In this document: in pieces, positions 1 to 64,000 of the stretch | Layout: each line of letters opens with the position of its first letter | Numbering within the stretch: position 1 is the stretch's first letter | NCBI RefSeq assembly: GCF_010994755.1 | Contig: NZ_WHSB02000007.1 | Coordinates: 62,001 to 126,000, forward strand | Length of the DNA: 64,000 nt | Direction: 5' to 3' | Source: Shinella lacus | GTDB taxonomy: Bacteria > Pseudomonadota > Alphaproteobacteria > Rhizobiales > Rhizobiaceae | Position numbers and translations under genes: made by a program | Notes under the pieces: model-generated | What the model was told of the DNA's origin: nothing | Database searches by the model: none | Seen by the model: the letters and a program-made list of their open reading frames with translations, nothing else

Positions 1-1
1 G

Positions 2-1108
2 AAGACGGCAAACCAGTTCCACGCCGACATCGCCGCCCTTGGCGCGATGCAGCCGACGCACGAGCCGCGCGCCACCGAGTTCGTCCAGCCGCGCGACGAT
101 GGCAAGGTGGACATGATTACCTTGATTCTGCGTCTCATCGAACGCGGCCATGCCTATGAAGCGAACGGCGAAGTCCTGTTCGACACGCGCTCCATGGCCG
201 ATTACGGCGACCTCTCGAAGCGCAACCTCGACGAACAGCAGGCCGGCGCCCGCGTCGCCGTCGATGCGCACAAGAAGAACCCCGGTGATTTCGTGCTCTG
301 GAAGCTTTCCTCGCCCGAAGAGCCAGGCTGGGACAGTCCCTGGGGCCGCGGTCGTCCGGGCTGGCATATCGAGTGCTCCGCCATGTCGGCCGCCTATCTC
401 GGCGAGACCTTCGACATCCACGGCGGCGGCCTCGATCTCATCTTCCCGCACCATGAAAACGAGATCGCCCAGTCGCGCTGCGCGCATGGCACCAAGGTCA
501 TGTCGAATGTCTGGATGCACAACGGCTTCCTGCAGGTCGAGGGCCGCAAGATGTCGAAGTCCGAAGGCAATTTCTACACGATCTCGGAACTGCTGGAGGA
601 AGAGAAGTTCGGCGGCCGGAAATGGCCGGGCGAGGTGCTGCGCCTTGCCATGCTGATGACGCACTACCGCGAACCGATCGACTTCAGCGTCAAGCGCCTG
701 GAGGAGGCCGAGCGCCTGCTCGCCAAGTGGCCGGCCGACGGCAACGCTGCGGAAGGCCGCGTCGACGAAAGCGTGCTCGCCCCCTTGCGCGACGACCTGA
801 ACACGGTTGCCGCCATCCAGGCGCTGCACGCGCTCGCCCAATGCGCCAACAGCGACCCGCTGATGCTCCCCATCTTCGCCGCCAGCGCCGAACTCCTCGG
901 CGTCGTGCCAAGGAAGGCGGAGGTCTCCAAGGCGCTGGAGGACAGCATCGACACGATCATCCAGCTCCGCCTCGAAATGCTGAAGGCGAAGAATTTTACC
1001 GAAGCCGACAAGATCCGCGACGACCTCGCCGCCAAGGGTGTCCAGCTCAAGGACGGCAAGGACCCGGAAACGGGCGAGCGGGTGACGACTTGGGAGGTGA
1101 AGCGGTGA
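2..1108 (+). CDS. cysS: Cysteinyl-tRNA synthetase, C-terminal part (5' truncated by window edge)
   Basis: Class I aminoacyl-tRNA synthetase that charges tRNA-Cys in the cytoplasm. The frame is open from base 2, so 368 residues are present. Full-length enzymes are about 460 residues, so roughly 95 N-terminal residues, including the HIGH motif, lie upstream of the window. Visible motifs are WHIECSAM, which carries a zinc-ligand Cys, [11 protein letters not shown] with the zinc-binding His/Glu, and the KMSKS loop at 548-562. The tail is the usual CysRS helical and anticodon-binding region. It ends about 60 bp before the vapB-like gene and is probably a separate transcription unit. Confidence 0.97.
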
Positions 1109-1128
1109 TGTTGTGCTAGAAGAGGCAA

Positions 1129-1149
1129 AGGCATATGCTTAGGCATATG
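1129..1149. promoter_or_regulatory. Candidate VapB operator: repeated AGGCATATG boxes
   Basis: AGGCATATG occurs at 1129-1137 and again at 1141-1149, a 12-bp period. The first box contains the perfect palindrome GCATATGC. It lies 22-42 bp before the chosen vapB start. VapB-type antitoxins usually autorepress by binding repeats in this position, so an operator is a reasonable inference. No promoter elements were resolved with confidence. Confidence 0.4.
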
Positions 1150-1170
1150 TCGTAATCGATGGAGGCCGCC

Positions 1171-1443
1171 ATGAATGCGAGACCGAAAGAATTGCCCGAA
1201 CCGTCGCCGGAACGCGACGTCAAGCTTTTCCGCAATGGCCGCAACCAGGCGGTCCGCATTCCCGTGGAGTTTGAACTTCCCGGCAATGAGGCGGTGATGC
1301 GCAAGGAGGGCGACCGACTTATCATCGAGCCGAAGCTCAAGAAGCTCGACCTGTTCGAATGGCTTGCCACGCTCGAGCCGCTGGAGGAAGACTTCCCGGA
1401 TATCGATGAAGGGTTGCTGCCGCCAAGGGATGTCGACTTGTGA
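1171..1443 (+). CDS. VapB/AbrB-family antitoxin
   Basis: Predicted 90-residue antitoxin of the vapC toxin immediately downstream. The segment VKLFRNGRNQAVRIPVEFE is the usual SpoVT/AbrB-type N-terminal DNA-binding swapped-hairpin motif. The acidic C-terminal tail (LEPLEEDFPDIDEG) is the sort of segment that wraps around VapC. I prefer ATG 1171, which has GGAGG at 1161-1165 five bases upstream, over the in-frame ATG at 1159, which overlaps that Shine-Dalgarno. The stop overlaps the GTG start of vapC, so the pair should be translationally coupled. The fold is confident; the exact subfamily is less so. Confidence 0.88.
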   Translation: MNARPKELPEPSPERDVKLFRNGRNQAVRIPVEFELPGNEAVMRKEGDRLIIEPKLKKLDLFEWLATLEPLEEDFPDIDEGLLPPRDVDL

Positions 1444-1856
1444 GCGATCACCGCTACATGCTCGATACCAATATCGTGTCGGATATGGTGCGCAATCCGG
1501 AAGGCGCTGCCGTGGTACGAAGCAGGGTTGCGGGCAAAGGCCGCCTGTGTCTCAGCGCTGTCACCGTCTGCGAATTGCGCTTTGGCGTCAAAAAGAAGGG
1601 CTCGGAAGCTCTTCGCAATCGCGTGGAGACATTTCTATTGGCCGTTCCGGCCGTGCCACTGGAATCGGACGCGAGCGAGCGTTTTGCTGAGATACGCTAT
1701 GAGCTCGAACGCAAGGGAACCCCGATCGGCCCTTACGACATGCTGATCGCCGCCCATGCCCTCTCGCTCGACTTGACACTCGTCACCGCCAACATCCGCG
1801 AATTTTCCCGCGTGGAAGGCCTGAAGGTCGAAAACTGGCTGGAGGCCGCGCCATGA
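1440..1856 (+). CDS. vapC: VapC-family PIN-domain RNase toxin
   Basis: Predicted 138-residue Mg-dependent ribonuclease toxin neutralised by the upstream VapB-like protein. PIN-domain acidic residues are visible: D9 in MLDTNIVSD, E45 in VCELRFGV and D100 in PYDMLIAAHA, followed by TANIREFSRVEGL, a C-terminal motif of FitB/VapC proteins. The GTG start lies on the last base before the antitoxin TGA. Its own TGA overlaps the ATG of the next gene. One line I counted in its 5' half is 53% G+C, lower than nearby housekeeping genes, consistent with a mobile toxin-antitoxin origin. The RNA target cannot be inferred. Confidence 0.93.
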   Translation: MSDHRYMLDTNIVSDMVRNPEGAAVVRSRVAGKGRLCLSAVTVCELRFGVKKKGSEALRNRVETFLLAVPAVPLESDASERFAEIRYELERKGTPIGPYDMLIAAHALSLDLTLVTANIREFSRVEGLKVENWLEAAP

Positions 1857-2335
1857 GCACCCCCTTCTACACCGGCGGCTGCCAGTGTGGCGCCGTGCGT
1901 TTCCATGTCGAGGGCGCTTTGGGTGATGCGTCGGTCTGCCATTGCCGCATGTGCCAGAAGGCGAGCGGGAATTTCTATCTGCCGCTCGTTTCCGTGCGCG
2001 AGGCAAAGCTCACCTGGACGCGGGGCGAGCCCAAGCGGTTCCAATCCTCGAACCATGGTTATCGCGGTTTCTGCGGCGATTGCGGCACGCCGCTGACCTA
2101 TGAGGCGCCGGACGGGGTGGCGCTCACCATCGCTGCCTTCGACGATCCAGCCGAGATCGCGCCGCGCATCCAATGGGGCATCGAGGCGAAGCTGCCCTAT
2201 GTCGATACCATCCACGACCTGCCGGGCGAGGACACGATGGCAGACCAGGATGCGGCGTCGTTCCTCGCCGATCTTGTCTCCTACCAGCACCCGGACCACG
2301 ACACCGACGACTGGCCGCCGGAGCGGAAGCGATGA
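1853..2335 (+). CDS. GFA-family zinc protein, copy 1
   Basis: 160-residue member of the GFA family (glutathione-dependent formaldehyde-activating enzyme/CENP-V fold). The Cys motifs GGCQCGAVRF, CHCRMCQK and FCGDCGTPLTY are intact and should form the structural and catalytic zinc sites. Family members are often annotated as S-hydroxymethylglutathione synthases, but the activity of most paralogues is unproven. It starts within an ATGA overlap with vapC and ends in an ATGA overlap with copy 2. The C-terminal QHPDHDTDDWPPE resembles the ends of the next two proteins, which points to tandem duplication. Confidence 0.92.
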   Translation: MSTPFYTGGCQCGAVRFHVEGALGDASVCHCRMCQKASGNFYLPLVSVREAKLTWTRGEPKRFQSSNHGYRGFCGDCGTPLTYEAPDGVALTIAAFDDPAEIAPRIQWGIEAKLPYVDTIHDLPGEDTMADQDAASFLADLVSYQHPDHDTDDWPPERKR

Positions 2336-2823
2336 GCATTTCGCGCATCTATACCGGCGGCTGTCAGTGCGGCGCAGTGCGTTACCGCGTGGAGGGCACG
2401 CTCGGCGATCCGCATCTGTGCCATTGCCGCATGTGCCAGAAGGCGGCGGGCAACTATTTCCTGCCGCTCGCCAACGCGCCGCGCACGCGTTTTTCGGTGA
2501 CCCGCGGCGAGCCGGGCTGGTTCCAGTCCTCTGAAATCGTGCGCCGCGGCTTCTGCCGGGATTGCGGCACGCCGCTCTTCTACGACGGCCTCGCCGCCGC
2601 GCATATCAATGTCACGCTCGGCTCGCTCGACGACCCGGAGGACGTGCGACCGATCGCCCAGTCCGGCTTCGAATCGCGGCTCGTCTGGTTTTCGCAATTG
2701 CCGAAGCTTGCCGAAAGCGAGAGCAACGAAGGCGAGGGTGGCGAGGCGCGCCACGCGAAAATCCGCGACTCGAACCGCCAGCATCCCGACTACGACACCG
2801 ATCATTGGCCGCCGGAGGACTAG
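2332..2823 (+). CDS. GFA-family zinc protein, copy 2
   Basis: 163-residue second tandem GFA protein with GGCQCGAVRY, CHCRMCQK and FCRDCGTPLFY. ATG 2332 is chosen because it overlaps the stop of copy 1 (ATGA) and begins at the conserved N-terminus. The longer open frame upstream is only read-through of the wrong frame of copy 1. It carries an extra charged stretch before the C-terminal HPDYDTDHWPPED, absent from copy 1. Catalytic identity is unknown; formaldehyde or other thiol-adduct chemistry is a family-level inference only. Confidence 0.92.
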   Translation: MSISRIYTGGCQCGAVRYRVEGTLGDPHLCHCRMCQKAAGNYFLPLANAPRTRFSVTRGEPGWFQSSEIVRRGFCRDCGTPLFYDGLAAAHINVTLGSLDDPEDVRPIAQSGFESRLVWFSQLPKLAESESNEGEGGEARHAKIRDSNRQHPDYDTDHWPPED

Positions 2824-2825
2824 AC

Positions 2826-4255
<1,430 letters not shown>

Positions 4256-4283
4256 GACAAGACCGTTCCCAGGGAGGGAACCG

Positions 4284-5900
4284 ATGAAAAAAGACCGTAT
4301 CCACCTCTTCGACACCACGCTGCGCGATGGCCAGCAGACGCCCGGCATCGACTTTTCCGTCGAGGACAAGATTGCGATTGCCGGCATGCTGGATGAGTTC
4401 GGCCTGGACTATGTCGAGGGCGGCTATCCGGGCGCCAACCCGACGGATACGGCCTTTTTCGCAAAGAAACGCACCGGCCGCGCCAAATTCGTCGCCTTCG
4501 GCATGACGAAGCGCGCCGGCGTTTCCGCCTCCAACGATCCGGGGCTTGCGGCCCTGCTTGGCTCGAAGAGCGACGCGATCTGTCTTGTCGCCAAGAGCTG
4601 GGACTATCATGTGCGCGTGGCGCTCGGCTGTTCGAACGAGGAGAACCTCGAAAGCATCTCCGAATCGGTGAAAGCCGTGGTGGCCTCCGGCCGCGAATCC
4701 ATGGTCGATTGCGAGCATTTCTTCGACGGCTACAAGGCCAACCCGGATTATGCATTGGCCTGCGCCACGACGGCCTTTGCCGCCGGCGCGCGCTGGGTCG
4801 TGCTCTGTGACACCAATGGCGGCACGCAGCCGTCGGAAATCCAGGCGATCGTCGCGGCCGTCATCGCCGCCGGCGTGCCGGGCGAAAACCTCGGCATCCA
4901 CGCCCACAACGATACGGGCCAGGCCGTCGCCAATTCGCTCGCCGCCGTGGAAGCCGGCGTGCGCCAGATCCAGGGCACGCTGAACGGCATCGGCGAGCGC
5001 TGCGGCAACGCCAACCTGGTGACGCTGATCCCGACGCTGGCGCTGAAGGAAGCCTATACCGGCCGCTTCGAAATCGGCATCGACGCGGAAAAGCTCACCG
5101 GCCTTACCAAGCTGGCCCACACGTTCGATGAACTCCTGAACCGCTCGCCGGATCATCAGGCGCCTTATGTCGGCGCCTCCGCCTTCGCCACTAAGGCCGG
5201 CATCCACGCCTCGGCGCTGCTCAAGGACCCGCGCACCTACGAACACGTCACGCCGGAAAGCGTGGGCAACCTGCGCAAGGTCATGGTGTCGGACCAGGGC
5301 GGCAAGGCGAATTTCATCAACGCGCTGAAACTGCGCGGCATTACGGTCGGCAAGGACGATCCGAAACTCGACCGCCTGATCCAGATCGTCAAGGAACGCG
5401 AGGCGACCGGTTATGCCTATGAGGGGGCGGATGCGAGTTTCGCATTGCTCGCCTACCGCACGCTCGGCACGGTGCCGGATTTCTTCCACGTCGAGAGTTT
5501 TCGCGTGATGGTCGAGCGCCGCTATGACGCCAACGGCCAGCTCAAGACGGTTTCGGAAGCAGTGGTGCGGGTCATCGTCGATGGCGAGACGATGATGTCG
5601 GTGGCCGAGGGTCACGGCCCGGTCAATGCGCTGGACCTGGCGCTCCGCAAGGACCTCGGCAAATACCAGGCCGAGATCGCCGATCTGGAACTTGCGGACT
5701 ACAAGGTGCGTATCCTCAACGGCGGCACCGAGGCGATCACCCGCGTGCTGATCGAATCGACCGACGGCAGCGGCGCGCGCTGGTGGACGGTCGGCGTCTC
5801 CGACAACATCATCGACGCCTCCTTCCAGGCGCTGATGGATTCGATCGTCTACAAGCTCCTGAAGAACCGCGGCGAGGCGGGCCGGGTGGCAGCGGAGTAG
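4284..5900 (+). CDS. cimA: (R)-citramalate synthase
   Basis: 538-residue enzyme of the HMGL-like/2-isopropylmalate synthase superfamily. It probably condenses pyruvate with acetyl-CoA to citramalate, the threonine-independent entry to isoleucine synthesis. The N-terminal TIM barrel begins LFDTTLRDGQQTPGI and carries metal-binding HAHNDTGQA. The C-terminal part from about residue 400 fits the LeuA-type allosteric dimer domain. GGGAGGG stands just before ATG 4284. The length and the start of the barrel favour the CimA subfamily over LeuA, but homology alone does not prove substrate choice. Confidence 0.9.
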   Translation: MKKDRIHLFDTTLRDGQQTPGIDFSVEDKIAIAGMLDEFGLDYVEGGYPGANPTDTAFFAKKRTGRAKFVAFGMTKRAGVSASNDPGLAALLGSKSDAICLVAKSWDYHVRVALGCSNEENLESISESVKAVVASGRESMVDCEHFFDGYKANPDYALACATTAFAAGARWVVLCDTNGGTQPSEIQAIVAAVIAAGVPGENLGIHAHNDTGQAVANSLAAVEAGVRQIQGTLNGIGERCGNANLVTLIPTLALKEAYTGRFEIGIDAEKLTGLTKLAHTFDELLNRSPDHQAPYVGASAFATKAGIHASALLKDPRTYEHVTPESVGNLRKVMVSDQGGKANFINALKLRGITVGKDDPKLDRLIQIVKEREATGYAYEGADASFALLAYRTLGTVPDFFHVESFRVMVERRYDANGQLKTVSEAVVRVIVDGETMMSVAEGHGPVNALDLALRKDLGKYQAEIADLELADYKVRILNGGTEAITRVLIESTDGSGARWWTVGVSDNIIDASFQALMDSIVYKLLKNRGEAGRVAAE

Positions 5901-6009
5901 TGGGATAGGTTCAGCGCCGCTCATCATCCCTTCACCGGAATGAATTGGTGCATTTGCGTTGGTTGGAGTACGACGTCGGAAAATCCATAAATCGACGGGA
6001 AATGACACC

Positions 6010-6954
6010 ATGGCCGACGCGAATTCCACCAGCGGCCCCCAAACCGGCGATTCGCCGCGCGGTTTTGCCTTCGCCCTGACGGCCTACCTGCTCTGGGGCT
6101 TCCTGCCCTTCTTCATGAAGGCCGTGGCGCATATCCCCGCCTCCGAGGTGGTGGCGCACCGCATCGTCTGGTCGGTGCCGCTTGCCGGCCTCGTGCTGGT
6201 CTGGCTCGGGCGCACGGGTGATATCAAGGCGGCGCTGCGCTCGCCGCGCATGCTCGGCATGGCGACGCTGACGGCGGTGCTGATCACCATCAACTGGGGC
6301 ATCTATGTCTGGGCGATCGGTGCGGGCCGGGCGATCGAGACGGCGCTCGGCTACTATATCAACCCGCTCTTCTCGATCTTCCTCGGCGCGGTGCTCTTGA
6401 AGGAAATGCCGGACCGGGCACAGATGGTGGCGATCGCGCTTGCCGCCGTCGCCGTCGGCGTGCTCGCCTTCGATGCCGGCGGCCTGCCCTGGGTGTCGAT
6501 CGGGCTCTGCCTGTCCTGGGGCTTCTATGCCTTCTTCCGCAAGACGCTGCCGATCGGGCCGAACCAGGGATTCTTCCTGGAAGTGCTGCTGCTCAGCGTG
6601 CCGGCGCTCGGCTACATCGTCTGGCTCGAAGCCTCGGGCGAAGGGCATTTCGGCGATACCGGCATGGCGGACGTGCTGTGGCTGCTCGCCTGCGGCATCG
6701 TCACCGCCATCCCGCTGATGATCTATGCCAACGGCGCGAAGCTCCTGCGCCTCTCGACCATCGCCATCATGCAATATATCGCGCCGACGATGATCTTCAT
6801 CATCGCCGTCTTCGTCTTCGGCGAGCCCTTCGGCACGGCCAAGCTGATCGCCTTCATCCTGATCTGGGTGGCGCTGGTCATCTATTCCGGCTCCATGCTG
6901 CGCACCGCGCGGGCACGCCGAATCGCCGCCACGGAACTCAAGCCGGCGGAATGA
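6010..6954 (+). CDS. rarD: RarD-type EamA-family transporter
   Basis: 314-residue inner-membrane protein with about ten hydrophobic helices, as in the EamA/DMT superfamily. It matches the RarD type through FALTAYLLWGFLPFFMK near the N-terminus, NWGIYVWAIG and ALGYYINPLFSI. The substrate is unknown; RarD was originally described as chloramphenicol-sensitive protein. I use ATG 6010 rather than the upstream TTG at 5959 because it begins at the natural N-terminus. It stands between cimA and a palindromic repeat, with no evident operon partner. Confidence 0.9.
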   Translation: MADANSTSGPQTGDSPRGFAFALTAYLLWGFLPFFMKAVAHIPASEVVAHRIVWSVPLAGLVLVWLGRTGDIKAALRSPRMLGMATLTAVLITINWGIYVWAIGAGRAIETALGYYINPLFSIFLGAVLLKEMPDRAQMVAIALAAVAVGVLAFDAGGLPWVSIGLCLSWGFYAFFRKTLPIGPNQGFFLEVLLLSVPALGYIVWLEASGEGHFGDTGMADVLWLLACGIVTAIPLMIYANGAKLLRLSTIAIMQYIAPTMIFIIAVFVFGEPFGTAKLIAFILIWVALVIYSGSMLRTARARRIAATELKPAE

Positions 6955-6972
6955 ACCTCGCCCACCCGCGGA

Positions 6973-7048
6973 CGTCATCCTCGGGCTCGACCCGAGGATC
7001 CATGCGGCACGCAGGGCGTGGATGGTCGGGTCAGGCCCGACCATGACG
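6973..7048. repeat. Two-hairpin intergenic repeat, copy 1
   Basis: A 76-bp element made of two palindromes. The left one has CATCCTCGGG and CCCGAGGAT arms around CTCGA. The right one has ATGGTCGGG and CCCGACCAT arms around TCAGG. A second copy in reverse orientation lies at 25490-25566. This short repeat type is widespread between genes of Rhizobiales and other alphaproteobacteria. Here it separates the ends of rarD and the LOG gene, so in RNA it could act as a 3' structure for either. Confidence 0.75.
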
Positions 7049-7074
7049 GAGGAGAGGTTTTCGGCTGATACGTC

Positions 7075-7695
7075 TCAAAGCCGCGCGATAATATCCGCTT
7101 CGCCGTCGCGGTCCACCTGGCCGGCCCAATGCTCGACGAGGGCGGAGACGATCTCTTCCGGTTCGTCGATGACCATCGGCTGCACGAGATGGGCGGTGTG
7201 GATGAAGCCTTCGTCCGCCATGTGACGGATGAGCTTCAGCATCGGATCCCAGAAGCCGCCGATATTGGCGAAGACCATCGGCTTGCGGTGACGGCCGAGC
7301 TGCGCCCAGGTCATCACCTCGACGATCTCCTCCAGCGTGCCGATGCCGCCCGGCAGCGCCACGAAGGCGTCGGCCCGGTCGAACATCTTGTGCTTTCGCT
7401 CGTGCATGTCGGGCGTGATGATCAATTCGCTCAATTGCCCGAGCGAATGACGGGTGGCCTCCATATCGACGAGGAATTGCGGTATGATGCCGGTGACGCG
7501 GCCGCCATGCGAGAGCACGCCGCTGGCGACCGCCCCCATGATGCCTTTCGTGCCGCCGCCATAGACGAGGCGGAGATGGTTTTCGGCCATGGCCTGACCC
7601 AGCCGCCGGCCCGCGGCGATATAGGCAGAATCACGGCCCGGCTGGGAGCCGCAGTAGACGCAGACGGATCGAATCGGCAGGGTTTGTTCACTCAT
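7075..7695 (-). CDS. LOG-family cytokinin riboside 5'-monophosphate phosphoribohydrolase-like protein
   Basis: 206-residue Rossmann-fold LOG/TIGR00730 protein. The family hydrolyses nucleoside 5'-monophosphates to free base and ribose-5-phosphate. Family motifs are VCVYCGS near the N-terminus, YGGGTKGIMG and the catalytic PGGIGTLEE at 115-123, plus MHERK for substrate binding. The longer open frame upstream is rejected because the conserved protein begins at the ATG complementary to 7693-7695. It is divergent from the LysM gene with a 160-bp shared promoter region. Whether it makes cytokinin or serves nucleotide salvage is undecided. Confidence 0.93.
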   Translation of the reverse strand: MSEQTLPIRSVCVYCGSQPGRDSAYIAAGRRLGQAMAENHLRLVYGGGTKGIMGAVASGVLSHGGRVTGIIPQFLVDMEATRHSLGQLSELIITPDMHERKHKMFDRADAFVALPGGIGTLEEIVEVMTWAQLGRHRKPMVFANIGGFWDPMLKLIRHMADEGFIHTAHLVQPMVIDEPEEIVSALVEHWAGQVDRDGEADIIARL

Positions 7696-7855
7696 GACGG
7701 GATTCAGCCACCCGGCAGGAGCCTCGTCAAGGATAATGACGGAAAAAGCATGGCACCAAGGGCCTGGAACGTCTCGGGAACCTTGTGCAAAACCTTGGGA
7801 ATCGGTAGCAATTTCAGGAGGGGACGCCCGCGAAACCGGGATAGAAAGAGAGTTG

Positions 7856-10270
7856 ATGATGAACAACAAGACCGGTCTGGTGGCCTTGATCGTGCTGGCG
7901 GTGGCAACGCTGCTCATGGTTTTCCTCGTGCTGCCCAACATGAACAAGGAAACGCCGGCGGAAACGCCCGTCGCCAACCTCACCAACAAGGTGACCGAAG
8001 GGGGCGGCGAGACCACGACGGCGGACGGAAAACAGGCCCGTCCGAAGACCGAGACCGGTGCCGCGACCACGACCGAACCCGCCGCCGGAAGCGATGCCAC
8101 CGCGGAAGCCGAGAAGCCGGCAGCGGACGCCACGACCGGCGAGGCCGCATCCACCGAGACCGCGACGCAGGAGGTCGCCAAGGCCGAGACGACGCCGGCC
8201 GATGCGACCGCCGCCTGGGTCACGCCCGCCTTCGATCTGCTGCGTGTCGAGCCGGATGGCTCCACGGTGATCGCCGGCCGCGGCCAGCCCAATACAAAGC
8301 TGGAAATCAAGAATGGCGAGACGGTGGTCGCCACGGCCGATATCGGCCCGTCCGGCGATTTCGCTGCCGTCTTCGACCAGCCGCTTGCGGCCGGCGACTA
8401 CCAGCTCACCCTCAACACCAAGGACGACAAGGGCGCGACGAAGACCTCGGAAGAGGTCGCGACCGTCTCCGTGCCGAAGGATACCGCCGGCGAGCTGCTC
8501 GCCATGGTCTCCAAGCCCGGCGAGGCGAGCCGCCTGATCACGGTGCCGGAAGCAGCCGAGAAAGCCGCGGCCGATGCCACGGCGACGGCGGAAAAGACGC
8601 TCGACCAGCCGGCCGGCGAAACCGCCACGGCGACTGACGCCGGAACCACGGCCGTCGAAAAGCCCGCGACCGAAACGGCCAAGGCGACCGACGAAGGCAC
8701 CGCCGCCGCATCGGGCGAGACCGCAACCGCGAGTGCTGATACGCAGGGGGCCGACACGCAGAGTGCCGCGACGGAAAGCGCCGCCACGGCTGAAGGCGCT
8801 GCGGGCGTGACCGCGACGGAAGCTACGTCCAAGGCGCAGGCCCGCGTTTCGGCGGTCGAGCTGGAAGGCGAGCGCATGTTCATCGCCGGCACGGCAAAGC
8901 CCGGCGCGCTGGTGCGCATCTATGCCGACGACAAGCTCGTCGGCGAGGCGAAGGCCGACGAAGCCGGCCGCTACGTCGCGGACGGCACGATCGACCTGTC
9001 TGTCGGCCGCCACACGGTGCGCGCCGACGTGATGAGCCCCGACGGCGGCAAGGTGGAGTTCCGCGCCTCCGTTCCGTTCGACCGGCCGGAAGGCGAGCAG
9101 GTTGCCGTGGTGGCGCAGGACAGCGCCACGGGCGATACCGGCCCGGCGCTCGGCCTCATCGGCGGCGGCACTTTCGACAAGCTGCGCAGCGAGGCCGACA
9201 AGGCGATCGCGCTCCTGAAGGGACTCTATGCCAACGGCCGCGTGCCGACGGCCGAGGAACTGGCGGCGGCACGCTCGGCCACCGAGATCGCGCTGCGCTC
9301 GCTGGCCGAGTTTAGGCCCGGTGCCGAGGAGGGCGAAGCGGCCCGCGACATGGCCGCCAGGGCCTCTGCCGCGGCTGCCTCCGCCCTTGCCAGCCTCCAG
9401 TCGCTTCCGAAGGATGCGGCCGCGGTCGGCGAAGCGCTGGGCTCCATCGAGACGGCTGTTGCCGAGGCGCTTGCACCGGCAATCGAGAAGGCCGAGGCGG
9501 TGGTCGGCGCGGCTTCTGCCGCGGCGGACCGCTCCATCGAGGCGCTCGCGGACCAGGCGACCGCGCTCCAGCAGCAGTTCGTGAGCCTGTTCTCCGACGG
9601 CCGCAATGCGACCACGGCGGAAATCCAGACCGCCCGCTCGGCACTTGAGACCGCGCTGAAGAGCATCACCGGCTTCGCGCCGCCCGCCGGCACTGCCTCA
9701 GACGTCACCGCGGCCATCGAGCGGCTGAAGGGCTGGGCGTCGACGGCGCTCGATCGCCTCGCCGCCGTTCCGGCCGGCGCCGGCAAGGAAGCCTACCAGC
9801 AGGCGCTCGCAGCACTCGAAGGCATGCCGTCGCTGACGGCAGCGGCCAATGCCGTCGCCTCCGGCAACGAAGGGGCCAATGGGGCCACGGCTGCCGAAAC
9901 CACCACTCCGGCGGAGGACACCACGACGGCCGCCGGCACCGCGGCTTCCACCGAGAGCGGCACCACCGCTGGCGGCACGGCAGCGGGCAGCGAGCAGGCG
10001 GTTGCCGAAGAGCCGGAAACGGTGGAGCAGGCGCCGCTCCAGGCCAGCAAGACCTCGGTGATCATCCGCCGCGGCGATACGCTGTGGCAGATCTCCCGCC
10101 GCATCTACGGCAAGGGTGTGCGCTACACGACGATCTACCTCGCCAACGAGGACCAGATCACCAATCCGGACCGCATCATCCCCGGCCAGGTGTTCGGCGT
10201 GCCGGACAAGACGGCGGAGAGCGACGCCGAAGCCGAGGAACTGCATCGCAAGCGCGTACGGGGTAATTGA
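7856..10270 (+). CDS. Membrane-anchored Ala/Thr-rich protein with Ig-like segments and C-terminal LysM
   Basis: 804-residue protein starting MMNNKTG, with a hydrophobic anchor at about 8-27. A long Thr/Ala/Glu-rich stretch resembles disordered periplasmic linkers. Two beta-rich Ig-like segments lie at about 125-205 and 330-410; the second contains AKPGALVRIYADDKLVGEA. An Ala-rich helical region runs from about 440 to 650. A LysM domain at about 734-784 (IIRRGDTLWQISRRIYG) should bind peptidoglycan. Tandem ATGs at 7856 and 7859 follow GAAAGAGAG. It probably links inner membrane and murein, but its role is unknown. Confidence 0.88.
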   Translation: MMNNKTGLVALIVLAVATLLMVFLVLPNMNKETPAETPVANLTNKVTEGGGETTTADGKQARPKTETGAATTTEPAAGSDATAEAEKPAADATTGEAASTETATQEVAKAETTPADATAAWVTPAFDLLRVEPDGSTVIAGRGQPNTKLEIKNGETVVATADIGPSGDFAAVFDQPLAAGDYQLTLNTKDDKGATKTSEEVATVSVPKDTAGELLAMVSKPGEASRLITVPEAAEKAAADATATAEKTLDQPAGETATATDAGTTAVEKPATETAKATDEGTAAASGETATASADTQGADTQSAATESAATAEGAAGVTATEATSKAQARVSAVELEGERMFIAGTAKPGALVRIYADDKLVGEAKADEAGRYVADGTIDLSVGRHTVRADVMSPDGGKVEFRASVPFDRPEGEQVAVVAQDSATGDTGPALGLIGGGTFDKLRSEADKAIALLKGLYANGRVPTAEELAAARSATEIALRSLAEFRPGAEEGEAARDMAARASAAAASALASLQSLPKDAAAVGEALGSIETAVAEALAPAIEKAEAVVGAASAAADRSIEALADQATALQQQFVSLFSDGRNATTAEIQTARSALETALKSITGFAPPAGTASDVTAAIERLKGWASTALDRLAAVPAGAGKEAYQQALAALEGMPSLTAAANAVASGNEGANGATAAETTTPAEDTTTAAGTAASTESGTTAGGTAAGSEQAVAEEPETVEQAPLQASKTSVIIRRGDTLWQISRRIYGKGVRYTTIYLANEDQITNPDRIIPGQVFGVPDKTAESDAEAEELHRKRVRGN

Positions 10271-10317
10271 TTTCCCGCGGACTGTTGCGAAGCAGCCGGC
10301 AAGGACCTATCTGCACG

Positions 10318-10347
10318 ATGCGGCGCTCCACGGGGCGCCGCATTTTC
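10318..10347 (+). terminator. Rho-independent terminator after the LysM gene
   Basis: TGCGGCGC at 10319-10326 pairs perfectly with GCGCCGCA at 10335-10342 around an 8-base loop, followed by TTTTC. It lies about 50 bp after the LysM stop and before the ABC exporter start, so it should separate the two units. Confidence 0.75.
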
Positions 10348-10393
10348 ATTCGAGCGATTCCCGGATCATCACGGCGGTCCGGCGGAGGCCAGC

Positions 10394-12286
10394 GTGGCAA
10401 CGACGACGAAGAAGACGGTTTCGGCCGACAGCAGCAATCCCTTCCACACGCTGGTGAACCTCTGGCCCTATATGTGGCCGTCCGACCGGCCGGACCTGAA
10501 GATGCGCGTCATCTGGGCGTCGGTCTTCCTGCTCTTGTCCAAGGTCGTGCTGCTGCTCGTGCCCTATTTCTTCAAATGGGCGACCGATGCGTTGAACGGC
10601 AAGGCGGATGCGGTCGCCCTGCTGCCGGCCTTCCTGCTCGGCGCCGTCATGCTGGTGCTCGCCTATAACGGTGCGCGCATCCTGCAAGCCGGCCTCAACC
10701 AGCTGCGCGACGCGCTCTTCGCCAGCGTCGGGCAATATGCCGTGCGCCAGCTCGCCTACCGTACCTTCGTGCACCTGCATCGTCTGTCGCTGCGCTTCCA
10801 TCTGGAGCGGCGCACCGGCGGCCTGTCGCGCGTCATCGAGCGCGGCACCAAGGGCATCGAGACGATCGTGCGCTTCACGATCCTCAACAGCATCCCGACC
10901 TTCATCGAATTCCTTCTGACCGCCGCCATCTTCTGGTGGGGCTACGGCTTCGATTATCTGGTCGTCACTGCCATCACCGTCTGTCTCTACATCTGGTTCA
11001 CAGTTCGCGCGAGCGACTGGCGCATCTCCATCCGCCGCTCGATGAACGACAGCGACACGGAAGCCAACACCAAGGCGATCGACTCGCTCCTGAACTTCGA
11101 GACCGTCAAATATTTCGGCAACGAGGAGATGGAGGCGCGCCGCTTCGACCAGTCGATGGAGCGCTACGAGAAGGCGGCCACCCAGGTCTGGACCTCGCTC
11201 GGCTGGCTCAACTTCGGCCAGGCGTTGATCTTCGGCGTCGGCATGGCGGTCATGATGGCGCTGTCGGCGATGGCCGTGCAGCGCGGGGAACAGACGGTCG
11301 GCGATTTCGTCTTCATCAATGCGATGCTGATCCAGCTCGCCATCCCGCTCAATTTCATCGGCTTTGTCTACCGCGAAATCCGCCAGGGCCTGACGGATAT
11401 CGAGCAGATGTTCGATCTGCTGGAAGTCGAGCAGGAGGTGCAGGACAAGCCGGGCGCCGCCGACCTCGTCGTCACCGAGGGCGCGATCTCCTTCAAGGAC
11501 GTGTTTTTCGCCTATGATCCGGCCCGCCCGATCCTCAAGGGCATTTCCTTCGACGTGCCAGCGGGAAAGACCGTGGCCGTCGTCGGTCCGTCCGGGGCAG
11601 GCAAATCGACGCTCTCACGGCTGCTCTACCGCTTCTACGACGTGCAGCAGGGCACGATCACCGTCGACGGCCAGGATGTGCGCGACGTGACCCAGAAGAG
11701 CCTGCGCTCGGTGATCGGCATGGTGCCGCAGGATACGGTGCTGTTCAACGACACGATCGCCTACAACATCCGCTACGGCCGGCCGGGCGCCAGCGACGTG
11801 GAGGTTTCCGCTGCCGCCGAGGCCGCCCAGATCGGTCCCTTCATTCGCCACCTGCCGGAAGGGTTTAGGGCGATGGTCGGCGAGCGCGGGCTGAAGCTTT
11901 CCGGCGGCGAGAAGCAGCGTGTCGCCATTGCCCGCACCATCCTGAAAAGCCCGCCGATCCTCATCCTCGACGAGGCGACCTCGGCGCTCGATACCCGCAC
12001 GGAGCAGGAAATCCAGGCCGCACTCGACGTCGTGTCGAAGAACCGCACCACGCTGGTCATCGCCCACCGCCTCTCCACCGTCATTTCGGCCGACGAGATC
12101 ATCGTGCTGAAGGACGGCGTGATCGCCGAGCGCGGCACCCATGGCGAGCTGATGCAGCGCGACGACGGCCTCTACGCCTCCATGTGGAACCGCCAGCGCG
12201 AGGCGGTGCAGGCCGAGGAACGGCTGAAGCAGGTGCGCGAGAGCGACGATCTCGGCATCGTCGTGCGCCATCCCGCGGCGAGCTGA
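10394..12286 (+). CDS. Atm1-type ABC exporter (fused membrane and ATPase domains)
   Basis: 630-residue half-transporter of the Atm1/HMT1 class, which moves glutathione-linked iron-sulfur or heavy-metal conjugates across the inner membrane. The six-helix ABC domain occupies about 30-330. The ATPase domain has Walker [10 protein letters not shown] at about 398-406, signature LSGGEKQR near 502 and Walker B ILILDEATSALD. ETVKYFGNEEMEARRFD in the membrane domain is typical of the Atm1 subfamily. GTG 10394 is supported by GGAGG a few bases upstream. It ends 4 bp before the convergent VOC gene. Confidence 0.93.
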   Translation: MATTTKKTVSADSSNPFHTLVNLWPYMWPSDRPDLKMRVIWASVFLLLSKVVLLLVPYFFKWATDALNGKADAVALLPAFLLGAVMLVLAYNGARILQAGLNQLRDALFASVGQYAVRQLAYRTFVHLHRLSLRFHLERRTGGLSRVIERGTKGIETIVRFTILNSIPTFIEFLLTAAIFWWGYGFDYLVVTAITVCLYIWFTVRASDWRISIRRSMNDSDTEANTKAIDSLLNFETVKYFGNEEMEARRFDQSMERYEKAATQVWTSLGWLNFGQALIFGVGMAVMMALSAMAVQRGEQTVGDFVFINAMLIQLAIPLNFIGFVYREIRQGLTDIEQMFDLLEVEQEVQDKPGAADLVVTEGAISFKDVFFAYDPARPILKGISFDVPAGKTVAVVGPSGAGKSTLSRLLYRFYDVQQGTITVDGQDVRDVTQKSLRSVIGMVPQDTVLFNDTIAYNIRYGRPGASDVEVSAAAEAAQIGPFIRHLPEGFRAMVGERGLKLSGGEKQRVAIARTILKSPPILILDEATSALDTRTEQEIQAALDVVSKNRTTLVIAHRLSTVISADEIIVLKDGVIAERGTHGELMQRDDGLYASMWNRQREAVQAEERLKQVRESDDLGIVVRHPAAS

Positions 12287-12290
12287 CCCA

Positions 12291-12938
12291 TCAATCGCCG
12301 GGGCCGGCAAACAGGATCAGGTTGCCGTCCGGATCGAGCAGGATGAAGTTGCGTGCGCCCCAGGGCTGCGTCTTCAGCGGCAGGTGGAAGGTGACGCCGG
12401 CCGCCTGGTAATCGAGGAACAACTGCTTGATCGCGGCGGCACTGTCGAGCGTGATCGAGGCCAAGAGCAGCTCCTCGCGGCGGCGGATGTCGCCGACGAA
12501 GACGGGCTCGTCGACGAAGCGCAGGCAGAGCCGCGCGCGGTCGCGCTGGACCACGCCGTAGAATGGCGGGTCGCCATAAGTGAAATCGACGGCAAAGCCG
12601 AGTTTTTCCGTGAAGAAGGCAAGCGAGGCGGGAAAATCGGTGACGTAAAGCACCGGCTCCGCACCGCTGAGAAAGGGCTGTTCGGCTTTCTTTTCGGTCA
12701 TGTCGCTCACGGCGAGGGCTCCTGTCCTGAGCGCCTGCCATCCTTCAAACCCGTTCTGGCGGGCGACAAGCTCCTGTGCATCGGCAAGCGAGAACGGCGC
12801 ATCCAGCACCTCACGATCGGTGAGGGGCCAGAAGCGGGGCAGGGCGGCGCGGATGGCCGCGGCCACCGGATAGTGCCCTTCGCGATGCCAGCGCAGATAT
12901 TGCTTGGCCTGCTTCTTGAGGTTTTCGAGGTTGGGCAT
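12291..12938 (-). CDS. VOC (glyoxalase/bleomycin-resistance fold) protein with N-terminal helical extension
   Basis: 215-residue protein. Residues 1 to about 75 form a charged helical module beginning MPNLENLKKQAKQYLRWHREG. From about 90 on there is a VOC domain with VLYVTDFPASLAFFTEKLGF and a C-terminal ARNFILLDPDGNLILFAGP, the usual metal/substrate strand. VOC proteins include lyases, dioxygenases and drug-binding proteins; the substrate cannot be told. The start is the ATG complementary to 12936-12938; the longer open frame upstream is not protein-like. It converges with the ABC exporter with no terminator in the 4-bp gap. Confidence 0.85.
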   Translation of the reverse strand: MPNLENLKKQAKQYLRWHREGHYPVAAAIRAALPRFWPLTDREVLDAPFSLADAQELVARQNGFEGWQALRTGALAVSDMTEKKAEQPFLSGAEPVLYVTDFPASLAFFTEKLGFAVDFTYGDPPFYGVVQRDRARLCLRFVDEPVFVGDIRRREELLLASITLDSAAAIKQLFLDYQAAGVTFHLPLKTQPWGARNFILLDPDGNLILFAGPGD

Positions 12939-13092
12939 GGGCGCAGCTACGGTTTCGGTTCGAAGGTGGGCATTGCCCCTTCGGCCCTTGCCGATGCGCC
13001 CTACAGCAACGCGAAAATTTTGCCCCTGTTGATCAAAGCTTGTCAACACCAAGTTAGAAGGTGAGGCGCATGATGGATTGCGGAGGTCGATG

Positions 13093-13602
13093 ATGGACAC
13101 GATCGGCGAAGACGGCCTGTTCCGGCACCCCGTTCCGGTGCCCTTCGCGCTGCGCCTGTTTCTTGTCCTCGCCGGCCTTTTCGTCGTAACCGTCGCGACC
13201 TGGGAGCTGCATCCCGGCGTCTGGCCGCCCAACATCACCAGCCCCTTCTTCTTCTTTCTCATTCTGGGCGCCTGGTCGGTCGGCGGGCCGGTGGCCTGGG
13301 CCGGGCTGAATGGCGCGGCCGGGCTGTGGATCGTCGGGCCGGGCCGCATCACCATTGAGCGCAAGCGGCCGTTCCTGAAGCTTCGGCGCGACACCTTCGG
13401 CGAGAACGACGACATGCACCTGGAGGTGGTCGAGGTGGAGGCGATGGAGGGGGATTCGACCTGGGCCGTCATCCTGAGCGCCGCGGACGGCCGGCGCTTC
13501 GAGACGCGCGAATTTCGCACGCGCGCGGCGGCCGAGCGGCTGCTGAAGCGCATCGAGACGGCGTTTGCCGCCACGGAACCTTTGAAACCCCGGCGGGATT
13601 GA
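13093..13602 (+). CDS. Unrecognised two-helix membrane protein
   Basis: About 169 residues. Two hydrophobic helices lie in the N-terminal half: ALRLFLVLAGLFVVTVATW, then SPFFFFLILGAWSVGGPVAWAG. A soluble, charged C-terminal half includes GRITIERKRPFLKLRRDTFGE. The layout resembles small PH-like or DUF membrane proteins, but I cannot name a family. ATG 13093 is favoured over ATG 13090 because GGAGG at 13082-13086 then has six-base spacing. It stands alone about 110 bp upstream of psd. The function is unknown. Confidence 0.7.
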   Translation: MDTIGEDGLFRHPVPVPFALRLFLVLAGLFVVTVATWELHPGVWPPNITSPFFFFLILGAWSVGGPVAWAGLNGAAGLWIVGPGRITIERKRPFLKLRRDTFGENDDMHLEVVEVEAMEGDSTWAVILSAADGRRFETREFRTRAAAERLLKRIETAFAATEPLKPRRD

Positions 13603-13710
13603 CGTGAGGCAGGCGCAGGGCGCGGCTGGGGGCTATTCGCCACGCCGCATTGCTCCCGCCCTCGTTTCACGCTAGGTCCATGGCGTGAAAACAGCAGGAG
13701 ATGTCGGAAG

Positions 13711-14409
13711 ATGAGTTTGGTCGATACGATACGCAGCACCCTGGTCCCGATCCACCGGGAGGGCTGGAAGTTCGTGGCCGGCTTCTTCGTCGCCTCGCTG
13801 CTGCTGGGTGCCGCCTGGGAGCCGCTGATGTGGATCGGCTTCATCCTCACGGCCTGGTGCGCCTATTTCTTCCGCGATCCCGAGCGCATGACGCCGCAGG
13901 ACGACGACCTCGTCATCAGTCCGGCGGATGGCCGCGTCTCGGCGGTCGCCATGGTGACGCCGCCCTCCGAGCTGGAGCTCGGCGACCAGCCGATGATGCG
14001 CATCTCCGTCTTCATGAATGTCTTCAACTGCCATGTGAACCGCGCGCCCATGCGCGGCCGCGTCTCGCGCGTCGCCTATCGCGCCGGCAAATTCCTCAAT
14101 GCCGACCTCGACAAGGCGAGCCAGGAGAACGAGCGCAACGGCCTCGTCATCGAGACGGCGCATGGCCAGATCGGCGTTGTGCAGATCGCCGGCCTCGTCG
14201 CGCGGCGCATCCTGTGCTGGACCGTGATGAACGACAGCCTGGAGGCCGGCGAACGTTTCGGCCTCATCCGCTTCGGCTCGCGTCTCGATGTCTTCCTGCC
14301 GGCAGGCGCCGAGCCGCGCGTCAGCGTCGGCCAGATGGCCATCGCCGGTGAGACGGTGCTGGCGGAATTCGGTTCGGCAAAGGGGCCGGTGATTAGCCGC
14401 CGCGGTTGA
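13711..14409 (+). CDS. psd: Phosphatidylserine decarboxylase proenzyme
   Basis: 232-residue short-form, archaeal/rhizobial-type Psd that makes phosphatidylethanolamine at the inner membrane. Two N-terminal hydrophobic segments precede FFRDPER and ISPADGRVS. The self-cleavage site that yields the pyruvoyl group is Gly189-Ser190 in [10 protein letters not shown]. Conserved [13 protein letters not shown] is also present. A GGAAG stands just before ATG 13711. It lies 85 bp upstream of pssA, which makes its substrate, so the two form the expected lipid operon. Confidence 0.96.
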
Positions 14410-14494
14410 GACCGCGCGATTGACCATTGGCAGTTGTGGCTTATCTAGCACTGTGACAGCCGCCCGCAGACGAGAGAGAACGAAGCGAAAAGAG

Positions 14495-15346
14495 ATGGAC
14501 ACACCCTTTCCGCCCTATGAGCCGAATGGCCCGAACGACGAGGCTCGCGGCCCGCGCCTGCGTGAAATCCCGCTGCGCATCATCATCCCCAACGTCATCA
14601 CGGTTCTCGCCATCTGCGCCGGCCTGACGGGCATCCGGCTCGCCTTCGAGAACCGTTACGAGCTCGCCGTCGGCATGGTGCTGCTCGCCGCCTTCCTCGA
14701 TGGCATCGACGGGCGCATCGCGCGCCTCCTGAAGGCGACCTCGAAATTTGGCGGCCAGATGGATTCGCTGGCCGATATCGTCAATTTCGGCGTGGCCCCG
14801 GCGCTGGTGCTCTACGTCTTCATTCTCGACCAGGCGCGCTCCTTCGGCTGGATCGCGGCGCTGATCTACGCGATCGCCGCGGGCCTGCGCCTTGCGCGCT
14901 TCAACGTCATGGCCGAGCGCGAGACCAAGGCGAAGTGGCAGACGGAATATTTCGTCGGCGTGCCGGCGCCGGCGGGCGCCATGCTGGTGCTGCTGCCGGT
15001 CTATCTCGGTTTCCTCGGCATCGCGCCGAGCCCGCTCTTCGGCTTCCTGGCGTCCGGTTACACCGTGCTGATCGGCTTCCTGCTGGTGAGCCGCCTGCCG
15101 GTCTGGTCGGGCAAGTCGGAAGGCAGCCGCATCCGCCGCGATCTCGTGCTGCCGGCGATCCTGCTCGTCGTGCTCTATGTCGCGACCCTGATGAGCTTCA
15201 CCTGGGAAACCATGGTGGTGACGGTCGTCGGCTATCTCGCGACCTTGCCCTTCGGCGCGCGCTCCTGGAAGCGCAAATATGGCGGTTGGTCGGCGCCCAC
15301 CACCCATGGCGCCAGCGAATTCCCGGAAGAAACGGACGGCCACTAA
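14495..15346 (+). CDS. pssA: CDP-diacylglycerol-serine O-phosphatidyltransferase
   Basis: 283-residue integral membrane enzyme that makes phosphatidylserine from CDP-diacylglycerol and serine. The CDP-alcohol phosphotransferase motif spans DGIDGRIAR and GGQMDSLADIVNFG, supplying the conserved Asp residues. About seven to eight hydrophobic helices follow. The ATG at 14495 after AGAGAGAA and GAAGCGAAAAGAG is preferred; the upstream in-frame codons are not conserved-looking. It is downstream of psd and ends at a strong terminator. Confidence 0.95.
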   Translation: MDTPFPPYEPNGPNDEARGPRLREIPLRIIIPNVITVLAICAGLTGIRLAFENRYELAVGMVLLAAFLDGIDGRIARLLKATSKFGGQMDSLADIVNFGVAPALVLYVFILDQARSFGWIAALIYAIAAGLRLARFNVMAERETKAKWQTEYFVGVPAPAGAMLVLLPVYLGFLGIAPSPLFGFLASGYTVLIGFLLVSRLPVWSGKSEGSRIRRDLVLPAILLVVLYVATLMSFTWETMVVTVVGYLATLPFGARSWKRKYGGWSAPTTHGASEFPEETDGH

Positions 15347-15380
15347 ACCCTCGCTATCACATCCGCGTGAACCCCGTGAA

Positions 15381-15418
15381 AGCCCTGTCTACAGCTTGTG
15401 GACAGGGCTTGATTTTTT
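15381..15418 (+). terminator. Rho-independent terminator after pssA
   Basis: AGCCCTGTC at 15381-15389 pairs with GACAGGGCT at 15401-15409 around an 11-base loop, followed by GATTTTTT. It ends the psd-pssA unit and insulates the marR operon downstream. Confidence 0.88.
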
Positions 15419-15434
15419 ATTGCAGGTCGACTAA

Positions 15435-15480
15435 CTAGCAAACAAATAGATAGCAAGCTAATAGTAGTTGGACTAGCAAG
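15435..15480. promoter_or_regulatory. Candidate MarR operator cluster (three TAGCAA boxes)
   Basis: TAGCAA occurs at 15436-15441, 15451-15456 and 15474-15479. The middle copy has inverted arms TAGC/GCTA (TAGCAAGCTA), and the outer copies are preceded by C. This AT-rich block directly abuts the marR start, where promoters and autorepressor sites of MarR regulators sit. Binding is inferred from position and repetition only. Confidence 0.5.
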
Positions 15481-15936
15481 ATGAACGCTACCGATCCTCG
15501 CGAACGCCTCCTCGACGACCTGTCCCGGGTGCAGCGCAAGATGCGCGCGCTGTTTGATGCCCGGGTGAAGGAGAGGGGGCTGACGCTGCCCCGCGCCCGA
15601 GCGCTCCTCATCCTCGGCCGCGGCGTGAACCTCAACCAGCGTGAACTGGCCGACGAGCTCGACATCGAGACGCCGACGCTGGTGCGCCTGCTCGACGGCA
15701 TGGAAAAGCAGGGTTTCATCGAGCGCCAGTCGGTCGAGGGCGACCGCCGCGCCAAGCAGATCGCCATGACGCCCCACGGCGCCAAGGTCGCCGAAGAGGT
15801 GCTGGACCTTGCGCGCTCGCTGCGCGCCGACGTGCTGAAGAGCATCTCTGCCAGCGAGATGTCGACGACCGTCAAGGTCTTTGCCGCCATGTCGGAAAAC
15901 ATCGCCAAGAGCTGTCGGGAAAGCGTCGAGGCATGA
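15481..15936 (+). CDS. MarR-family transcriptional regulator
   Basis: 151-residue winged-helix regulator. The recognition region is LNQRELADELDIETPTLVRLLDGMEKQGFIER followed by the wing VEGDRRAKQIAMT, which is characteristic of MarR proteins. The long terminal helices should form the dimer. Its stop overlaps the ATG of the MFS pump, so it is the first gene of an efflux operon. It probably represses that operon and is released by a small-molecule ligand. Confidence 0.94.
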   Translation: MNATDPRERLLDDLSRVQRKMRALFDARVKERGLTLPRARALLILGRGVNLNQRELADELDIETPTLVRLLDGMEKQGFIERQSVEGDRRAKQIAMTPHGAKVAEEVLDLARSLRADVLKSISASEMSTTVKVFAAMSENIAKSCRESVEA

Positions 15937-17618
15937 GCAGCGTTCCCGCCACCGAGGCGCGCGGGACAGAGGACGAGCCGCAGGAGCCAGTCGAGGAGCA
16001 ACCCGTCGAGGCGGCGCCAGTCCCGCCGCCGGCTCCAGCCCCCATGGCCCCGCCGCGTGCGGCAGCCTATATGGCGGCCTCGACGCTGCTGGCCATGACC
16101 CAGGGTTTCGGCCTGAACCTCGTCGCCGCCAATATTCCCCAGCTCCAGGGGCCGCTGGGTGCCACGAGCACGGAAGCGGTCTGGCTGATCGCGGCCTATA
16201 TGGCGCCCAATGCCTCGCTGTCGCTGGCGCTGATCAAGATCCGCAACCAGTATGGCCTTCGCCCCTTTGCCGAGCTCGGCATCGCCGTCTTCCTCGTCGT
16301 CTCGGTGCTGCACATCTTCATCACGGACCTGCAATCCGCCATCGTGCTGCGCTTCTTCGCCGGCATCGCGGCCGCACCGCTGTCCTCGCTCGGCTTTCTC
16401 TACATGCTCGAAGCCTTCTCGCCGGCGCGCAAGCTGACGGTCGGCATCTCGCTGGCGCTCACCAATATCGGGCTTGCCGCGCCGCTGACCCGGCTGATTT
16501 CGCCGGCACTCATCGATCTCGGCGGGGTGCGGGCGCTCTTGCAGTTCGAGGTGGCGCTGGCCATGCTGTCCTTCGCCGCCATCTATCTCCTGCCGCTGAC
16601 CGCGCCGCCGCGGGTAAAAGTCATCGAGAAGCTCGATATCGTCAGCTACCTGTTCATCGCCTTCGGGTTTGGCGCCGGCGCGGTCGTGCTCGTCACCGGG
16701 CGCACTTACTGGTGGCTGGAGGCGCAGTGGATCGGCGAACTGCTGGTGGTGATGGTCGTAGCACTCACCATCGCCGCGGTGATCGAGCTCAACCGCAAGA
16801 CGCCGCTCATCGACCTGCGCTGGCTGTTCAGCCGCGAGATCCTGCACTTCGCCGGTGTCCTGATCCTCTTCCGCCTGATGCTCGCCGAACAGACCGCGGT
16901 CGCCGGCAATTTCTTCCAGATCACCGGGCTCCTGAACGACCAGCTTATAGGCCTCTATGGTGTCACAGCGCTCGCCACCATTGCCGGCGGCCTCGTCTGT
17001 GCGGCCGTGCTGAAACCCGGTCGGGAGCCGGGCCTCCACATGGTCGCGCTGATGCTGATCGGCGTCGGCGCCTATCTGGACAGCCATGCGACGAACCTGA
17101 CGCGGCCCGAGCAGATGTATTGGAGCCAGGCGATGATCGCCGCCGGCGGCAGCCTGTTCCTGCCGCCTGCCATCGCCTCCGGCTTCACGCTGGCGCTGCG
17201 CAAGGGGCCGCAATATATCCTGAGCTTCATCGTCGTCTTCCTGGTGACGCAGAGCCTCGGCGGCCTTGCCGGTTCGGCGCTCTTCGGCTCCTTCATCACG
17301 CTGCGCGAAAAATTCCACTCGAATATCCTCGCCGAGGCGATGACGCTGGCCGATCCGCTGGTCGCGGCCCGCGTCTCGCAGCTGTCCGCCGCCTATGGCC
17401 GCACGATCGTCGATAGCGCGGTGCTGAAGGCGGAAGGCGTGGCGCTGCTCAGCCAGCAGGTGACGCGCGAGGCCAATGTGCTCGCCCACAACGATGCGTT
17501 CTTCGTCATCGCGCTCTTGGCCGTGGGCGCTGCGGCCGCCCTTGCCATCCACCTGCTTACCGTTCGTATCAGAGAGGCTATTGCGCGCGACCGCGAGCAA
17601 GCGGCCGTTGAAGGTTGA
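15933..17618 (+). CDS. EmrB/QacA-type MFS multidrug efflux permease (DHA2, 14 helices)
   Basis: 561-residue inner-membrane proton-driven exporter. A proline- and acid-rich cytoplasmic tail of about 45 residues precedes the first helix. Around 14 hydrophobic segments follow, the size and layout of the DHA2 family. It begins in an ATGA overlap with marR and ends at the emrA-like gene. The partner adaptor supports an EmrAB-type tripartite pump. Export substrates cannot be deduced. Confidence 0.9.
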   Translation: MSSVPATEARGTEDEPQEPVEEQPVEAAPVPPPAPAPMAPPRAAAYMAASTLLAMTQGFGLNLVAANIPQLQGPLGATSTEAVWLIAAYMAPNASLSLALIKIRNQYGLRPFAELGIAVFLVVSVLHIFITDLQSAIVLRFFAGIAAAPLSSLGFLYMLEAFSPARKLTVGISLALTNIGLAAPLTRLISPALIDLGGVRALLQFEVALAMLSFAAIYLLPLTAPPRVKVIEKLDIVSYLFIAFGFGAGAVVLVTGRTYWWLEAQWIGELLVVMVVALTIAAVIELNRKTPLIDLRWLFSREILHFAGVLILFRLMLAEQTAVAGNFFQITGLLNDQLIGLYGVTALATIAGGLVCAAVLKPGREPGLHMVALMLIGVGAYLDSHATNLTRPEQMYWSQAMIAAGGSLFLPPAIASGFTLALRKGPQYILSFIVVFLVTQSLGGLAGSALFGSFITLREKFHSNILAEAMTLADPLVAARVSQLSAAYGRTIVDSAVLKAEGVALLSQQVTREANVLAHNDAFFVIALLAVGAAAALAIHLLTVRIREAIARDREQAAVEG

Positions 17619-17623
17619 CCGAC

Positions 17624-18661
17624 ATGAAGACTTATATCCGCCACACAGCCACCGCACTCGCCGTTCTTCTCGGCATCGCCGGCCTCGTCGCCGTGCTCTA
17701 CGCCTGGCACCTGCCGCCCTTTTCGAGCGAGGTCCAGACGACGGACAATGCCTATGTGCGCGGCTACGTGACGCTGATCAGCCCGCAATTGAGCGGCTAT
17801 GTCACGGATGTGCCGGTCAAGGACTACGAGACGGTCAAGGCCGGCGCGGTGCTCGCACGCCTCGACGACCGCATCTACCGCCAGAAGGTCGAGCAGGCCA
17901 ATGCCACGCTCGCCACCCAGAAGGCAGCGCTTGCCAATTCCGTTCAGCAGGAAAACGCCGCCAAGGCGCGCATCGGCGCCAGCGACGCCGCCCTCGACAG
18001 CGCGCGCTTCGCCAAGCGCCGGGCGGAGGAAAACTGGAACCGCATCGAGGAACTGTCCAACAAGGGCATCGCCACCCAGAGCGACCGCGAGCAGAGCCGC
18101 ACCACGCTCGACCAGGCGAACGCCTCCGTCTCGCAGGCCGAGGCGAACCTGGAAGTCTCCAAGCAAGACCTACAGACGATCATCGTCAGCCGGGATTCGC
18201 TGCGCGCCGCCGTGGCGGGCGCGGAAGCCTCGGTGGAGCTTGCCAAGATCGACCTGTCCAACACCAGCATCACGGCGCCGCGCGACGGCGTGGTGGGTGA
18301 GGTGGGCGTCAAGCTCGGCCAGTATGTCGCCGCCGGCACGCAGCTCATGGCCGTCGTGCCGCATGACACCTGGGTCATCGCCAATTTCAAGGAAACCCAG
18401 CTTGCCTATATCCAGCCCGGCCAGAAGGTCGAGGTCAGCGTCGATGCGCTGAAGCACGCCACGCTGACAGGCCACGTCGAACGCTTCTCGCCTGCCGCCG
18501 GCTCGGAGTTCAGCGTCATCAAGCCGGACAACGCCACCGGCAACTTCACCAAGGTCGCCCAGCGCGTGCCGGTCCGCATCGCGATCGACGAGGGGCAGGA
18601 GCTGGCGAAGCACCTGGCGCCGGGGTTGTCGGTGGTGGTGAAGACGGTGGTGGGGGAATAG
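17624..18661 (+). CDS. EmrA/HlyD-type membrane fusion protein
   Basis: 345-residue periplasmic adaptor with one N-terminal helix (about 8-30). The biotinyl-lipoyl half-motif TDNAYVRGYVTLISPQLSGYV comes next, then a long alpha-helical hairpin (about 95-205) and beta-barrel segments. ITAPRDGVVGEVGVKLGQYV marks the second lipoyl half. I choose ATG 17624, with AAGG nine bases upstream; a TTG at 17615 overlapping the MFS stop is an alternative. It should bridge the MFS pump to an outer-membrane channel encoded elsewhere. Confidence 0.92.
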   Translation: MKTYIRHTATALAVLLGIAGLVAVLYAWHLPPFSSEVQTTDNAYVRGYVTLISPQLSGYVTDVPVKDYETVKAGAVLARLDDRIYRQKVEQANATLATQKAALANSVQQENAAKARIGASDAALDSARFAKRRAEENWNRIEELSNKGIATQSDREQSRTTLDQANASVSQAEANLEVSKQDLQTIIVSRDSLRAAVAGAEASVELAKIDLSNTSITAPRDGVVGEVGVKLGQYVAAGTQLMAVVPHDTWVIANFKETQLAYIQPGQKVEVSVDALKHATLTGHVERFSPAAGSEFSVIKPDNATGNFTKVAQRVPVRIAIDEGQELAKHLAPGLSVVVKTVVGE

Positions 18662-18676
18662 GCGGGTCGCCTGGCA

Positions 18677-18834
18677 CACCCCCCTCTGTCCTGCCGGACA
18701 TCTCCCCCACAAGGAGGGAGATCGGCAAGAGGCAAAAACATTGTTCAATCAGCGACGTTGAAGATGGGCGAAGCCGCCACCCCATCCAATCTCCCCCCTT
18801 GTGGGGGAGATGCCCGGCAGGGCAGAGGGGGGTG
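18677..18834. repeat. RIME-like inverted-repeat intergenic element, copy 1
   Basis: A 158-bp element bounded by near-perfect inverted repeats of about 32 bp: left end CACCCCCCTCTG with CCGGACATCTCCCCC, right end GGGGGAGATGCCCGG with CAGAGGGGGGTG. A second internal arm pair is present. The copy at 41605-41761 has the same orientation and a closely similar core. It resembles rhizobial intergenic mosaic elements (RIME-type). It has no coding capacity and lies between the converging emrA-like and SDR genes. Confidence 0.8.
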
Positions 18835-18848
18835 AAGCCCTCAACGCA

Positions 18849-19589
18849 TCACTCCGGCAAACGATAATCCAGCAACCGCCCCTGGCGCATGTCGAACAGC
18901 TTGCCCGTCTCGGCAAAATCGCGTGCCACCAGCGGCAGGATGGCCTTCGCCACTTCCGACGGGTGCTGCACCGTCATCGGGTCTTCGCCGGGGATCGCCT
19001 GGGCGCGCATCGCGGTGCGGGTGCCGCCGGGGTCGAAGGAGGTGATGCGCAGCGCGGTGCGCTGCGTCTCGGCGGCCCAGGTGCGGGCCAGCGCCTCGAC
19101 GGCGGCCTTGGAGGCCGAGTAAGGCCCCCAGAAGGGCTTGCACTTGTGCGCGGCGCTCGACGACAGCACGACGGCGCGGCCGGCATCCGACTTCAAGAGC
19201 AACGGCTCGACCGAGCGGATAAGGCGCCAGGTCGAAGTGACGTTGATCGCCATGACCTTCTCGAAGACCTTGGCCTCGACATGGCCGATCGGCGAGATCA
19301 CGCCGAGGATGCCGGCATTCGCCACGAGGATGTCGAGCTTGCCCCAGCGCTCGAAGATCGAGCCGCCGAGCTTGTCGATCGCCGGCATGTCGGTGAGGTC
19401 GAAGGGCACGAGGGTCGCGCTGCCGCCGACGGCCTTGATCGCATCGTCCAGCTCTTCCAGCCCGCCGACGGTGCGCGCGCATGCGATGACATGGGCGCCG
19501 GCTTTCGCGAGTTCGAGGGCGGTGAAATAGCCGATACCGCGCGACGCGCCGGTGACCAGCGCGATGCGGTCTTTCAGGTCGATGCTCAT
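18849..19589 (-). CDS. Short-chain dehydrogenase/reductase (SDR)
   Basis: 246-residue classical SDR, an NAD(P)-dependent oxidoreductase. TGASRGIG at about 14-21 binds the cofactor, and NAG is present in VANAGILG. The catalytic set is the Ser in VVLSSSAA plus YSASK (Tyr-Lys). Cofactor preference and substrate cannot be read from sequence. It follows purF by 11 bp on the same strand and is probably cotranscribed, an arrangement recurrent in rhizobia whose metabolic reason is unclear. Confidence 0.93.
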   Translation of the reverse strand: MSIDLKDRIALVTGASRGIGYFTALELAKAGAHVIACARTVGGLEELDDAIKAVGGSATLVPFDLTDMPAIDKLGGSIFERWGKLDILVANAGILGVISPIGHVEAKVFEKVMAINVTSTWRLIRSVEPLLLKSDAGRAVVLSSSAAHKCKPFWGPYSASKAAVEALARTWAAETQRTALRITSFDPGGTRTAMRAQAIPGEDPMTVQHPSEVAKAILPLVARDFAETGKLFDMRQGRLLDYRLPE

Positions 19590-19600
19590 GCTGCTGTCAA

Positions 19601-21094
19601 TTATCCGTTGCTTGCCATTACCGAGATCTTCCGTCCCATCGTCTCGCCTTCCTTGTCAAGGAGGCGCGTCGGATAGTCGCCGGTGAAGTAATGGTCGGTG
19701 AACTGCGGACGGGCCGGGTTGCGGTCCTCGCCGCCGACGGCGCGGTAGAGGCCGTCGATGGAGATGAATTCCAGCGAATCCGCCCCGATGTATTTCGCCA
19801 TCGCCTTGACGTCGTTGTACTGGTTGGCGAGCAGCTTGTCGCGGTCCGGCGTGTCGATGCCGTAGAAGTCCGGGTAGAAGATCATCGGGCTGGCAACGCG
19901 CACATGCACTTCCTTGGCGCCGGCATCGCGGATCATCTGCACGATCTTCAGCGACGTCGTGCCGCGCACGATCGAATCGTCGACGAGGATGACGCGCTTG
20001 CCGTCGATCATCGCGCGGTTGGCCGAATGCTTGAGCTTGACGCCGAAGGCGCGGATCTGCTGCGTCGGCTCGATGAAGGTGCGCCCGACATAGTGGTTGC
20101 GGATGATGCCGTATTCGAACGGAATGCCGCTTTCCTGCGCATAGCCGAGCGCTGCCGGCGTGCCGCCATCGGGCACCGGCACGACCACGTCGCCCTCGAC
20201 CGGATGTTCCTTGGCGAGGTTGATGCCCATGTTCTTGCGCGCCACATAGACGCTGCGGCCGCCGACGACGGAATCGGGACGGGCGAAATAGACATATTCG
20301 AACAGGCAAAGCCGTTCCGGCTGCACATTGCCTGCCTTCTTCGCCTCGATGGAGATCGAGCCGTCCGGCTGGATTTCGCAGACGATGATCTCGCCGTTCT
20401 CCACGTCGCGGATGTATTTCGCGCCGATGATGTCGAGCGCGCAGGTTTCCGAGCAGAAGATCGGCTTGCCATCGAGTTCGCCCATGACGAGCGGGCGGAT
20501 GCCGGTGGGGTCGCGCGCGGCGATCAGCTTGGTGCGGGTGATGCCGAGCATCGAATAGCCGCCTTCCATCTGGCGGATCGCATCGATGAAGCGGTCCGTC
20601 GTGGAGGTGTAGCGCGAGCGGGCGATGAGGTGCAGCACGACCTCGGTATCCGACGTCGACTGACAGATGGCGCCACCGGCGATGAGTTGGCGGCGCAGCG
20701 TCAGGCCGTTGGTGAAGTTGCCATTATGGGCGACCGCGATGCCGCCGACTTCCAGTTCCGCAAAAAGCGGCTGCACGTTGCGCAGCGCCACTTCGCCGGT
20801 GGTGGAATAGCGCGTGTGGCCGATCGCCATGGTACCGGGCAGCTTCGCGATCGTCACCGGGTTGGTGTAGTGGTCGCCGACGAGGCCCATGTGCTTTTCG
20901 GTGTGGAACTGCTTGCCGTCGAAGGAGACGATACCGGCAGCTTCCTGGCCGCGATGCTGGAGCGCATGCAGGCCGAGCGCCGTGAGGGTGGCTGCTTCCG
21001 GATGGCCGAGAATGCCGAAGACGCCGCACTCTTCGTGAAGCGTGTCGCCGTCGAGATCGTCATCGTGGCGGCCGGGGAACTTGAAATCGCTCAT
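19601..21094 (-). CDS. purF: Amidophosphoribosyltransferase (glutamine PRPP amidotransferase)
   Basis: 497-residue first enzyme of purine synthesis, making phosphoribosylamine from PRPP and glutamine. A 22-residue propeptide precedes the catalytic Cys23 in HEECGVFGILG. The PRPP loop VILVDDSIVRGTTS is intact. The N-terminal half is an Ntn glutaminase and the C-terminal half a type I PRTase. Compared with the Bacillus-type enzyme, only the Cys in RLCLFEYVYFARPDS remains of the four [4Fe-4S] ligands. The positions in YPDFYGID and at the C-terminus are substituted, so an Fe-S cluster is unlikely. Confidence 0.96.
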   Translation of the reverse strand: MSDFKFPGRHDDDLDGDTLHEECGVFGILGHPEAATLTALGLHALQHRGQEAAGIVSFDGKQFHTEKHMGLVGDHYTNPVTIAKLPGTMAIGHTRYSTTGEVALRNVQPLFAELEVGGIAVAHNGNFTNGLTLRRQLIAGGAICQSTSDTEVVLHLIARSRYTSTTDRFIDAIRQMEGGYSMLGITRTKLIAARDPTGIRPLVMGELDGKPIFCSETCALDIIGAKYIRDVENGEIIVCEIQPDGSISIEAKKAGNVQPERLCLFEYVYFARPDSVVGGRSVYVARKNMGINLAKEHPVEGDVVVPVPDGGTPAALGYAQESGIPFEYGIIRNHYVGRTFIEPTQQIRAFGVKLKHSANRAMIDGKRVILVDDSIVRGTTSLKIVQMIRDAGAKEVHVRVASPMIFYPDFYGIDTPDRDKLLANQYNDVKAMAKYIGADSLEFISIDGLYRAVGGEDRNPARPQFTDHYFTGDYPTRLLDKEGETMGRKISVMASNG

Positions 21095-21155
21095 TGCTGC
21101 AAGCCTTTGCTCGGGACCGTAGGAGGTTGCACGGGTCTGGTCTTCGTTGCGTCCT

Positions 21156-21179
21156 GGCCACGCCCATATGGGTATGGCC
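21156..21179. promoter_or_regulatory. 24-bp dyad upstream of purF
   Basis: The symmetric sequence is GGCCA, CG, CCCATATGGG, TA, TGGCC: the 10-bp core is a perfect palindrome and the 5-bp flanks are inverted repeats. It starts 62 bp before the purF ATG on the minus strand, within the likely promoter or 5' leader. A dimeric repressor site is plausible. I do not recognise the motif as a known regulator box. Confidence 0.4.
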
Positions 21180-21291
21180 TAAAGCATTTGCCACCGAGGC
21201 CCGGAAGCATCAGTGGCGATCGTCTCATCCTATCAAAAAATCGGGGCGCCCGCCTTCGTCAATTATCGCGAGTGGCGGCGCCCTTGATCAC

Positions 21292-21939
21292 TTATCCGTT
21301 CGTGGCCGGAACCTCTTCGGCGGGCGTCTGGCCCGTCGTACCTTGGCCCGTACCCTGACCCGTGCCGGTGGCGGCATCCGGGTCTTCCGCGCCGCCTTCG
21401 CCCTCGGTCGGCTGGCCTTCGACGGGCTTGCCGCGCAGGCGGTCGAGGATCGTCGCGTCGGCATCTTCCGGCAGCAGCGCCACGAGGCGCGAGCCGAGAT
21501 TGTCGAGCAGCGGCTTCGATTTCGCCGTGGTGACCCAGGACGGCTGCTGCTGCGGGGCGACCAGCCAGTTGAAGAACAGCATGGCGACGACGACGAGCAG
21601 GATGCCGCGGGCGGCCCCGAACAGGAAGCCGAGCGTGCGGTCGAGCGCGCCGATGCGGCTGTCGATGATGAAATCGGCGATCCGCATGGTGATGAAGGAG
21701 ATCACGATGAGCGCGACGAGGAAGACGGCGGCGGCGGAGCCGACCATCGCGACCGTGTCGCTCGTCGTATAGTCCTTCGCATAGGGCAGGAGGACCGGAT
21801 AGAGGAAGTAGGCGGCTGCCGCGGCACCCACCCAGCTTGCGACGGAGAGCACCTCGCGCGAGAAACCGCGCACCATCGCCAGCACGGCGGAGAACAGCGC
21901 GACGCCGATGACGATACCGTCGAGAATTGTGATGGGCAT
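21292..21939 (-). CDS. cvpA: CvpA family membrane protein
   Basis: 215-residue protein with four N-terminal hydrophobic helices (within about 5-150) typical of CvpA, implicated in colicin V production and envelope homeostasis in enterobacteria. The C-terminal roughly 50 residues are rich in Gly, Thr, Gln and Glu and probably disordered. The start complementary to 21937-21939 is chosen; the longer frame upstream overlaps radA in the wrong frame. It sits just upstream of purF on the same strand, a linkage long known in other bacteria. Confidence 0.88.
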   Translation of the reverse strand: MPITILDGIVIGVALFSAVLAMVRGFSREVLSVASWVGAAAAAYFLYPVLLPYAKDYTTSDTVAMVGSAAAVFLVALIVISFITMRIADFIIDSRIGALDRTLGFLFGAARGILLVVVAMLFFNWLVAPQQQPSWVTTAKSKPLLDNLGSRLVALLPEDADATILDRLRGKPVEGQPTEGEGGAEDPDAATGTGQGTGQGTTGQTPAEEVPATNG

Positions 21940-22084
21940 ATTCGTCCTACTCCAAACCCGAAATGTCGCCGGGCCCACGTCGCCTAAAGCCGGGGGCACC
22001 TTAACGCAAGGCCTATCCGTCGTCCCGCTTCGGCACGCCGGCGGCCAATGTTTCCCACAGGCCTTTGCCGCGCGCCGCAGGGCG

Positions 22085-23488
22085 TCAAACGTCCTCGTCC
22101 TCCCGCTTGAGGGCGGCCTTCGATCCGGCAATGCGCGCCACCAGATCCGGCAGGCTGTCGATCTCGCTCCAGCGGCCGCCCGTGCCTTTCGGCAGATCGG
22201 CGGAACCGGCGGGGAGCACGGCCTGCGAAAACCCCAGTTTTTCCGCCTCCTTGAGGCGCTGGGCGGTGTGCGCCACCGGGCGAATGGCGCCCGACAGGCT
22301 GACTTCGCCGAAATAGACGCAATCTGCGGGAAGGGCAAGTCCGGCGAGCGACGAAACCAGCGCAGACGCGACGGCAAGGTCCGCCGCCGGCTCCGTAATG
22401 CGATATCCGCCCGCCACATTGAGGTAAACATCGTGTTGCCCGAGGCGGACGCCGCAATGCGCCTCCAGCACCGCGAGGATCATCGAGAGCCGCGCCGAAT
22501 CCCAGCCGACGATGGCGCGGCGCGGCGTGCCGAGCGATGTGGGGGCAACGAGCGCCTGCACCTCGACCAGCACGGGCCGCGTGCCCTCCATGCCGGCGAA
22601 GACGGCGGCGCCCGGCGATTTTTCATTGCGCTCGCCGAGGAAGAGCTCGGAGGGATTGTTGACCTCGCGAAGACCCTTGTCGGACATTTCGAAGACGCCG
22701 ATCTCGTCCGTCGGGCCGAAACGATTCTTGACCGTGCGCAGGATGCGGTAGTGGTGGCCGCGGTCGCCCTCGAAATAGAGCACGGCATCGACCATATGCT
22801 CGACGACGCGCGGGCCGGCGATCTGGCCTTCCTTGGTGACATGGCCGACCAGCACCATCGCGGCACCCGTCTGCTTGGCGAAGCGGATCATCGCCTGCAC
22901 GCCGGTGCGCACCTGCGTGACGGTGCCGGGGGCCGCGTCCGCCGTGTCGCTCCACAGGGTCTGGATCGAATCGATGATGACGAGGTCCGGGCGCTTGCCT
23001 TCGCCGACGGTGGCAAGGATGTCCTCGACATTGGTCTCGGCGGCGAGCAGCACGTCGGTCTCGGCGGCATGCAGGCGCTGCGCGCGCAGGCGCACCTGCG
23101 CGACGGCCTCTTCGCCCGACACGTAGATGATGCGGTGGCCGCGGCGGGAGAGGGCGGCGGCGGCCTGCATCAGCAGCGTCGACTTGCCGATGCCGGGATC
23201 GCCGCCGATCAGCACGGCGGAGCCGCGCACGAAACCGCCACCGGTCGCCCGGTCGAGTTCGGCAATGCCGGTGTGGATGCGCGGGGCTTCCTCGATTTCG
23301 CCCGACAGCGCCGTCAGCGCCACCGGCCGGCCCTTCTTCGGCACCTTGCCGGGGCCGGAGCCGATGCCGCCCATCGGGTCTTCCTCGACGACGGTGTTCC
23401 ACTCGCCGCAGCCCTCGCATTTGCCCACCCAGCGGGAATGCGCGGTGCCGCAGTTCTGGCAGATGAATTGGGTGCGGGGTTTCACCAT
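22085..23488 (-). CDS. radA: DNA repair protein RadA (Sms)
   Basis: 467-residue RecA-like ATPase that helps process recombination intermediates and branch migration. The N-terminal zinc finger uses C10, C13, C24 and C27 (FICQNCGTAH; KCEGCGEW). Walker A is GGDPGIGKSTLL. The RadA signature KNRFGPTDEIGVFEM is intact, and the C-terminal Lon-protease-like domain runs from about 310. Length is normal. It lies 68 bp downstream of alr and about 145 bp upstream of cvpA on the same strand. Confidence 0.97.
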   Translation of the reverse strand: MVKPRTQFICQNCGTAHSRWVGKCEGCGEWNTVVEEDPMGGIGSGPGKVPKKGRPVALTALSGEIEEAPRIHTGIAELDRATGGGFVRGSAVLIGGDPGIGKSTLLMQAAAALSRRGHRIIYVSGEEAVAQVRLRAQRLHAAETDVLLAAETNVEDILATVGEGKRPDLVIIDSIQTLWSDTADAAPGTVTQVRTGVQAMIRFAKQTGAAMVLVGHVTKEGQIAGPRVVEHMVDAVLYFEGDRGHHYRILRTVKNRFGPTDEIGVFEMSDKGLREVNNPSELFLGERNEKSPGAAVFAGMEGTRPVLVEVQALVAPTSLGTPRRAIVGWDSARLSMILAVLEAHCGVRLGQHDVYLNVAGGYRITEPAADLAVASALVSSLAGLALPADCVYFGEVSLSGAIRPVAHTAQRLKEAEKLGFSQAVLPAGSADLPKGTGGRWSEIDSLPDLVARIAGSKAALKREDEDV

Positions 23489-23556
23489 CAGGTCGCGCTC
23501 TCCGGAAGGGTTTGGGAATCGATCCGGATGCCTCTAGCACAAAACGGGAACATGTC

Positions 23557-24726
23557 CTATTTTTTCACCGCCTCGTAGCGCCGCTCATAGCGGCGGCCGA
23601 GGCCGGTCAGGAGTTCGTAGTCGATGGTGCCGCCGGCGCGCGCCACGTCCTGGATGGGCATGTGGCGGCCGAAGAGCTCGATGAAGTCGCCGGCGCGCAC
23701 GCTGCCGGGCGGCAGGTCCGTCACGTCGAAATGGGTGAGGTCCATGGTGACGCGGCCGATCAGCGGCACGGTGCGGCCATGCAGCACACCTCTGGCACCC
23801 GCAATGTTCGCCGTGCGCAGCGGCACGCCGGAGCCGGAGAGGCTGCGCATGTAGCCATCCGCATAACCGACGGCGGCCACCGCGATGCGGGTATCTCGGG
23901 TAAACACCATGGACGCGCCGTAGCTGACGCTCTCGCCGGCCTTCGCCTCGCGCACCTGCAGGATGCGTGCCTCGGCGGTGACGACGGGTTTCATCGGGTT
24001 CGGCACGTCGTTGACGGCAGCACCGCCGTAAAGCGCGATGCCCGGGCGGGTGAGGGTGAAATGATAGTCCTCGCCGAGAAAGATGCCGGCGGAATTGGCG
24101 AGCGTCGCATCGATGCCGTCGAAGGCCTCGATGGCGGTGCGGAAACGCTGGAGCTGCTGCCGGTTGAGCGGGTGGCTCGGATCGTCGGCGCAGGCGAGGT
24201 GGCTGAGCAGCATGATCGGCGAAAAACTCGCCGGGCGCGCGACATCACCCGCCAGCGCCAGCGCATCCTCGACCCGGAGGCCGAGCCTGCTCATGCCGGT
24301 ATCGACATGCAGCACGCAGGGCAGGTCGCCGCCATCGGAGATCGCCGCCATGAAGGTGACGAGCTGTTCCTCCGAGACGATGACCGGCACGAGGTCGAAT
24401 TCGAAGAACAGCCGTTCCGAGCCGGCCCACATGCCGGAGAGCACATAGATGCGGACATCCGGCAGCAGGGTGCGAAGGGCAGCACCTTCTGCCGGGGTGG
24501 CGACGAAGAAATCGCGCGCGCCCGCCTGGTGGAAGGTCTTTGCCGCCGGCTCCAGCCCGATGCCGTAGGCGTCGGCCTTCATGACGGCGGCGGTGCGCGC
24601 GGCGCCCGAGCGTCGCGCCATGGCGCGCCAGTTGTCGAACAGCGCGGAGAGGTCGATCGTCAGGCGGGCATGGTCCTCGCCGGCGACGGGAAGGGTGGAA
24701 CGGGCGGGCGTGTGATGCGTGCTCAT
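23557..24726 (-). CDS. alr: Alanine racemase
   Basis: 389-residue PLP enzyme (fold III) interconverting L- and D-alanine for peptidoglycan. The PLP lysine is K50 in AVMKADAYGIG and the opposing catalytic base is Y269 in ESVSYGASMVF. The C-terminal beta domain ends with DYELLTGLGRRYERRY, typical of Alr. The first ATG giving the family N-terminus is complementary to 24724-24726; the in-frame extension upstream reads as non-conserved sequence. It sits between dnaB and radA, as is usual in Rhizobiaceae. Confidence 0.96.
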   Translation of the reverse strand: MSTHHTPARSTLPVAGEDHARLTIDLSALFDNWRAMARRSGAARTAAVMKADAYGIGLEPAAKTFHQAGARDFFVATPAEGAALRTLLPDVRIYVLSGMWAGSERLFFEFDLVPVIVSEEQLVTFMAAISDGGDLPCVLHVDTGMSRLGLRVEDALALAGDVARPASFSPIMLLSHLACADDPSHPLNRQQLQRFRTAIEAFDGIDATLANSAGIFLGEDYHFTLTRPGIALYGGAAVNDVPNPMKPVVTAEARILQVREAKAGESVSYGASMVFTRDTRIAVAAVGYADGYMRSLSGSGVPLRTANIAGARGVLHGRTVPLIGRVTMDLTHFDVTDLPPGSVRAGDFIELFGRHMPIQDVARAGGTIDYELLTGLGRRYERRYEAVKK

Positions 24727-24843
24727 GGTTTTGAGATACAGCCTGTGGATCATGGCGGCAATACGCCCGCAGGCCGCATTGCCGGGGCGAAGGGGCGCCT
24801 CTATGGTGCGGCCCAAAAAACCGGGAAGTAAACGGGGAAGCAC

Positions 24844-25446
24844 ATGCGGGCGCGGACACGGACGATCGTTTTGGGCGTGGCGCTGGCCGCAGCCTGTTTC
24901 GCGCCGGCCGCCGCGCAGGATGCGCCGACGGATGCCGAGATGCGCGAGGCGCATGCGGTGCTGCTCGGCCTTGCGCAGGACGGCGCCGTGCCGGAGCGCG
25001 ACGACAGCGCGGACATCTATTATTCGATCGTCGACAACCCGAATGCGCCGCGGCTGGTGACCCGGCTCGAAGTTTCCGGCGCGCCCTGCCGCGCGCGCAC
25101 CACGTCTGCCCTGCAATTTCCCGATCAATGGGCAAGCCTGACGCTCGGCATCGTCGACCTCAGCCGCGTCACCGCCGTGACGGCCTATGCCTCGGTCGAC
25201 GACATGATCGCGGAAGGAAACCCCGTCGCCTTCGATGCGCCGGAGGCGCAGCAGATCGTTTTGACAGGGAAGGGGCTGCTCTGCACCAGCCGCATGTCGC
25301 TCTCCGGCGAGAGCGGCGCGCCTGATGATATGTGCGCCGACAGGCTCGACCTGCCGATGATGGACGAGGAGCAGAAGGCACGCGCCAAACGCGCGCTCGC
25401 CATCGTCGCGGATTTCTGCAAGGCCCCGGCTTTCGGGAAGAAGTGA
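24844..25446 (+). CDS. Secreted protein of unknown function
   Basis: 200 residues with a clear Sec signal peptide (RTIVLGVALAAACFAPAAAQ; cleavage likely after AAA before QDAP). The mature part has four cysteines (APCRART, LLCTSR, DMCADR, DFCKAP) that could form two disulfides in the periplasm. I recognise no family. It is the only plus-strand gene inside the alr-dnaB block and is flanked downstream by a palindromic repeat. GGGGAAG before ATG 24844 is a plausible ribosome site. Confidence 0.75.
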   Translation: MRARTRTIVLGVALAAACFAPAAAQDAPTDAEMREAHAVLLGLAQDGAVPERDDSADIYYSIVDNPNAPRLVTRLEVSGAPCRARTTSALQFPDQWASLTLGIVDLSRVTAVTAYASVDDMIAEGNPVAFDAPEAQQIVLTGKGLLCTSRMSLSGESGAPDDMCADRLDLPMMDEEQKARAKRALAIVADFCKAPAFGKK

Positions 25447-25489
25447 CGGCCGGAAGCGGCACCTAGACTATCCGCACGACCTTTCTTTT

Positions 25490-25566
25490 CGTCATGGTCG
25501 GGCTTGACCCGACCATCCACGCAACACCCGCTGCCTGGATCCTCGGGTCAAGCCCGAGGATGACGG
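25490..25566. repeat. Two-hairpin intergenic repeat, copy 2 (inverted relative to copy 1)
   Basis: Reverse-orientation copy of the element at 6973-7048: CATGGTCGGG and CCCGACCATC arms, a variable spacer, then GATCCTCGGG and CCCGAGGATGAC arms. Loops and spacer differ between copies while the stems are conserved. It sits between the converging unknown secreted-protein gene and dnaB, where it may act as a transcript 3' end for either side. Confidence 0.75.
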
Positions 25567-25601
25567 AGGAGGAGGTGTGCCGAATTTTGGAGCGGTCCGC
25601 C

Positions 25602-27101
25602 TCAGTGCTCGTACTGGCTGAAGGACGGGTCGGCGAGGTCGGTGAAGCGGGTATATTCCGACTGGAAGGCGAGTTTTACCGTGCCGGTCGGTCCGTGACG
25701 CTGCTTGGCGATGATGACGTCGGCGGTGCCCTTCACGGCCTCGAACTTCATCTTCCACTCTTCGTATTTCGGGTCGAACTCGTCGCGCGGCTCCATGTTC
25801 TTCACGTAATATTCCTCGCGGAACACGAAGAGCACCACGTCGGCGTCCTGTTCGATCGAGCCCGATTCGCGAAGGTCGGAGAGCTGCGGGCGCTTGTCCT
25901 CGCGGCTTTCCACCTGGCGGGAAAGCTGGGAGAGCGCGATGATCGGCACGTTCAGTTCCTTGCCGAGCGCCTTGAGGCCCGTGGTGATCTGGGTGATTTC
26001 CTGCACGCGGTTGTCGCTCGACTTGCCCGAGCCGGTCATGAGCTGGATATAGTCCACCACCAGGCAATCGAGGCCGCGCTGGCGCTTCAGGCGGCGCGCG
26101 CGGGCGGAAAGCTGGGCGATCGAGATACCACCGGTCTGGTCGATATAGAGCGGCACCTTCTGCATCATCTGGGAGCAGGCGACGAGCTTCTCGAAGTCGG
26201 CCTCGGAAATGTCGCCGCGGCGGATTTTCGACGAGGAGACTTCCGTCTGCTCGGAGATGATACGGGTGGCGAGCTGTTCGGAGGACATTTCGAGCGAGTA
26301 GAAGCCGACGACGCCGCCGTTCTTCGGCTTGAAGGACCCGTCCGCCTGCACTTCCGGCTCGTAGGTCGCGGCGATGTTGTAGGCGATGTTGGTGGCGAGC
26401 GAGGTCTTGCCCATGCCGGGGCGTCCGGCGAGAACGATCAAGTCCGAGCGCTGGAGGCCGCCCATGCGGGCGTCGAGCGAGTGGATGCCGGTGGAGATGC
26501 CGGAGAGCGAGCCGTCGCGCTCGAAGGCCGCCCCCGCCATGTCGATCGCCTGGGCGACCGCATCGTTGAACGACTGGAAGCCGCCGTCGTAGCGGCCGGT
26601 CTCGGCGAGCTCGAACAGGCGCCGTTCGGCGTCCTCGATCTGGGTCTGCGGCGGCATGTCGAGCGGCGCATCATAGGCGATGTTGACCATGTCCTCGCCG
26701 ATATTGATCAGCGAGCGACGCAGCGCCAGGTCATAGATCGCGCGGCCATAGTCTTCCGCGTTGATGATCGTCACGGCACCGCCGACGAGGGCGGCCAGGT
26801 ATTGCGAGACCGTATGCTCGCCGACCTTCACGTCCGTCGGCAGGTGCGTCTTGAGCGTGATCGTCGTGGCAATCTTGCCCATGCGGATCATGTCGCCGGC
26901 GACTTCGTAGATCTTGCGGTGCAGCGGCTCGTGGAAATGCACGGGCTTCAAAAAGTCCGAAACGCGGTAATAGGCGTCGTTGTTGAGGATGATGGCACCG
27001 AGCAGCGCCTGTTCGGCCTCGATGTTGTTCGGCGACTCGCGGTGATGCAGCTCCGCATTGTCGCGATTTTGCTGGTTGAGCTTTCGCGCAGCGTCGTTCA
27101 T
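25602..27101 (-). CDS. dnaB: Replicative DNA helicase
   Basis: 499-residue hexameric helicase of the replisome. The N-terminal primase-interacting domain contains NNIEAEQALLGAIILNNDAY, and a linker joins the RecA-like motor. Walker A is AGRPGMGKTSLA. LVVDYIQLM and ALSQLSRQVESR are conserved DnaB motifs, the latter carrying the arginine-rich hexamer contact. No intein is present and length is normal. A single DnaA-box-like TTTTCCACA stands upstream at 27210-27218. Confidence 0.97.
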   Translation of the reverse strand: MNDAARKLNQQNRDNAELHHRESPNNIEAEQALLGAIILNNDAYYRVSDFLKPVHFHEPLHRKIYEVAGDMIRMGKIATTITLKTHLPTDVKVGEHTVSQYLAALVGGAVTIINAEDYGRAIYDLALRRSLINIGEDMVNIAYDAPLDMPPQTQIEDAERRLFELAETGRYDGGFQSFNDAVAQAIDMAGAAFERDGSLSGISTGIHSLDARMGGLQRSDLIVLAGRPGMGKTSLATNIAYNIAATYEPEVQADGSFKPKNGGVVGFYSLEMSSEQLATRIISEQTEVSSSKIRRGDISEADFEKLVACSQMMQKVPLYIDQTGGISIAQLSARARRLKRQRGLDCLVVDYIQLMTGSGKSSDNRVQEITQITTGLKALGKELNVPIIALSQLSRQVESREDKRPQLSDLRESGSIEQDADVVLFVFREEYYVKNMEPRDEFDPKYEEWKMKFEAVKGTADVIIAKQRHGPTGTVKLAFQSEYTRFTDLADPSFSQYEH

Positions 27102-27306
27102 CGTCCCGAATCTCCCCGTCCCTGTTTCCGAAGCCCGCTGGTTTCTTCGCTTTGCCGGAAGGGGTCAAGCGCTTCCGCAGGCTCTCGCCGTTTAAGCCCG
27201 TTGTTAGACTTTTCCACAGGCGGCGGGGACACAGCAAGTCCGGATTGCGCCGGGCCTGCTGGCTTTCGGTTGACTCACATCCCGAATCTCAGAGCGAGGC
27301 CGAATC

Positions 27307-28593
27307 TCAGAGCGACGCCTCCTGCGGGAACTGCCGCGCGCCGCGCCGGTCGCCCTTCGGATTGCCCTCGTGCGCCTTGAGACAATCCTCGCCGCGCCCG
27401 ATATATTCGCGTGTCAGCGGCACGGCCTCTTGGTCATGCGCGAGCTGGAGCTGGAAGACAACGAGGTTCTGCCAGCGGAAGGCGCTTTCGGAGGCTGCCA
27501 GGTAGAACTCCCAGATCCGGCAGAATTTTTCGTCATAGAGCGCCTTCGCCTCGTCGCGCCTTGCCATGAAGCGTTCCCGCCAATGGCGCAGCGTCTCGGC
27601 ATAGTGCAGCCGCAGGATCTCGACGTCGGTGACCGCCAGCCCGCTCTTTTCCACAGCCTGCATTACCTCGGAAAGGGCAGGGATGTAGCCGCCCGGGAAG
27701 ATGTACTTCTCGATGAACGGGTTGTTGGCGGAGGGCCGGTCCGTGCGGCCGATCGTGTGCAGCAGCATCACGCCGTCGCGTTTCAGCAACGACGCGCTCT
27801 TCTTGAAGAAGGTCAGGTAATTCGGCCGGCCGACATGCTCGAACATGCCGACGGAGACGATGCGGTCGAAGGGGCCTTCCGTGTTGCGGTAGTCCTGCAG
27901 CAGGAATTCGATGTCGCCAGCAAGCCCGGCCTCGTTCGCCCGCTTCACGGAGAGCGCGTGCTGCTCGTCGGAGAGCGTCACGCCGGTCACCTTGGCGCCG
28001 AGCTGGCGGGCAAGGTAGAGCGCCATGCCGCCCCAGCCGCTGCCGATGTCGAGCACGCTCTGGCCAGGCCGGTTGATGTTGAGCTTGGCCGCGATGTGGC
28101 GCTTCTTGGCAAGCTGCGCCTCGTCGAGCGTCTGGTCCGGCCGCTCGAAATAGGCGCAGGAATATTGCCGGTCCTGGTCGAGGAACAGGTCGTAGAGCGC
28201 GCCGGTCAGGTCGTAGTGGTGCTGGACGTTGCGGCGCGAGCGCACGATGCTGTTCTTCTCGCGCGCCCAGCGCAGGAGGTAGCGCCCGCGCTCCAGCACG
28301 CGGCTCCAGAATGTGTCGTAATATTTGAAATCGGGACTGCCGGTGAACACGGCCTTGAGCAGGCCGTATATGTCGCCTTCGATGATGTCGACATCACCGG
28401 TGCCGTAGTGATGGCCGAGATAGTAGGCGGGATCGAGGGCGATGCCCCACACGGCCTTCCTGCTGTTGAGACGCATGTGGACCGGGTTGCCCGTGCCGTC
28501 GCCGAAGACCTGGCGGGTTCCGTCCGGGTAGGTGATCGTCAGGTTTCCGGTCTCGACGAGGCGGGAAACGAGAGCCTGTACAATGAATTTCAT
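27307..28593 (-). CDS. cfa: Cyclopropane-fatty-acyl-phospholipid synthase
   Basis: 428-residue SAM-dependent enzyme that methylenates unsaturated acyl chains of membrane phospholipids. The SAM site is SVLDIGSGWGGMALYLA and the fold is that of class I methyltransferases. QHHYDLTGALYDLFLD and SCAYFERPDQTLDEAQ are typical Cfa motifs. The active-site Cys is likely that in EKFCRIWEFYLAASE. An 18-bp tandem duplication (CCGAATCTCAGAGCGA units at 27282 and 27300) covers the stop region. It lies about 205 bp downstream of dnaB on the same strand. Confidence 0.94.
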   Translation of the reverse strand: MKFIVQALVSRLVETGNLTITYPDGTRQVFGDGTGNPVHMRLNSRKAVWGIALDPAYYLGHHYGTGDVDIIEGDIYGLLKAVFTGSPDFKYYDTFWSRVLERGRYLLRWAREKNSIVRSRRNVQHHYDLTGALYDLFLDQDRQYSCAYFERPDQTLDEAQLAKKRHIAAKLNINRPGQSVLDIGSGWGGMALYLARQLGAKVTGVTLSDEQHALSVKRANEAGLAGDIEFLLQDYRNTEGPFDRIVSVGMFEHVGRPNYLTFFKKSASLLKRDGVMLLHTIGRTDRPSANNPFIEKYIFPGGYIPALSEVMQAVEKSGLAVTDVEILRLHYAETLRHWRERFMARRDEAKALYDEKFCRIWEFYLAASESAFRWQNLVVFQLQLAHDQEAVPLTREYIGRGEDCLKAHEGNPKGDRRGARQFPQEASL

Positions 28594-28743
28594 TCGCTAA
28601 ACTCCGTCGCGCTTAAAAACGTGGCGGGACGGGTCTGGGTCGGAAACCGGCCTGGGAAGCGGCCCGACCGCCAATCCAGTCTAACGAAGTATAAATATTG
28701 ATGCGGGAAGCCGGATTTCAAGCCGTGCTTTTTGGCCCTTGAA

Positions 28744-28773
28744 ACGAAAACGGGCCGGCAGAGCCGGCCCGTC
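28744..28773 (-). terminator. Terminator of the rpsF-rplI operon
   Basis: On the minus strand the 9-bp stem CGGGCCGGC/GCCGGCCCG has a 3-base loop (28751-28771) and is followed by TTTTCGTTT. It stands about 20 bp after the rplI stop, the expected end of the ribosomal operon. Confidence 0.9.
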
Positions 28774-28791
28774 CTGGAAAATGCCTGACGA

Positions 28792-29367
28792 TCAAGCGTC
28801 TTCGTCTTCGCCGTCAGCTTCCGGATCGAAGAAATCTTCCGGCTTCAGGGCGTCTTCGTCGATGCCGTAGATGGCGTCGGCCGAGGTGAGGCTTTCGCCC
28901 TTGGCCTGGCGCTCGGCTTCGTCGGCGGAGCGGGCAACGTTGAGCTCGATGGTGATCTCGACTTCGGCGTGCAGGTGCAGGACGACCTTGTGCAGGCCGA
29001 TCGCCTTGATCGGGGTGTTGAGTTCGACCTGGTTGCGGCCGATGTTGAAGCCTTCGGCTGCAAGCACTTCGACGATGTCGCGGGCAGCGACCGAGCCGTA
29101 CATCTGGCCGGTTTCGCCGGCGGAGCGAACGACGATGAAGGACTTGCCGTCAAGCTTTTCGGCAACCGACTGGGCTTCCGACTTGCGCTCGAGGTTGCGG
29201 GCTTCGAGCGTCGAACGCTCGGATTCGAAGCGCTTCTTGTTGGCTTCGTTGGCGCGCAGCGCCTTGCCGAGCGGCAGCAGGTAGTTACGGGCAAAGCCGT
29301 CGCGAACCTTTACGGTTTCGCCCATCTGGCCGAGCTTGGCGATGCGTTCGAGGAGAATGACGTCCAT
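28792..29367 (-). CDS. rplI: 50S ribosomal protein L9
   Basis: 191-residue large-subunit protein. It begins [32 protein letters not shown], the conserved rRNA-binding N-domain, followed by a long connecting helix and the C-terminal domain. An acidic tail of about 40 residues ([15 protein letters not shown]) is common in alphaproteobacteria. AGGAACTC stands before the ATG. It is the last gene of the rpsF-rpsR-DUF2232-rplI operon, 22 bp after the membrane protein gene. Confidence 0.98.
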
Positions 29368-29389
29368 TTTAGAGTTCCTTTCGTGACGT

Positions 29390-30364
29390 TCAGGTGTTCT
29401 GGTTTTTCTTTTCCGCCGGGCCGGTGGGCGTCAGCGCGATGGTGCGCCGCGTGTCCATCAGGCCCAGAATGAGGATGACGAAGACCGGTATCGTGAAGAG
29501 CAATACCGAGAGATAGACGAGCCACAGGACGGGAAGCCGCCAGGACTTGCCGCGTGTCCTGAAATGCAGGCTCGCGAAGCCGGCGAGCACGAAACCGGCC
29601 CCGAAGGTGCCGCAGACGAGCGCGCCGATGATCGCCGGGACGCCGCCGAAGAAGGCGACGAGGAGACCGGCGAGGAAGAAGAAGATGGCGTTGCGGTGCA
29701 TGCGCAGCGTCGAGGGCATGTCCTCGCGCGGGCGAAGACCCTTGCCGGAAACGCGCACGATGAAGCTTGCGATGTAGTAGGCCGCAAACAGCAGGAAGAC
29801 CCAGAGCGCGCCCTGCACCAGCGGCAGCGCCAGCGCGAACACGGCCTTGAGCTGCGCGATTGCCGTCGCATCCGGATTGTAGAGCGGCTCCTGCGCCTTC
29901 AGTGTCTGGATGACGATATCGACCAGCTGGCTCGCCATGGCGCTGTCGTAGCCGACGATCGCGCCGACCGCGATCATGCCGAGCGTCACCATGATGGCGA
30001 GATGCACGAGGATGTTGGACAGCGGATACCAGGCGAGCGCGTTGTCCGGGCCGCCGAGCTCGGAGGCGGGGCGGGCGAGGTTCGCGAGGTTGGAGAGCCA
30101 ACCGGCCGGGATCAGCGTGATGATGACGATCAACAGCGCGAAATAGGAGGAGACGAGGGCCGATGCGATGGCGCCGCCGGCGACGACCGCGATCAAGGCG
30201 CTGGCATTGCCCCAGCCGAGGCCGGCAATGAGAATGGGAAGGGCGGACGCGGCGTAAAGCACGATCGCAAACGACGACTGCGCGTTCGCGCTCAGCGAAA
30301 GCAGAGCGGCGGTCACACCGGCAATCAGGCCGGTCGCAATCGATGTCGGCGTCAGGTTCTTCAC
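29390..30364 (-). CDS. DUF2232 family integral membrane protein
   Basis: 324-residue protein with about eight hydrophobic helices across its length. In alphaproteobacteria DUF2232 proteins lie between rpsR and rplI, as here. The family is distantly related to S-component-like membrane proteins, but the function is not established. It starts 210 bp after rpsR; that spacer has no evident gene. It ends 22 bp before rplI, so cotranscription with rplI is likely. Confidence 0.88.
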
Positions 30365-30574
30365 GGTTCGCTGTCCTGTCTGGTCAGACAGTTAGAGGAG
30401 TTTCCTGACAAACTGATTCAGGACCGTCTCCCCAACATGGGTTTTGGCTTTTAAAAAGCCGGCGGCTCCGATCCGCGCCCAACGCGGAAGGGAAATGGGG
30501 AAGGCGGCGCAAACCGTCTTCCCCGGAGTCATGTGCCTCGGCCCGACGTCGAGTCAGGCCGCAGAGTCACGTCA

Positions 30575-30823
30575 TTACGCTACGACGTAGGGCAGCAGGC
30601 CGAGGAAGCGGGCGCGCTTGATCGCCTTGGCGAGTTCGCGCTGCTTCTTCTGGGAAACGGCCGTGATGCGGGACGGAACGATCTTGCCGCGCTCGGAGAT
30701 GTAACGCGACAGGAGACGGACGTCCTTGTAGTCGATCTTCGGAGCGTTTGCGCCCGAGAAGGGGCAGGTCTTGCGGCGGCGGTGGAACGGACGGCGTGCC
30801 GGAGCGGAGGAAGTATCAGCCAT
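30575..30823 (-). CDS. rpsR: 30S ribosomal protein S18
   Basis: 82 residues with the S18 core ([29 protein letters not shown] split by normal conserved positions) and basic C-terminus. GAAGGAGAAT precedes the ATG. It lies 25 bp after rpsF. S18 and S6 form a heterodimer on the 30S platform, which fits their adjacency. Confidence 0.98.
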
Positions 30824-30848
30824 TGTCTTAATTCTCCTTCAGCTTCGA

Positions 30849-31307
30849 TTACGCGCGGTCTTCGCGCGGGCGGCGTTCGCCACCACGGTCCGGACGATCG
30901 CCGAAGTCACGGCGCGGCGGACGGTCGCCGAAGTCGCGGCGCGGGCCACGGTCGTCGCCATCGCGGCGCGGACGGTCGTCGCGGTCGCGCTTCTGCATCA
31001 TGGCCGACGGGCCTTCTTCGTGGGCTTCCACGGCGATGGTCATGTAACGAAGAACGTCTTCGTTGATGCGCATCTGGCGTTCCATTTCGTGGATCGCAGC
31101 AGCCGGGGCATCGATGTCCATCAGGGCGTAGTGTGCCTTGCGGTTCTTTTTGATGCGGTAGGTCAGGGACTTGAGGCCCCAGTTTTCGATACGGCCGACC
31201 TTGCCGCCGTGTGCTTCGATCACACCCTTGTACTGTTCGACGAGACCGTCGACCTGCTGGGCGGACACGTCCTGGCGGGCCAGGAATACATGTTCGTAGA
31301 GAGCCAT
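30849..31307 (-). CDS. rpsF: 30S ribosomal protein S6
   Basis: 152 residues: an S6 ferredoxin-like domain ([20 protein letters not shown] to about residue 100), then a roughly 50-residue Arg/Asp-rich tail with repeated RRDGDDRG and RRDFGDR units. Such tails are usual in alphaproteobacterial S6. It is the first gene of the ribosomal operon. The likely promoter is about 210 nt upstream, leaving a leader long enough for autoregulation by S6-S18. Confidence 0.97.
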
Positions 31308-31655
31308 GTGGCTTTGCCTTTCTTGCGTTTACACCCGAAACCGGCGCCAAGCCTCAACGACAGTTCTTAAGGAGCCAAAGGCCCGAAGCAAGAAAAGCGT
31401 TAATCCAGACGGTCGAGAGCGGAGACACGGGAGGCTAGAGCCCTTGGCTCCAAACGGCATTCCCAAAGGAAAGCCGGCCCTCCGTTCAGCCACCAGCCGA
31501 TTGACCGGGTGTGTTGAACAGCGCGCTTATACGGATTTTTGCGCCGAACGCAAGGGCTGGCGGGCGAAAGCCTTGCCCCGTTTTGCAACAGGGGCGGGAA
31601 CCAAATCGCGAATGCCGCATTCTTCCTTCCGATCCAACCAGATGGAGTGACCGAC
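31308..31655. other. Divergent intergenic region: rpsF leader and promoter
   Basis: A 348-bp stretch without a recognisable gene between rpsF (minus) and the small anchored protein (plus). On the minus strand it holds a sigma70-like promoter at 31526-31553 and a leader. In that leader GGAGCCAA (31371-31378, plus) and TTGGCTCC (31444-31451) are complementary and would close a large stem. No promoter for the plus-strand gene was resolved. Confidence 0.5.
31526..31553 (-). promoter_or_regulatory. rpsF: Sigma70-like promoter of the rpsF operon
   Basis: Read on the minus strand: TTGCGT (-35, complement of 31548-31553), 16 bases, then TATAAG (-10, complement of 31526-31531). Initiation near 31519 would give a 5' leader of about 210 nt before the rpsF ATG. 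Confidence 0.55.
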
Positions 31656-32012
31656 ATGCAAGACCCGAACCTTGTCAATCGTCCCCCGGAAGATCGCTTG
31701 ACGCGTCCGGTGGATGACCGTGGCCCGACCGTCGTCAACCAGACGAGCCGCGGCAGCGGCACCGGCGGCTGGGCCGTCGCTGTAATCCTGGCTGTCCTCG
31801 TCGCCGTGGGCATCTTCTATTTCGTCGGCAGCGGAACGCCGGGTGACGGCGTCGATCCGAATGCCAATACCTCGGCAATCGGCACGACCGATACGGCACC
31901 GGCCGGTGGCACGACCACCGAAGGCCAGACTGGCGGCACGCAGACGCTGGAAACCCAGCCGAGTGGCGGCCAGCCGGCTGAAGGTGGTGGCGCAACCACG
32001 ACCACCCCGTAA
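31656..32012 (+). CDS. Small single-span membrane protein with Gly/Thr-rich tail
   Basis: 118 residues. A short charged N-terminus (MQDPNLVNRPPEDRLTRPVD) leads to one hydrophobic helix at about 39-58 (GWAVAVILAVLVAVGIFYFVG). About 60 residues of Gly/Thr/Gln/Ala-rich low-complexity sequence follow, probably periplasmic and disordered. GGAG precedes ATG 31656. No enzyme or binding motif is seen and the function is unknown. It ends at a clear terminator. Confidence 0.7.
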   Translation: MQDPNLVNRPPEDRLTRPVDDRGPTVVNQTSRGSGTGGWAVAVILAVLVAVGIFYFVGSGTPGDGVDPNANTSAIGTTDTAPAGGTTTEGQTGGTQTLETQPSGGQPAEGGGATTTTP

Positions 32013-32038
32013 CGTCACCCGACAGGGGCGCAAACGAA

Positions 32039-32068
32039 GAAACCCGCTGGAAACGGCGGGTTTCTTTT
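32039..32068 (+). terminator. Rho-independent terminator
   Basis: AAACCCGC at 32040-32047 pairs with GCGGGTTT at 32056-32063 around an 8-base loop, followed by CTTTTG. It terminates the small membrane-protein gene and separates it from the permease leader. Confidence 0.85.
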
Positions 32069-32138
32069 GTCTGTCAGGTCGAACCGGCCATTTGCGCGAA
32101 ACTCTTTCCGGTTTTTTTGAAGAATCGCTTTCGACGAA

Positions 32139-32205
32139 CTCGGCTAGCCTGATCCGCCCGAAGTCTGGAGGTTTCGGGCACGCCCTTGGGGCGAAAACGA
32201 CCGAG
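32139..32205 (+). ncRNA. Candidate structured leader RNA upstream of the NCS2 permease
   Basis: Three stems can form. P1 is CTCGG (32139-32143) with CCGAG (32201-32205). P2 is GCCCGAA (32156-32162) with TTCGGGC (32173-32179), with a 10-base loop. P3 is CGCCC (32181-32185) with GGGCG (32189-32193), with a 3-base loop. Together they make a three-way junction. An alternative pairing, CGGCT (32141-32145) with AGCCG (32204-32208), would compete with P1. The ribosome site GGGAGGAG follows directly at 32208-32215. The layout suits a cis-regulatory RNA, but I do not recognise a known class. Confidence 0.45.
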
Positions 32206-32220
32206 CCGGGAGGAGAAGGC

Positions 32221-32304
32221 ATGACTTACCGCAACGATCGTGCGCAAGCACGACGCCGTGAAGCCGCGCGCAAAAGCGGGATCTTGAGCGAGGTCCGCGC
32301 ATGA
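32221..32304 (+). CDS. 27-residue ORF translationally coupled to the NCS2 permease
   Basis: ATG 32221 is preceded by a near-ideal GGGAGGAG. It encodes an Arg/Ala-rich peptide (MTYRNDRAQARRREAARKSG, then ILSEVRA) and ends in an ATGA overlap with the permease start. The ribosome site and overlap favour real translation. The peptide could be a leader that couples permease expression to the upstream RNA structure. Function is unknown. Confidence 0.45.
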   Translation: MTYRNDRAQARRREAARKSGILSEVRA

Positions 32305-33689
32305 ACGCCCATACGCATCCGGATCTGCCGCCGTCGCCATCAAGCGAACTGGTCTTCGCGCTGGAGGATCGGCCGAAGCCGCCGATCGCCCTTCTCGCCG
32401 CCATCCAGCACCTGCTCGCCATCATCGTGCCGATCGTCACGCCGGGGCTCCTGATCTGTCAGGCGCTCGGCGTTTCCGCGCGTGATACGAACATGATCGT
32501 TTCGATGTCGCTGGTCATTTCCGGCATCGCGACCTTTGTCCAGTGCCGCCGGTTCGGGCCGCTCGGCGCCGGCCTGCTGATCGTCCAGGGCACCAGCTTC
32601 AACTTTGTCGGCCCGCTGATTGCCGGCGGCGTGCTGATGGTCAATTCGGGCACGCCCGTCGAGGCGGTCATGGCCTCCATCTTCGGCGTGGTGATCGCCG
32701 GCTCCTTCATCGAGATGGGGCTTTCGCGCGTGCTTCCGTTCATCCGCAAGCTGATCACACCGCTCGTCACCGGCATTGTCGTGCTAATGATCGGCCTGAC
32801 GCTCATCAAGGTCGGCCTCATCAGCATGGGCGGCGGTTTTGGCGCCATGAAATCGGGCACGTTTGCCAATGGCGAGAACCTGCTGCTGTCCGGCACCGTG
32901 CTCGCGCTGATCATCGGCTTGAACCGCATCCAGGTCGTTTGGGTCCGCAGCAGCGCCATCATCATCGCGCTCGGCGTCGGTTATGCTCTGGCAGCCTGGC
33001 TCGGCCGGCTCGATTTTGCCGGCATCCACCAGGCCGCCTGGTTCCAGGTGCCCACACCGCTGCATTTCGGGCTGGATTTCTCCTGGACGCTGTTTGCGCC
33101 CATGGTGGTGATCTACCTGGTGACCTCGCTTGAGGCGATCGGCGACATTACCGCCACCAGCAAGATCTCGCGCCAGCCGGTCGAAGGCCCGGTCTGGATG
33201 GAGCGGGTGAAGGGCGGCGTGCTGGTCAACGGCGCGAACTCGTTCCTCGCCGGCATCTTCAACACCTTCCCGAGTTCGGTCTTCGCGCAGAACAACGGCA
33301 TCATCCAGCTCACCGGCGTCGCCAGCCGCCATGTCGGCGTCTATATTGCAGGCGTGCTTGTCATCCTCGGCCTGTTCCCGGCCATTGCCGGCGTCATCCA
33401 GGCGGTGCCGGAGCCGGTGCTGGGCGGAGCGGTCATCGTGATGTTCGGCGCGGTCGCCGCCTCCGGCATCAACATCCTGGCCGGCGTGCAGCTCGATCGC
33501 CGCGCGCTGCTGATCATCGCCATTTCGCTGGCGCTGGGTCTTGGCGTGTCGCAGGTGCCGGAATTCGTTTCGCACATGCCGCGCTTCATGAAGGACGTGC
33601 TGGAATCGGGTGTGGCGACCGGCGGTCTCTGCGCCGTGCTGTTGAACTGGCTGCTGCCGGAAACGCAGGAGCCGAAGCCCATCCATTGA
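32301..33689 (+). CDS. NCS2-family nucleobase (xanthine/uric acid type) permease
   Basis: 462-residue inner-membrane symporter with about 12-14 helices. The NCS2 features are IQHLLAIIVPIVTPG in TM1, the glutamate motif SLEAIGDITATSKIS and the downstream VNGANSFLAGIFNTFPSSVFAQNNG split across TM9-10. These place it with the xanthine/urate permeases (XanP/UacT-like) rather than UraA, though the exact purine is uncertain. Translation seems to be coupled to the 27-codon ORF upstream, and a structured leader precedes both. Confidence 0.9.
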   Translation: MNAHTHPDLPPSPSSELVFALEDRPKPPIALLAAIQHLLAIIVPIVTPGLLICQALGVSARDTNMIVSMSLVISGIATFVQCRRFGPLGAGLLIVQGTSFNFVGPLIAGGVLMVNSGTPVEAVMASIFGVVIAGSFIEMGLSRVLPFIRKLITPLVTGIVVLMIGLTLIKVGLISMGGGFGAMKSGTFANGENLLLSGTVLALIIGLNRIQVVWVRSSAIIIALGVGYALAAWLGRLDFAGIHQAAWFQVPTPLHFGLDFSWTLFAPMVVIYLVTSLEAIGDITATSKISRQPVEGPVWMERVKGGVLVNGANSFLAGIFNTFPSSVFAQNNGIIQLTGVASRHVGVYIAGVLVILGLFPAIAGVIQAVPEPVLGGAVIVMFGAVAASGINILAGVQLDRRALLIIAISLALGLGVSQVPEFVSHMPRFMKDVLESGVATGGLCAVLLNWLLPETQEPKPIH

Positions 33690-33728
33690 TGATTGGTCCG
33701 GGCGGCCCAGGGCCGCCCGGCCTGTCTT

Positions 33729-34772
33729 TTACATCGGCGCCGGATAGAGTCGGTGGATGCGGCGAATGCCGTTCAGCACTTCGGGGGACAGCTCCAGGTC
33801 CTTCGCCCCGATGTCCGTCTTCACCTGTTCCATCGTCGTCGCGCCGATGATGACGGAGGCCATGAAGGGCCGAGTCAGGCAGAAGGCGAGCGCCATCTGG
33901 GCGGGATCGAGCCCATATTCCTTTGCAAGCGCCACGTAGGCACGCACCGCCGGCTCCTGATGCGGCTGGTAGCGGCCGCCGAGATCGCCGTTCTTCGTCA
34001 GGCGCGAGCCTTCCGGCCGGGCACCGTCGAGATATTTGCCGGTCAAGAGCCCGGCGGCGAGCGGCGAATAGGCGAGCAGGCCGATATCCTCGTGGTGGGA
34101 CACTTCGGCGAGGTCGAGATCGTAGGCCCGGTAGAGCAGGTTATACTCGTTCTGGATCGAGGCGACGCGCGGCAGGTCCTTCTCTTCGGAAAGCTTCAGC
34201 AACTGCATCGTGCCCCAGGCCGTATCGTTGGAAAGGCCGAAGGCGCGCACCTTGCCGGCCTTGACGATGTCGCCGATGGTCTCGTGGATTTCCAGAAGCT
34301 CGGCGGCGACCTTTTCGCGATCCTGCTTCGATGGATCGTAGCTCCAGGCATTGCGGAAGTGATAATGCCCGCGGTTCGGCCAGTGCAGTTGGTAGAGGTC
34401 GAGATAGTCGGTCCCAAGGCGGGAGAGGCTGTTGTCGATCGCCTCCAGGATGCCGGCGCGGCTCATCGGCTGGCCGCCGCGAATATAGGGACGGCCGGGG
34501 CCGGCGACCTTTGAGGCGAGCACCACCTTGTCGCGGTTGCCGCGCGCCTTCATCCAGGAGCCGATGAAGCGTTCGGTGTCCCCGTAGGTTTCGGGGGAGA
34601 GGGGCGTGGTCGGATAGAGTTCGGCAGTATCGATAAAGTTCACGCCCTGGGAGAAGGCGTAGTCGAGCTGGTCGTGCGAGTCCTGCTCGCTGTTCTGCGA
34701 ACCCCAGGTCATCGTGCCAAGGCAGATTTCCGACACGCTGATGCCGGTCCTGCCGAGCGGATTATATTTCAT
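33729..34772 (-). CDS. Aldo/keto reductase, Tas-like
   Basis: 347-residue NADPH-dependent TIM-barrel oxidoreductase. Family features are NFIDTAELYP with catalytic Asp and Tyr, VVLASKV with catalytic Lys, YQLHWPNRG with His, and the C-terminal cofactor site VIIGATTMEQV. The beginning MKYNPLGRTGISVSEICLGTMTWG matches the Tas/AKR11-type group. The start complementary to 34770-34772 is chosen because upstream in-frame sequence is not conserved. It is divergent from fabD with a 180-bp spacer. The substrate is unknown. Confidence 0.93.
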   Translation of the reverse strand: MKYNPLGRTGISVSEICLGTMTWGSQNSEQDSHDQLDYAFSQGVNFIDTAELYPTTPLSPETYGDTERFIGSWMKARGNRDKVVLASKVAGPGRPYIRGGQPMSRAGILEAIDNSLSRLGTDYLDLYQLHWPNRGHYHFRNAWSYDPSKQDREKVAAELLEIHETIGDIVKAGKVRAFGLSNDTAWGTMQLLKLSEEKDLPRVASIQNEYNLLYRAYDLDLAEVSHHEDIGLLAYSPLAAGLLTGKYLDGARPEGSRLTKNGDLGGRYQPHQEPAVRAYVALAKEYGLDPAQMALAFCLTRPFMASVIIGATTMEQVKTDIGAKDLELSPEVLNGIRRIHRLYPAPM

Positions 34773-34954
34773 GGGAGGAGAAATCCTGTTGTGGGAACGG
34801 CGCGAATGTAGGCCGGTCGCCGCAAAGTGCAAGCCGGAAGTCTGTGCGAAGCCCTTGGAAATGCCGGCCGCGCGGCTTGCGGGATTGGCCCGACGCCTTG
34901 ACTCGGCCTTCCGGAATGTGAATGGAAAAGAAAACATAAGATGGGAGACCCCCG

Positions 34955-35899
34955 ATGAGCGTAGCATTCACCTTCCCCGGCCAGGGCAGCCAGGCCGTCG
35001 GCATGGGCAAGGATCTCGCCGAAACCTTCCCGGAAGCGCGCGCCGTTTTCGCGGAAGTCGACGAGGCCCTCGGCCAGAACCTTTCCGCCATCATGTTCGA
35101 GGGACCGGAAGAGACGCTGACGCTGACGGCGAACGCCCAGCCTGCGCTGATGGCCGTCTCGATCGCCGTCATGCGCGTGCTGGAAGCGCGCGGCCTGTCG
35201 CTGAAGGATCAGGTCTCCTATGTCGCCGGCCATTCGCTCGGCGAATATTCCGCGCTCTGTGCCGCCGGCACTTTCTCGCTGGCCGATACTGCGCGCCTCC
35301 TGCGCATCCGCGGCAATGCCATGCAGTCGGCCGTGCCGGTGGGCGAGGGCGCCATGGCGGCGATCATTGGTCTGGAGCAGGCGGATGTGGAAGCGGTCTG
35401 CCAGGAAGCCTCCAAGGGCGGTAGCTGCCAGATCGCCAATGACAATGGCGGCGGCCAGCTCGTCATCTCCGGCTCCAAGCCCGCCGTCGAAGTCGCGGCC
35501 CGGCTCGCGACGGAGAAGGGCGCCAAGCGTGCGCTGATGCTCACCGTCTCCGCCCCCTTCCATTCGGCCCTGATGGCGCCCGCCGCCGACGCCATGCGCG
35601 AGGCGCTCGCCGGCGTTGCGGCCAAGGCCCCGGTCGTGCCGGTCGTCGCCAACGTGCGTGCGGCCCCGGTCAGCGATCCCCAGGAAATCATCCGCCTGCT
35701 CGTCGAGCAGGTCACCGGCCAGGTGCGATGGCGCGAGACGGTCGAATGGTTCGCGAAGAACGACGTCACCACGCTTTATGAAGTGGGCTCCGGCAAGGTC
35801 CTGACCGGCCTCGCACGCCGCATCGACAAGTCCGTCACCGGCATCGCCATCAACACCCCCGCCGATATCGACAGCGCGCTCGCCGCGCTCATCGGCTGA
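34955..35899 (+). CDS. fabD: Malonyl-CoA:ACP transacylase
   Basis: 314-residue enzyme loading malonyl groups onto ACP for fatty acid elongation. The N-terminus has FPGQGSQ and the nucleophile is Ser94 in AGHSLGEYSA. The catalytic His is probably that in SAPFHSALM and the C-terminal YEVGSGKVLTGL is typical. GGGAG precedes ATG 34955. It is the first gene of fabD-fabG-acpP-fabF, all on the same strand. Confidence 0.97.
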   Translation: MSVAFTFPGQGSQAVGMGKDLAETFPEARAVFAEVDEALGQNLSAIMFEGPEETLTLTANAQPALMAVSIAVMRVLEARGLSLKDQVSYVAGHSLGEYSALCAAGTFSLADTARLLRIRGNAMQSAVPVGEGAMAAIIGLEQADVEAVCQEASKGGSCQIANDNGGGQLVISGSKPAVEVAARLATEKGAKRALMLTVSAPFHSALMAPAADAMREALAGVAAKAPVVPVVANVRAAPVSDPQEIIRLLVEQVTGQVRWRETVEWFAKNDVTTLYEVGSGKVLTGLARRIDKSVTGIAINTPADIDSALAALIG

Positions 35900-35922
35900 T
35901 CTCTCTTTAAAGGAGCGAAACC

Positions 35923-36660
35923 ATGCTTGATCTTACCGGCCGCAAGGCCCTCGTTACCGGCGCGTCCGGCGGCATCGGCGAAGAGATCGCCCGCATCCTC
36001 CACGCCCAGGGCGCCATCGTCGGCCTGCACGGCACGCGCGTCGAGAAGCTGGAAACGCTTGCCAACGAGCTTGGCGAGCGCGTCCATATCTTTCCGGCAA
36101 ACCTTTCCGACCGCGCTGAAGTAAAGGCGCTGGGCGAGAAGGCGGAAGCCGAGCTCGGCGGCGTCGACATCCTCGTCAACAATGCCGGCATCACCAAGGA
36201 CGGCCTGTTCGTGCGCATGAGCGACGACGACTGGGATGCGGTTCTCGAAGTGAACCTGACGGCGGTCTTCCGCCTGACACGCGAGCTCACCCACCCGATG
36301 ATGCGCCGCCGGTATGGCCGCATCATCAACATCACCTCCGTCGTCGGCGTCACCGGTAATCCGGGCCAGGCGAACTATTGCGCCGCCAAGGCCGGCATGA
36401 TCGGCTTCACCAAGTCGCTGGCCGCCGAGATCGCGACCCGCAACGTGACGGTCAACTGCGTCGCCCCCGGCTTCATCGAAAGTGCGATGACCGGCAAGCT
36501 GAACGACAAGCAGAAGGACGCCATCATGGGCGCCATCCCGATGAAGCGCATGGGCACCGGGGCGGAAGTCGCCTCCGCCGTGGCCTTCCTTGCCTCGTCG
36601 GAAGCCTCCTACATGACAGGCCAGACGCTGCATGTGAACGGTGGCATGGCGATGATCTGA
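35923..36660 (+). CDS. fabG: 3-oxoacyl-ACP reductase
   Basis: 245-residue SDR that reduces beta-ketoacyl-ACP with NADPH. TGASGGIGEE binds the cofactor, LVNNAGITKDG and the Ser in NITSVVGVTGNPGQ are conserved, and NYCAAKAG contains the catalytic Tyr and Lys. It ends HVNGGMAMI, diagnostic of FabG. AAAGGAGCG stands before the ATG, 23 bp after fabD. Context makes FabG rather than another SDR very likely. Confidence 0.97.
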   Translation: MLDLTGRKALVTGASGGIGEEIARILHAQGAIVGLHGTRVEKLETLANELGERVHIFPANLSDRAEVKALGEKAEAELGGVDILVNNAGITKDGLFVRMSDDDWDAVLEVNLTAVFRLTRELTHPMMRRRYGRIINITSVVGVTGNPGQANYCAAKAGMIGFTKSLAAEIATRNVTVNCVAPGFIESAMTGKLNDKQKDAIMGAIPMKRMGTGAEVASAVAFLASSEASYMTGQTLHVNGGMAMI

Positions 36661-36942
36661 CAAGGGGCAAAGCGCCCGGTCAACCAGCTGAAATTGCATG
36701 TTGACCGCCGGAGCCCCAGCCATTTTCGCACTTTGCGACAGACATAAACCGTGTTAATCGGGCCATGACTGTCAGCAGTCGACCGTGAAATGCCTGCGCG
36801 TTCAGGCGGTACAAAACAGTATCGCCAATGCCGCATTGCCGGTTGAAGGGATTGCCGGATGTGTTCTTGAGGCACATCGGGCGTGTTGAGTGTCCGGTGC
36901 CGTGACAGGCGCCGATCAAAAACAAAGGTCGAGGAATCCGAC

Positions 36943-37179
36943 ATGAGCGACGTAGCAGAACGCGTAAAGAAAATTGTCATTGATCATCTGGGTGTTGACG
37001 CCGAAAAGGTCAGCGAAGGCGCAAGCTTCATCGATGATCTTGGCGCGGACTCGCTCGACACCGTCGAACTGGTCATGGCGTTCGAAGAAGAATTCGGCGT
37101 CGAGATCCCGGACGATGCTGCTGACTCGATCCTGACGGTCGGCGACGCGGTCAAGTTCATCGAGAAGGCCCAGGCCTGA
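36943..37179 (+). CDS. acpP: Acyl carrier protein
   Basis: 78-residue acidic carrier of fatty acid synthesis. The 4'-phosphopantetheine attachment site is Ser37 in [21 protein letters not shown] 36943 gives the canonical [11 protein letters not shown]-terminus; the longer frame upstream is rejected. A 282-bp spacer after fabG probably carries its own strong promoter, as ACP is very abundant, but I could not place -35/-10 boxes with confidence. Confidence 0.99.
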
Positions 37180-37191
37180 TCTGACTTCCGG

Positions 37192-37238
37192 CGGGCCGCT
37201 TTGTGCGGCCCGTCCCGGTCTCCCATGGGAGGCCGCAC
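37192..37238 (+). promoter_or_regulatory. Mutually exclusive hairpins between acpP and fabF
   Basis: Hairpin A is CGGGCCGC (37192-37199) with GCGGCCCG (37205-37212), 5-base loop. Hairpin B is GTGCGGCC (37203-37210) with GGCCGCAC (37231-37238), with the inner palindrome CTCCCATGGGAG (37220-37231) able to extend or compete. A and B share 37205-37210 and cannot form together. No uridine run follows A, so it is not a classical terminator. It may set the acpP-to-fabF transcript ratio by processing or pausing. Confidence 0.45.
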
Positions 37239-37288
37239 CTCCTCGTCGAGGCGATAAAGATAAAAGCAGGTAGGGTGGATCACGAACG

Positions 37289-38548
37289 ATGAGGCGTGTC
37301 GTTATCACGGGGACCGGCATGGTATCCCCGCTCGGCTGTGGCACTGAAATCAGCTGGACCAGGCTTCTTGAAGGCCGTAGCGGCGCAGCCAGGGTCACCA
37401 CTTTCGAGGTCGATGACCTTCCCGCAAAGATTGCCTGTTCCATCCCGCTGGGTGATGGCACCGATGGCACCTACAATCCTGACCAGTGGATGGAGCAGAA
37501 GGAACGCCGCAAGGTCGATCCCTTCATCGTCTACGCCGTCGCTGCCGCCGACATGGCGCTTGCCGACGCCGGCTGGCATCCCAAGACCAACGAAGACCAG
37601 ATCGCGACCGGCGTGCTCATCGGCTCCGGCATCGGCGGCCTCGAAGGCATCGTCGAGGCCGGCTATACGCTCCGCGACAAGGGTCCGCGCCGCGTCTCGC
37701 CCTTCTTCATTCCCGGCCGCCTGATCAACCTTGCCTCCGGCCAGGTCTCGATCAAGCACAAGCTGCGCGGCCCCAATCATTCCGTCGTCACGGCCTGTTC
37801 GACCGGCGCGCACGCCATCGGCGATGCCAGCCGCCTGATCGCGCTCGGCGACGCCGACGTCATGGTGGCGGGCGGCGCCGAATCGCCGATCTGCCGCATC
37901 GCGCTCGCAGGCTTTGCCGCCTGCAAGGCGCTCTCGACCGAGCGCAACGACGACCCGACCGCAGCCTCGCGGCCCTATGACCGTGACCGCGACGGCTTCG
38001 TCATGGGCGAGGGCGCCGGCGTCGTCATCCTGGAAGAGCTGGAACACGCCAAGGCGCGCGGCGCGAAGATCTATGCGGAAGTCGTCGGCTACGGTCTGTC
38101 CGGCGACGCCTTCCACATCACGGCACCGGCCGAAGACGGCGACGGCGCCTATCGCTGCATGCAGATGGCGTTGAAGCGCGCCGGCATTCCGGCAAGCGAG
38201 CTCGACTACATCAACGCGCACGGCACCTCCACCATGGCCGACACGATCGAGCTCGGCGCCGTCGAGCGCCTGGTCGGCGATTCTGCCCCCCGCGTCTCCA
38301 TGTCGTCCACCAAGTCGGCGATCGGGCATCTGCTCGGTGCCGCCGGTGCGGTCGAGGCGATCTTCACGGCGCTGGCGATCCGCGACAACATCGCGCCGCC
38401 GACGCTGAACCTCGACAATCCCGACGTCGAGACGGCGATCGACCTGGTGCCGCACAAGGCGCGCAAACGCGAGATCAACGTGGCGCTGTCCAACTCGTTC
38501 GGCTTCGGCGGAACGAATGCGTCCATCGTTTTGAAGCGATACGCCTGA
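37289..38548 (+). CDS. fabF: 3-oxoacyl-ACP synthase II
   Basis: 419-residue condensing enzyme that extends acyl-ACP with malonyl-ACP. The catalytic triad fits Cys170 (VVTACSTGAHA), His311 (INAHGTSTMAD) and His347 (AIGHLLGAAG), with Lys342 also conserved. It ends GFGGTNASIVLKRY, as in FabF. It lies 109 bp after acpP with a structured spacer between them. Confidence 0.97.
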   Translation: MRRVVITGTGMVSPLGCGTEISWTRLLEGRSGAARVTTFEVDDLPAKIACSIPLGDGTDGTYNPDQWMEQKERRKVDPFIVYAVAAADMALADAGWHPKTNEDQIATGVLIGSGIGGLEGIVEAGYTLRDKGPRRVSPFFIPGRLINLASGQVSIKHKLRGPNHSVVTACSTGAHAIGDASRLIALGDADVMVAGGAESPICRIALAGFAACKALSTERNDDPTAASRPYDRDRDGFVMGEGAGVVILEELEHAKARGAKIYAEVVGYGLSGDAFHITAPAEDGDGAYRCMQMALKRAGIPASELDYINAHGTSTMADTIELGAVERLVGDSAPRVSMSSTKSAIGHLLGAAGAVEAIFTALAIRDNIAPPTLNLDNPDVETAIDLVPHKARKREINVALSNSFGFGGTNASIVLKRYA

Positions 38549-38667
38549 TTCCGGGGATAAAAACCCGGCACGCCACACACCCGAATGCGAAGAGCGGGGT
38601 CGATCCTGCTTTTGCCGTATTGCTCTGTTGGAAGACGTCGAGCAATGCCCGAACATGAGGACAGTCC

Positions 38668-39849
38668 GTGAGCGACACGAACGATTCCGGCGAGACGCAG
38701 TTTGGCCGCGGCGAGGCATCCGGCCAGCCGCGCATCATTCCCAAGTCCGCCAGCGAGGCCCTTCGGCCGGAACAGGTGCCGCAGCCGCCGAGCCGAAAGC
38801 GCTCGCGCAAGGCCCGCAGCCAGATCGTCATCTTCCTGAATTTTGTCATGACCGTGGTCGTCTTCGCCTCGATCATCGGCATCGGCGTGTTCTATTACGG
38901 CGTGAAGAGCTACGAGGAACCGGGTCCGCTCACCGCCAACACGAACTTCATCGTGCGCGCCGGCGCCGGCACGAACGAGATCGCGGCCAATCTCGAACGC
39001 AACAATGTCATCAGCGACAGCCGCGTCTTCCGCGTGCTTTCGCGCGTCTATCTCGACGGTGACACGCTGAAGGCCGGCGAATACGAGATCAAGGCCGGCG
39101 CCACGATGCGCGAGATCGTCGAACTCCTGAAATCCGGCAAGTCGATCCTCTATTCCGTCTCCGTGCCGGAGGGGCTTACGGTCAAGCAGGTGTTCAAGCG
39201 CTTGACCGACGATCCGGTGCTCGAAGGCGATCTGCCGGCCGAGCTTCCGGCCGAAGGCTCGCTGATGCCCGATACCTACAAGTTCTCGCGCGGCACCAAG
39301 CGTGCCGATATCCTGCATCAGATGCAGGACGCGCAGAAGGCGCTGATCGACCAGATCTGGGAGCGCCGCGACGACGACCTGCCGGTCGCCACGCGCGAGG
39401 AATTCGTGACACTCGCCTCGATCGTCGAGAAGGAGACGGGCAGGGCCGACGAGCGCCCGCGCGTCGCCTCGGTCTTCCTGAACCGGCTGGAGAAGGGCAT
39501 GCGCCTGCAATCCGACCCGACGATCATCTACGGCATCTTCGGCGGCGACGGTAAGCCGGCGGACCGCCCGATCTTCCAGTCGGATCTCGAAAAGCAGACG
39601 CCGTTCAACACCTACATCATCAAGGGCCTGCCGCCGACGCCGATCGCCAATCCCGGCCGCGCGGCGCTCGAAGCCGTGGCAAACCCGTCGCGCACCCCGG
39701 ACCTCTACTTTGTCGCAGACGGCACCGGCGGGCACGTCTTTGCCGAGACGCTCGACGAGCACAACCAGAACGTCCGCCGCTGGCGCAAGCTGGAAGCGGA
39801 GAAGGCGGCAGAGGCTGCGAAAGAGGCGGAAGCGGCCGGCTCCCAGTAA
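38668..39849 (+). CDS. mltG: Endolytic murein transglycosylase
   Basis: 393-residue inner-membrane enzyme that cuts nascent glycan strands. The cytoplasmic N-terminal tail is about 50 residues, the single helix lies at about 52-76 (IVIFLNFVMTVVVFASIIGIG), then a LysM-like subdomain and the YceG catalytic domain. The catalytic Glu is that in LASIVEKETG, and LQSDPTIIYG and FNTYIIKGLPPTPI are family motifs. It starts at GTG 38668 behind GAGGA. An Ala/Glu-rich tail closes it. It follows fabF by about 120 bp. Confidence 0.94.
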   Translation: MSDTNDSGETQFGRGEASGQPRIIPKSASEALRPEQVPQPPSRKRSRKARSQIVIFLNFVMTVVVFASIIGIGVFYYGVKSYEEPGPLTANTNFIVRAGAGTNEIAANLERNNVISDSRVFRVLSRVYLDGDTLKAGEYEIKAGATMREIVELLKSGKSILYSVSVPEGLTVKQVFKRLTDDPVLEGDLPAELPAEGSLMPDTYKFSRGTKRADILHQMQDAQKALIDQIWERRDDDLPVATREEFVTLASIVEKETGRADERPRVASVFLNRLEKGMRLQSDPTIIYGIFGGDGKPADRPIFQSDLEKQTPFNTYIIKGLPPTPIANPGRAALEAVANPSRTPDLYFVADGTGGHVFAETLDEHNQNVRRWRKLEAEKAAEAAKEAEAAGSQ

Positions 39850-40029
39850 AAGGAGGCCGGTGGGCGACCGGGCGCTGCCTTTGATGTGGATCGCCACGCG
39901 ATCCGCCGGCTTGGCCGTTTCCAACCCCGGCAAACTGCTTCACTTTGAGCGCGTGATTCCGTGCGAGGCCCCTCGCGCGGTTTCGGCGCAGCTGTTGGCG
40001 AACCCCGGCGGGCGCCAGGGGAGGACGAC

Positions 40030-40917
40030 ATGACATTGCAATCGATGACCGGCTTTGCGCGGGTCGAGGGAACCAGCGGGCGCACCCGCTGGGCGTGGGA
40101 GCTGCGCTCGGTCAACGGCAAGGGCCTCGACCTCCGGCTCCGCATACCACCCGGTTTCGAGGCCATGGAGGCCGATGTGCGGCGCGTGGCCGGCGAGGCG
40201 TTTTCGCGCGGCAATCTCCAGATCGGCCTTGCCGTCAGCGTCAGCGAGCCGCAGATCGAGGCGGTGGTGAACCAGGGCGCGCTCTCCGCCGTGCTGGCGC
40301 TGCGCGACCAGCTTGCCGGCATCGTCGATCCCGCCCCCCTCAAGCTCGACACGCTGCTGGCGGTGCGCGGCATCGTCGATTTCCGCGAGGCCGAGGAGAG
40401 CGAGACGGAGCGCATGGCGCGCGACGGCGATATCCGCGCGGGCTTTGCCGAGGCGATCCGCTGTCTTGCCGACATGCGCGCGAGCGAGGGCACGGCGCTT
40501 GCCGGCGTGCTGCTCGGCCAGGTCGCCCGCATCGAGGCGCTGACCGCCGTGGTGGAGGCCGATCCGTCGCGCAGCGTCGCGGCGATTGCCGAGCGGCTTT
40601 CGGGGCAGGTGGCGCTGCTCATGCAGGGCACGACGGCGCTCGATCGCGACCGGCTGCACCAGGAGGCCGCCCTTATCGCCACCAAGGCGGATTTGCGCGA
40701 GGAGATCGACCGGTTGAAGGCGCATGTCGCGGCCGCGCGCGAACTTCTGGCGCAGGGCGGGCCGGTCGGCCGCAAGCTCGATTTTCTCGCACAGGAATTT
40801 AACCGGGAATCGAATACGATCTGTTCCAAGTCGAACGCCGCTGCTGTAACGGCTGCAGGTATCGAGCTGAAGGTCGTCATCGATCAGTTCAGGGAACAGG
40901 TCCAGAATCTGGAGTAG
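40030..40917 (+). CDS. yicC: YicC-family endoribonuclease-like protein
   Basis: 295-residue YicC/YloC family protein beginning MTLQSMTGFARVEG. It ends with the DUF1732 segment LDFLAQEFNRESNTICSKS and VVIDQFREQVQNLE. In other bacteria family members are stress-related and degrade specific RNAs. GAGGACGAC precedes ATG 40030; the upstream extension is rejected. It lies 3 bp before gmk, its usual partner, so the two are cotranscribed. Confidence 0.93.
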   Translation: MTLQSMTGFARVEGTSGRTRWAWELRSVNGKGLDLRLRIPPGFEAMEADVRRVAGEAFSRGNLQIGLAVSVSEPQIEAVVNQGALSAVLALRDQLAGIVDPAPLKLDTLLAVRGIVDFREAEESETERMARDGDIRAGFAEAIRCLADMRASEGTALAGVLLGQVARIEALTAVVEADPSRSVAAIAERLSGQVALLMQGTTALDRDRLHQEAALIATKADLREEIDRLKAHVAAARELLAQGGPVGRKLDFLAQEFNRESNTICSKSNAAAVTAAGIELKVVIDQFREQVQNLE

Positions 40918-40920
40918 GCC

Positions 40921-41580
40921 ATGGCCGAGCCGTCGAAACATATCCAAATCGAACGCCGCGGGCTCATGCTCGTCATCTCCTCGCCATCGGGCGCCGGCAA
41001 GTCGACAATCGCGCGCAACCTGCTGGAGGCCGATCCGGGTCTCAGCCTGTCGGTCAGCGTCACCACGCGCCAGCGCCGCGCGAGCGAAATCGCCGGCCGG
41101 CACTATCATTTCATCAACCACAAGGAATTTGAACGCCTGCGCGACAGCGATGCGCTGCTCGAATGGGCCGAGGTGCACGGCAATTTCTACGGCACGCCGC
41201 GCGAGCCGGTGGAAGAGGCGATGTCCGTCGGCCGCGACATGCTGTTCGACATCGACTGGCAAGGCGCCCAGCAGCTCCAGGAAAAGATGCCGGCCGACGT
41301 CGTCTCGATCTTCATCCTGCCGCCCTCGATGACCGAGCTGCAATCGCGTCTGCATCGCCGCGCCGAGGATACCGAAGAGGTCATCCAGACGCGGCTTGCC
41401 AATTCCTGCGCGGAAATCGAGCACTGGCGCGAATACGATTACGTCATCCTCAACGACGACCTCTCCGTCGCCTTCGACGCGGTGCAGAGCATCGTGAAGG
41501 CCGAACGCCTGCGCCGCGACCGACGGCATGGGCTGTTCGAGTTCGTGACGAAGCTGGTGACGGAGAAGCCGGTTCTTTAG
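40921..41580 (+). CDS. gmk: Guanylate kinase
   Basis: 219-residue enzyme phosphorylating GMP to GDP. The P-loop SPSGAGKST is at 21-29, followed by [10 protein letters not shown] and [13 protein letters not shown] for GMP binding. VHGNFYGTP and [12 protein letters not shown] are conserved. It starts 3 bp after yicC. A RIME-like element lies immediately downstream and may serve as its 3' end. Confidence 0.98.
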
Positions 41581-41604
41581 GCGGTAGCAAAGCCGGCGGA
41601 GCGA

Positions 41605-41761
41605 TACCCCCCTCTGCCCTGCCGGGCATCTCCCCCTCAAGGGGGGAGATCGGCAAGAGGCGAAAATCTTGCACAATCAGCAACGCTGGAGATAGGCGAA
41701 ACGGTGCCCCATCCAATCTCCCCCCTTGAGGGGGAGATGCCCGGCAGGGCAGAGGGGGGTA
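41605..41761. repeat. RIME-like inverted-repeat intergenic element, copy 2
   Basis: A 157-bp element with ends TACCCCCCTCTGCCC and GGGCAGAGGGGGGTA, joined to CCGGGCATCTCCCCC and GGGGGAGATGCCCGG arms. The core shares long identity with 18677-18834, for example GATCGGCAAGAGGC and CCCCATCCAATCTCCCCC, in the same orientation. It lies between the converging gmk and ksgA genes. It is non-coding. Confidence 0.82.
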
Positions 41762-41774
41762 GCTACGAGCGACC

Positions 41775-42605
41775 TCAGAGCGCGTTCGCCAGCCGCACGA
41801 ATTCTTCCACGCTCAACGTCTCCGCCCGCCGCTGCGGGTCGATCTCCGCGCGGGCCAGCAGCGCCTCGCCGCCGAGCGATTTGACGCTCTGGCGCAGCAT
41901 CTTGCGGCGTTGGCCGAAGGCGGCGTGGGTGACGCGCTCCAGCTTCGCGACGTCGCAGGGCAGCGGGTTGGCGATGGGCTCCAGATGCACGACGGTGGAG
42001 GTCACCTTCGGCGGGGGCGTGAAGGCCTGGGGTGGCACGTCGAAGGCCATGCGGGCGCCGGTGCGCCAGCCGCAAAGCACGCCGAGCCGGCCGTAATGGT
42101 CGTCGTTTTCATCCGCCACGATGCGCAGGCCCACTTCGCGCTGGAACATCAGCGTCAGCGAATCCCAGAACGGCGGCCAGGCCTTCGGCAGGAGCCAGTT
42201 GACGAGCAGTTGCGTGCCGACATTGTAGGGCAGGTTTGCGATGATGCGCACCGGCTCGCCGGGCGCCAGCGCCTCGAAATCGGTCTTCAGCGCGTCGCCT
42301 TCGATGACCGTCAGACGGCCCGGATAATGATCGGATACTTCCGCAAGCGCCGGCAGGCAGCGCGCGTCGCGCTCGATGGCGATCACGCGCCTGGCGCCGA
42401 GCGCGAGGATGGCGCGCGTCAGGCCGCCCGGTCCCGGGCCGACCTCGATAACCGTGTGGTCCTCGATGGGGCCGGCGGTGCGGGCGATCTTCTGGGTCAG
42501 GTTGAGGTCGAGCAGGAAATTCTGGCCGAGCGCCTTCTTCGCGTCGAGCCCATGGCGCTGGATGACGTCGCGCAGCGGCGGCAGTCCGTCTAGTGCCGCC
42601 ATCAC
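41775..42605 (-). CDS. rsmA: 16S rRNA dimethyladenosine transferase
   Basis: 276-residue KsgA/RsmA, which dimethylates two adjacent adenosines in the 3' helix of 16S rRNA. The N-terminal [17 protein letters not shown]-binding [14 protein letters not shown] and catalytic [11 protein letters not shown] are intact. Its ATG overlaps the pdxA stop (ATGA), as in many proteobacteria. It is the last gene of the lptF-lptG-lptD-surA-pdxA-ksgA run. Confidence 0.97.
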
Positions 42606-43624
42606 GCGGTCCTTTCGTGCATGGCGAGGTCGTAGGCGAGCCGCAGCGCCGCCAGCAGGCTGTCCGGCCTGGCGATGCCCTTGCCGGCGATGGCGAAGGC
42701 GGTGCCATGATCCGGCGAGGTGCGGATGAAGGGCAGGCCGAGCGTCGCATTGACGGAATCGTCGAAGCCGAGCGCCTTGGCGGGGATGAGCGCCTGGTCG
42801 TGATACATGCAGAGCGCCACGTCATAGGTGGCCCGCGCGGCATCGTGGAACATCGTATCGGCGGGCAGTGGCCCGACGGCGTCGATGCCGGCGGCCTTCA
42901 GCCGCTCCACGGCCGGGCGCACGATCGCGTCGTCCTCCAGGCCGAGCGCCCCGCCTTCGCCCGCATGCGGGTTGAGGCCGGCAATGGCAAGGCGCGGGCG
43001 CGCAATACCGAAGCGCTGGCGCAGATCCCGTTCGGTGATGACGGCGGTCTCGACGATCAGCTCCTCCGTCAGCGCCGCGGGAACATCCTTCAGCGGGATG
43101 TGGATCGTCACGGGCACGCTGCGCAGCTTCGGTCCGGCAAGCAGCATGACGGGCAGGGCGGGCTTGCCGGTGGCTTTGGCCGCGATGTCGGCGAGGAATT
43201 CCGTATGGCCGGGGAAACCGAAGCCGGCATCGTAGAGCACGGCCTTGGCGATCGGGTTCGTCACGACGGCCGATGTGCGCCCGGCAAATGTGAGCGCGAC
43301 CGCCGTCTCGATCGCGCCGGTGATGGCGGCGGCATTCTGTGAGCTGGGCGCACCGGGCGCGACGGCGGCGGCGCAGTCACAGGCAAGAACCGGAAGGGCA
43401 TCGGGGAAGAGGGCGGCTGCCGTCTCCGGCTCCGCCGCAGCAATAGCGACGTCGAGGCCGAGCAAGGCGGCGCGCTCGCACAGAACGCGGGCATCGCCGA
43501 TGAACAGGAAGGGCGGCAGGGAAAGCGTCTTGCGGGCCGACCACAGCGCGAGCGTGATATCCGGCCCGATCCCCGCCGGATCGCCCATGGTGAGCGCCAG
43601 CGGAGGAATGTTCGTCGTCGTCAT
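42602..43624 (-). CDS. pdxA: 4-hydroxythreonine-4-phosphate dehydrogenase
   Basis: 340-residue NAD-dependent enzyme of the DXP-dependent pyridoxal phosphate pathway. [12 protein letters not shown] near the N-terminus, metal-binding His in [18 protein letters not shown] and [10 protein letters not shown] are all present. It overlaps ksgA by four bases and follows the SurA-like gene by 59 bp. Confidence 0.96.
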
Positions 43625-43683
43625 GGGACCTGCCGTCAGCGGGTTGGAGAGAGCGGACCGGCCGGAAGCTTACGGCCGAGACA

Positions 43684-44622
43684 TCAGCGTTCGGTGATCG
43701 TCGCCTTCTTGCGCAGTTCGGCGAGGTACTTCTTGCTGTTCTCGTCGTTCTCGTTGCCGTTCGACTTGGCGAGGTCTTCCGCGCGGAACACCATTTCGGC
43801 GGCCACGTCGTCGTTGACTTCACGCTTCTTGCAGATCGCGAGATATTCCACGCCGCGTTCGGTGACGCGCGTGCCGGTCGTCAGGCCGTCGGCCTTCTCG
43901 ATGAGCGGTTTCCAGTCTTCCGGCATTTCCGGCGCGAGCACGCGGCCGAGGTCGCGGATCGAGACATCGAGCATCGTGGCGGCGAAAACCTTGGCCTGGT
44001 CGCAGCCCGGGAATTTCGAGCGCGAGGCTTCCGCTTCCGCCTTGCGCTTGCCGAGAATGGCGTTGCGGCGCTTTTCCGGCACGACGAAGATGACCTGCTT
44101 GAGGAAATATTCCGTCGTCACCGGCTTCTTGCCACCGTTTGCCTGCATGCGCTCGACGAGCGTCTTGCCGGTGGCGGTGCCGCTGTAACGGGCGTTGACC
44201 ACGCGCGGCCAGCTCATCTGCACGGCGATATATTGCTTGAAGTGTTCGACGCCGACGCCGGCGCGGTCGAGGACCTGGCCAAGCTGCTGGGTCGTCATCT
44301 TGTTCGAAGAGGCAAAACGCGCATAGGCGGCTTCGACGTCGGAGCTGCTGACGGAGTTGCGCACGCGCAGGATTTCCGTGCGCTTCAGCGCGTCCTCGAT
44401 CATCTGCTCGCGGGCCATGGCGCGCAGGTTGCCCTTGGCGCGCTGCAGCCTGAGGAAGGCGGCGCGGCGCTCGATCTCGCCGGATGTCACCGGCATGTTG
44501 TTGACGACAGCCACGACGGAGCTTGCCGCCTGAACGGTGCCGACCGGGGCCGCGATCGTCACGGCGGCGGCAAGTGCCACGCCCATCATCATGGAGCGCA
44601 CCAGAGATTGTCTGCCCATCAT
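43684..44622 (-). CDS. SurA N-terminal-domain periplasmic chaperone-like protein
   Basis: 312 residues with a Sec signal ([19 protein letters not shown]). The SurA N-domain begins VVAVVNNMPVTSGEIERRAAFL and includes QMIEDALKRTEI. I see no parvulin PPIase domain, unlike enterobacterial SurA of about 430 residues. It is likely an outer-membrane-protein chaperone without isomerase activity. Its place directly downstream of lptD is the conserved SurA position. Start is ATG 44622 or the adjacent ATG at 44619. Confidence 0.85.
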   Translation of the reverse strand: MMGRQSLVRSMMMGVALAAAVTIAAPVGTVQAASSVVAVVNNMPVTSGEIERRAAFLRLQRAKGNLRAMAREQMIEDALKRTEILRVRNSVSSSDVEAAYARFASSNKMTTQQLGQVLDRAGVGVEHFKQYIAVQMSWPRVVNARYSGTATGKTLVERMQANGGKKPVTTEYFLKQVIFVVPEKRRNAILGKRKAEAEASRSKFPGCDQAKVFAATMLDVSIRDLGRVLAPEMPEDWKPLIEKADGLTTGTRVTERGVEYLAICKKREVNDDVAAEMVFRAEDLAKSNGNENDENSKKYLAELRKKATITER

Positions 44623-44768
44623 GCCAGTCCCTTTCCCAAACCCATTGCCGCGTCCACCGGTTTCATCCGTGCGGGCGCGCCTCCCATGCGGAAGGCGTTC
44701 ACCAGCGGGCGCTCTCCCGGATGTGCATAATACATGCGGCCAAACGATGACAAGAGCGGCCGCGCGGC

Positions 44769-47105
44769 CTATTCGAAGCCCGTCAGCGTCGTATCGCCGA
44801 CATTGATGTCGCCGAGCGTGCGGAACATCAGCCGCGCACCGATCGACCAGTCGTTCGCCGTCGTGCCGGACTTGTCGCGCGTCTGCTCGTAGACGACCGA
44901 GAAGACCGTGTCGCGATCGTCGTAGGAGAAGCCGAAGCCGTTGCGCGACAGGCTCTGGCGGTTGATGTCGTAGGTCAGCGACCCGAACACCGACCAGTAG
45001 TTCTCGAACTTAAACGCCGCGGCGCTCTGGATTTCGCTGGCATTCTCCGCCAGGCCGTAAAGCGGCTGCGCGGCGATGCGCGTATAGGTAACCTCGGTCT
45101 CGAAGCGGGCGCCATCGAAGCGCACCGACGTGTCCGAGCGGCGCAGCGACAGGTCGTTCTTGTCGAGGCGGGCGCTGTGGGCGACCGAAAGGCCGTTCGG
45201 CAGGTCGAAGCCGGCCATGCCGACATAGTCCGACGTATCCCGTTCGAGGCCGGAATTGGCACCGGCATTCACGAGGTCCGGCGTCGCGAAGGAATTGACG
45301 CCGCCGAGATGGAACGACTGGCCGACGATCGAGCGCAGGCGCACGCCATTGTCGAAGGTGCCGGTGTAACGCAGGCCGATATTGGCGCGCGAGCCGCCCT
45401 CGATGCGGTCGAAGCCGGAGAACTTGTCGCGCTCGAAGAGGTTCGTCGCGTCGAAGACGAAGCTCTGCGCGTCTTCGTTCGGCAGCCCGCCCGGATAGTC
45501 TTCGTCCGGGCGCAGGTAGATCTGCGCGATCGGCTCGAAGAGGTGGGTGCTGGTGTCGGTCGTCGCCAGGATCGGGTAGCGCGCCTCGAGGCCGGCGGTC
45601 AGCATCGAGCGGGTCGCGCTGCTGTCGTCCTCGTAGATGCCGGCATAGGCGAGGCCGGGGTCGTTCATGTCGAGGCGGTGGATATCGCCGCGGGCCGCGA
45701 GCAGGGGCGTCAGCACGAGGCCGCCCGGTACGACGAACTGGCGCTTCCATTCGAGTTCGCTGGTCAGCCGCGTCGTGCCGCCGGCAAGCCCGCGGAAGCG
45801 TTCATTGCCGCGAACGCTGTATCGGTCGGAGAGGTCGCGCTCGATATTGGTGATGTTCGTCGTGATCGACAGCTCGCCGCCGAGGACCGGCTGCGGCGCG
45901 ATATATTCGTAGTCGAGCGTCTGGGCGATCGCCTGCTTGCGCTCCAGCCGGTCCTGCGGATCGGCATCCTGCACGTCGAAATAGAACGAGCGCAGGTCGA
46001 AGATGTTGCGGCGTCCGAGACCGGTCAGATAGACCTGATTGGTATGAATGCGGTCGCTCAGGCCGTCCAGGTCATAGGTGCGCGAAAAGTTGTTGTCGCT
46101 CTGCACCATGACATCCCAGCCGAAGGCCCAGCGGGGATTGATCTTGAAGCGGCCCTCGGAGGCGACCATGCCGCGGAAATCGTCGCGCCGGTCGCTCGTG
46201 CCTGCGGAAAACACGCCCGGGTTCCACTGGTCGATGCCGGCGGCGCGCAGCGTGATCTGGCCGTTGTGGAAGCGCTTGCGGAACTCCGCCTCGACGAGGA
46301 AACCCTGACGGGTCAAGACGCTCGGCGAGATCGTCGCGTCCATGTCCGGCGCGATCGCGAAATAATAGGGTGTCGTGATGCCGAGGCCGAGCTTCTGCTC
46401 GTAGCTGAACTGCGGGAACAGGAAGCCGCTCTTGCGCTTCACCGTATGGTCCGGCACTTCCAGCACGGGAATATAGGCAATCGGCCGGCCGAACATCTCG
46501 AAGCGCGCGCGCTCAAGCCGGATCGTCTTGGTGCGGCCGTTCTGCACGACGCGCTCGGCCTTGATCTGCCAGAGCGAGCGGTGCGTCGGGTCCGTGGCGC
46601 AGGGCGTGCAGGCGGTATAGACGGCGTGGTTGAGGATCATTTCCTCGCCGTTGACGCGCTCGCCGCTGGTCGCCGCCAGCTTGGTGAGATCGGTGGTCTC
46701 GATGCGCAGCGCATTGACGAAACCGTTGGCGAAATCGTCCGACAGGTCCATCTGCTCGCCGTAGACGCGGTTGCCCGTCGGCTCGATGAGTTCGATGTTG
46801 CCGAAGGCGGTCAGCCGGCCGGTCTTCTGGTTGTATTCGACCTGGCGCGCGACGAGCTTGTAGCCGCCGTAGTTGATCTGCACCGCGCCGCGGGCGATCA
46901 CCTTTTCGGAGTCATTGTTATAGACGAGCTCGTTCGCCGCCAAAAGCAGCTTGGCGTCGTCCGGGATATTCGGTTCCATCGACTGGATGTCGGGTGCCTG
47001 CGCCCGGGCGGGGAGCGCGAAGGCGGGCACGATGGCGCACATGGCCGCACCTGCAAGCAGGGCGGCTCTCAACCACCTATTCGTTTTGCGGTCGCCTGCC
47101 GCCAC
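44769..47105 (-). CDS. lptD: LPS-assembly protein LptD
   Basis: 778-residue outer-membrane beta-barrel that inserts lipopolysaccharide in the outer leaflet. It has an N-terminal signal (ALLAGAAMCAIVPAFALPARAQ), an OstA/LptA-like jellyroll at about 55-170 (KVIARGAVQINYGG; GRLTAFGNIELIEP) and then the barrel. The cysteine pair in YTACTPCATDP is visible, and IGARLMFRTLGDI lies close to the C-terminus. GTG 47105 overlaps the lptG stop by one base (TAGTG), so coupling is likely. Confidence 0.95.
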   Translation of the reverse strand: MAAGDRKTNRWLRAALLAGAAMCAIVPAFALPARAQAPDIQSMEPNIPDDAKLLLAANELVYNNDSEKVIARGAVQINYGGYKLVARQVEYNQKTGRLTAFGNIELIEPTGNRVYGEQMDLSDDFANGFVNALRIETTDLTKLAATSGERVNGEEMILNHAVYTACTPCATDPTHRSLWQIKAERVVQNGRTKTIRLERARFEMFGRPIAYIPVLEVPDHTVKRKSGFLFPQFSYEQKLGLGITTPYYFAIAPDMDATISPSVLTRQGFLVEAEFRKRFHNGQITLRAAGIDQWNPGVFSAGTSDRRDDFRGMVASEGRFKINPRWAFGWDVMVQSDNNFSRTYDLDGLSDRIHTNQVYLTGLGRRNIFDLRSFYFDVQDADPQDRLERKQAIAQTLDYEYIAPQPVLGGELSITTNITNIERDLSDRYSVRGNERFRGLAGGTTRLTSELEWKRQFVVPGGLVLTPLLAARGDIHRLDMNDPGLAYAGIYEDDSSATRSMLTAGLEARYPILATTDTSTHLFEPIAQIYLRPDEDYPGGLPNEDAQSFVFDATNLFERDKFSGFDRIEGGSRANIGLRYTGTFDNGVRLRSIVGQSFHLGGVNSFATPDLVNAGANSGLERDTSDYVGMAGFDLPNGLSVAHSARLDKNDLSLRRSDTSVRFDGARFETEVTYTRIAAQPLYGLAENASEIQSAAAFKFENYWSVFGSLTYDINRQSLSRNGFGFSYDDRDTVFSVVYEQTRDKSGTTANDWSIGARLMFRTLGDINVGDTTLTGFE

Positions 47106-48187
47106 TAGCCATCCTCCTGATGGAGAAGAATCGTCGCCCCTAACGACATTGCGACGACCACTGGGAGCCAGGCCGCAACGAACGGAGGTACAACACCGCT
47201 GCTTCCGAATGCTTTCACAAGCACGGTGACGACATAAAGCATGAAGCCTGACAGGATTCCACCCAGAATCACCGCACGCGATTGATTAAACCGGCTAAAT
47301 TTCAATGATACACAGGCTGCGATCAGCGTCATGGCAACCAGGAGCAGTGGCAGCGAGAGCAGGGAATGGAACTGCGTTTCCATCGCGTCCGTGGGGAAAC
47401 CGAAGGACTTTGCCGCCTCGATCTTGCGCCCAAGGCTCAAAAACGGAATGGATTCAGGCTTTTCGAGGCTCTCCTGGACGAATTCCCGTTTCAGGTTGGT
47501 ACGAAGCTGTACCTCTTCGAGACGAACCGGCAACTCGCCGTTGCGCGTCTCGTGCACGTTCTTAAGAAGCCAGTAACCATCTTCCAAGGTTGCCGAATCG
47601 GCATCCTGGCGCAGCACGATGCGGCCGTCCGGATCGAAGTGGATGACGGTGACGTTGAGCAGCCGCGTGCCCTCGTCGAGAACCGCCTTGGCGCCGATGA
47701 TCGCCTGGTCGTCGCCATAGATCTGGCGCAGCCACGGCACGGCGTTTTCGGTGCGCGAGGCGTTGGCGGCACCCCAGCTCGCTTCGAGCTCCACGGCCTT
47801 CCTGCTGCTCCAGGCCGCGATCGGATTGATGGCGAGAACGGCGAGCACGCCGAACAGGAAGGAGCCGATGATGAAGGGGCGCAGGAATTGCCAGACCGAA
47901 ATGCCCGCCGCCCGCGTGACGACCAGCTCGTAGCGCCGGTTGAGCGAGATCAGCGACGCCATGCCGGCAAAGAGCGCCACGAATGGCACGGTCTGCATCA
48001 GGATCGTCGGGATGCGCAACGCCGTGACCAGCAGGCCGCTGGTCAGCGTATAGCCGGGCAGGGCGCCGACGCGGTTCGACATTTCGCTGAAATCGATGAT
48101 GAAGATCAAAGAGAAGATGCCGAGCAGGAACCAGACGGTGGTGACCGTATAGCGGCGGAAGAAATAGAAGCCCAGTGTGGGGATCAT
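47105..48187 (-). CDS. lptG: LPS export ABC transporter permease LptG
   Basis: 360-residue YjgP/YjgQ-family permease. Six hydrophobic helices flank a periplasmic beta-jellyroll at about 130-265. MIPTLGFYFFRRYTVTTVWF at the N-terminus is typical. It partners LptF and the LptB ATPase encoded elsewhere. Its ATG overlaps the lptF stop (ATGA), and its stop overlaps the lptD start. The longer in-frame extension upstream is lptF read in another frame and is rejected. Confidence 0.95.
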   Translation of the reverse strand: MIPTLGFYFFRRYTVTTVWFLLGIFSLIFIIDFSEMSNRVGALPGYTLTSGLLVTALRIPTILMQTVPFVALFAGMASLISLNRRYELVVTRAAGISVWQFLRPFIIGSFLFGVLAVLAINPIAAWSSRKAVELEASWGAANASRTENAVPWLRQIYGDDQAIIGAKAVLDEGTRLLNVTVIHFDPDGRIVLRQDADSATLEDGYWLLKNVHETRNGELPVRLEEVQLRTNLKREFVQESLEKPESIPFLSLGRKIEAAKSFGFPTDAMETQFHSLLSLPLLLVAMTLIAACVSLKFSRFNQSRAVILGGILSGFMLYVVTVLVKAFGSSGVVPPFVAAWLPVVVAMSLGATILLHQEDG

Positions 48188-49353
48188 GGCTGGCCGCTCC
48201 CACCGGTCGACGCCGGGCCTGCCCGCCATCGATTGCCAAGCTCGGTCAACCGCTCGCCGAGCGTCACGGGAATGTCGAGGCTCTTGTTGCGTCCAAGATA
48301 GCGGATCGCCAGTGCGGCGGTGACGCCGGGGATGAGATACATGATCGGTATGAAATAGGCGGAATCTTCCGCATTGTTCGACGCATAAAAGCTCGCCCAG
48401 CGCACGAAGAGGGCGGTGAGCAGCGCCGTGATCATCGGATGCACGCGGGCTTCGCGGTGCGAGCGCGCATCGCCGCTGACGACGAGCGCGATGAGGCCGA
48501 AGACGGCCGGGAACAGCCATTCCGTGAAACGGCGGTGGATTTCCGCGGTGAACGCGCCCGGATTGCGCTGGTATTGCGGATCGTTCGGGTCGGGATCGAA
48601 CAGATAGAAGAGGTCGCGGTCCTTGGCGCGGATGTTCGTCTTGCCGACACTCTGCGTCAGGTCCGCGAGATCGAAGGCGTAGGAATCGAACTTGATGATC
48701 GAGACGTTGCCGTCGGGCAGCTTGCGGTGCACCTCGCCGTCCTTCATCACCAGCGCCGAGCTGTTTTCGTCCACCGCGCCCTCGCGGGCATAATAGACGA
48801 GCTCGAAGCGCGGATCGCGCGTATCGGCCACGAACAGGCCCTCCAGCACGCCGCCATTGCGACGCTCGGCAACCTGCACATAGAGGCCGTCGGTGATCTT
48901 GCGGAAGGTGTTCTCCTGCACGACGGAGGAGAGCATGTCGGCATGCGCCGTCGCGATCATCTTGCGCACGGCGGTGCGCGAATAGGGTTCGGCGAAATTG
49001 TCGACGACGAAGGACACGAGGCTCATCGCCACGGCCAGAATCATGACCGGCCGGATGATCGTCATGCGCGAGGCCCCGGCGGAGTTCAGCACCGTCAGCT
49101 CCGAATCGGCATTCATGACCGTCAGCGTCTGCGACACGCCGATGACGAGCGCGAAGGGCAGGATGATCGGGATGACGGAGGGGAGAATGAGCGTCGCGAG
49201 CCGCAGGAATGCGAAGATCGACTGGCCGCTGTCGGTGACGAGGTTGATGCTGCCGAGCGCCTGCGTGACCCAGACGATGCCGAGCAGGGGCACGAGCGTG
49301 GCGACGAACATGAGCGACGCCCGCCGCAGGATATAGCGCTCGATCAATTTCAT
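48184..49353 (-). CDS. lptF: LPS export ABC transporter permease LptF
   Basis: 389-residue first gene of the LPS transport operon. MKLIERYILRRASLMFVATL begins TM1; six helices surround a periplasmic jellyroll. The pattern VLNSAGASRMTI in the cytoplasmic coupling helix matches the LptF family, which contacts LptB. It is divergent from pepA with a 269-bp spacer, which should hold promoters for both; no clear boxes were fixed. Confidence 0.95.
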   Translation of the reverse strand: MKLIERYILRRASLMFVATLVPLLGIVWVTQALGSINLVTDSGQSIFAFLRLATLILPSVIPIILPFALVIGVSQTLTVMNADSELTVLNSAGASRMTIIRPVMILAVAMSLVSFVVDNFAEPYSRTAVRKMIATAHADMLSSVVQENTFRKITDGLYVQVAERRNGGVLEGLFVADTRDPRFELVYYAREGAVDENSSALVMKDGEVHRKLPDGNVSIIKFDSYAFDLADLTQSVGKTNIRAKDRDLFYLFDPDPNDPQYQRNPGAFTAEIHRRFTEWLFPAVFGLIALVVSGDARSHREARVHPMITALLTALFVRWASFYASNNAEDSAYFIPIMYLIPGVTAALAIRYLGRNKSLDIPVTLGERLTELGNRWRAGPASTGGSGQP

Positions 49354-49622
49354 CGTTTCGTCCGCGTTTCCGACAGGCGGCTCCGGCTTTGTGCGGTGGC
49401 ACCCCTCGGAACAGCCATGGGCATATAAGCTTTCTTCAGGCTGATGCCATAGCCGGGAGTCTCTCCGGCCAAGGAAAATTTATGGCGAACAAGCATGACT
49501 AACCATCTGTAAACAAGGTGCCGCATCTTGCCAAGCGCCGCAAAAGCGACAAGGAATTGATGAGATTGGCGGCCGTCTCTTATCGGACGACAGGCCCGCC
49601 GGCCACAGATTCGGAGTAAGTC

Positions 49623-51113
49623 ATGGCTTCCAGATTCGACATCGGTTTCGCAAAGACGGCACGCGCCTCGGGCGGTCTTGCGATCCTCCTGCAGATTGCC
49701 GACCAGACGGCGGCCGGTCTCGGCGAGGTCGATCCGGAAGGCATCGTCACCCGCGCCGCCGGCGTGGCGAAATTCACCGGCAAGGCGCTGAAGACCCTCG
49801 ACGTGTTGGCGCCGCATGGCGCACCCGTCGACCGCATCCTGGTTCTCGGCCTCGGCGAGGCGGACAAGCTCGTCGCCCACGACTGGCTGAAAGCCGGTGG
49901 TGCCGCAGCCGGCAAGATCGGCCGCGCCGACAAGGCGACGATCTACCTCGATGCGCCGGGCGCCACCGTCACCGCGAAGAACGCCGCCGATTTCGCGCTC
50001 GGCATGCAGCTCGGCGCCTACAGCTTCGATATCTACAAGACGAAGAAGGGCGACGACGACGACGCCAAGAACGGCAAGGCCGCCAAGGTGACGATCGTCA
50101 CCGCCGCCGCCAGCGCCGCCAAGAAGGCAAACGACGTGTCCGACGCCGTCGCGGAGGGCGTGATTCTCGCCCGCAACCTCGTCAACGAGCCGGCCAACGT
50201 GCTCGGCCCGGTCGAATTCGCCGAAAAGGCCAAGGCGCTCGAAAAGCTCGGCGTCGAGGTGGAAATCCTCACCGAGCGCGAGATGAAGCGGCTCGGCATG
50301 GGCGCGCTGCTCGGCGTGGCGCAGGGCTCCGTACGCCCGCCGCGCCTGGCCGTCATGCACTGGAAGGGCGGCAAGGAGAAGGACCGGCCGGTCGCTTTCA
50401 TCGGCAAGGGCGTCGTCTTCGATACGGGCGGCATTTCCATCAAGCCGGCCGCCGGCATGGAGGACATGAAGGGCGACATGGGCGGTGCCGCCGCCGTCAT
50501 CGGCCTGATGCACACGCTCGCCGCCCGCAAGGCCAAGGCGAACGTCGTCGGCATCCTCGGCCTTGTGGAAAACATGCCTGATGGCAACGCCCAGCGCCCC
50601 GGCGACATCGTCAAGTCCATGTCCGGCCAGACGATCGAGATCATCAACACGGATGCCGAAGGCCGCCTCGTTTTGTGCGATGCGCTCTGGTATTGCAACG
50701 AGACCTTCAAGCCGCAGTTCATGATCAACCTCGCGACGCTCACCGGCGCGATCATGGTGGCGCTCGGCAGCCATCACGCCGGCCTGTTCTCCAACGACGA
50801 TACGCTCGCCGCGCGCCTCACCGCCGCCGGCCTCTCGACGAACGAGCGCCTGTGGCGCATGCCGCTCGGCCGCGAATACGACAAGATGATCGACAGCAAG
50901 TTCGCCGACATGAAGAACACCGGCGGCCGTTATGCCGGCTCGATCACCGCCGCGCAGTTCCTGCACCGCTTCGTCAAGGAGACGCCCTGGGCGCATCTCG
51001 ACATCGCCGGCACAGCCATGGGCTCGCCGACCGACGAGATCAACCAGTCCTGGGGTTCCGGCTTCGGCGTGCGCCTGCTCGACGAGCTGGTGCGCGCGAA
51101 TTACGAAAGCTGA
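49623..51113 (+). CDS. pepA: Leucyl aminopeptidase (M17)
   Basis: 496-residue hexameric di-metal aminopeptidase, also a DNA-binding accessory factor in some bacteria. The catalytic domain has [19 protein letters not shown] (metal and Lys), [11 protein letters not shown], and the signature [14 protein letters not shown]. The N-terminal domain (to about 170) is normal. It is followed after 7 bp by holC, the same order as in many proteobacteria. Confidence 0.96.
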
Positions 51114-51120
51114 GGAGAGG

Positions 51121-51570
51121 GTGAGCGAAGTCCTCTTCTACCACCTGACCGAATCGAAGCTCGAGGACGCGCTGCCGCCGCTGCTCGACAAGAGCCTCGA
51201 ACGCGGCTGGCGCGTCGTCGTGCAGACCGGCGACGCGGAGCGCCGCGACGCGCTCGACACGCATCTGTGGACTTTCCGCGAGGACAGTTTCCTACCGCAC
51301 GGCACCGACGAGCAGGCGTTTCCCGCCGAGCAGCCGGTGCTGCTCACCATGACGGCCGACAACGCCAACGCCGCCACCGTGCGCTTCCTCGTCGCCGGCG
51401 CCGAACCGCCGGCGCTCGATCCCTACGACCGCGTCATCTTCATGTTCGATGGCTACGACCAGGCGGAGGTGGAGACCGCGCGCGAGCACTGGAAGCGCCT
51501 GAAGGGCGAGGGTCACCAGCTTACCTATTGGCAGCAGAACAGCGACGGGCGCTGGCAGAAGAAGGCCTGA
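51121..51570 (+). CDS. holC: DNA polymerase III subunit chi
   Basis: 149-residue clamp-loader accessory protein that links DnaX to SSB. It begins VLFYHLTESKLEDALPPLLDKSLERGWRV and has DTHLWTFREDSFLPHG with VIFMFDGYD, the standard alphaproteobacterial HolC pattern. GTG 51121 is supported by GAGGAGAGG immediately upstream. It sits 7 bp after pepA and 15 bp before the DarT-like gene. Confidence 0.94.
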   Translation: MSEVLFYHLTESKLEDALPPLLDKSLERGWRVVVQTGDAERRDALDTHLWTFREDSFLPHGTDEQAFPAEQPVLLTMTADNANAATVRFLVAGAEPPALDPYDRVIFMFDGYDQAEVETAREHWKRLKGEGHQLTYWQQNSDGRWQKKA

Positions 51571-51585
51571 CGGCGTCGGGATAAA

Positions 51586-52797
51586 ATGATGTTGTGGTTT
51601 ATCGCCGGGTTCCTTGTTCTGTGCTGGCTCTGGCACAAAATTTTCGGCGGACGTGCGGACGCCCCGTCAGATACGGAAAAGGACGACGCGTCCGCTGGCG
51701 TCATCATCAGTGGCCGAGGTGTCAGCCGTATGATGAACGAGGTCGGGCGCAGCCTGTCCGGAATCCCCGAGGCGGTAAACCGATTCAATGAAATCGCCGC
51801 GGTGCTGGATGCGCAGGACAAGGAGAAAAAGCGCAAGGAGCAGAGCTCCTTTGGAAAAACCCTGCGCGACAGGCAGCTTGTCATCGGTGCTGTTCGCGAC
51901 ATCGGCAAGCGCGAGCGTAGAATCCGGAAGGAGATGGACACCGATCCTGAATTCGCCAGCTTGTACGAGTCCAACAAGGCCGAACTGGAAACCATACTTG
52001 CTGGACATGCTCCGCCACGGAAAAATCCCGGTCGGGCTGGCCTTGTTCCGGTCCAATACCGGACGTTGCGGTCCTGGTCGATACCGTTTCTCGTGCATTT
52101 CACGCGCGTTTCGAACCTTCCGTCGATCCTGGCAAACGGCATCATGCCGGTGGCGTGGCACGCGAAATCGGGCATTGTCCCCGCCGTGAACGATGTCCAT
52201 AGGTTCGATAGACGAACGAACAGCTCGTCCTTCTCCATCGCCCACCCCAATCACCGCATGCTCTGGAAGTACCGCCAGCTGGATCCAGATGAAGATTGGG
52301 TGATCCTGGCTGTCGATCCAGATGTGATCTGGAAGAAGCAATGCGCTTTTTGCGCGCGCAATGCTGCGGAGAAGAGCATTTCCAGCCGGAGCCTCGGTGA
52401 TCTGACAGGGCGCGCCGCATTCGACAAGATGCTCGGAGTCAACCGGCGCACAGATGCGCTTCCCTACGAACCGGCTGACGATCAGGCAGAGGTCCTGATT
52501 TTCGGCGTTGTCGAACCCGAATTGATTACCGGCGCCTTCTTTCTGAAGGACGAGACTAGAGCAAAACTTGACGGATTGTGCGGCGCACGGGCTACGTTCA
52601 ATGCGGCTGAGAGTGAAGCCTTGTTTTCTTCCCGGTCACATGCAAGACGGCTAACGGGCAACGCTGCGCTGCTGGACGGCTACCAGAAGCTGATGGCGCA
52701 GATCGCGGACGATCTGCGCCAGGACCCGGGGCTTGCGACGTATCTGGACGCGGCGCTCGCGGAAATGCTCGACAACCCGGATATCTATTCCGCCTGA
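51586..52797 (+). CDS. Membrane-anchored DarT-like (DUF4433) ADP-ribosyltransferase, orphan
   Basis: 403 residues. A hydrophobic helix (about 2-19) is followed by a charged, helical, probably coiled-coil region (about 45-140). The DarT domain spans about 165-340: HFTRVSNLPSILANGI (171-186) in the NAD-binding site, HPNHRMLWKYR (220-230), WVILAVDPDVIWKKQCAFC (238-256), and DDQAEVLIFGVVEP (298-311) with likely catalytic Glu302. A helical tail follows. DarT enzymes ADP-ribosylate thymidine in single-stranded DNA and are normally paired with the DarG macrodomain antitoxin; no DarG lies nearby. Two lines counted here are 52-58% G+C against 67% in pepA, hinting at transfer. ATGs at 51586 and 51589 have a weak ribosome site. 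Confidence 0.78.
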   Translation: MMLWFIAGFLVLCWLWHKIFGGRADAPSDTEKDDASAGVIISGRGVSRMMNEVGRSLSGIPEAVNRFNEIAAVLDAQDKEKKRKEQSSFGKTLRDRQLVIGAVRDIGKRERRIRKEMDTDPEFASLYESNKAELETILAGHAPPRKNPGRAGLVPVQYRTLRSWSIPFLVHFTRVSNLPSILANGIMPVAWHAKSGIVPAVNDVHRFDRRTNSSSFSIAHPNHRMLWKYRQLDPDEDWVILAVDPDVIWKKQCAFCARNAAEKSISSRSLGDLTGRAAFDKMLGVNRRTDALPYEPADDQAEVLIFGVVEPELITGAFFLKDETRAKLDGLCGARATFNAAESEALFSSRSHARRLTGNAALLDGYQKLMAQIADDLRQDPGLATYLDAALAEMLDNPDIYSA

Positions 52798-52873
52798 TGT
52801 ATGGGGCAGCGGTTCTCCCTCCGCGCTTGCAGTGTCGAGGTCGCACGGCTCTGGTCTGACGACTTGCTTCATT

Positions 52874-53800
52874 TCAGTCGTGAAACGCCTCGACGAATTT
52901 GCGGCGGCCGAGCATGAAGGCGTCGGCGACGTGGCGGAGCGGCGCGAGGTCGACGTCGGATTTCCCGGCCTTCACGATCTCCGCGAAGCGCTTGTAGAGC
53001 ATCGGATATTCCTGCTCCGGCTCCTCGTGCACCAGCTTGCCGTCGATGGAGAGTTTCGCGCCGCCTTCGGACAGCACCATCTCACCGGCCTCGGTATCGG
53101 CGACGATGTCCCAGCTCTGCTTGCCGGTCTGGCGCCAGTCGAAATCGGCCTTGAGGTCGAGGCCCCTGGCGTCGGAGAAGGTGATCGAAGCGGCGATCGG
53201 CGCGTCGCGGTTTTCCGGGAATTCCAGCGTGGCGGCGGTGATGAAGACCGGGCGCGGCAGGATATGGGTGACGATCGAGAGCGCGTTGATGCCCGGATCG
53301 AAGACGCCGAGGCCGCCGGCCTGCCAGATCCAGTCCTGGTTCGGATGCCAGTGGCGCACGTCTTCCTTCCAGATCACCTGCATCGAGCTGATCGTCGTGC
53401 CGGCAAGGAAGCTCCTTGCTGCTTCGACGGCCGGCGCATAACGCGAATGCCAGCTCGCGAAGAGCGAAACGCCCTTGGCGGCGGCAAGCGCTTCGAGGTC
53501 GGCGACTTCGGAGAGCGTCGCGCCCGGCGGCTTTTCGAGGAAAACATGTTTGCCGGCCGAAAGCGCCTTCTCCGCCGCCTCGTAGCGATATTGCGGCGGC
53601 ATGCAGAGCGAGACGGCATCGATTGCCGGGACGGCCGCCAGCATCTCGTCGATCGACTTGAAATTGTCGATTCCGTCCACCGTGCCGTGGCGGCTTGCAG
53701 CGGCGATCAGCTTGTAATCGCTGTTCTTGGCGACGGCCGGAAGATGCTGGTCGCGCACGATCTTGCCGACGCCGACGATTGCGAGATTGATCGGGGACAT
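52874..53800 (-). CDS. Gfo/Idh/MocA-family sugar dehydrogenase (D-galactose 1-dehydrogenase-like)
   Basis: 308-residue NAD(P)-dependent oxidoreductase. The N-terminal Rossmann motif is AIVGVGKIVRDQHLPA; the family signature GKHVFLEKPPGATL carries the catalytic Lys. Length and NQDWIWQAGGLGVFDPGINALS match aldose 1-dehydrogenases such as rhizobial Gal and Azospirillum L-arabinose dehydrogenase. The exact sugar is unproven. It is divergent from the TRAP genes, which could import its substrate or a related acid. Confidence 0.85.
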   Translation of the reverse strand: MSPINLAIVGVGKIVRDQHLPAVAKNSDYKLIAAASRHGTVDGIDNFKSIDEMLAAVPAIDAVSLCMPPQYRYEAAEKALSAGKHVFLEKPPGATLSEVADLEALAAAKGVSLFASWHSRYAPAVEAARSFLAGTTISSMQVIWKEDVRHWHPNQDWIWQAGGLGVFDPGINALSIVTHILPRPVFITAATLEFPENRDAPIAASITFSDARGLDLKADFDWRQTGKQSWDIVADTEAGEMVLSEGGAKLSIDGKLVHEEPEQEYPMLYKRFAEIVKAGKSDVDLAPLRHVADAFMLGRRKFVEAFHD

Positions 53801-53810
53801 GGCTCCACCC

Positions 53811-53825
53811 TCATTTGTATGATGA
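53811..53825. promoter_or_regulatory. Possible operator near the Gfo/Idh start
   Basis: TCATTTGTATGATGA has inverted ends TCAT and ATGA around a 7-base AT-rich centre, 11 bp upstream of the Gfo/Idh ATG in the divergent spacer. The layout recalls GntR/LacI half-sites, but nothing specific is recognised. Confidence 0.25.
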
Positions 53826-54047
53826 TTTGGCGGTGTTGTAGCAGAACCTTCAGCCGGGGCAAGAGTGCCTCCGCACTGACGCTTGCCTATCCTTTGTGCA
53901 AGGCCGCCGGGGCGGCCTTCGCCTTTCGTCTAATGCCGGGCCTCAGACCGGGAAAACCCGGCCTCGGACTTGAAACCAGCCTTGAAATCGGCACTCTGGC
54001 TATGCTTGGCACAACAGCAATAACACGCCAAGCGGGGAGGAGTTCTC

Positions 54048-54623
54048 ATGAAGACGCTGCTGGTTTTCAGCCGGCTCATCGACACGATTACGGAAAACAT
54101 CGGGAAAGCCGTTGGCTGGCTGATCCTGATCGCCGTGCTTGTGAGCGCCGGAAATGCCGTTATCCGGAAACTGTTCAATATGTCATCCAACGCCTGGCTT
54201 GAGGCGCAATGGTATCTCTTCGGCGGGGCCTTCATGCTCGCTGCCGCCTATACGCTGTCGCAGAACGAGCACATCCGCATCGACGTCGTCTACGGCAAGT
54301 TTTCGCGCCGCGTGCAGCACTGGATCGACCTTCTCGGCCATTGCCTGTTCCTGATGCCCTTCGTGCTGCTGATGGTCTATTTCCTCGTGCCCTATGTGCT
54401 GATGTCCTATCGCTCGGGTGAGGGCTCCTCCAGCGCCGGCGGCCTGATCGTCTGGCCGGCCAAGGCGATCCTGCTTGCCGGCTTCGTGCTGCTTGCCGCC
54501 CAGGGCGTGTCGGAGATCATCAAGAAGATCGCCATCATGAGCGGCGACATGGAGGACCCGACGCCCTACGTGCCGACGCACGCGCCGCTTGACACTACCG
54601 TGGCGGAGGAGAAGGGCGCATGA
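54048..54623 (+). CDS. TRAP transporter small membrane subunit (DctQ type)
   Basis: 191 residues with four hydrophobic helices, the normal DctQ layout; VIRKLFNMSSNAWLEAQWYLF is the conserved first loop. It pairs with the large subunit for sodium-driven solute uptake. GGGGAGGAG stands before ATG 54048. Its stop overlaps the large-subunit ATG (ATGA). Confidence 0.92.
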   Translation: MKTLLVFSRLIDTITENIGKAVGWLILIAVLVSAGNAVIRKLFNMSSNAWLEAQWYLFGGAFMLAAAYTLSQNEHIRIDVVYGKFSRRVQHWIDLLGHCLFLMPFVLLMVYFLVPYVLMSYRSGEGSSSAGGLIVWPAKAILLAGFVLLAAQGVSEIIKKIAIMSGDMEDPTPYVPTHAPLDTTVAEEKGA

Positions 54624-56401
54624 TCGAGTTCATTGCGGAAAACCTCGCGCCGATCATGTTCGTGTCGCTGATCGTGTTCCTGCTGCTGGGCTATCCGGTG
54701 GCATTTTCGCTTGCGGCAAACGGCCTGCTCTTTTTCATCATCGGCGTGGAGCTCGCGCCGCTGTCCGATTCGATCAACCTGTCCTGGCCGCTGTTGAACG
54801 CGATGCCGGAGCGGCTATGGGGGGTGATGTCGAACGACACATTGCTCGCCATCCCATTCTTTACCTTCATGGGGATCGTGCTCGAAAAATCCGGCATGGC
54901 GGAAGACCTGCTCGATACGATCGGCCAGCTTTTCGGGCCGATCCGCGGTGGCCTTGCCTATGCGGTGATCTTCGTCGGCGCGCTGCTTGCGGCCACCACC
55001 GGCGTCGTCGCCGCCTCGGTCATCGCCATGGGCCTCATCTCTCTGCCCATCATGCTGCGCTACGGTTATGACCGCCGCGTCGCCTCCGGCGTCATTGCGG
55101 CGTCCGGCACGCTCGCCCAGATCATCCCGCCGTCGCTCGTGCTGATCGTGCTCGCCGACCAGCTCGGCCGTTCGGTCGGCGACATGTATGCCGGCGCTCT
55201 CATCCCGGGCCTGATCCTGACCGCCCTCTACATGGGCTACATCCTGCTGATGAGCTTCCTCAAGCGGGATTCCATGCCGGCCCTGCCGCTAGAGGCGCGC
55301 TCGCTCGGCTCCGGCGTGACGTCGCTCATCATCGCGCTGATCGTCGCGGCCGGCTTTGCCTACGCGGCGCATGTCTATCTCTACCCGACACAGGGCCCGA
55401 ATGCCGACATTCTCGGCGCCACCTGCGGCGTCATCTTCATCTACGTCGTTGCCCTCGTCGATAAGACGATGAATATCAATATGATGTCCCGGCTGGCGCA
55501 GCAGGTCATCATCGTGCTGATCCCGCCGCTCGCGCTGATCTTCCTCGTGCTCGGCACCATCTTCCTCGGCATCGCGACGCCGACGGAAGGCGGCGCCATG
55601 GGTGCTGTGGGTGCGCTGGTCATGGCGGCTGCCAAGGGCCGGCTCAACATGGAGGTGATGCGTTCGGCACTTGCCGCCACAACGCGCCTTTCCGCCTTCG
55701 TGCTGTTCATCCTGATCGGTGCCCGCGTCTTCTCCCTCACATTCTATGGCGTGAACGGGCACCTGTGGGTCGAACACCTCCTGGTCTCACTGCCGGGCGG
55801 CGAGACGGGTTTCCTGATCGGGGTGAACATTTTGGTGTTCTTCCTGGCGTTCTTCCTCGATTTCTTCGAGCTCGCCTTCATCATCGTGCCGCTGCTCGCA
55901 CCCGCGGCCGACAAGCTCGGCATCGACCTCATCTGGTTCGGCGTGCTGCTCGGCATCAACATGCAGACCAGCTTCATGCACCCGCCCTTCGGCTTTGCGC
56001 TGTTCTACCTGCGTTCGGTCGCCGCGAAGGTGCCCTATCTGGACAAGGTGACGGGCAAGGTGACCCAGCCGGTAACGACCGGGCAGATCTATTGGGGTGC
56101 TGTGCCCTTCGTCTGCATCCAGATCGTCATGGTGGCACTCACCATCATGTTCCCGCAGATGGTCATGCACTACAAGGATACGGGAACCGGCATCGATCCA
56201 GCGACGATCAAGATCGAGGTGCCCGGCTTCGGTGCCAATGGTGGGGGCATGACGCTGCCGGACAACGGCGGCGGCCTCGGCCTGCCGGGTGGCTTGCAGC
56301 TCCCCGCCGGTAACCCGCTGGAAGGCGGCGAACAGAAGCCGGCTGGTGAAGGTGAGCAGAAGCCCACCAACGATCTTTCGAGCCCGCCATCCTTCAACTG
56401 A
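54620..56401 (+). CDS. TRAP transporter large permease subunit (DctM type)
   Basis: 593-residue permease, longer than typical DctM proteins of about 430. Around 12-14 helices are visible; ALLAATTGVVAASVIAMGLI, SGTLAQIIPPSLVLIVLADQ and GIATPTEGGAMGAVGALVMA are DctM motifs. The last 65 or so residues are Gly/Pro-rich and hydrophilic (PDNGGGLGLPGGLQLPAGNP) and probably disordered. Extended versions like this usually accompany TakP/mannitol-acid-type binding proteins. It overlaps dctQ by four bases and ends at a strong terminator. Confidence 0.92.
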   Translation: MIEFIAENLAPIMFVSLIVFLLLGYPVAFSLAANGLLFFIIGVELAPLSDSINLSWPLLNAMPERLWGVMSNDTLLAIPFFTFMGIVLEKSGMAEDLLDTIGQLFGPIRGGLAYAVIFVGALLAATTGVVAASVIAMGLISLPIMLRYGYDRRVASGVIAASGTLAQIIPPSLVLIVLADQLGRSVGDMYAGALIPGLILTALYMGYILLMSFLKRDSMPALPLEARSLGSGVTSLIIALIVAAGFAYAAHVYLYPTQGPNADILGATCGVIFIYVVALVDKTMNINMMSRLAQQVIIVLIPPLALIFLVLGTIFLGIATPTEGGAMGAVGALVMAAAKGRLNMEVMRSALAATTRLSAFVLFILIGARVFSLTFYGVNGHLWVEHLLVSLPGGETGFLIGVNILVFFLAFFLDFFELAFIIVPLLAPAADKLGIDLIWFGVLLGINMQTSFMHPPFGFALFYLRSVAAKVPYLDKVTGKVTQPVTTGQIYWGAVPFVCIQIVMVALTIMFPQMVMHYKDTGTGIDPATIKIEVPGFGANGGGMTLPDNGGGLGLPGGLQLPAGNPLEGGEQKPAGEGEQKPTNDLSSPPSFN

Positions 56402-56436
56402 TGTTTTGGGCCGGCGTCAGCCGGCTCTTTCCAAAG

Positions 56437-56470
56437 AAAAACCCCGGAGCATCGCTGCTCCGGGGTTTTT
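56437..56470. terminator. Bidirectional terminator between converging TRAP genes
   Basis: AAAAACCCCGGAGC (56437-56450) pairs with GCTCCGGGGTTTTT (56457-56470), a perfect 14-bp stem with a 6-base loop. Flanking A and T runs make it functional on both strands. It ends the dctQM unit and the opposing dctP gene. Confidence 0.93.
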
Positions 56471-56491
56471 TGTGCGGTTTCCGCCAGGCGC

Positions 56492-57682
<1,191 letters not shown>

Positions 57683-57852
57683 TCAAGCCGCAGGCGGAAA
57701 GAAGGGTGAATGGGACCCCTACGACTTTCGTCTTACGTGCAGCATTTTGCTATCTGCCTGTTTTTTGAGCGTTTCTTCCTTTTCCTGCATGGTTGACAGC
57801 CCTCTTTCCGATTGAAAGATTGGCAGCAACGCGGCAGGGCGAAGGGCAGGGC

Positions 57853-58695
57853 ATGGATATCCAGATTCGCAAGGCCTATCGCGACGAACTGGTCGACATT
57901 CTGGATTGGGCGGCCGCGGAAGGCTGGAACCCGGGGCTTGGCGATGCCGGACCCTTCTGGGTGGCTGATCCGGAGGGCTATCTCGTCGCGGAGGCGGAAA
58001 AGCGCATGGTGGGGGCGATCTCGCTCGTCCGCTATGGCGCGCATTACGCCTTTCTCGGCTTCTATATCGTGCACAAGGACGTGCGCGGGCAGGGTGTGGG
58101 GCTGCGCCTGTGGGAAGCCGCGATGGCGATGGCGGAAGACCGTATAGTCGGCCTCGACGGCGTCGTCGCCCAGCAGGAGAACTATCGCAAGTCCGGCTTC
58201 GCCTATGCGCACGCCAATGTGCGTTATGGCGGCCGGATGCAATGCACTGTGCCGAACGACCCGCGGCTGACGCCGGTCTCGCCCGTCCATGTGCCGCTGA
58301 TCGCCGACTATGATGAACGGTTCAACCCGGCCCGCCGGGAGACCTTCCTGCGCGAATGGCTGAAGGAACAGGAGACACGCCAGAGTTTCGCGCTGCTCCA
58401 GGGCACCAAGGTCTCCGGCTACGGCACGATTCGCGCCTGCCGCGAGGGTTTCAAGATCGGCCCGCTGTTCTCCGATACCGATGTCGGCGCCGACCTGCTG
58501 TTCCGTGCGCTCGTCGCCAATGTCGGCGGCGGCCGGATCTTCCTCGACATTCCCGCGCCGAACACCGAGGCGAAGGCGCTCTGCGTGCGCCACGGCCTGT
58601 CGCCGGTCTTCGAGACGGCGCGTATGTATCGCGGAACGATGCCGGACCTGCCGCTCAACCGCATCTTCGGCATCACGACATTCGAGCTTGGCTGA
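57853..58695 (+). CDS. GNAT-family acetyltransferase, YitH/HolE-like two-domain
   Basis: 280 residues. The N-terminal GNAT domain has VHKDVRGQGVGLRLW, which is the acetyl-CoA pyrophosphate loop (RGQGVG), at about 75-90. The second domain from about 150 contains IFLDIPAPNTEAKALCVRHGL and GITTFELG, as in the YitH/HolE-type C-terminal acetyltransferase module. The acceptor is unknown. ATG 57853 after GAAGGGCAGGG is favoured over the longer upstream frame. It stands alone. Confidence 0.87.
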   Translation: MDIQIRKAYRDELVDILDWAAAEGWNPGLGDAGPFWVADPEGYLVAEAEKRMVGAISLVRYGAHYAFLGFYIVHKDVRGQGVGLRLWEAAMAMAEDRIVGLDGVVAQQENYRKSGFAYAHANVRYGGRMQCTVPNDPRLTPVSPVHVPLIADYDERFNPARRETFLREWLKEQETRQSFALLQGTKVSGYGTIRACREGFKIGPLFSDTDVGADLLFRALVANVGGGRIFLDIPAPNTEAKALCVRHGLSPVFETARMYRGTMPDLPLNRIFGITTFELG

Positions 58696-58701
58696 TCTGT
58701 C

Positions 58702-59544
58702 TTAGCCGCCCGCCATGGCGAGCAGATCCGATCCGCCCACGCCCTTGTGGCGCAGCGTCACGACGGAATAGCCCTCGTCCTTCAGCTGCGCGAGCAATGC
58801 CGGCAGCACGGCGGCGGTGCGCTTGTGGATGTCGTGCAGCAGGATGATGCCGCGGCCGCGCTTGCGCAGGCCCTCCATGGTCCGGCTCGCGACGGATGCC
58901 GGCGAGACTTTGAAATAGTCCTTCGAATCCACGTCCATATCCATGATGATCGTGCCGCGTCGCGAGACCGCGCTACGCAGTGCCGACGTGTCCGACAGAT
59001 AGGGGAAGCGGAAGAAATCCGGCTGGCGGGCGGTGGCACGCTGCACGGCCTTTTCGCCCTTGCGGATTTCCGCCATCGCCGCCTCGAAGGCGAGATAACG
59101 CAGGTTGGCATGGCGATAGGTATGGCTGCCGATCGTATGGCCGCGGGAAACGACCTTGCGGGCGATGGCCGGATAGGCATCCGCCATCTGGCCGACCATC
59201 AGGAAGGTCGCCTTGACGCGGTAGGCGTCGAGCGTGGCGAGGATCGCCTCCGTGCGACCCGGCACCGGACCGTCGTCGAAGGTCAAAACGACCTCCTTGT
59301 GCCGCAGCTTCAGGTCGGCGAGCGAGGCGACGGCGAGCGTGCGCCCGGCAAGCCCCGTGCGCCCGGCCCAGCGGGCGGGCGACATCGGCACGGGATCATC
59401 CGCGTCGAGCACCTTCGCCTGCTTCGCCTCGACGAAGGCGGTCTCGGTGGAGGCGCGCGGTTTGGTCGTGTTGCACCCGGCAAGGAGGGGCAGCAGCGCC
59501 AATGCGGCAAGAAGCAGGCGGCAACGCATGGGCGCACTCGGCAA
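58702..59544 (-). CDS. Polysaccharide deacetylase lipoprotein (NodB-homology)
   Basis: 280-residue exported CE4-type deacetylase. The signal ends in lipobox LLAGC, so the mature protein is probably a lipoprotein. The NodB motifs are TFDDGPVPGRT (catalytic Asp), GSHTYRHANLR (metal His) and GIILLHDIHKRT. Substrates could be peptidoglycan or exopolysaccharide. It converges with the GNAT gene (6-bp gap). The start may be ATG 59544 or an in-frame ATG at 59529 (MRCRLL). Confidence 0.9.
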   Translation of the reverse strand: MPSAPMRCRLLLAALALLPLLAGCNTTKPRASTETAFVEAKQAKVLDADDPVPMSPARWAGRTGLAGRTLAVASLADLKLRHKEVVLTFDDGPVPGRTEAILATLDAYRVKATFLMVGQMADAYPAIARKVVSRGHTIGSHTYRHANLRYLAFEAAMAEIRKGEKAVQRATARQPDFFRFPYLSDTSALRSAVSRRGTIIMDMDVDSKDYFKVSPASVASRTMEGLRKRGRGIILLHDIHKRTAAVLPALLAQLKDEGYSVVTLRHKGVGGSDLLAMAGG

Positions 59545-59614
59545 GATGATGATCTTGCAAGCACTTTTGTCCGATCATGGTTAATGAAGCGTTGAGGCGG
59601 CGGGCGGAAAGGCC

Positions 59615-61501
59615 TTATCCCGCCATCGCCTCCTCATATTCGGCCGAAAGCTCCAGCCATTGCTCCTCGGCGTCATGCAGCTTGTCGACCGCCATGGCGC
59701 GCAGCTTCGCCTTTTCGGCCGCCTTGGCCGGGCTCTTCTCGTAGAGCACCGGATCCGCAAGCTCCGCATCAAGAAGCTGAATCTGCTTATGCAGCTTTGC
59801 CGTCAGGGATTCGATTTCATTGATCTTTTTCTTGAGCGGCGCGTACTGGGCGCGCCGGTCGGCATTCGCCTTGCGCTGGTCGGCCTTGTTCGCCTGCTCG
59901 CCGTTGCCGGCCGGTTTTTCCCTGTCGTCCCTCTTGCCGGACTGCACGATGAGGCTGCGATACTCCTCCATGTCGCCGTCGAAGGTTTTGACCGTGCCCT
60001 CGTTGACCAGCCACAGCCGGTCGACGGTCGCCTCGATCAGGTGGCGATCGTGCGAGATCAGGATGACGGCACCTTCATAGTCGTTCAGCGCCTCGATCAG
60101 CGCGCGGCGGCTGTCGATGTCGAGATGGTTGGTCGGCTCGTCGAGGATCAAGAGGTTCGGCGCATCGAAGGCGGCAAGGCCCATCAGCAAGCGCGCCTTC
60201 TCGCCGCCAGACAGGTCCTTGGCGGCCGTCGACATCTTTTCCGTCGCAAGCCCCATCTGCGCAACGCGGGCGCGCACCTTGGCCTCCGTTGCCTCCGGCA
60301 TCAGCCGGCGCACATGCTCGACCGGCGATTGATCCGGAATGAGGTCATCGAGCTGGTGCTGCGCGAAAAAGCCGATCTTCAGGCCCGGCGCGCGCTTCAC
60401 CGCGCCCGATTCCGCCTCCAGCCGACCGGAGATGAATTTCGCGAAAGTCGACTTGCCGTTGCCGTTCGAACCGAGCAGCGCGATGCGGTCGTCATTGTCG
60501 ATGCGCAGGTTGATCTGCTTGAGGATCGGCTGTCCCGGCGTATAGCCGACCGCCCCGCCTTCGATCGCGATGATCGGGGAGGCGGGCTGGCGCTCGGGCT
60601 CCGGGAAGGTGATCGGCTGCACATGCGTCTCGATCACGGCGGCGACCGTTCCCATGCGCTCCAGCGCCTTGACGCGGCTCTGCGCCTGCTTGGCCTTGGT
60701 GGCCTTGGCCTTGAAGCGGTCGATGAAGCTTTGCAGGTGTTTGCGCGCGGCTTCGTTCTTCGCTTTCGCCTTCATCTGCAACTCGTCGTTCTCGGCCTTC
60801 TGCCGCTCGAACTGGTCGTAGGAGCCGCGATAGAAGGTGAGCTTCTGCTGGTCGAGATGCACGATGGCGTTGACGGCGGTGTTCAAGAGGTCGCGGTCGT
60901 GGCTGATGATGATGACGGTGTGCGGATAACGCCGCACATAATCCTCCAGCCACAATGTGCCTTCTAGGTCGAGATAGTTGGTCGGTTCGTCGAGCAGCAG
61001 CAGGTCCGGCTCGGAGAACAGCACGGCCGCCAGCGCCACGCGCATGCGCCAGCCGCCGGAGAAGCTCTTCGCCGCCTGCTGCTGCGCTTCGTGGTTGAAG
61101 CCGAGGCCGGCGAGGATGCTGGCCGCGCGCGATTGCGCCGAATGCGCGCCGATATCGGTGAGCCGCGTCTGGATTTCGGCGATGCGGTGCGGGTCGGTCG
61201 CCGTCTCCGCTTCCTTGAGCAGCGCGGCGCGCTCCTTGTCGGCGGCCAGCACGATCTCGATCAGCGGGTCGTCCGTGCCCGGCGCTTCCTGCGCCACCTG
61301 GCCGATGCGCGCGTTCTTCGGCAGCGAAATGCTGCCGGCTTCCGAGGCGAACTGGCCGGTGATGATGCGGAAAAGCGTGGACTTGCCGGTGCCGTTGCGG
61401 CCGACGAGACCCACCTTCACGCCGCTCGGCAGCGAGAGGGACGCGTTTTCGATGAGGAGACGCCCGGCAATGCGGGCGGTGAGGCCGGAAATCGTGATCA
61501 T
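59615..61501 (-). CDS. ABC-F family ATPase
   Basis: 628 residues with two ABC cassettes and no membrane helices. Walker A sites are GRNGTGKST and GSNGNGKST; signatures are SFSGGWRMRVALA and DLSGGEKARLL; Walker B sites are LLLLDEPTNYLD and LLILDEPTNHLD. A charged interdomain linker and a C-terminal coiled coil (YAPLKKKINEIESLTAKLHK) are typical of Uup/YheS-like proteins, which act on the ribosome E site. Which subfamily is uncertain. Confidence 0.94.
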   Translation of the reverse strand: MITISGLTARIAGRLLIENASLSLPSGVKVGLVGRNGTGKSTLFRIITGQFASEAGSISLPKNARIGQVAQEAPGTDDPLIEIVLAADKERAALLKEAETATDPHRIAEIQTRLTDIGAHSAQSRAASILAGLGFNHEAQQQAAKSFSGGWRMRVALAAVLFSEPDLLLLDEPTNYLDLEGTLWLEDYVRRYPHTVIIISHDRDLLNTAVNAIVHLDQQKLTFYRGSYDQFERQKAENDELQMKAKAKNEAARKHLQSFIDRFKAKATKAKQAQSRVKALERMGTVAAVIETHVQPITFPEPERQPASPIIAIEGGAVGYTPGQPILKQINLRIDNDDRIALLGSNGNGKSTFAKFISGRLEAESGAVKRAPGLKIGFFAQHQLDDLIPDQSPVEHVRRLMPEATEAKVRARVAQMGLATEKMSTAAKDLSGGEKARLLMGLAAFDAPNLLILDEPTNHLDIDSRRALIEALNDYEGAVILISHDRHLIEATVDRLWLVNEGTVKTFDGDMEEYRSLIVQSGKRDDREKPAGNGEQANKADQRKANADRRAQYAPLKKKINEIESLTAKLHKQIQLLDAELADPVLYEKSPAKAAEKAKLRAMAVDKLHDAEEQWLELSAEYEEAMAG

Positions 61502-61555
61502 TCCGGGTCTATAGGGCGGGGCGACCAGTCAAGGCAAGGGGTGAGGCGCGCCTCT

Positions 61556-62677
61556 TCAGGCGGCCGACCCGGAACGATAGCCGCGGCTCGCCCGATCGGC
61601 GACTTCCGCGGAGTAAATGCGCAGCGCAATGCCGGTTTCGGCGGCATAGGCGAGCGCCTGGTCGGCCTGCTCATAGAGCATGGCGGGCGCGCTCGCCGAA
61701 TCGCTGAGCGACACGCCGGCCGTCAGCGTCAGGAAGCCCGCCGGCAGCTCGCGGTCCATGAAGGGGAACGGCTTTTCCGCGACGCGAACGGCGATGCGGC
61801 GCGCGATGGTGACCGCGATCTCGCGGCTGACATCCGACAAAAGCAGGCAGAACAGGTCCGGCCCGGTGCGGGCGACGAAATCGTCCTTCTTGACCGAGCG
61901 GCGGAAGATGGCGGCAAGCCGCTTCAGCGTCTTTTCCGCCGCACCCGCCGGATGGCTCTCGGCGAACTCCTTGAGCTGCTCGACGCGGAACATCAGGAGC
62001 GCCGAGGTGCCCGCCGCTTCGCCCTGGAAGACGCCCTTCATCCGGCCGAGCAGGGCGGCATGGTTGCCGAGGCCTGTCACCGGATCGTGCGTCAGCGCCT
62101 CGCGGCTGACGGAGAGGCCGCTGCGCAGCCCGTCGAGATGGGCTTGCAGGTCGTCGATCTTCGTCGCCGCCGAGCGGTCCATGCCAAGGATGTCGCGCAC
62201 CAGCGAGAGCAGGCGCACCGTGTCGCTGGAGAAATCCGAAATGCCGAGCACCGGATCGGCGCGCATGCGGTCGGCGATTTCCTGCAATTCGTGCAGCGCG
62301 ACGGCGCGGTCGCGGCGGCTCGTTTCCGCGGTCTGGGAAATCTCCGCAAGCACGCGCACGGCTTCCCCCGCGGCCTGGCCGGCAGCCAGAACATTGTGGC
62401 TCGGCAGCGAATGGCGCAGCGCGATCGAATCGAGCGCCGCCTGTTCCGGCGACTTGCCGAGGGCCGCAATCTCGCGCGCCACGCTCGCATTGCCGTTCAA
62501 CGCCTCGAACAGCAGCTCATAGTTCCGCGGCAGGCCGGAAATGCCGAGATTGGCCATCACATGCGCGATGCGCGCCATGATCGGCGGAACGGCCGGCTGC
62601 TGGTCTTTCGGGGCGGGGGAGGCTTTGCTGGTCATGAAACGCCGTCGGCTGGGCGCTGCGGAGATCGCCTGCGCCAT
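61556..62677 (-). CDS. Degenerate GGDEF-domain protein
   Basis: 373 residues. The helical N-terminal part (30-190) is of unknown type. A GGDEF fold from about 195 begins with DPVTGLGNHAALL. The active-site loop is ARTGPDLFCLLL (269-280) in place of R-GGDEF, so diguanylate cyclase catalysis is unlikely. It may bind GTP or c-di-GMP or act through protein contact. There is no membrane helix. The start is uncertain (ATG 62677 or an internal ATG at about residue 15). Confidence 0.82.
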   Translation of the reverse strand: MAQAISAAPSRRRFMTSKASPAPKDQQPAVPPIMARIAHVMANLGISGLPRNYELLFEALNGNASVAREIAALGKSPEQAALDSIALRHSLPSHNVLAAGQAAGEAVRVLAEISQTAETSRRDRAVALHELQEIADRMRADPVLGISDFSSDTVRLLSLVRDILGMDRSAATKIDDLQAHLDGLRSGLSVSREALTHDPVTGLGNHAALLGRMKGVFQGEAAGTSALLMFRVEQLKEFAESHPAGAAEKTLKRLAAIFRRSVKKDDFVARTGPDLFCLLLSDVSREIAVTIARRIAVRVAEKPFPFMDRELPAGFLTLTAGVSLSDSASAPAMLYEQADQALAYAAETGIALRIYSAEVADRASRGYRSGSAA

Positions 62678-62779
62678 GATGATGTCAGTCGGCGTAACTA
62701 TCGGATTGCACGGTTAATTTTGCGTGTGCTGATAAAGAAATTCAACCGGACTTGACGAAACGCAAGCATCTCTCACGCC

Positions 62780-62813
62780 TCGTGCGGCCGCATCGCCTGA
62801 TGCAGCCGCACGA
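62780..62813. other. Strong stem-loop in the spacer before the GGDEF-like gene
   Basis: TCGTGCGGC (62780-62788) pairs with GCCGCACGA (62805-62813); GCATC/GATGC continue the stem after one mismatch, with a 4-base loop at 62795-62798. There is no T run on either strand, so a classical terminator is unlikely. It lies between two minus-strand genes. Confidence 0.5.
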
Positions 62814-62829
62814 AGGGTGTCGCGTGAAT

Positions 62830-63114
62830 TCAGGCTGTCCGGCGGGCGAGCGGGATAACCCGCATCACCTGCCCGATGACGGTCGCGCGGGTCGGTTCCT
62901 TGGCGCGGGCCGGTCGGTTGTGCTGGAGGTCGCGCATGGCGGCGGCGTAGCCTTCCGCACGGGCGTCCTTCAGGGCCACCTCCAGGGTCTTCTCGATCAC
63001 CGGATAGCATTCTTCCGGCAGGTAGGCATTGGGGGCGTCTGTACCATAGACCCGTGCCATCTTGCAAAGCGTACTACCGAGCAGGGCTGCCCACTCTTCG
63101 GTCGTTCTTGCCAT
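62830..63114 (-). CDS. Small soluble protein of unknown function
   Basis: 94 residues starting MARTTEEWAALLGSTLCKMA. It looks mainly helical and carries two cysteines (STLCKMA, PEECYPV) but no recognised motif. The ATG complementary to 63112-63114 is chosen because GAGGG precedes it before an A-rich run. It is on the same strand as the GGDEF-like gene, 152 bp upstream of it, with a hairpin between. No function can be assigned. Confidence 0.6.
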   Translation of the reverse strand: MARTTEEWAALLGSTLCKMARVYGTDAPNAYLPEECYPVIEKTLEVALKDARAEGYAAAMRDLQHNRPARAKEPTRATVIGQVMRVIPLARRTA

Positions 63115-63312
63115 TTTTTTTCCCTCTTCCAGGAGAGGTAAGTGCCCTCCTGGTACCCACCCCATGGCAGCGACTATCCCATCACCGAATGCCCGTGCCT
63201 GTCACCTGAGTGACAGGGCGGGGCTGCCCTCACAGTCGATGTAGAGCGCTTCCATACCGCATGACTGTATCACTACTATTGCAGGAACCGAAGATACCAC
63301 TCTCCCTAAAAT

Positions 63313-63822
63313 TTATAGGAATTTCGAGCCCTCGGTCCTCACAAAATAAATCAGGTCCAGCGTAATACTTGAACCGCCCAAAGCCGTCAGCATCCCGTGG
63401 CATTGGCCTCTGTGGTGAGTCTGGTGGTTGAAGACGTGGGTCAGTGCGGGGCCGAGCGGGTGGGTGACGATCGTCGGATTGGTCAGCGGGCTGTAGGTGA
63501 AATCGGCGGCGATCTTCTCTTCCGTCAACGAATCGATGAAGGCCGCCAGGCGCGCGTCCTCCACCTCCCTTGCCGCCCGCAGGCCGGCGAAATCCTCGTG
63601 CAGGATTGTGTCGAGACTGGTCGGCGCGTCGCCGCTGCCGGTGAAACGTTTCAGCCAGATGCGGTCGGCGGTGAGAAGGTGGTTCAGCGTGCGGTGCAGC
63701 GAGCCGAAGAAGGCGCCGAGCTCCCGGCGATAGGCGGCATCGTCGAGCTTGCCCACTTCGTCATAGAGTGCGCGGTTGGCCCAGGCATTATAGGCGGCAT
63801 ACATGCGGTAGTGGTCGAGCAT
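63313..63822 (-). CDS. DinB-family four-helix-bundle protein
   Basis: 169 residues of the DinB/YfiT fold. The metal-site histidines fit H48 (LNHLLTADRIW) and H133/H137 (FNHQTHHRGQ). MYAAYNAWANRALYDEV is the typical first helix. Family members include thiol-S-transferases and metal-dependent hydrolases, but the reaction here is unknown. It is divergent from the partial gene at the window end. Confidence 0.9.
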   Translation of the reverse strand: MLDHYRMYAAYNAWANRALYDEVGKLDDAAYRRELGAFFGSLHRTLNHLLTADRIWLKRFTGSGDAPTSLDTILHEDFAGLRAAREVEDARLAAFIDSLTEEKIAADFTYSPLTNPTIVTHPLGPALTHVFNHQTHHRGQCHGMLTALGGSSITLDLIYFVRTEGSKFL

Positions 63823-63956
63823 CGGGGTCTCCGTGATGTGCCCGGACTATAGCGGAAGCCTGCATCGCCTGCATGAATGCGACCCATGAAATTATCTGAT
63901 TTGCGTGACGGGCCGCCCTGCGCTCCAATGCGCCGACACCAAACGACGAGGCTTTG

Positions 63957-64000
63957 ATGACCCGCTTGCTATACGCGCTTTCCGGCGCCGACAGGACCCG
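63957..64000 (+). CDS. Start of a gene cut by the window end, possibly a glutathione S-transferase
   Basis: ATG 63957 opens a frame reading MTRLLYALSGADRTR before the window stops. The string resembles the first beta strand and glutathione-site loop of rhizobial GSTs, but 15 residues are too few to be sure. GACGAGG stands just upstream as a ribosome site. Confidence 0.35.
   Translation, partial: MTRLLYALSGADRT

What the first reader, a model, noticed from the sequence alone, without database searches (positions are those of the whole stretch)
51586..52797. Orphan, membrane-anchored DarT-like DNA ADP-ribosyltransferase
The conserved DarT/DUF4433 motifs are all readable (HFTRVSNLPSILANGI, HPNHRMLWKYR, DPDVIWKKQCAFC, QAEVLIFG with likely catalytic Glu302). 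The domain is preceded by a membrane helix and a roughly 100-residue charged helical region. Known DarT toxins are soluble, about 200-230 residues, and paired with a DarG macrodomain antitoxin; neither holds here. Lower G+C suggests acquisition. A tethered, self-restrained DarT could be an unpaired phage-defence effector or stress sensor.
Basis: partly seen in the sequence, partly recalled or inferred. Interest (0 to 1): 0.85.

Follow-up and report, generated by a model that had tools for sequence, protein, structure and literature searches.

The report
Membrane-tethered DarT1 lacking its antitoxin
A bacterium carries a gene for a DNA-modifying toxin of the DarT1 family that is predicted to be anchored in the cell membrane and has no recognisable antitoxin, which makes it a candidate single-gene antiviral or stress-response enzyme.

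The parts
51586..52797 (+). darT1-like gene, 403 aa, membrane-anchored DarT1-type ADP-ribosyltransferase (the second ATG, 51589, may be the real start)
51589..51645 (+). predicted membrane helix (residues 2-20); basic residues (H, K, R) follow it, so the catalytic part is predicted cytoplasmic by the positive-inside rule (recalled)
   Evidence: hydropathy; helix 2-20 in the model, (pLDDT about 70)
51646..51705 (+). linker of low model confidence (residues 21-40)
   Evidence: pLDDT below 50 for residues 21-50
51706..52002 (+). helical module (residues 41-139)
   Evidence: profile match to the N-terminal parts of other long DarT1
52051..52650 (+). DarT1 catalytic domain (residues 156-355)
52489..52491 (+). 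codon of E302, equivalent of catalytic E152 of E. coli C7 DarT1
   Evidence: alignment; residue roles from PMC11543638 section 10
52651..52794 (+). C-terminal tail (residues 356-403), helices 361-379 and 383-396; longer than in the 29 paired DarT1 loci measured
51121..51570 (+). holC (DNA polymerase III chi), left border of the variable slot; 15 nt upstream of darT, same direction
   Evidence: PF04364 5.9e-38
52874..53800 (-). Gfo/Idh/MocA oxidoreductase gene, right border of the variable slot
   Evidence: PF01408

Best explanation
The gene encodes a DarT1-type enzyme that uses NAD+ to put ADP-ribose on guanine in single-stranded DNA (activity inferred from the intact active site and fold). 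It is held at the inner membrane by one N-terminal helix with the enzyme facing the cytoplasm (predicted). It belongs to a clade of which both members with readable context lack the NADAR antitoxin (shown for two genomes). Instead of an antitoxin it is kept harmless in cis, by the helical module and/or the extra C-terminal tail and possibly by a weakened active site (Leu at the position of Phe72), and it becomes active when a trigger such as invading or replicating phage DNA at the membrane relieves the restraint (inferred). It moves horizontally as a single gene (supported).
Against: Context is known for only 2 of 13 clade members; 2 of 2 against 2 of 34 gives Fisher p 0.0095, on loci that are not all independent, with the clade chosen after seeing it and the DarT1 class assigned by me from residues. 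Nine further DarT-family loci without NADAR were left out of that count as other residue types, so lack of NADAR is not rare among DarT relatives at large; with them NADAR is present in 32 of 45. No phage or defence gene is next to the Shinella gene. No result shows that helices or tail touch the active site (the tool gives no coordinates or error map). Nine paired DarT1 also have membrane segments. Phe72 is not essential in E. coli C7 DarT1, and 4 paired loci have Leu too. The N-terminal part is less conserved (22-47% identity) than the catalytic domain (45-67%).
Confidence: 0.45

Rival explanations
1. A normal toxin with an antitoxin of an unknown kind encoded elsewhere in the genome, or an antisense RNA.
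For: The DarT1 and DarT2 described in PMC11543638 are toxins with partners; searches here cover only known hydrolase families.
Against: Between 7.5 kb around each of the two context-known members, the only cross-matches are darT itself, antisense readings of darT and one weak match (E 1e-4) taken as chance. No Rfam family at gathering score near the gene. In 30 of the 31 paired loci NADAR starts within 14 nt of the darT end or overlaps it; the exception (L100) has an IS element between.
Confidence: 0.25
2. A relic: a former DarT1-NADAR pair that lost NADAR, tolerated because the enzyme is weak or silent.
For: Single gene in a slot of varying content in 21 genomes; Leu at the Phe72 position, a residue needed for efficiency; no promoter-like site found between 51000 and the start (a simple consensus scan).
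Against: Thirteen diverged members keep all five essential residues, and the long tail is uniform.
Confidence: 0.2
3. A housekeeping or signalling enzyme acting on DNA at the replisome or on another guanine-containing target, not a toxin or defence effector (for instance tied to holC expression).
For: 15 nt behind holC in the same direction; M. tuberculosis DarT is reported to coordinate growth (PMC12170906, start of abstract).
Against: Absent from this slot in the other 20 genus genomes; the Roseovarius relative lies in a defence-like neighbourhood, with no holC recognised there.
Confidence: 0.07
4. An exported or injected antibacterial effector whose N-terminal part is a delivery signal.
For: N-terminal hydrophobic helix and long helical region.
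Against: No gene stands between holC and gfo except darT, so no immunity or secretion gene is adjacent; basic residues after the helix argue for a cytoplasmic enzyme (sequence); comparable anchors occur on NADAR-paired DarT1.
Confidence: 0.03

Closest known systems
DarT1-NADAR (DarTG1), E. coli C7, PDB 8baq/8bar/8bas; Schuller et al. 2023, PMC11543638
   Different: no NADAR next door or in the genome; membrane helix, helical module and C-terminal tail added; Leu at the Phe72 position
Membrane-anchored, NADAR-paired DarT1 found here (L053, L076, L077, L095 on a Rhizobium leguminosarum plasmid, L096, L113, L129, L130, L141)
   Same: N-terminal membrane segment(s); N-terminal part of the clade probably homologous to that of long DarT1, most of them multi-pass (hhalign probability 94)
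   Different: eight of the nine have two or three membrane segments (L096 one); 54-74 residues after the catalytic Glu instead of 100-122; NADAR adjacent
DarT2-DarG (DarTG2), Thermus and M. tuberculosis DarT, PDB 7omv/7yk3
   Different: thymidine-specific, has His where this has Asn, paired with macrodomain DarG (PMC11543638); no macrodomain match in this genome

Membership tests
DarT1 enzyme family | ART fold of the DarT kind | tested here: met
DarT1 enzyme family | essential residues R52, D54, M71, N104, E152 | tested here: met
   R206, D208, M225, N259, E302, roles from PMC11543638 section 10
DarT1 enzyme family | Phe72 (efficiency, nicotinamide stacking) | tested here: not met
   L226; Leu in 13 of 13 clade members and in 4 of 31 paired loci; described as dispensable for catalysis, so not a defining loss
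DarT1 enzyme family | guanine ADP-ribosylation of ssDNA | not testable with these tools
   needs assay
DarT1-NADAR toxin-antitoxin system | NADAR gene adjacent in the operon | tested here: not met
   none adjacent or in the genome
DarT1-NADAR toxin-antitoxin system | toxicity neutralised by NADAR | not testable with these tools
   needs assay
DarT2-DarG toxin-antitoxin system | macrodomain DarG partner | tested here: not met
   no PF01661 match in the genome
DarT2-DarG toxin-antitoxin system | His as base-coordinating residue (H119 in DarT2) | tested here: not met
   N259 at that position
NCBIfam NF048013 toxin_DarT equivalog | score at or above 150 bits | tested here: not met
   13.9 bits

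The most novel reading that the evidence does not exclude
A distinct clade of DarT1 has dispensed with its antitoxin: a single polypeptide, tethered to the inner membrane, carries sensor, restraint (helical module and C-terminal tail) and a DNA-modifying warhead, and acts as a one-gene anti-phage system that marks incoming or replicating phage DNA at the membrane.
Probability: 0.35. Interest if true: 0.75.

Novelty: new variant of a known kind. Interest (0 to 1): 0.57.

Why it matters
DarT enzymes are potent toxins that are mostly understood together with a reversing antitoxin. A clade with an intact active site and no such partner would ask how a cell survives an unpaired DNA ADP-ribosyltransferase, and would offer a one-gene system in which in-cis control, membrane localisation and phage sensing could be dissected. 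It would also mean that searches which require an adjacent NADAR or DarG miss these genes. In the library searches made here (titles and starts of abstracts, three of the lists cut off) no listing described an orphan or membrane-anchored DarT1; LeRoux et al. 2022 was not held, so this is not proof that none exists.

Tried and rejected
Macrodomain antitoxin elsewhere in the genome: no match for the family searched. Generic and DarT1-type NADAR elsewhere: no match. Phage origin of this clade: no match among phage records for the window protein or the Sulfitobacter member and none in viral contigs with the clade alignment; the six-row alignment A1 found four viral DarT1 loci, all four with NADAR. 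Plasmid copies of the clade: no record covering 80% of the query. A small shared partner protein: none recognised. An RNA family: only a sub-threshold snoRNA match, taken as chance. A VirD1 match of the helical region (E 0.073) and a phrog_14155 match (E 0.013): taken as chance. Fold of the helical module alone: the model was poor (pLDDT 59, pTM 0.34, two sequences), so no fold search was made and nothing is claimed about its fold. The absence of other families from the fold list is not read as evidence (one search says so). A first genome-contig scan with the single protein found nothing.

Rows left out. Of the loci whose DarT matches the clade profile at 1e-5, nine without NADAR (L078, L079, L080, L099, L133, L134, L135, L136, L142) were not counted as DarT1 because they lack Met or Leu at the M71 position or lack N104 or Q150. 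Five loci with NADAR (L088-L092) whose DarT scores below that threshold were not counted either, though they would add to the paired side. Eight fetched loci (L081-L087, L093) had neither a profile match nor NADAR. Left out of the tree: L105 (two fragments), L097 (short frame), L100 (cut short, IS element behind it), L108 (same domain as L052), the second DarT of L053, the other residue types named above that were then in hand, and the duplicates P0001 and P0007; L141 and L142 came later. L097, L100 and L105 are counted as paired but have no tail length.

Full report

WHICH DarT. Schuller et al. 2023 (PMC11543638; outline, section 10 and found passages read) name residues whose alanine change abolishes DarT1 toxicity: R52, D54, M71, N104, E152. 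They map to R206, D208, M225, N259 and E302 here; K74, Y75 and Q150 are also kept (K228, Y229, Q300). Phe72, needed for efficiency but dispensable for catalysis, is Leu here. DarT2 uses a His where DarT1 has N104.

NO ANTITOXIN. Whole-genome family searches of the window's assembly (7.04 Mb, 53 contigs, listed as 100% complete with 4.23% contamination) gave one DarT and no Macro, NADAR or NADAR-DarT1 match; the same searches rang in 1, 8, 3 and 1 of 14 control genomes. A second paper (PMC11125620, passages read) reports that NADARs from other genetic contexts do not act efficiently against DarT1 (one gave partial rescue), so a remote relative would be a poor substitute.

SLOT AND ORIGIN. The genus is probably Shinella: genome G011 has a 4,605,385-base contig, the length of NZ_CP069303.1 of Shinella sp. 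PSBB067, with a DarT hit at the same place. In the 20 other genus genomes the holC-gfo interval is empty (45-179 bases) in 4, holds an MFS transporter gene in 9, Fic in 2, DUF2199 in 2, a beta-lactamase-family hydrolase in 2 and a glyoxalase-fold gene in 1; darT is in none. Three of those 20 genomes carry a DarT-family gene elsewhere; the one in G011 is of another residue type (L080), and the other two do not match the clade profile (L081, L086). Homology to the four empty sites stops at 51566-51574 and resumes at 52871-52874. GC3 is 0.693 against 0.824-0.900 in eight neighbours. The gene was most likely gained here; nothing but darT lies between the flanks.

THE CLADE. Protein searches (5.8 billion sequences, but only about 8,000 candidates scored each time) found 6 relatives with the window protein, itself included, and 26 with the Roseovarius member; a search with the six-row alignment listed 3, all seen before. 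A tree of 58 DarT1 domains puts the window in a group of 13 at 100/100 support. All 13 have the five essential residues and Leu at the Phe72 position; 4 of 31 paired loci tabulated have Leu there too. All 13 have 100-122 residues after the catalytic Glu; 29 of 32 paired loci could be measured and have 52-74; the unpaired L131 and L132 have 51 and 54. A membrane segment is seen in 10 of 13; P0009, P0011 and P0014 begin inside or after that region. Identity in 15 pairs of six members is 45-67% for the catalytic domain, 22-47% for the N-terminal part and 21-48% for the tail. The full-length form is rare: with A1 in 397 genomes of the order only the window itself, with A4 in 394 of the Roseovarius family and 84 of its genus only R. 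confluentis; searches scored at most four candidates a genome.

CONTEXT ACROSS DarT1. I classed 36 loci with readable DNA context as DarT1 from the residue table (Met or Leu at M71 with N104, Q150 and E152, or fragments of such): 35 and L141. NADAR is present in 32; six of the NADAR proteins were confirmed as PF22397 by Pfam, the others by a profile built from those six. The four without are the window, Roseovarius confluentis L102, L131 and L132. The first two are the only members of the clade whose context could be read; L131 (two membrane segments, Glu at the D54 position) and L132 sit on long branches of uncertain place. Fisher's exact test, 2 of 2 against 2 of 34, p 0.0095, is only indicative: loci are not all independent (L052 and L108 have the same domain), and the clade was defined after looking. 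Nine further DarT-family loci without NADAR and five with NADAR were left out (see Tried and rejected); if all 45 loci matching the clade profile at 1e-5, window included, are taken, 32 have NADAR. The Roseovarius genome has no NADAR-DarT1 or NADAR match; macrodomains were not sought there. The genome of L131 has no PF08719 match; PF22397 was not sought genome-wide there.

ANCHORING IS NOT UNIQUE. L053, L076, L077, L095, L096, L113, L129, L130 and L141 are NADAR-paired and have one to three predicted N-terminal membrane segments by hydropathy. A profile comparison of the N-terminal parts of 12 clade members with those of 12 other long DarT1 (seven loci, L131 among them, and five proteins of unknown context, one without a membrane segment at its start) gives probability 94 over 156 columns. 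It is a one-against-one comparison, so its E-value is not a database E-value, and both sides hold hydrophobic and helical sequence. A likely history is a membrane-anchored, NADAR-paired ancestor from which this clade lost NADAR and gained a tail; the tree does not fix this order.

NEIGHBOURHOOD IN ROSEOVARIUS. Upstream of darT lie an MmeI-like type IIG restriction enzyme, a 214-aa protein without a Pfam match, a DEAD helicase, a T5orf172/MUG113 protein (GIY-YIG-like, recalled) and a 98-aa truncated match to PADLOC PDC-S26 (a phage-defence candidate by its name, recalled), whose end overlaps the start of darT. This supports a defence role but is one locus.

MECHANISM. Shown by computation: family, intact active site, no match to known reversing enzymes in the genome, clade architecture, signs of gain. 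Predicted: one inner-membrane helix with the enzyme in the cytoplasm. Inferred: activity on guanine in ssDNA, restraint in cis by helices or tail or a weaker active site, triggering by phage, and defence as the role. Rivals are an unknown antitoxin, a tolerated relic, a housekeeping role and an exported effector.

NOVELTY. Eight searches of the paper library (titles and starts of abstracts; the lists showed 20 of 39, 15 of 31 and 25 of 42), plus passages of PMC9503650, PMC13092281 and PMC9519451, showed no description of an orphan or membrane-anchored DarT1. LeRoux et al. 2022 was not held. I call it a new variant of a known kind.

Noticed in passing
window 51571-52873 and loci L056-L075: The holC-gfo interval is a variable slot in the genus: empty in 4 of 20 relatives, MFS gene in 9, Fic in 2, DUF2199 in 2, beta-lactamase-family hydrolase in 2, glyoxalase-fold gene in 1.
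   Followed up: yes
L053, L076, L077, L095, L096, L113, L129, L130, L141: DarT1-NADAR pairs whose DarT1 carries one to three predicted N-terminal membrane segments; a membrane-anchored form of the paired system.
   Followed up: partly
L131:4120-5544: A two-segment membrane DarT1 without NADAR in the 10.5-kb stretch and with Glu at the essential D54 position; may be a second, independent unpaired form.
   Followed up: partly
L053:1576-3982: Viral contig with DarT1, NADAR and then a second, different DarT-family gene in a row.
   Followed up: no
L101:2042-4582 and L100:3305-6828: Deinococcus plasmids: DarT1 domains at the end of long proteins downstream of an N-6 methylase gene; in L100 an IS3 element lies between a shortened DarT1 gene and NADAR.
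   Followed up: no
L099:3956-4666: Skermanella plasmid with phage terminase and portal genes carries a DarT-family gene of another residue type and no NADAR within the stretch.
   Followed up: no
L088-L092: Five loci of the same family with a NADAR gene beside a DarT-family gene too distant for the clade profile at 1e-5; possibly further paired types.
   Followed up: no
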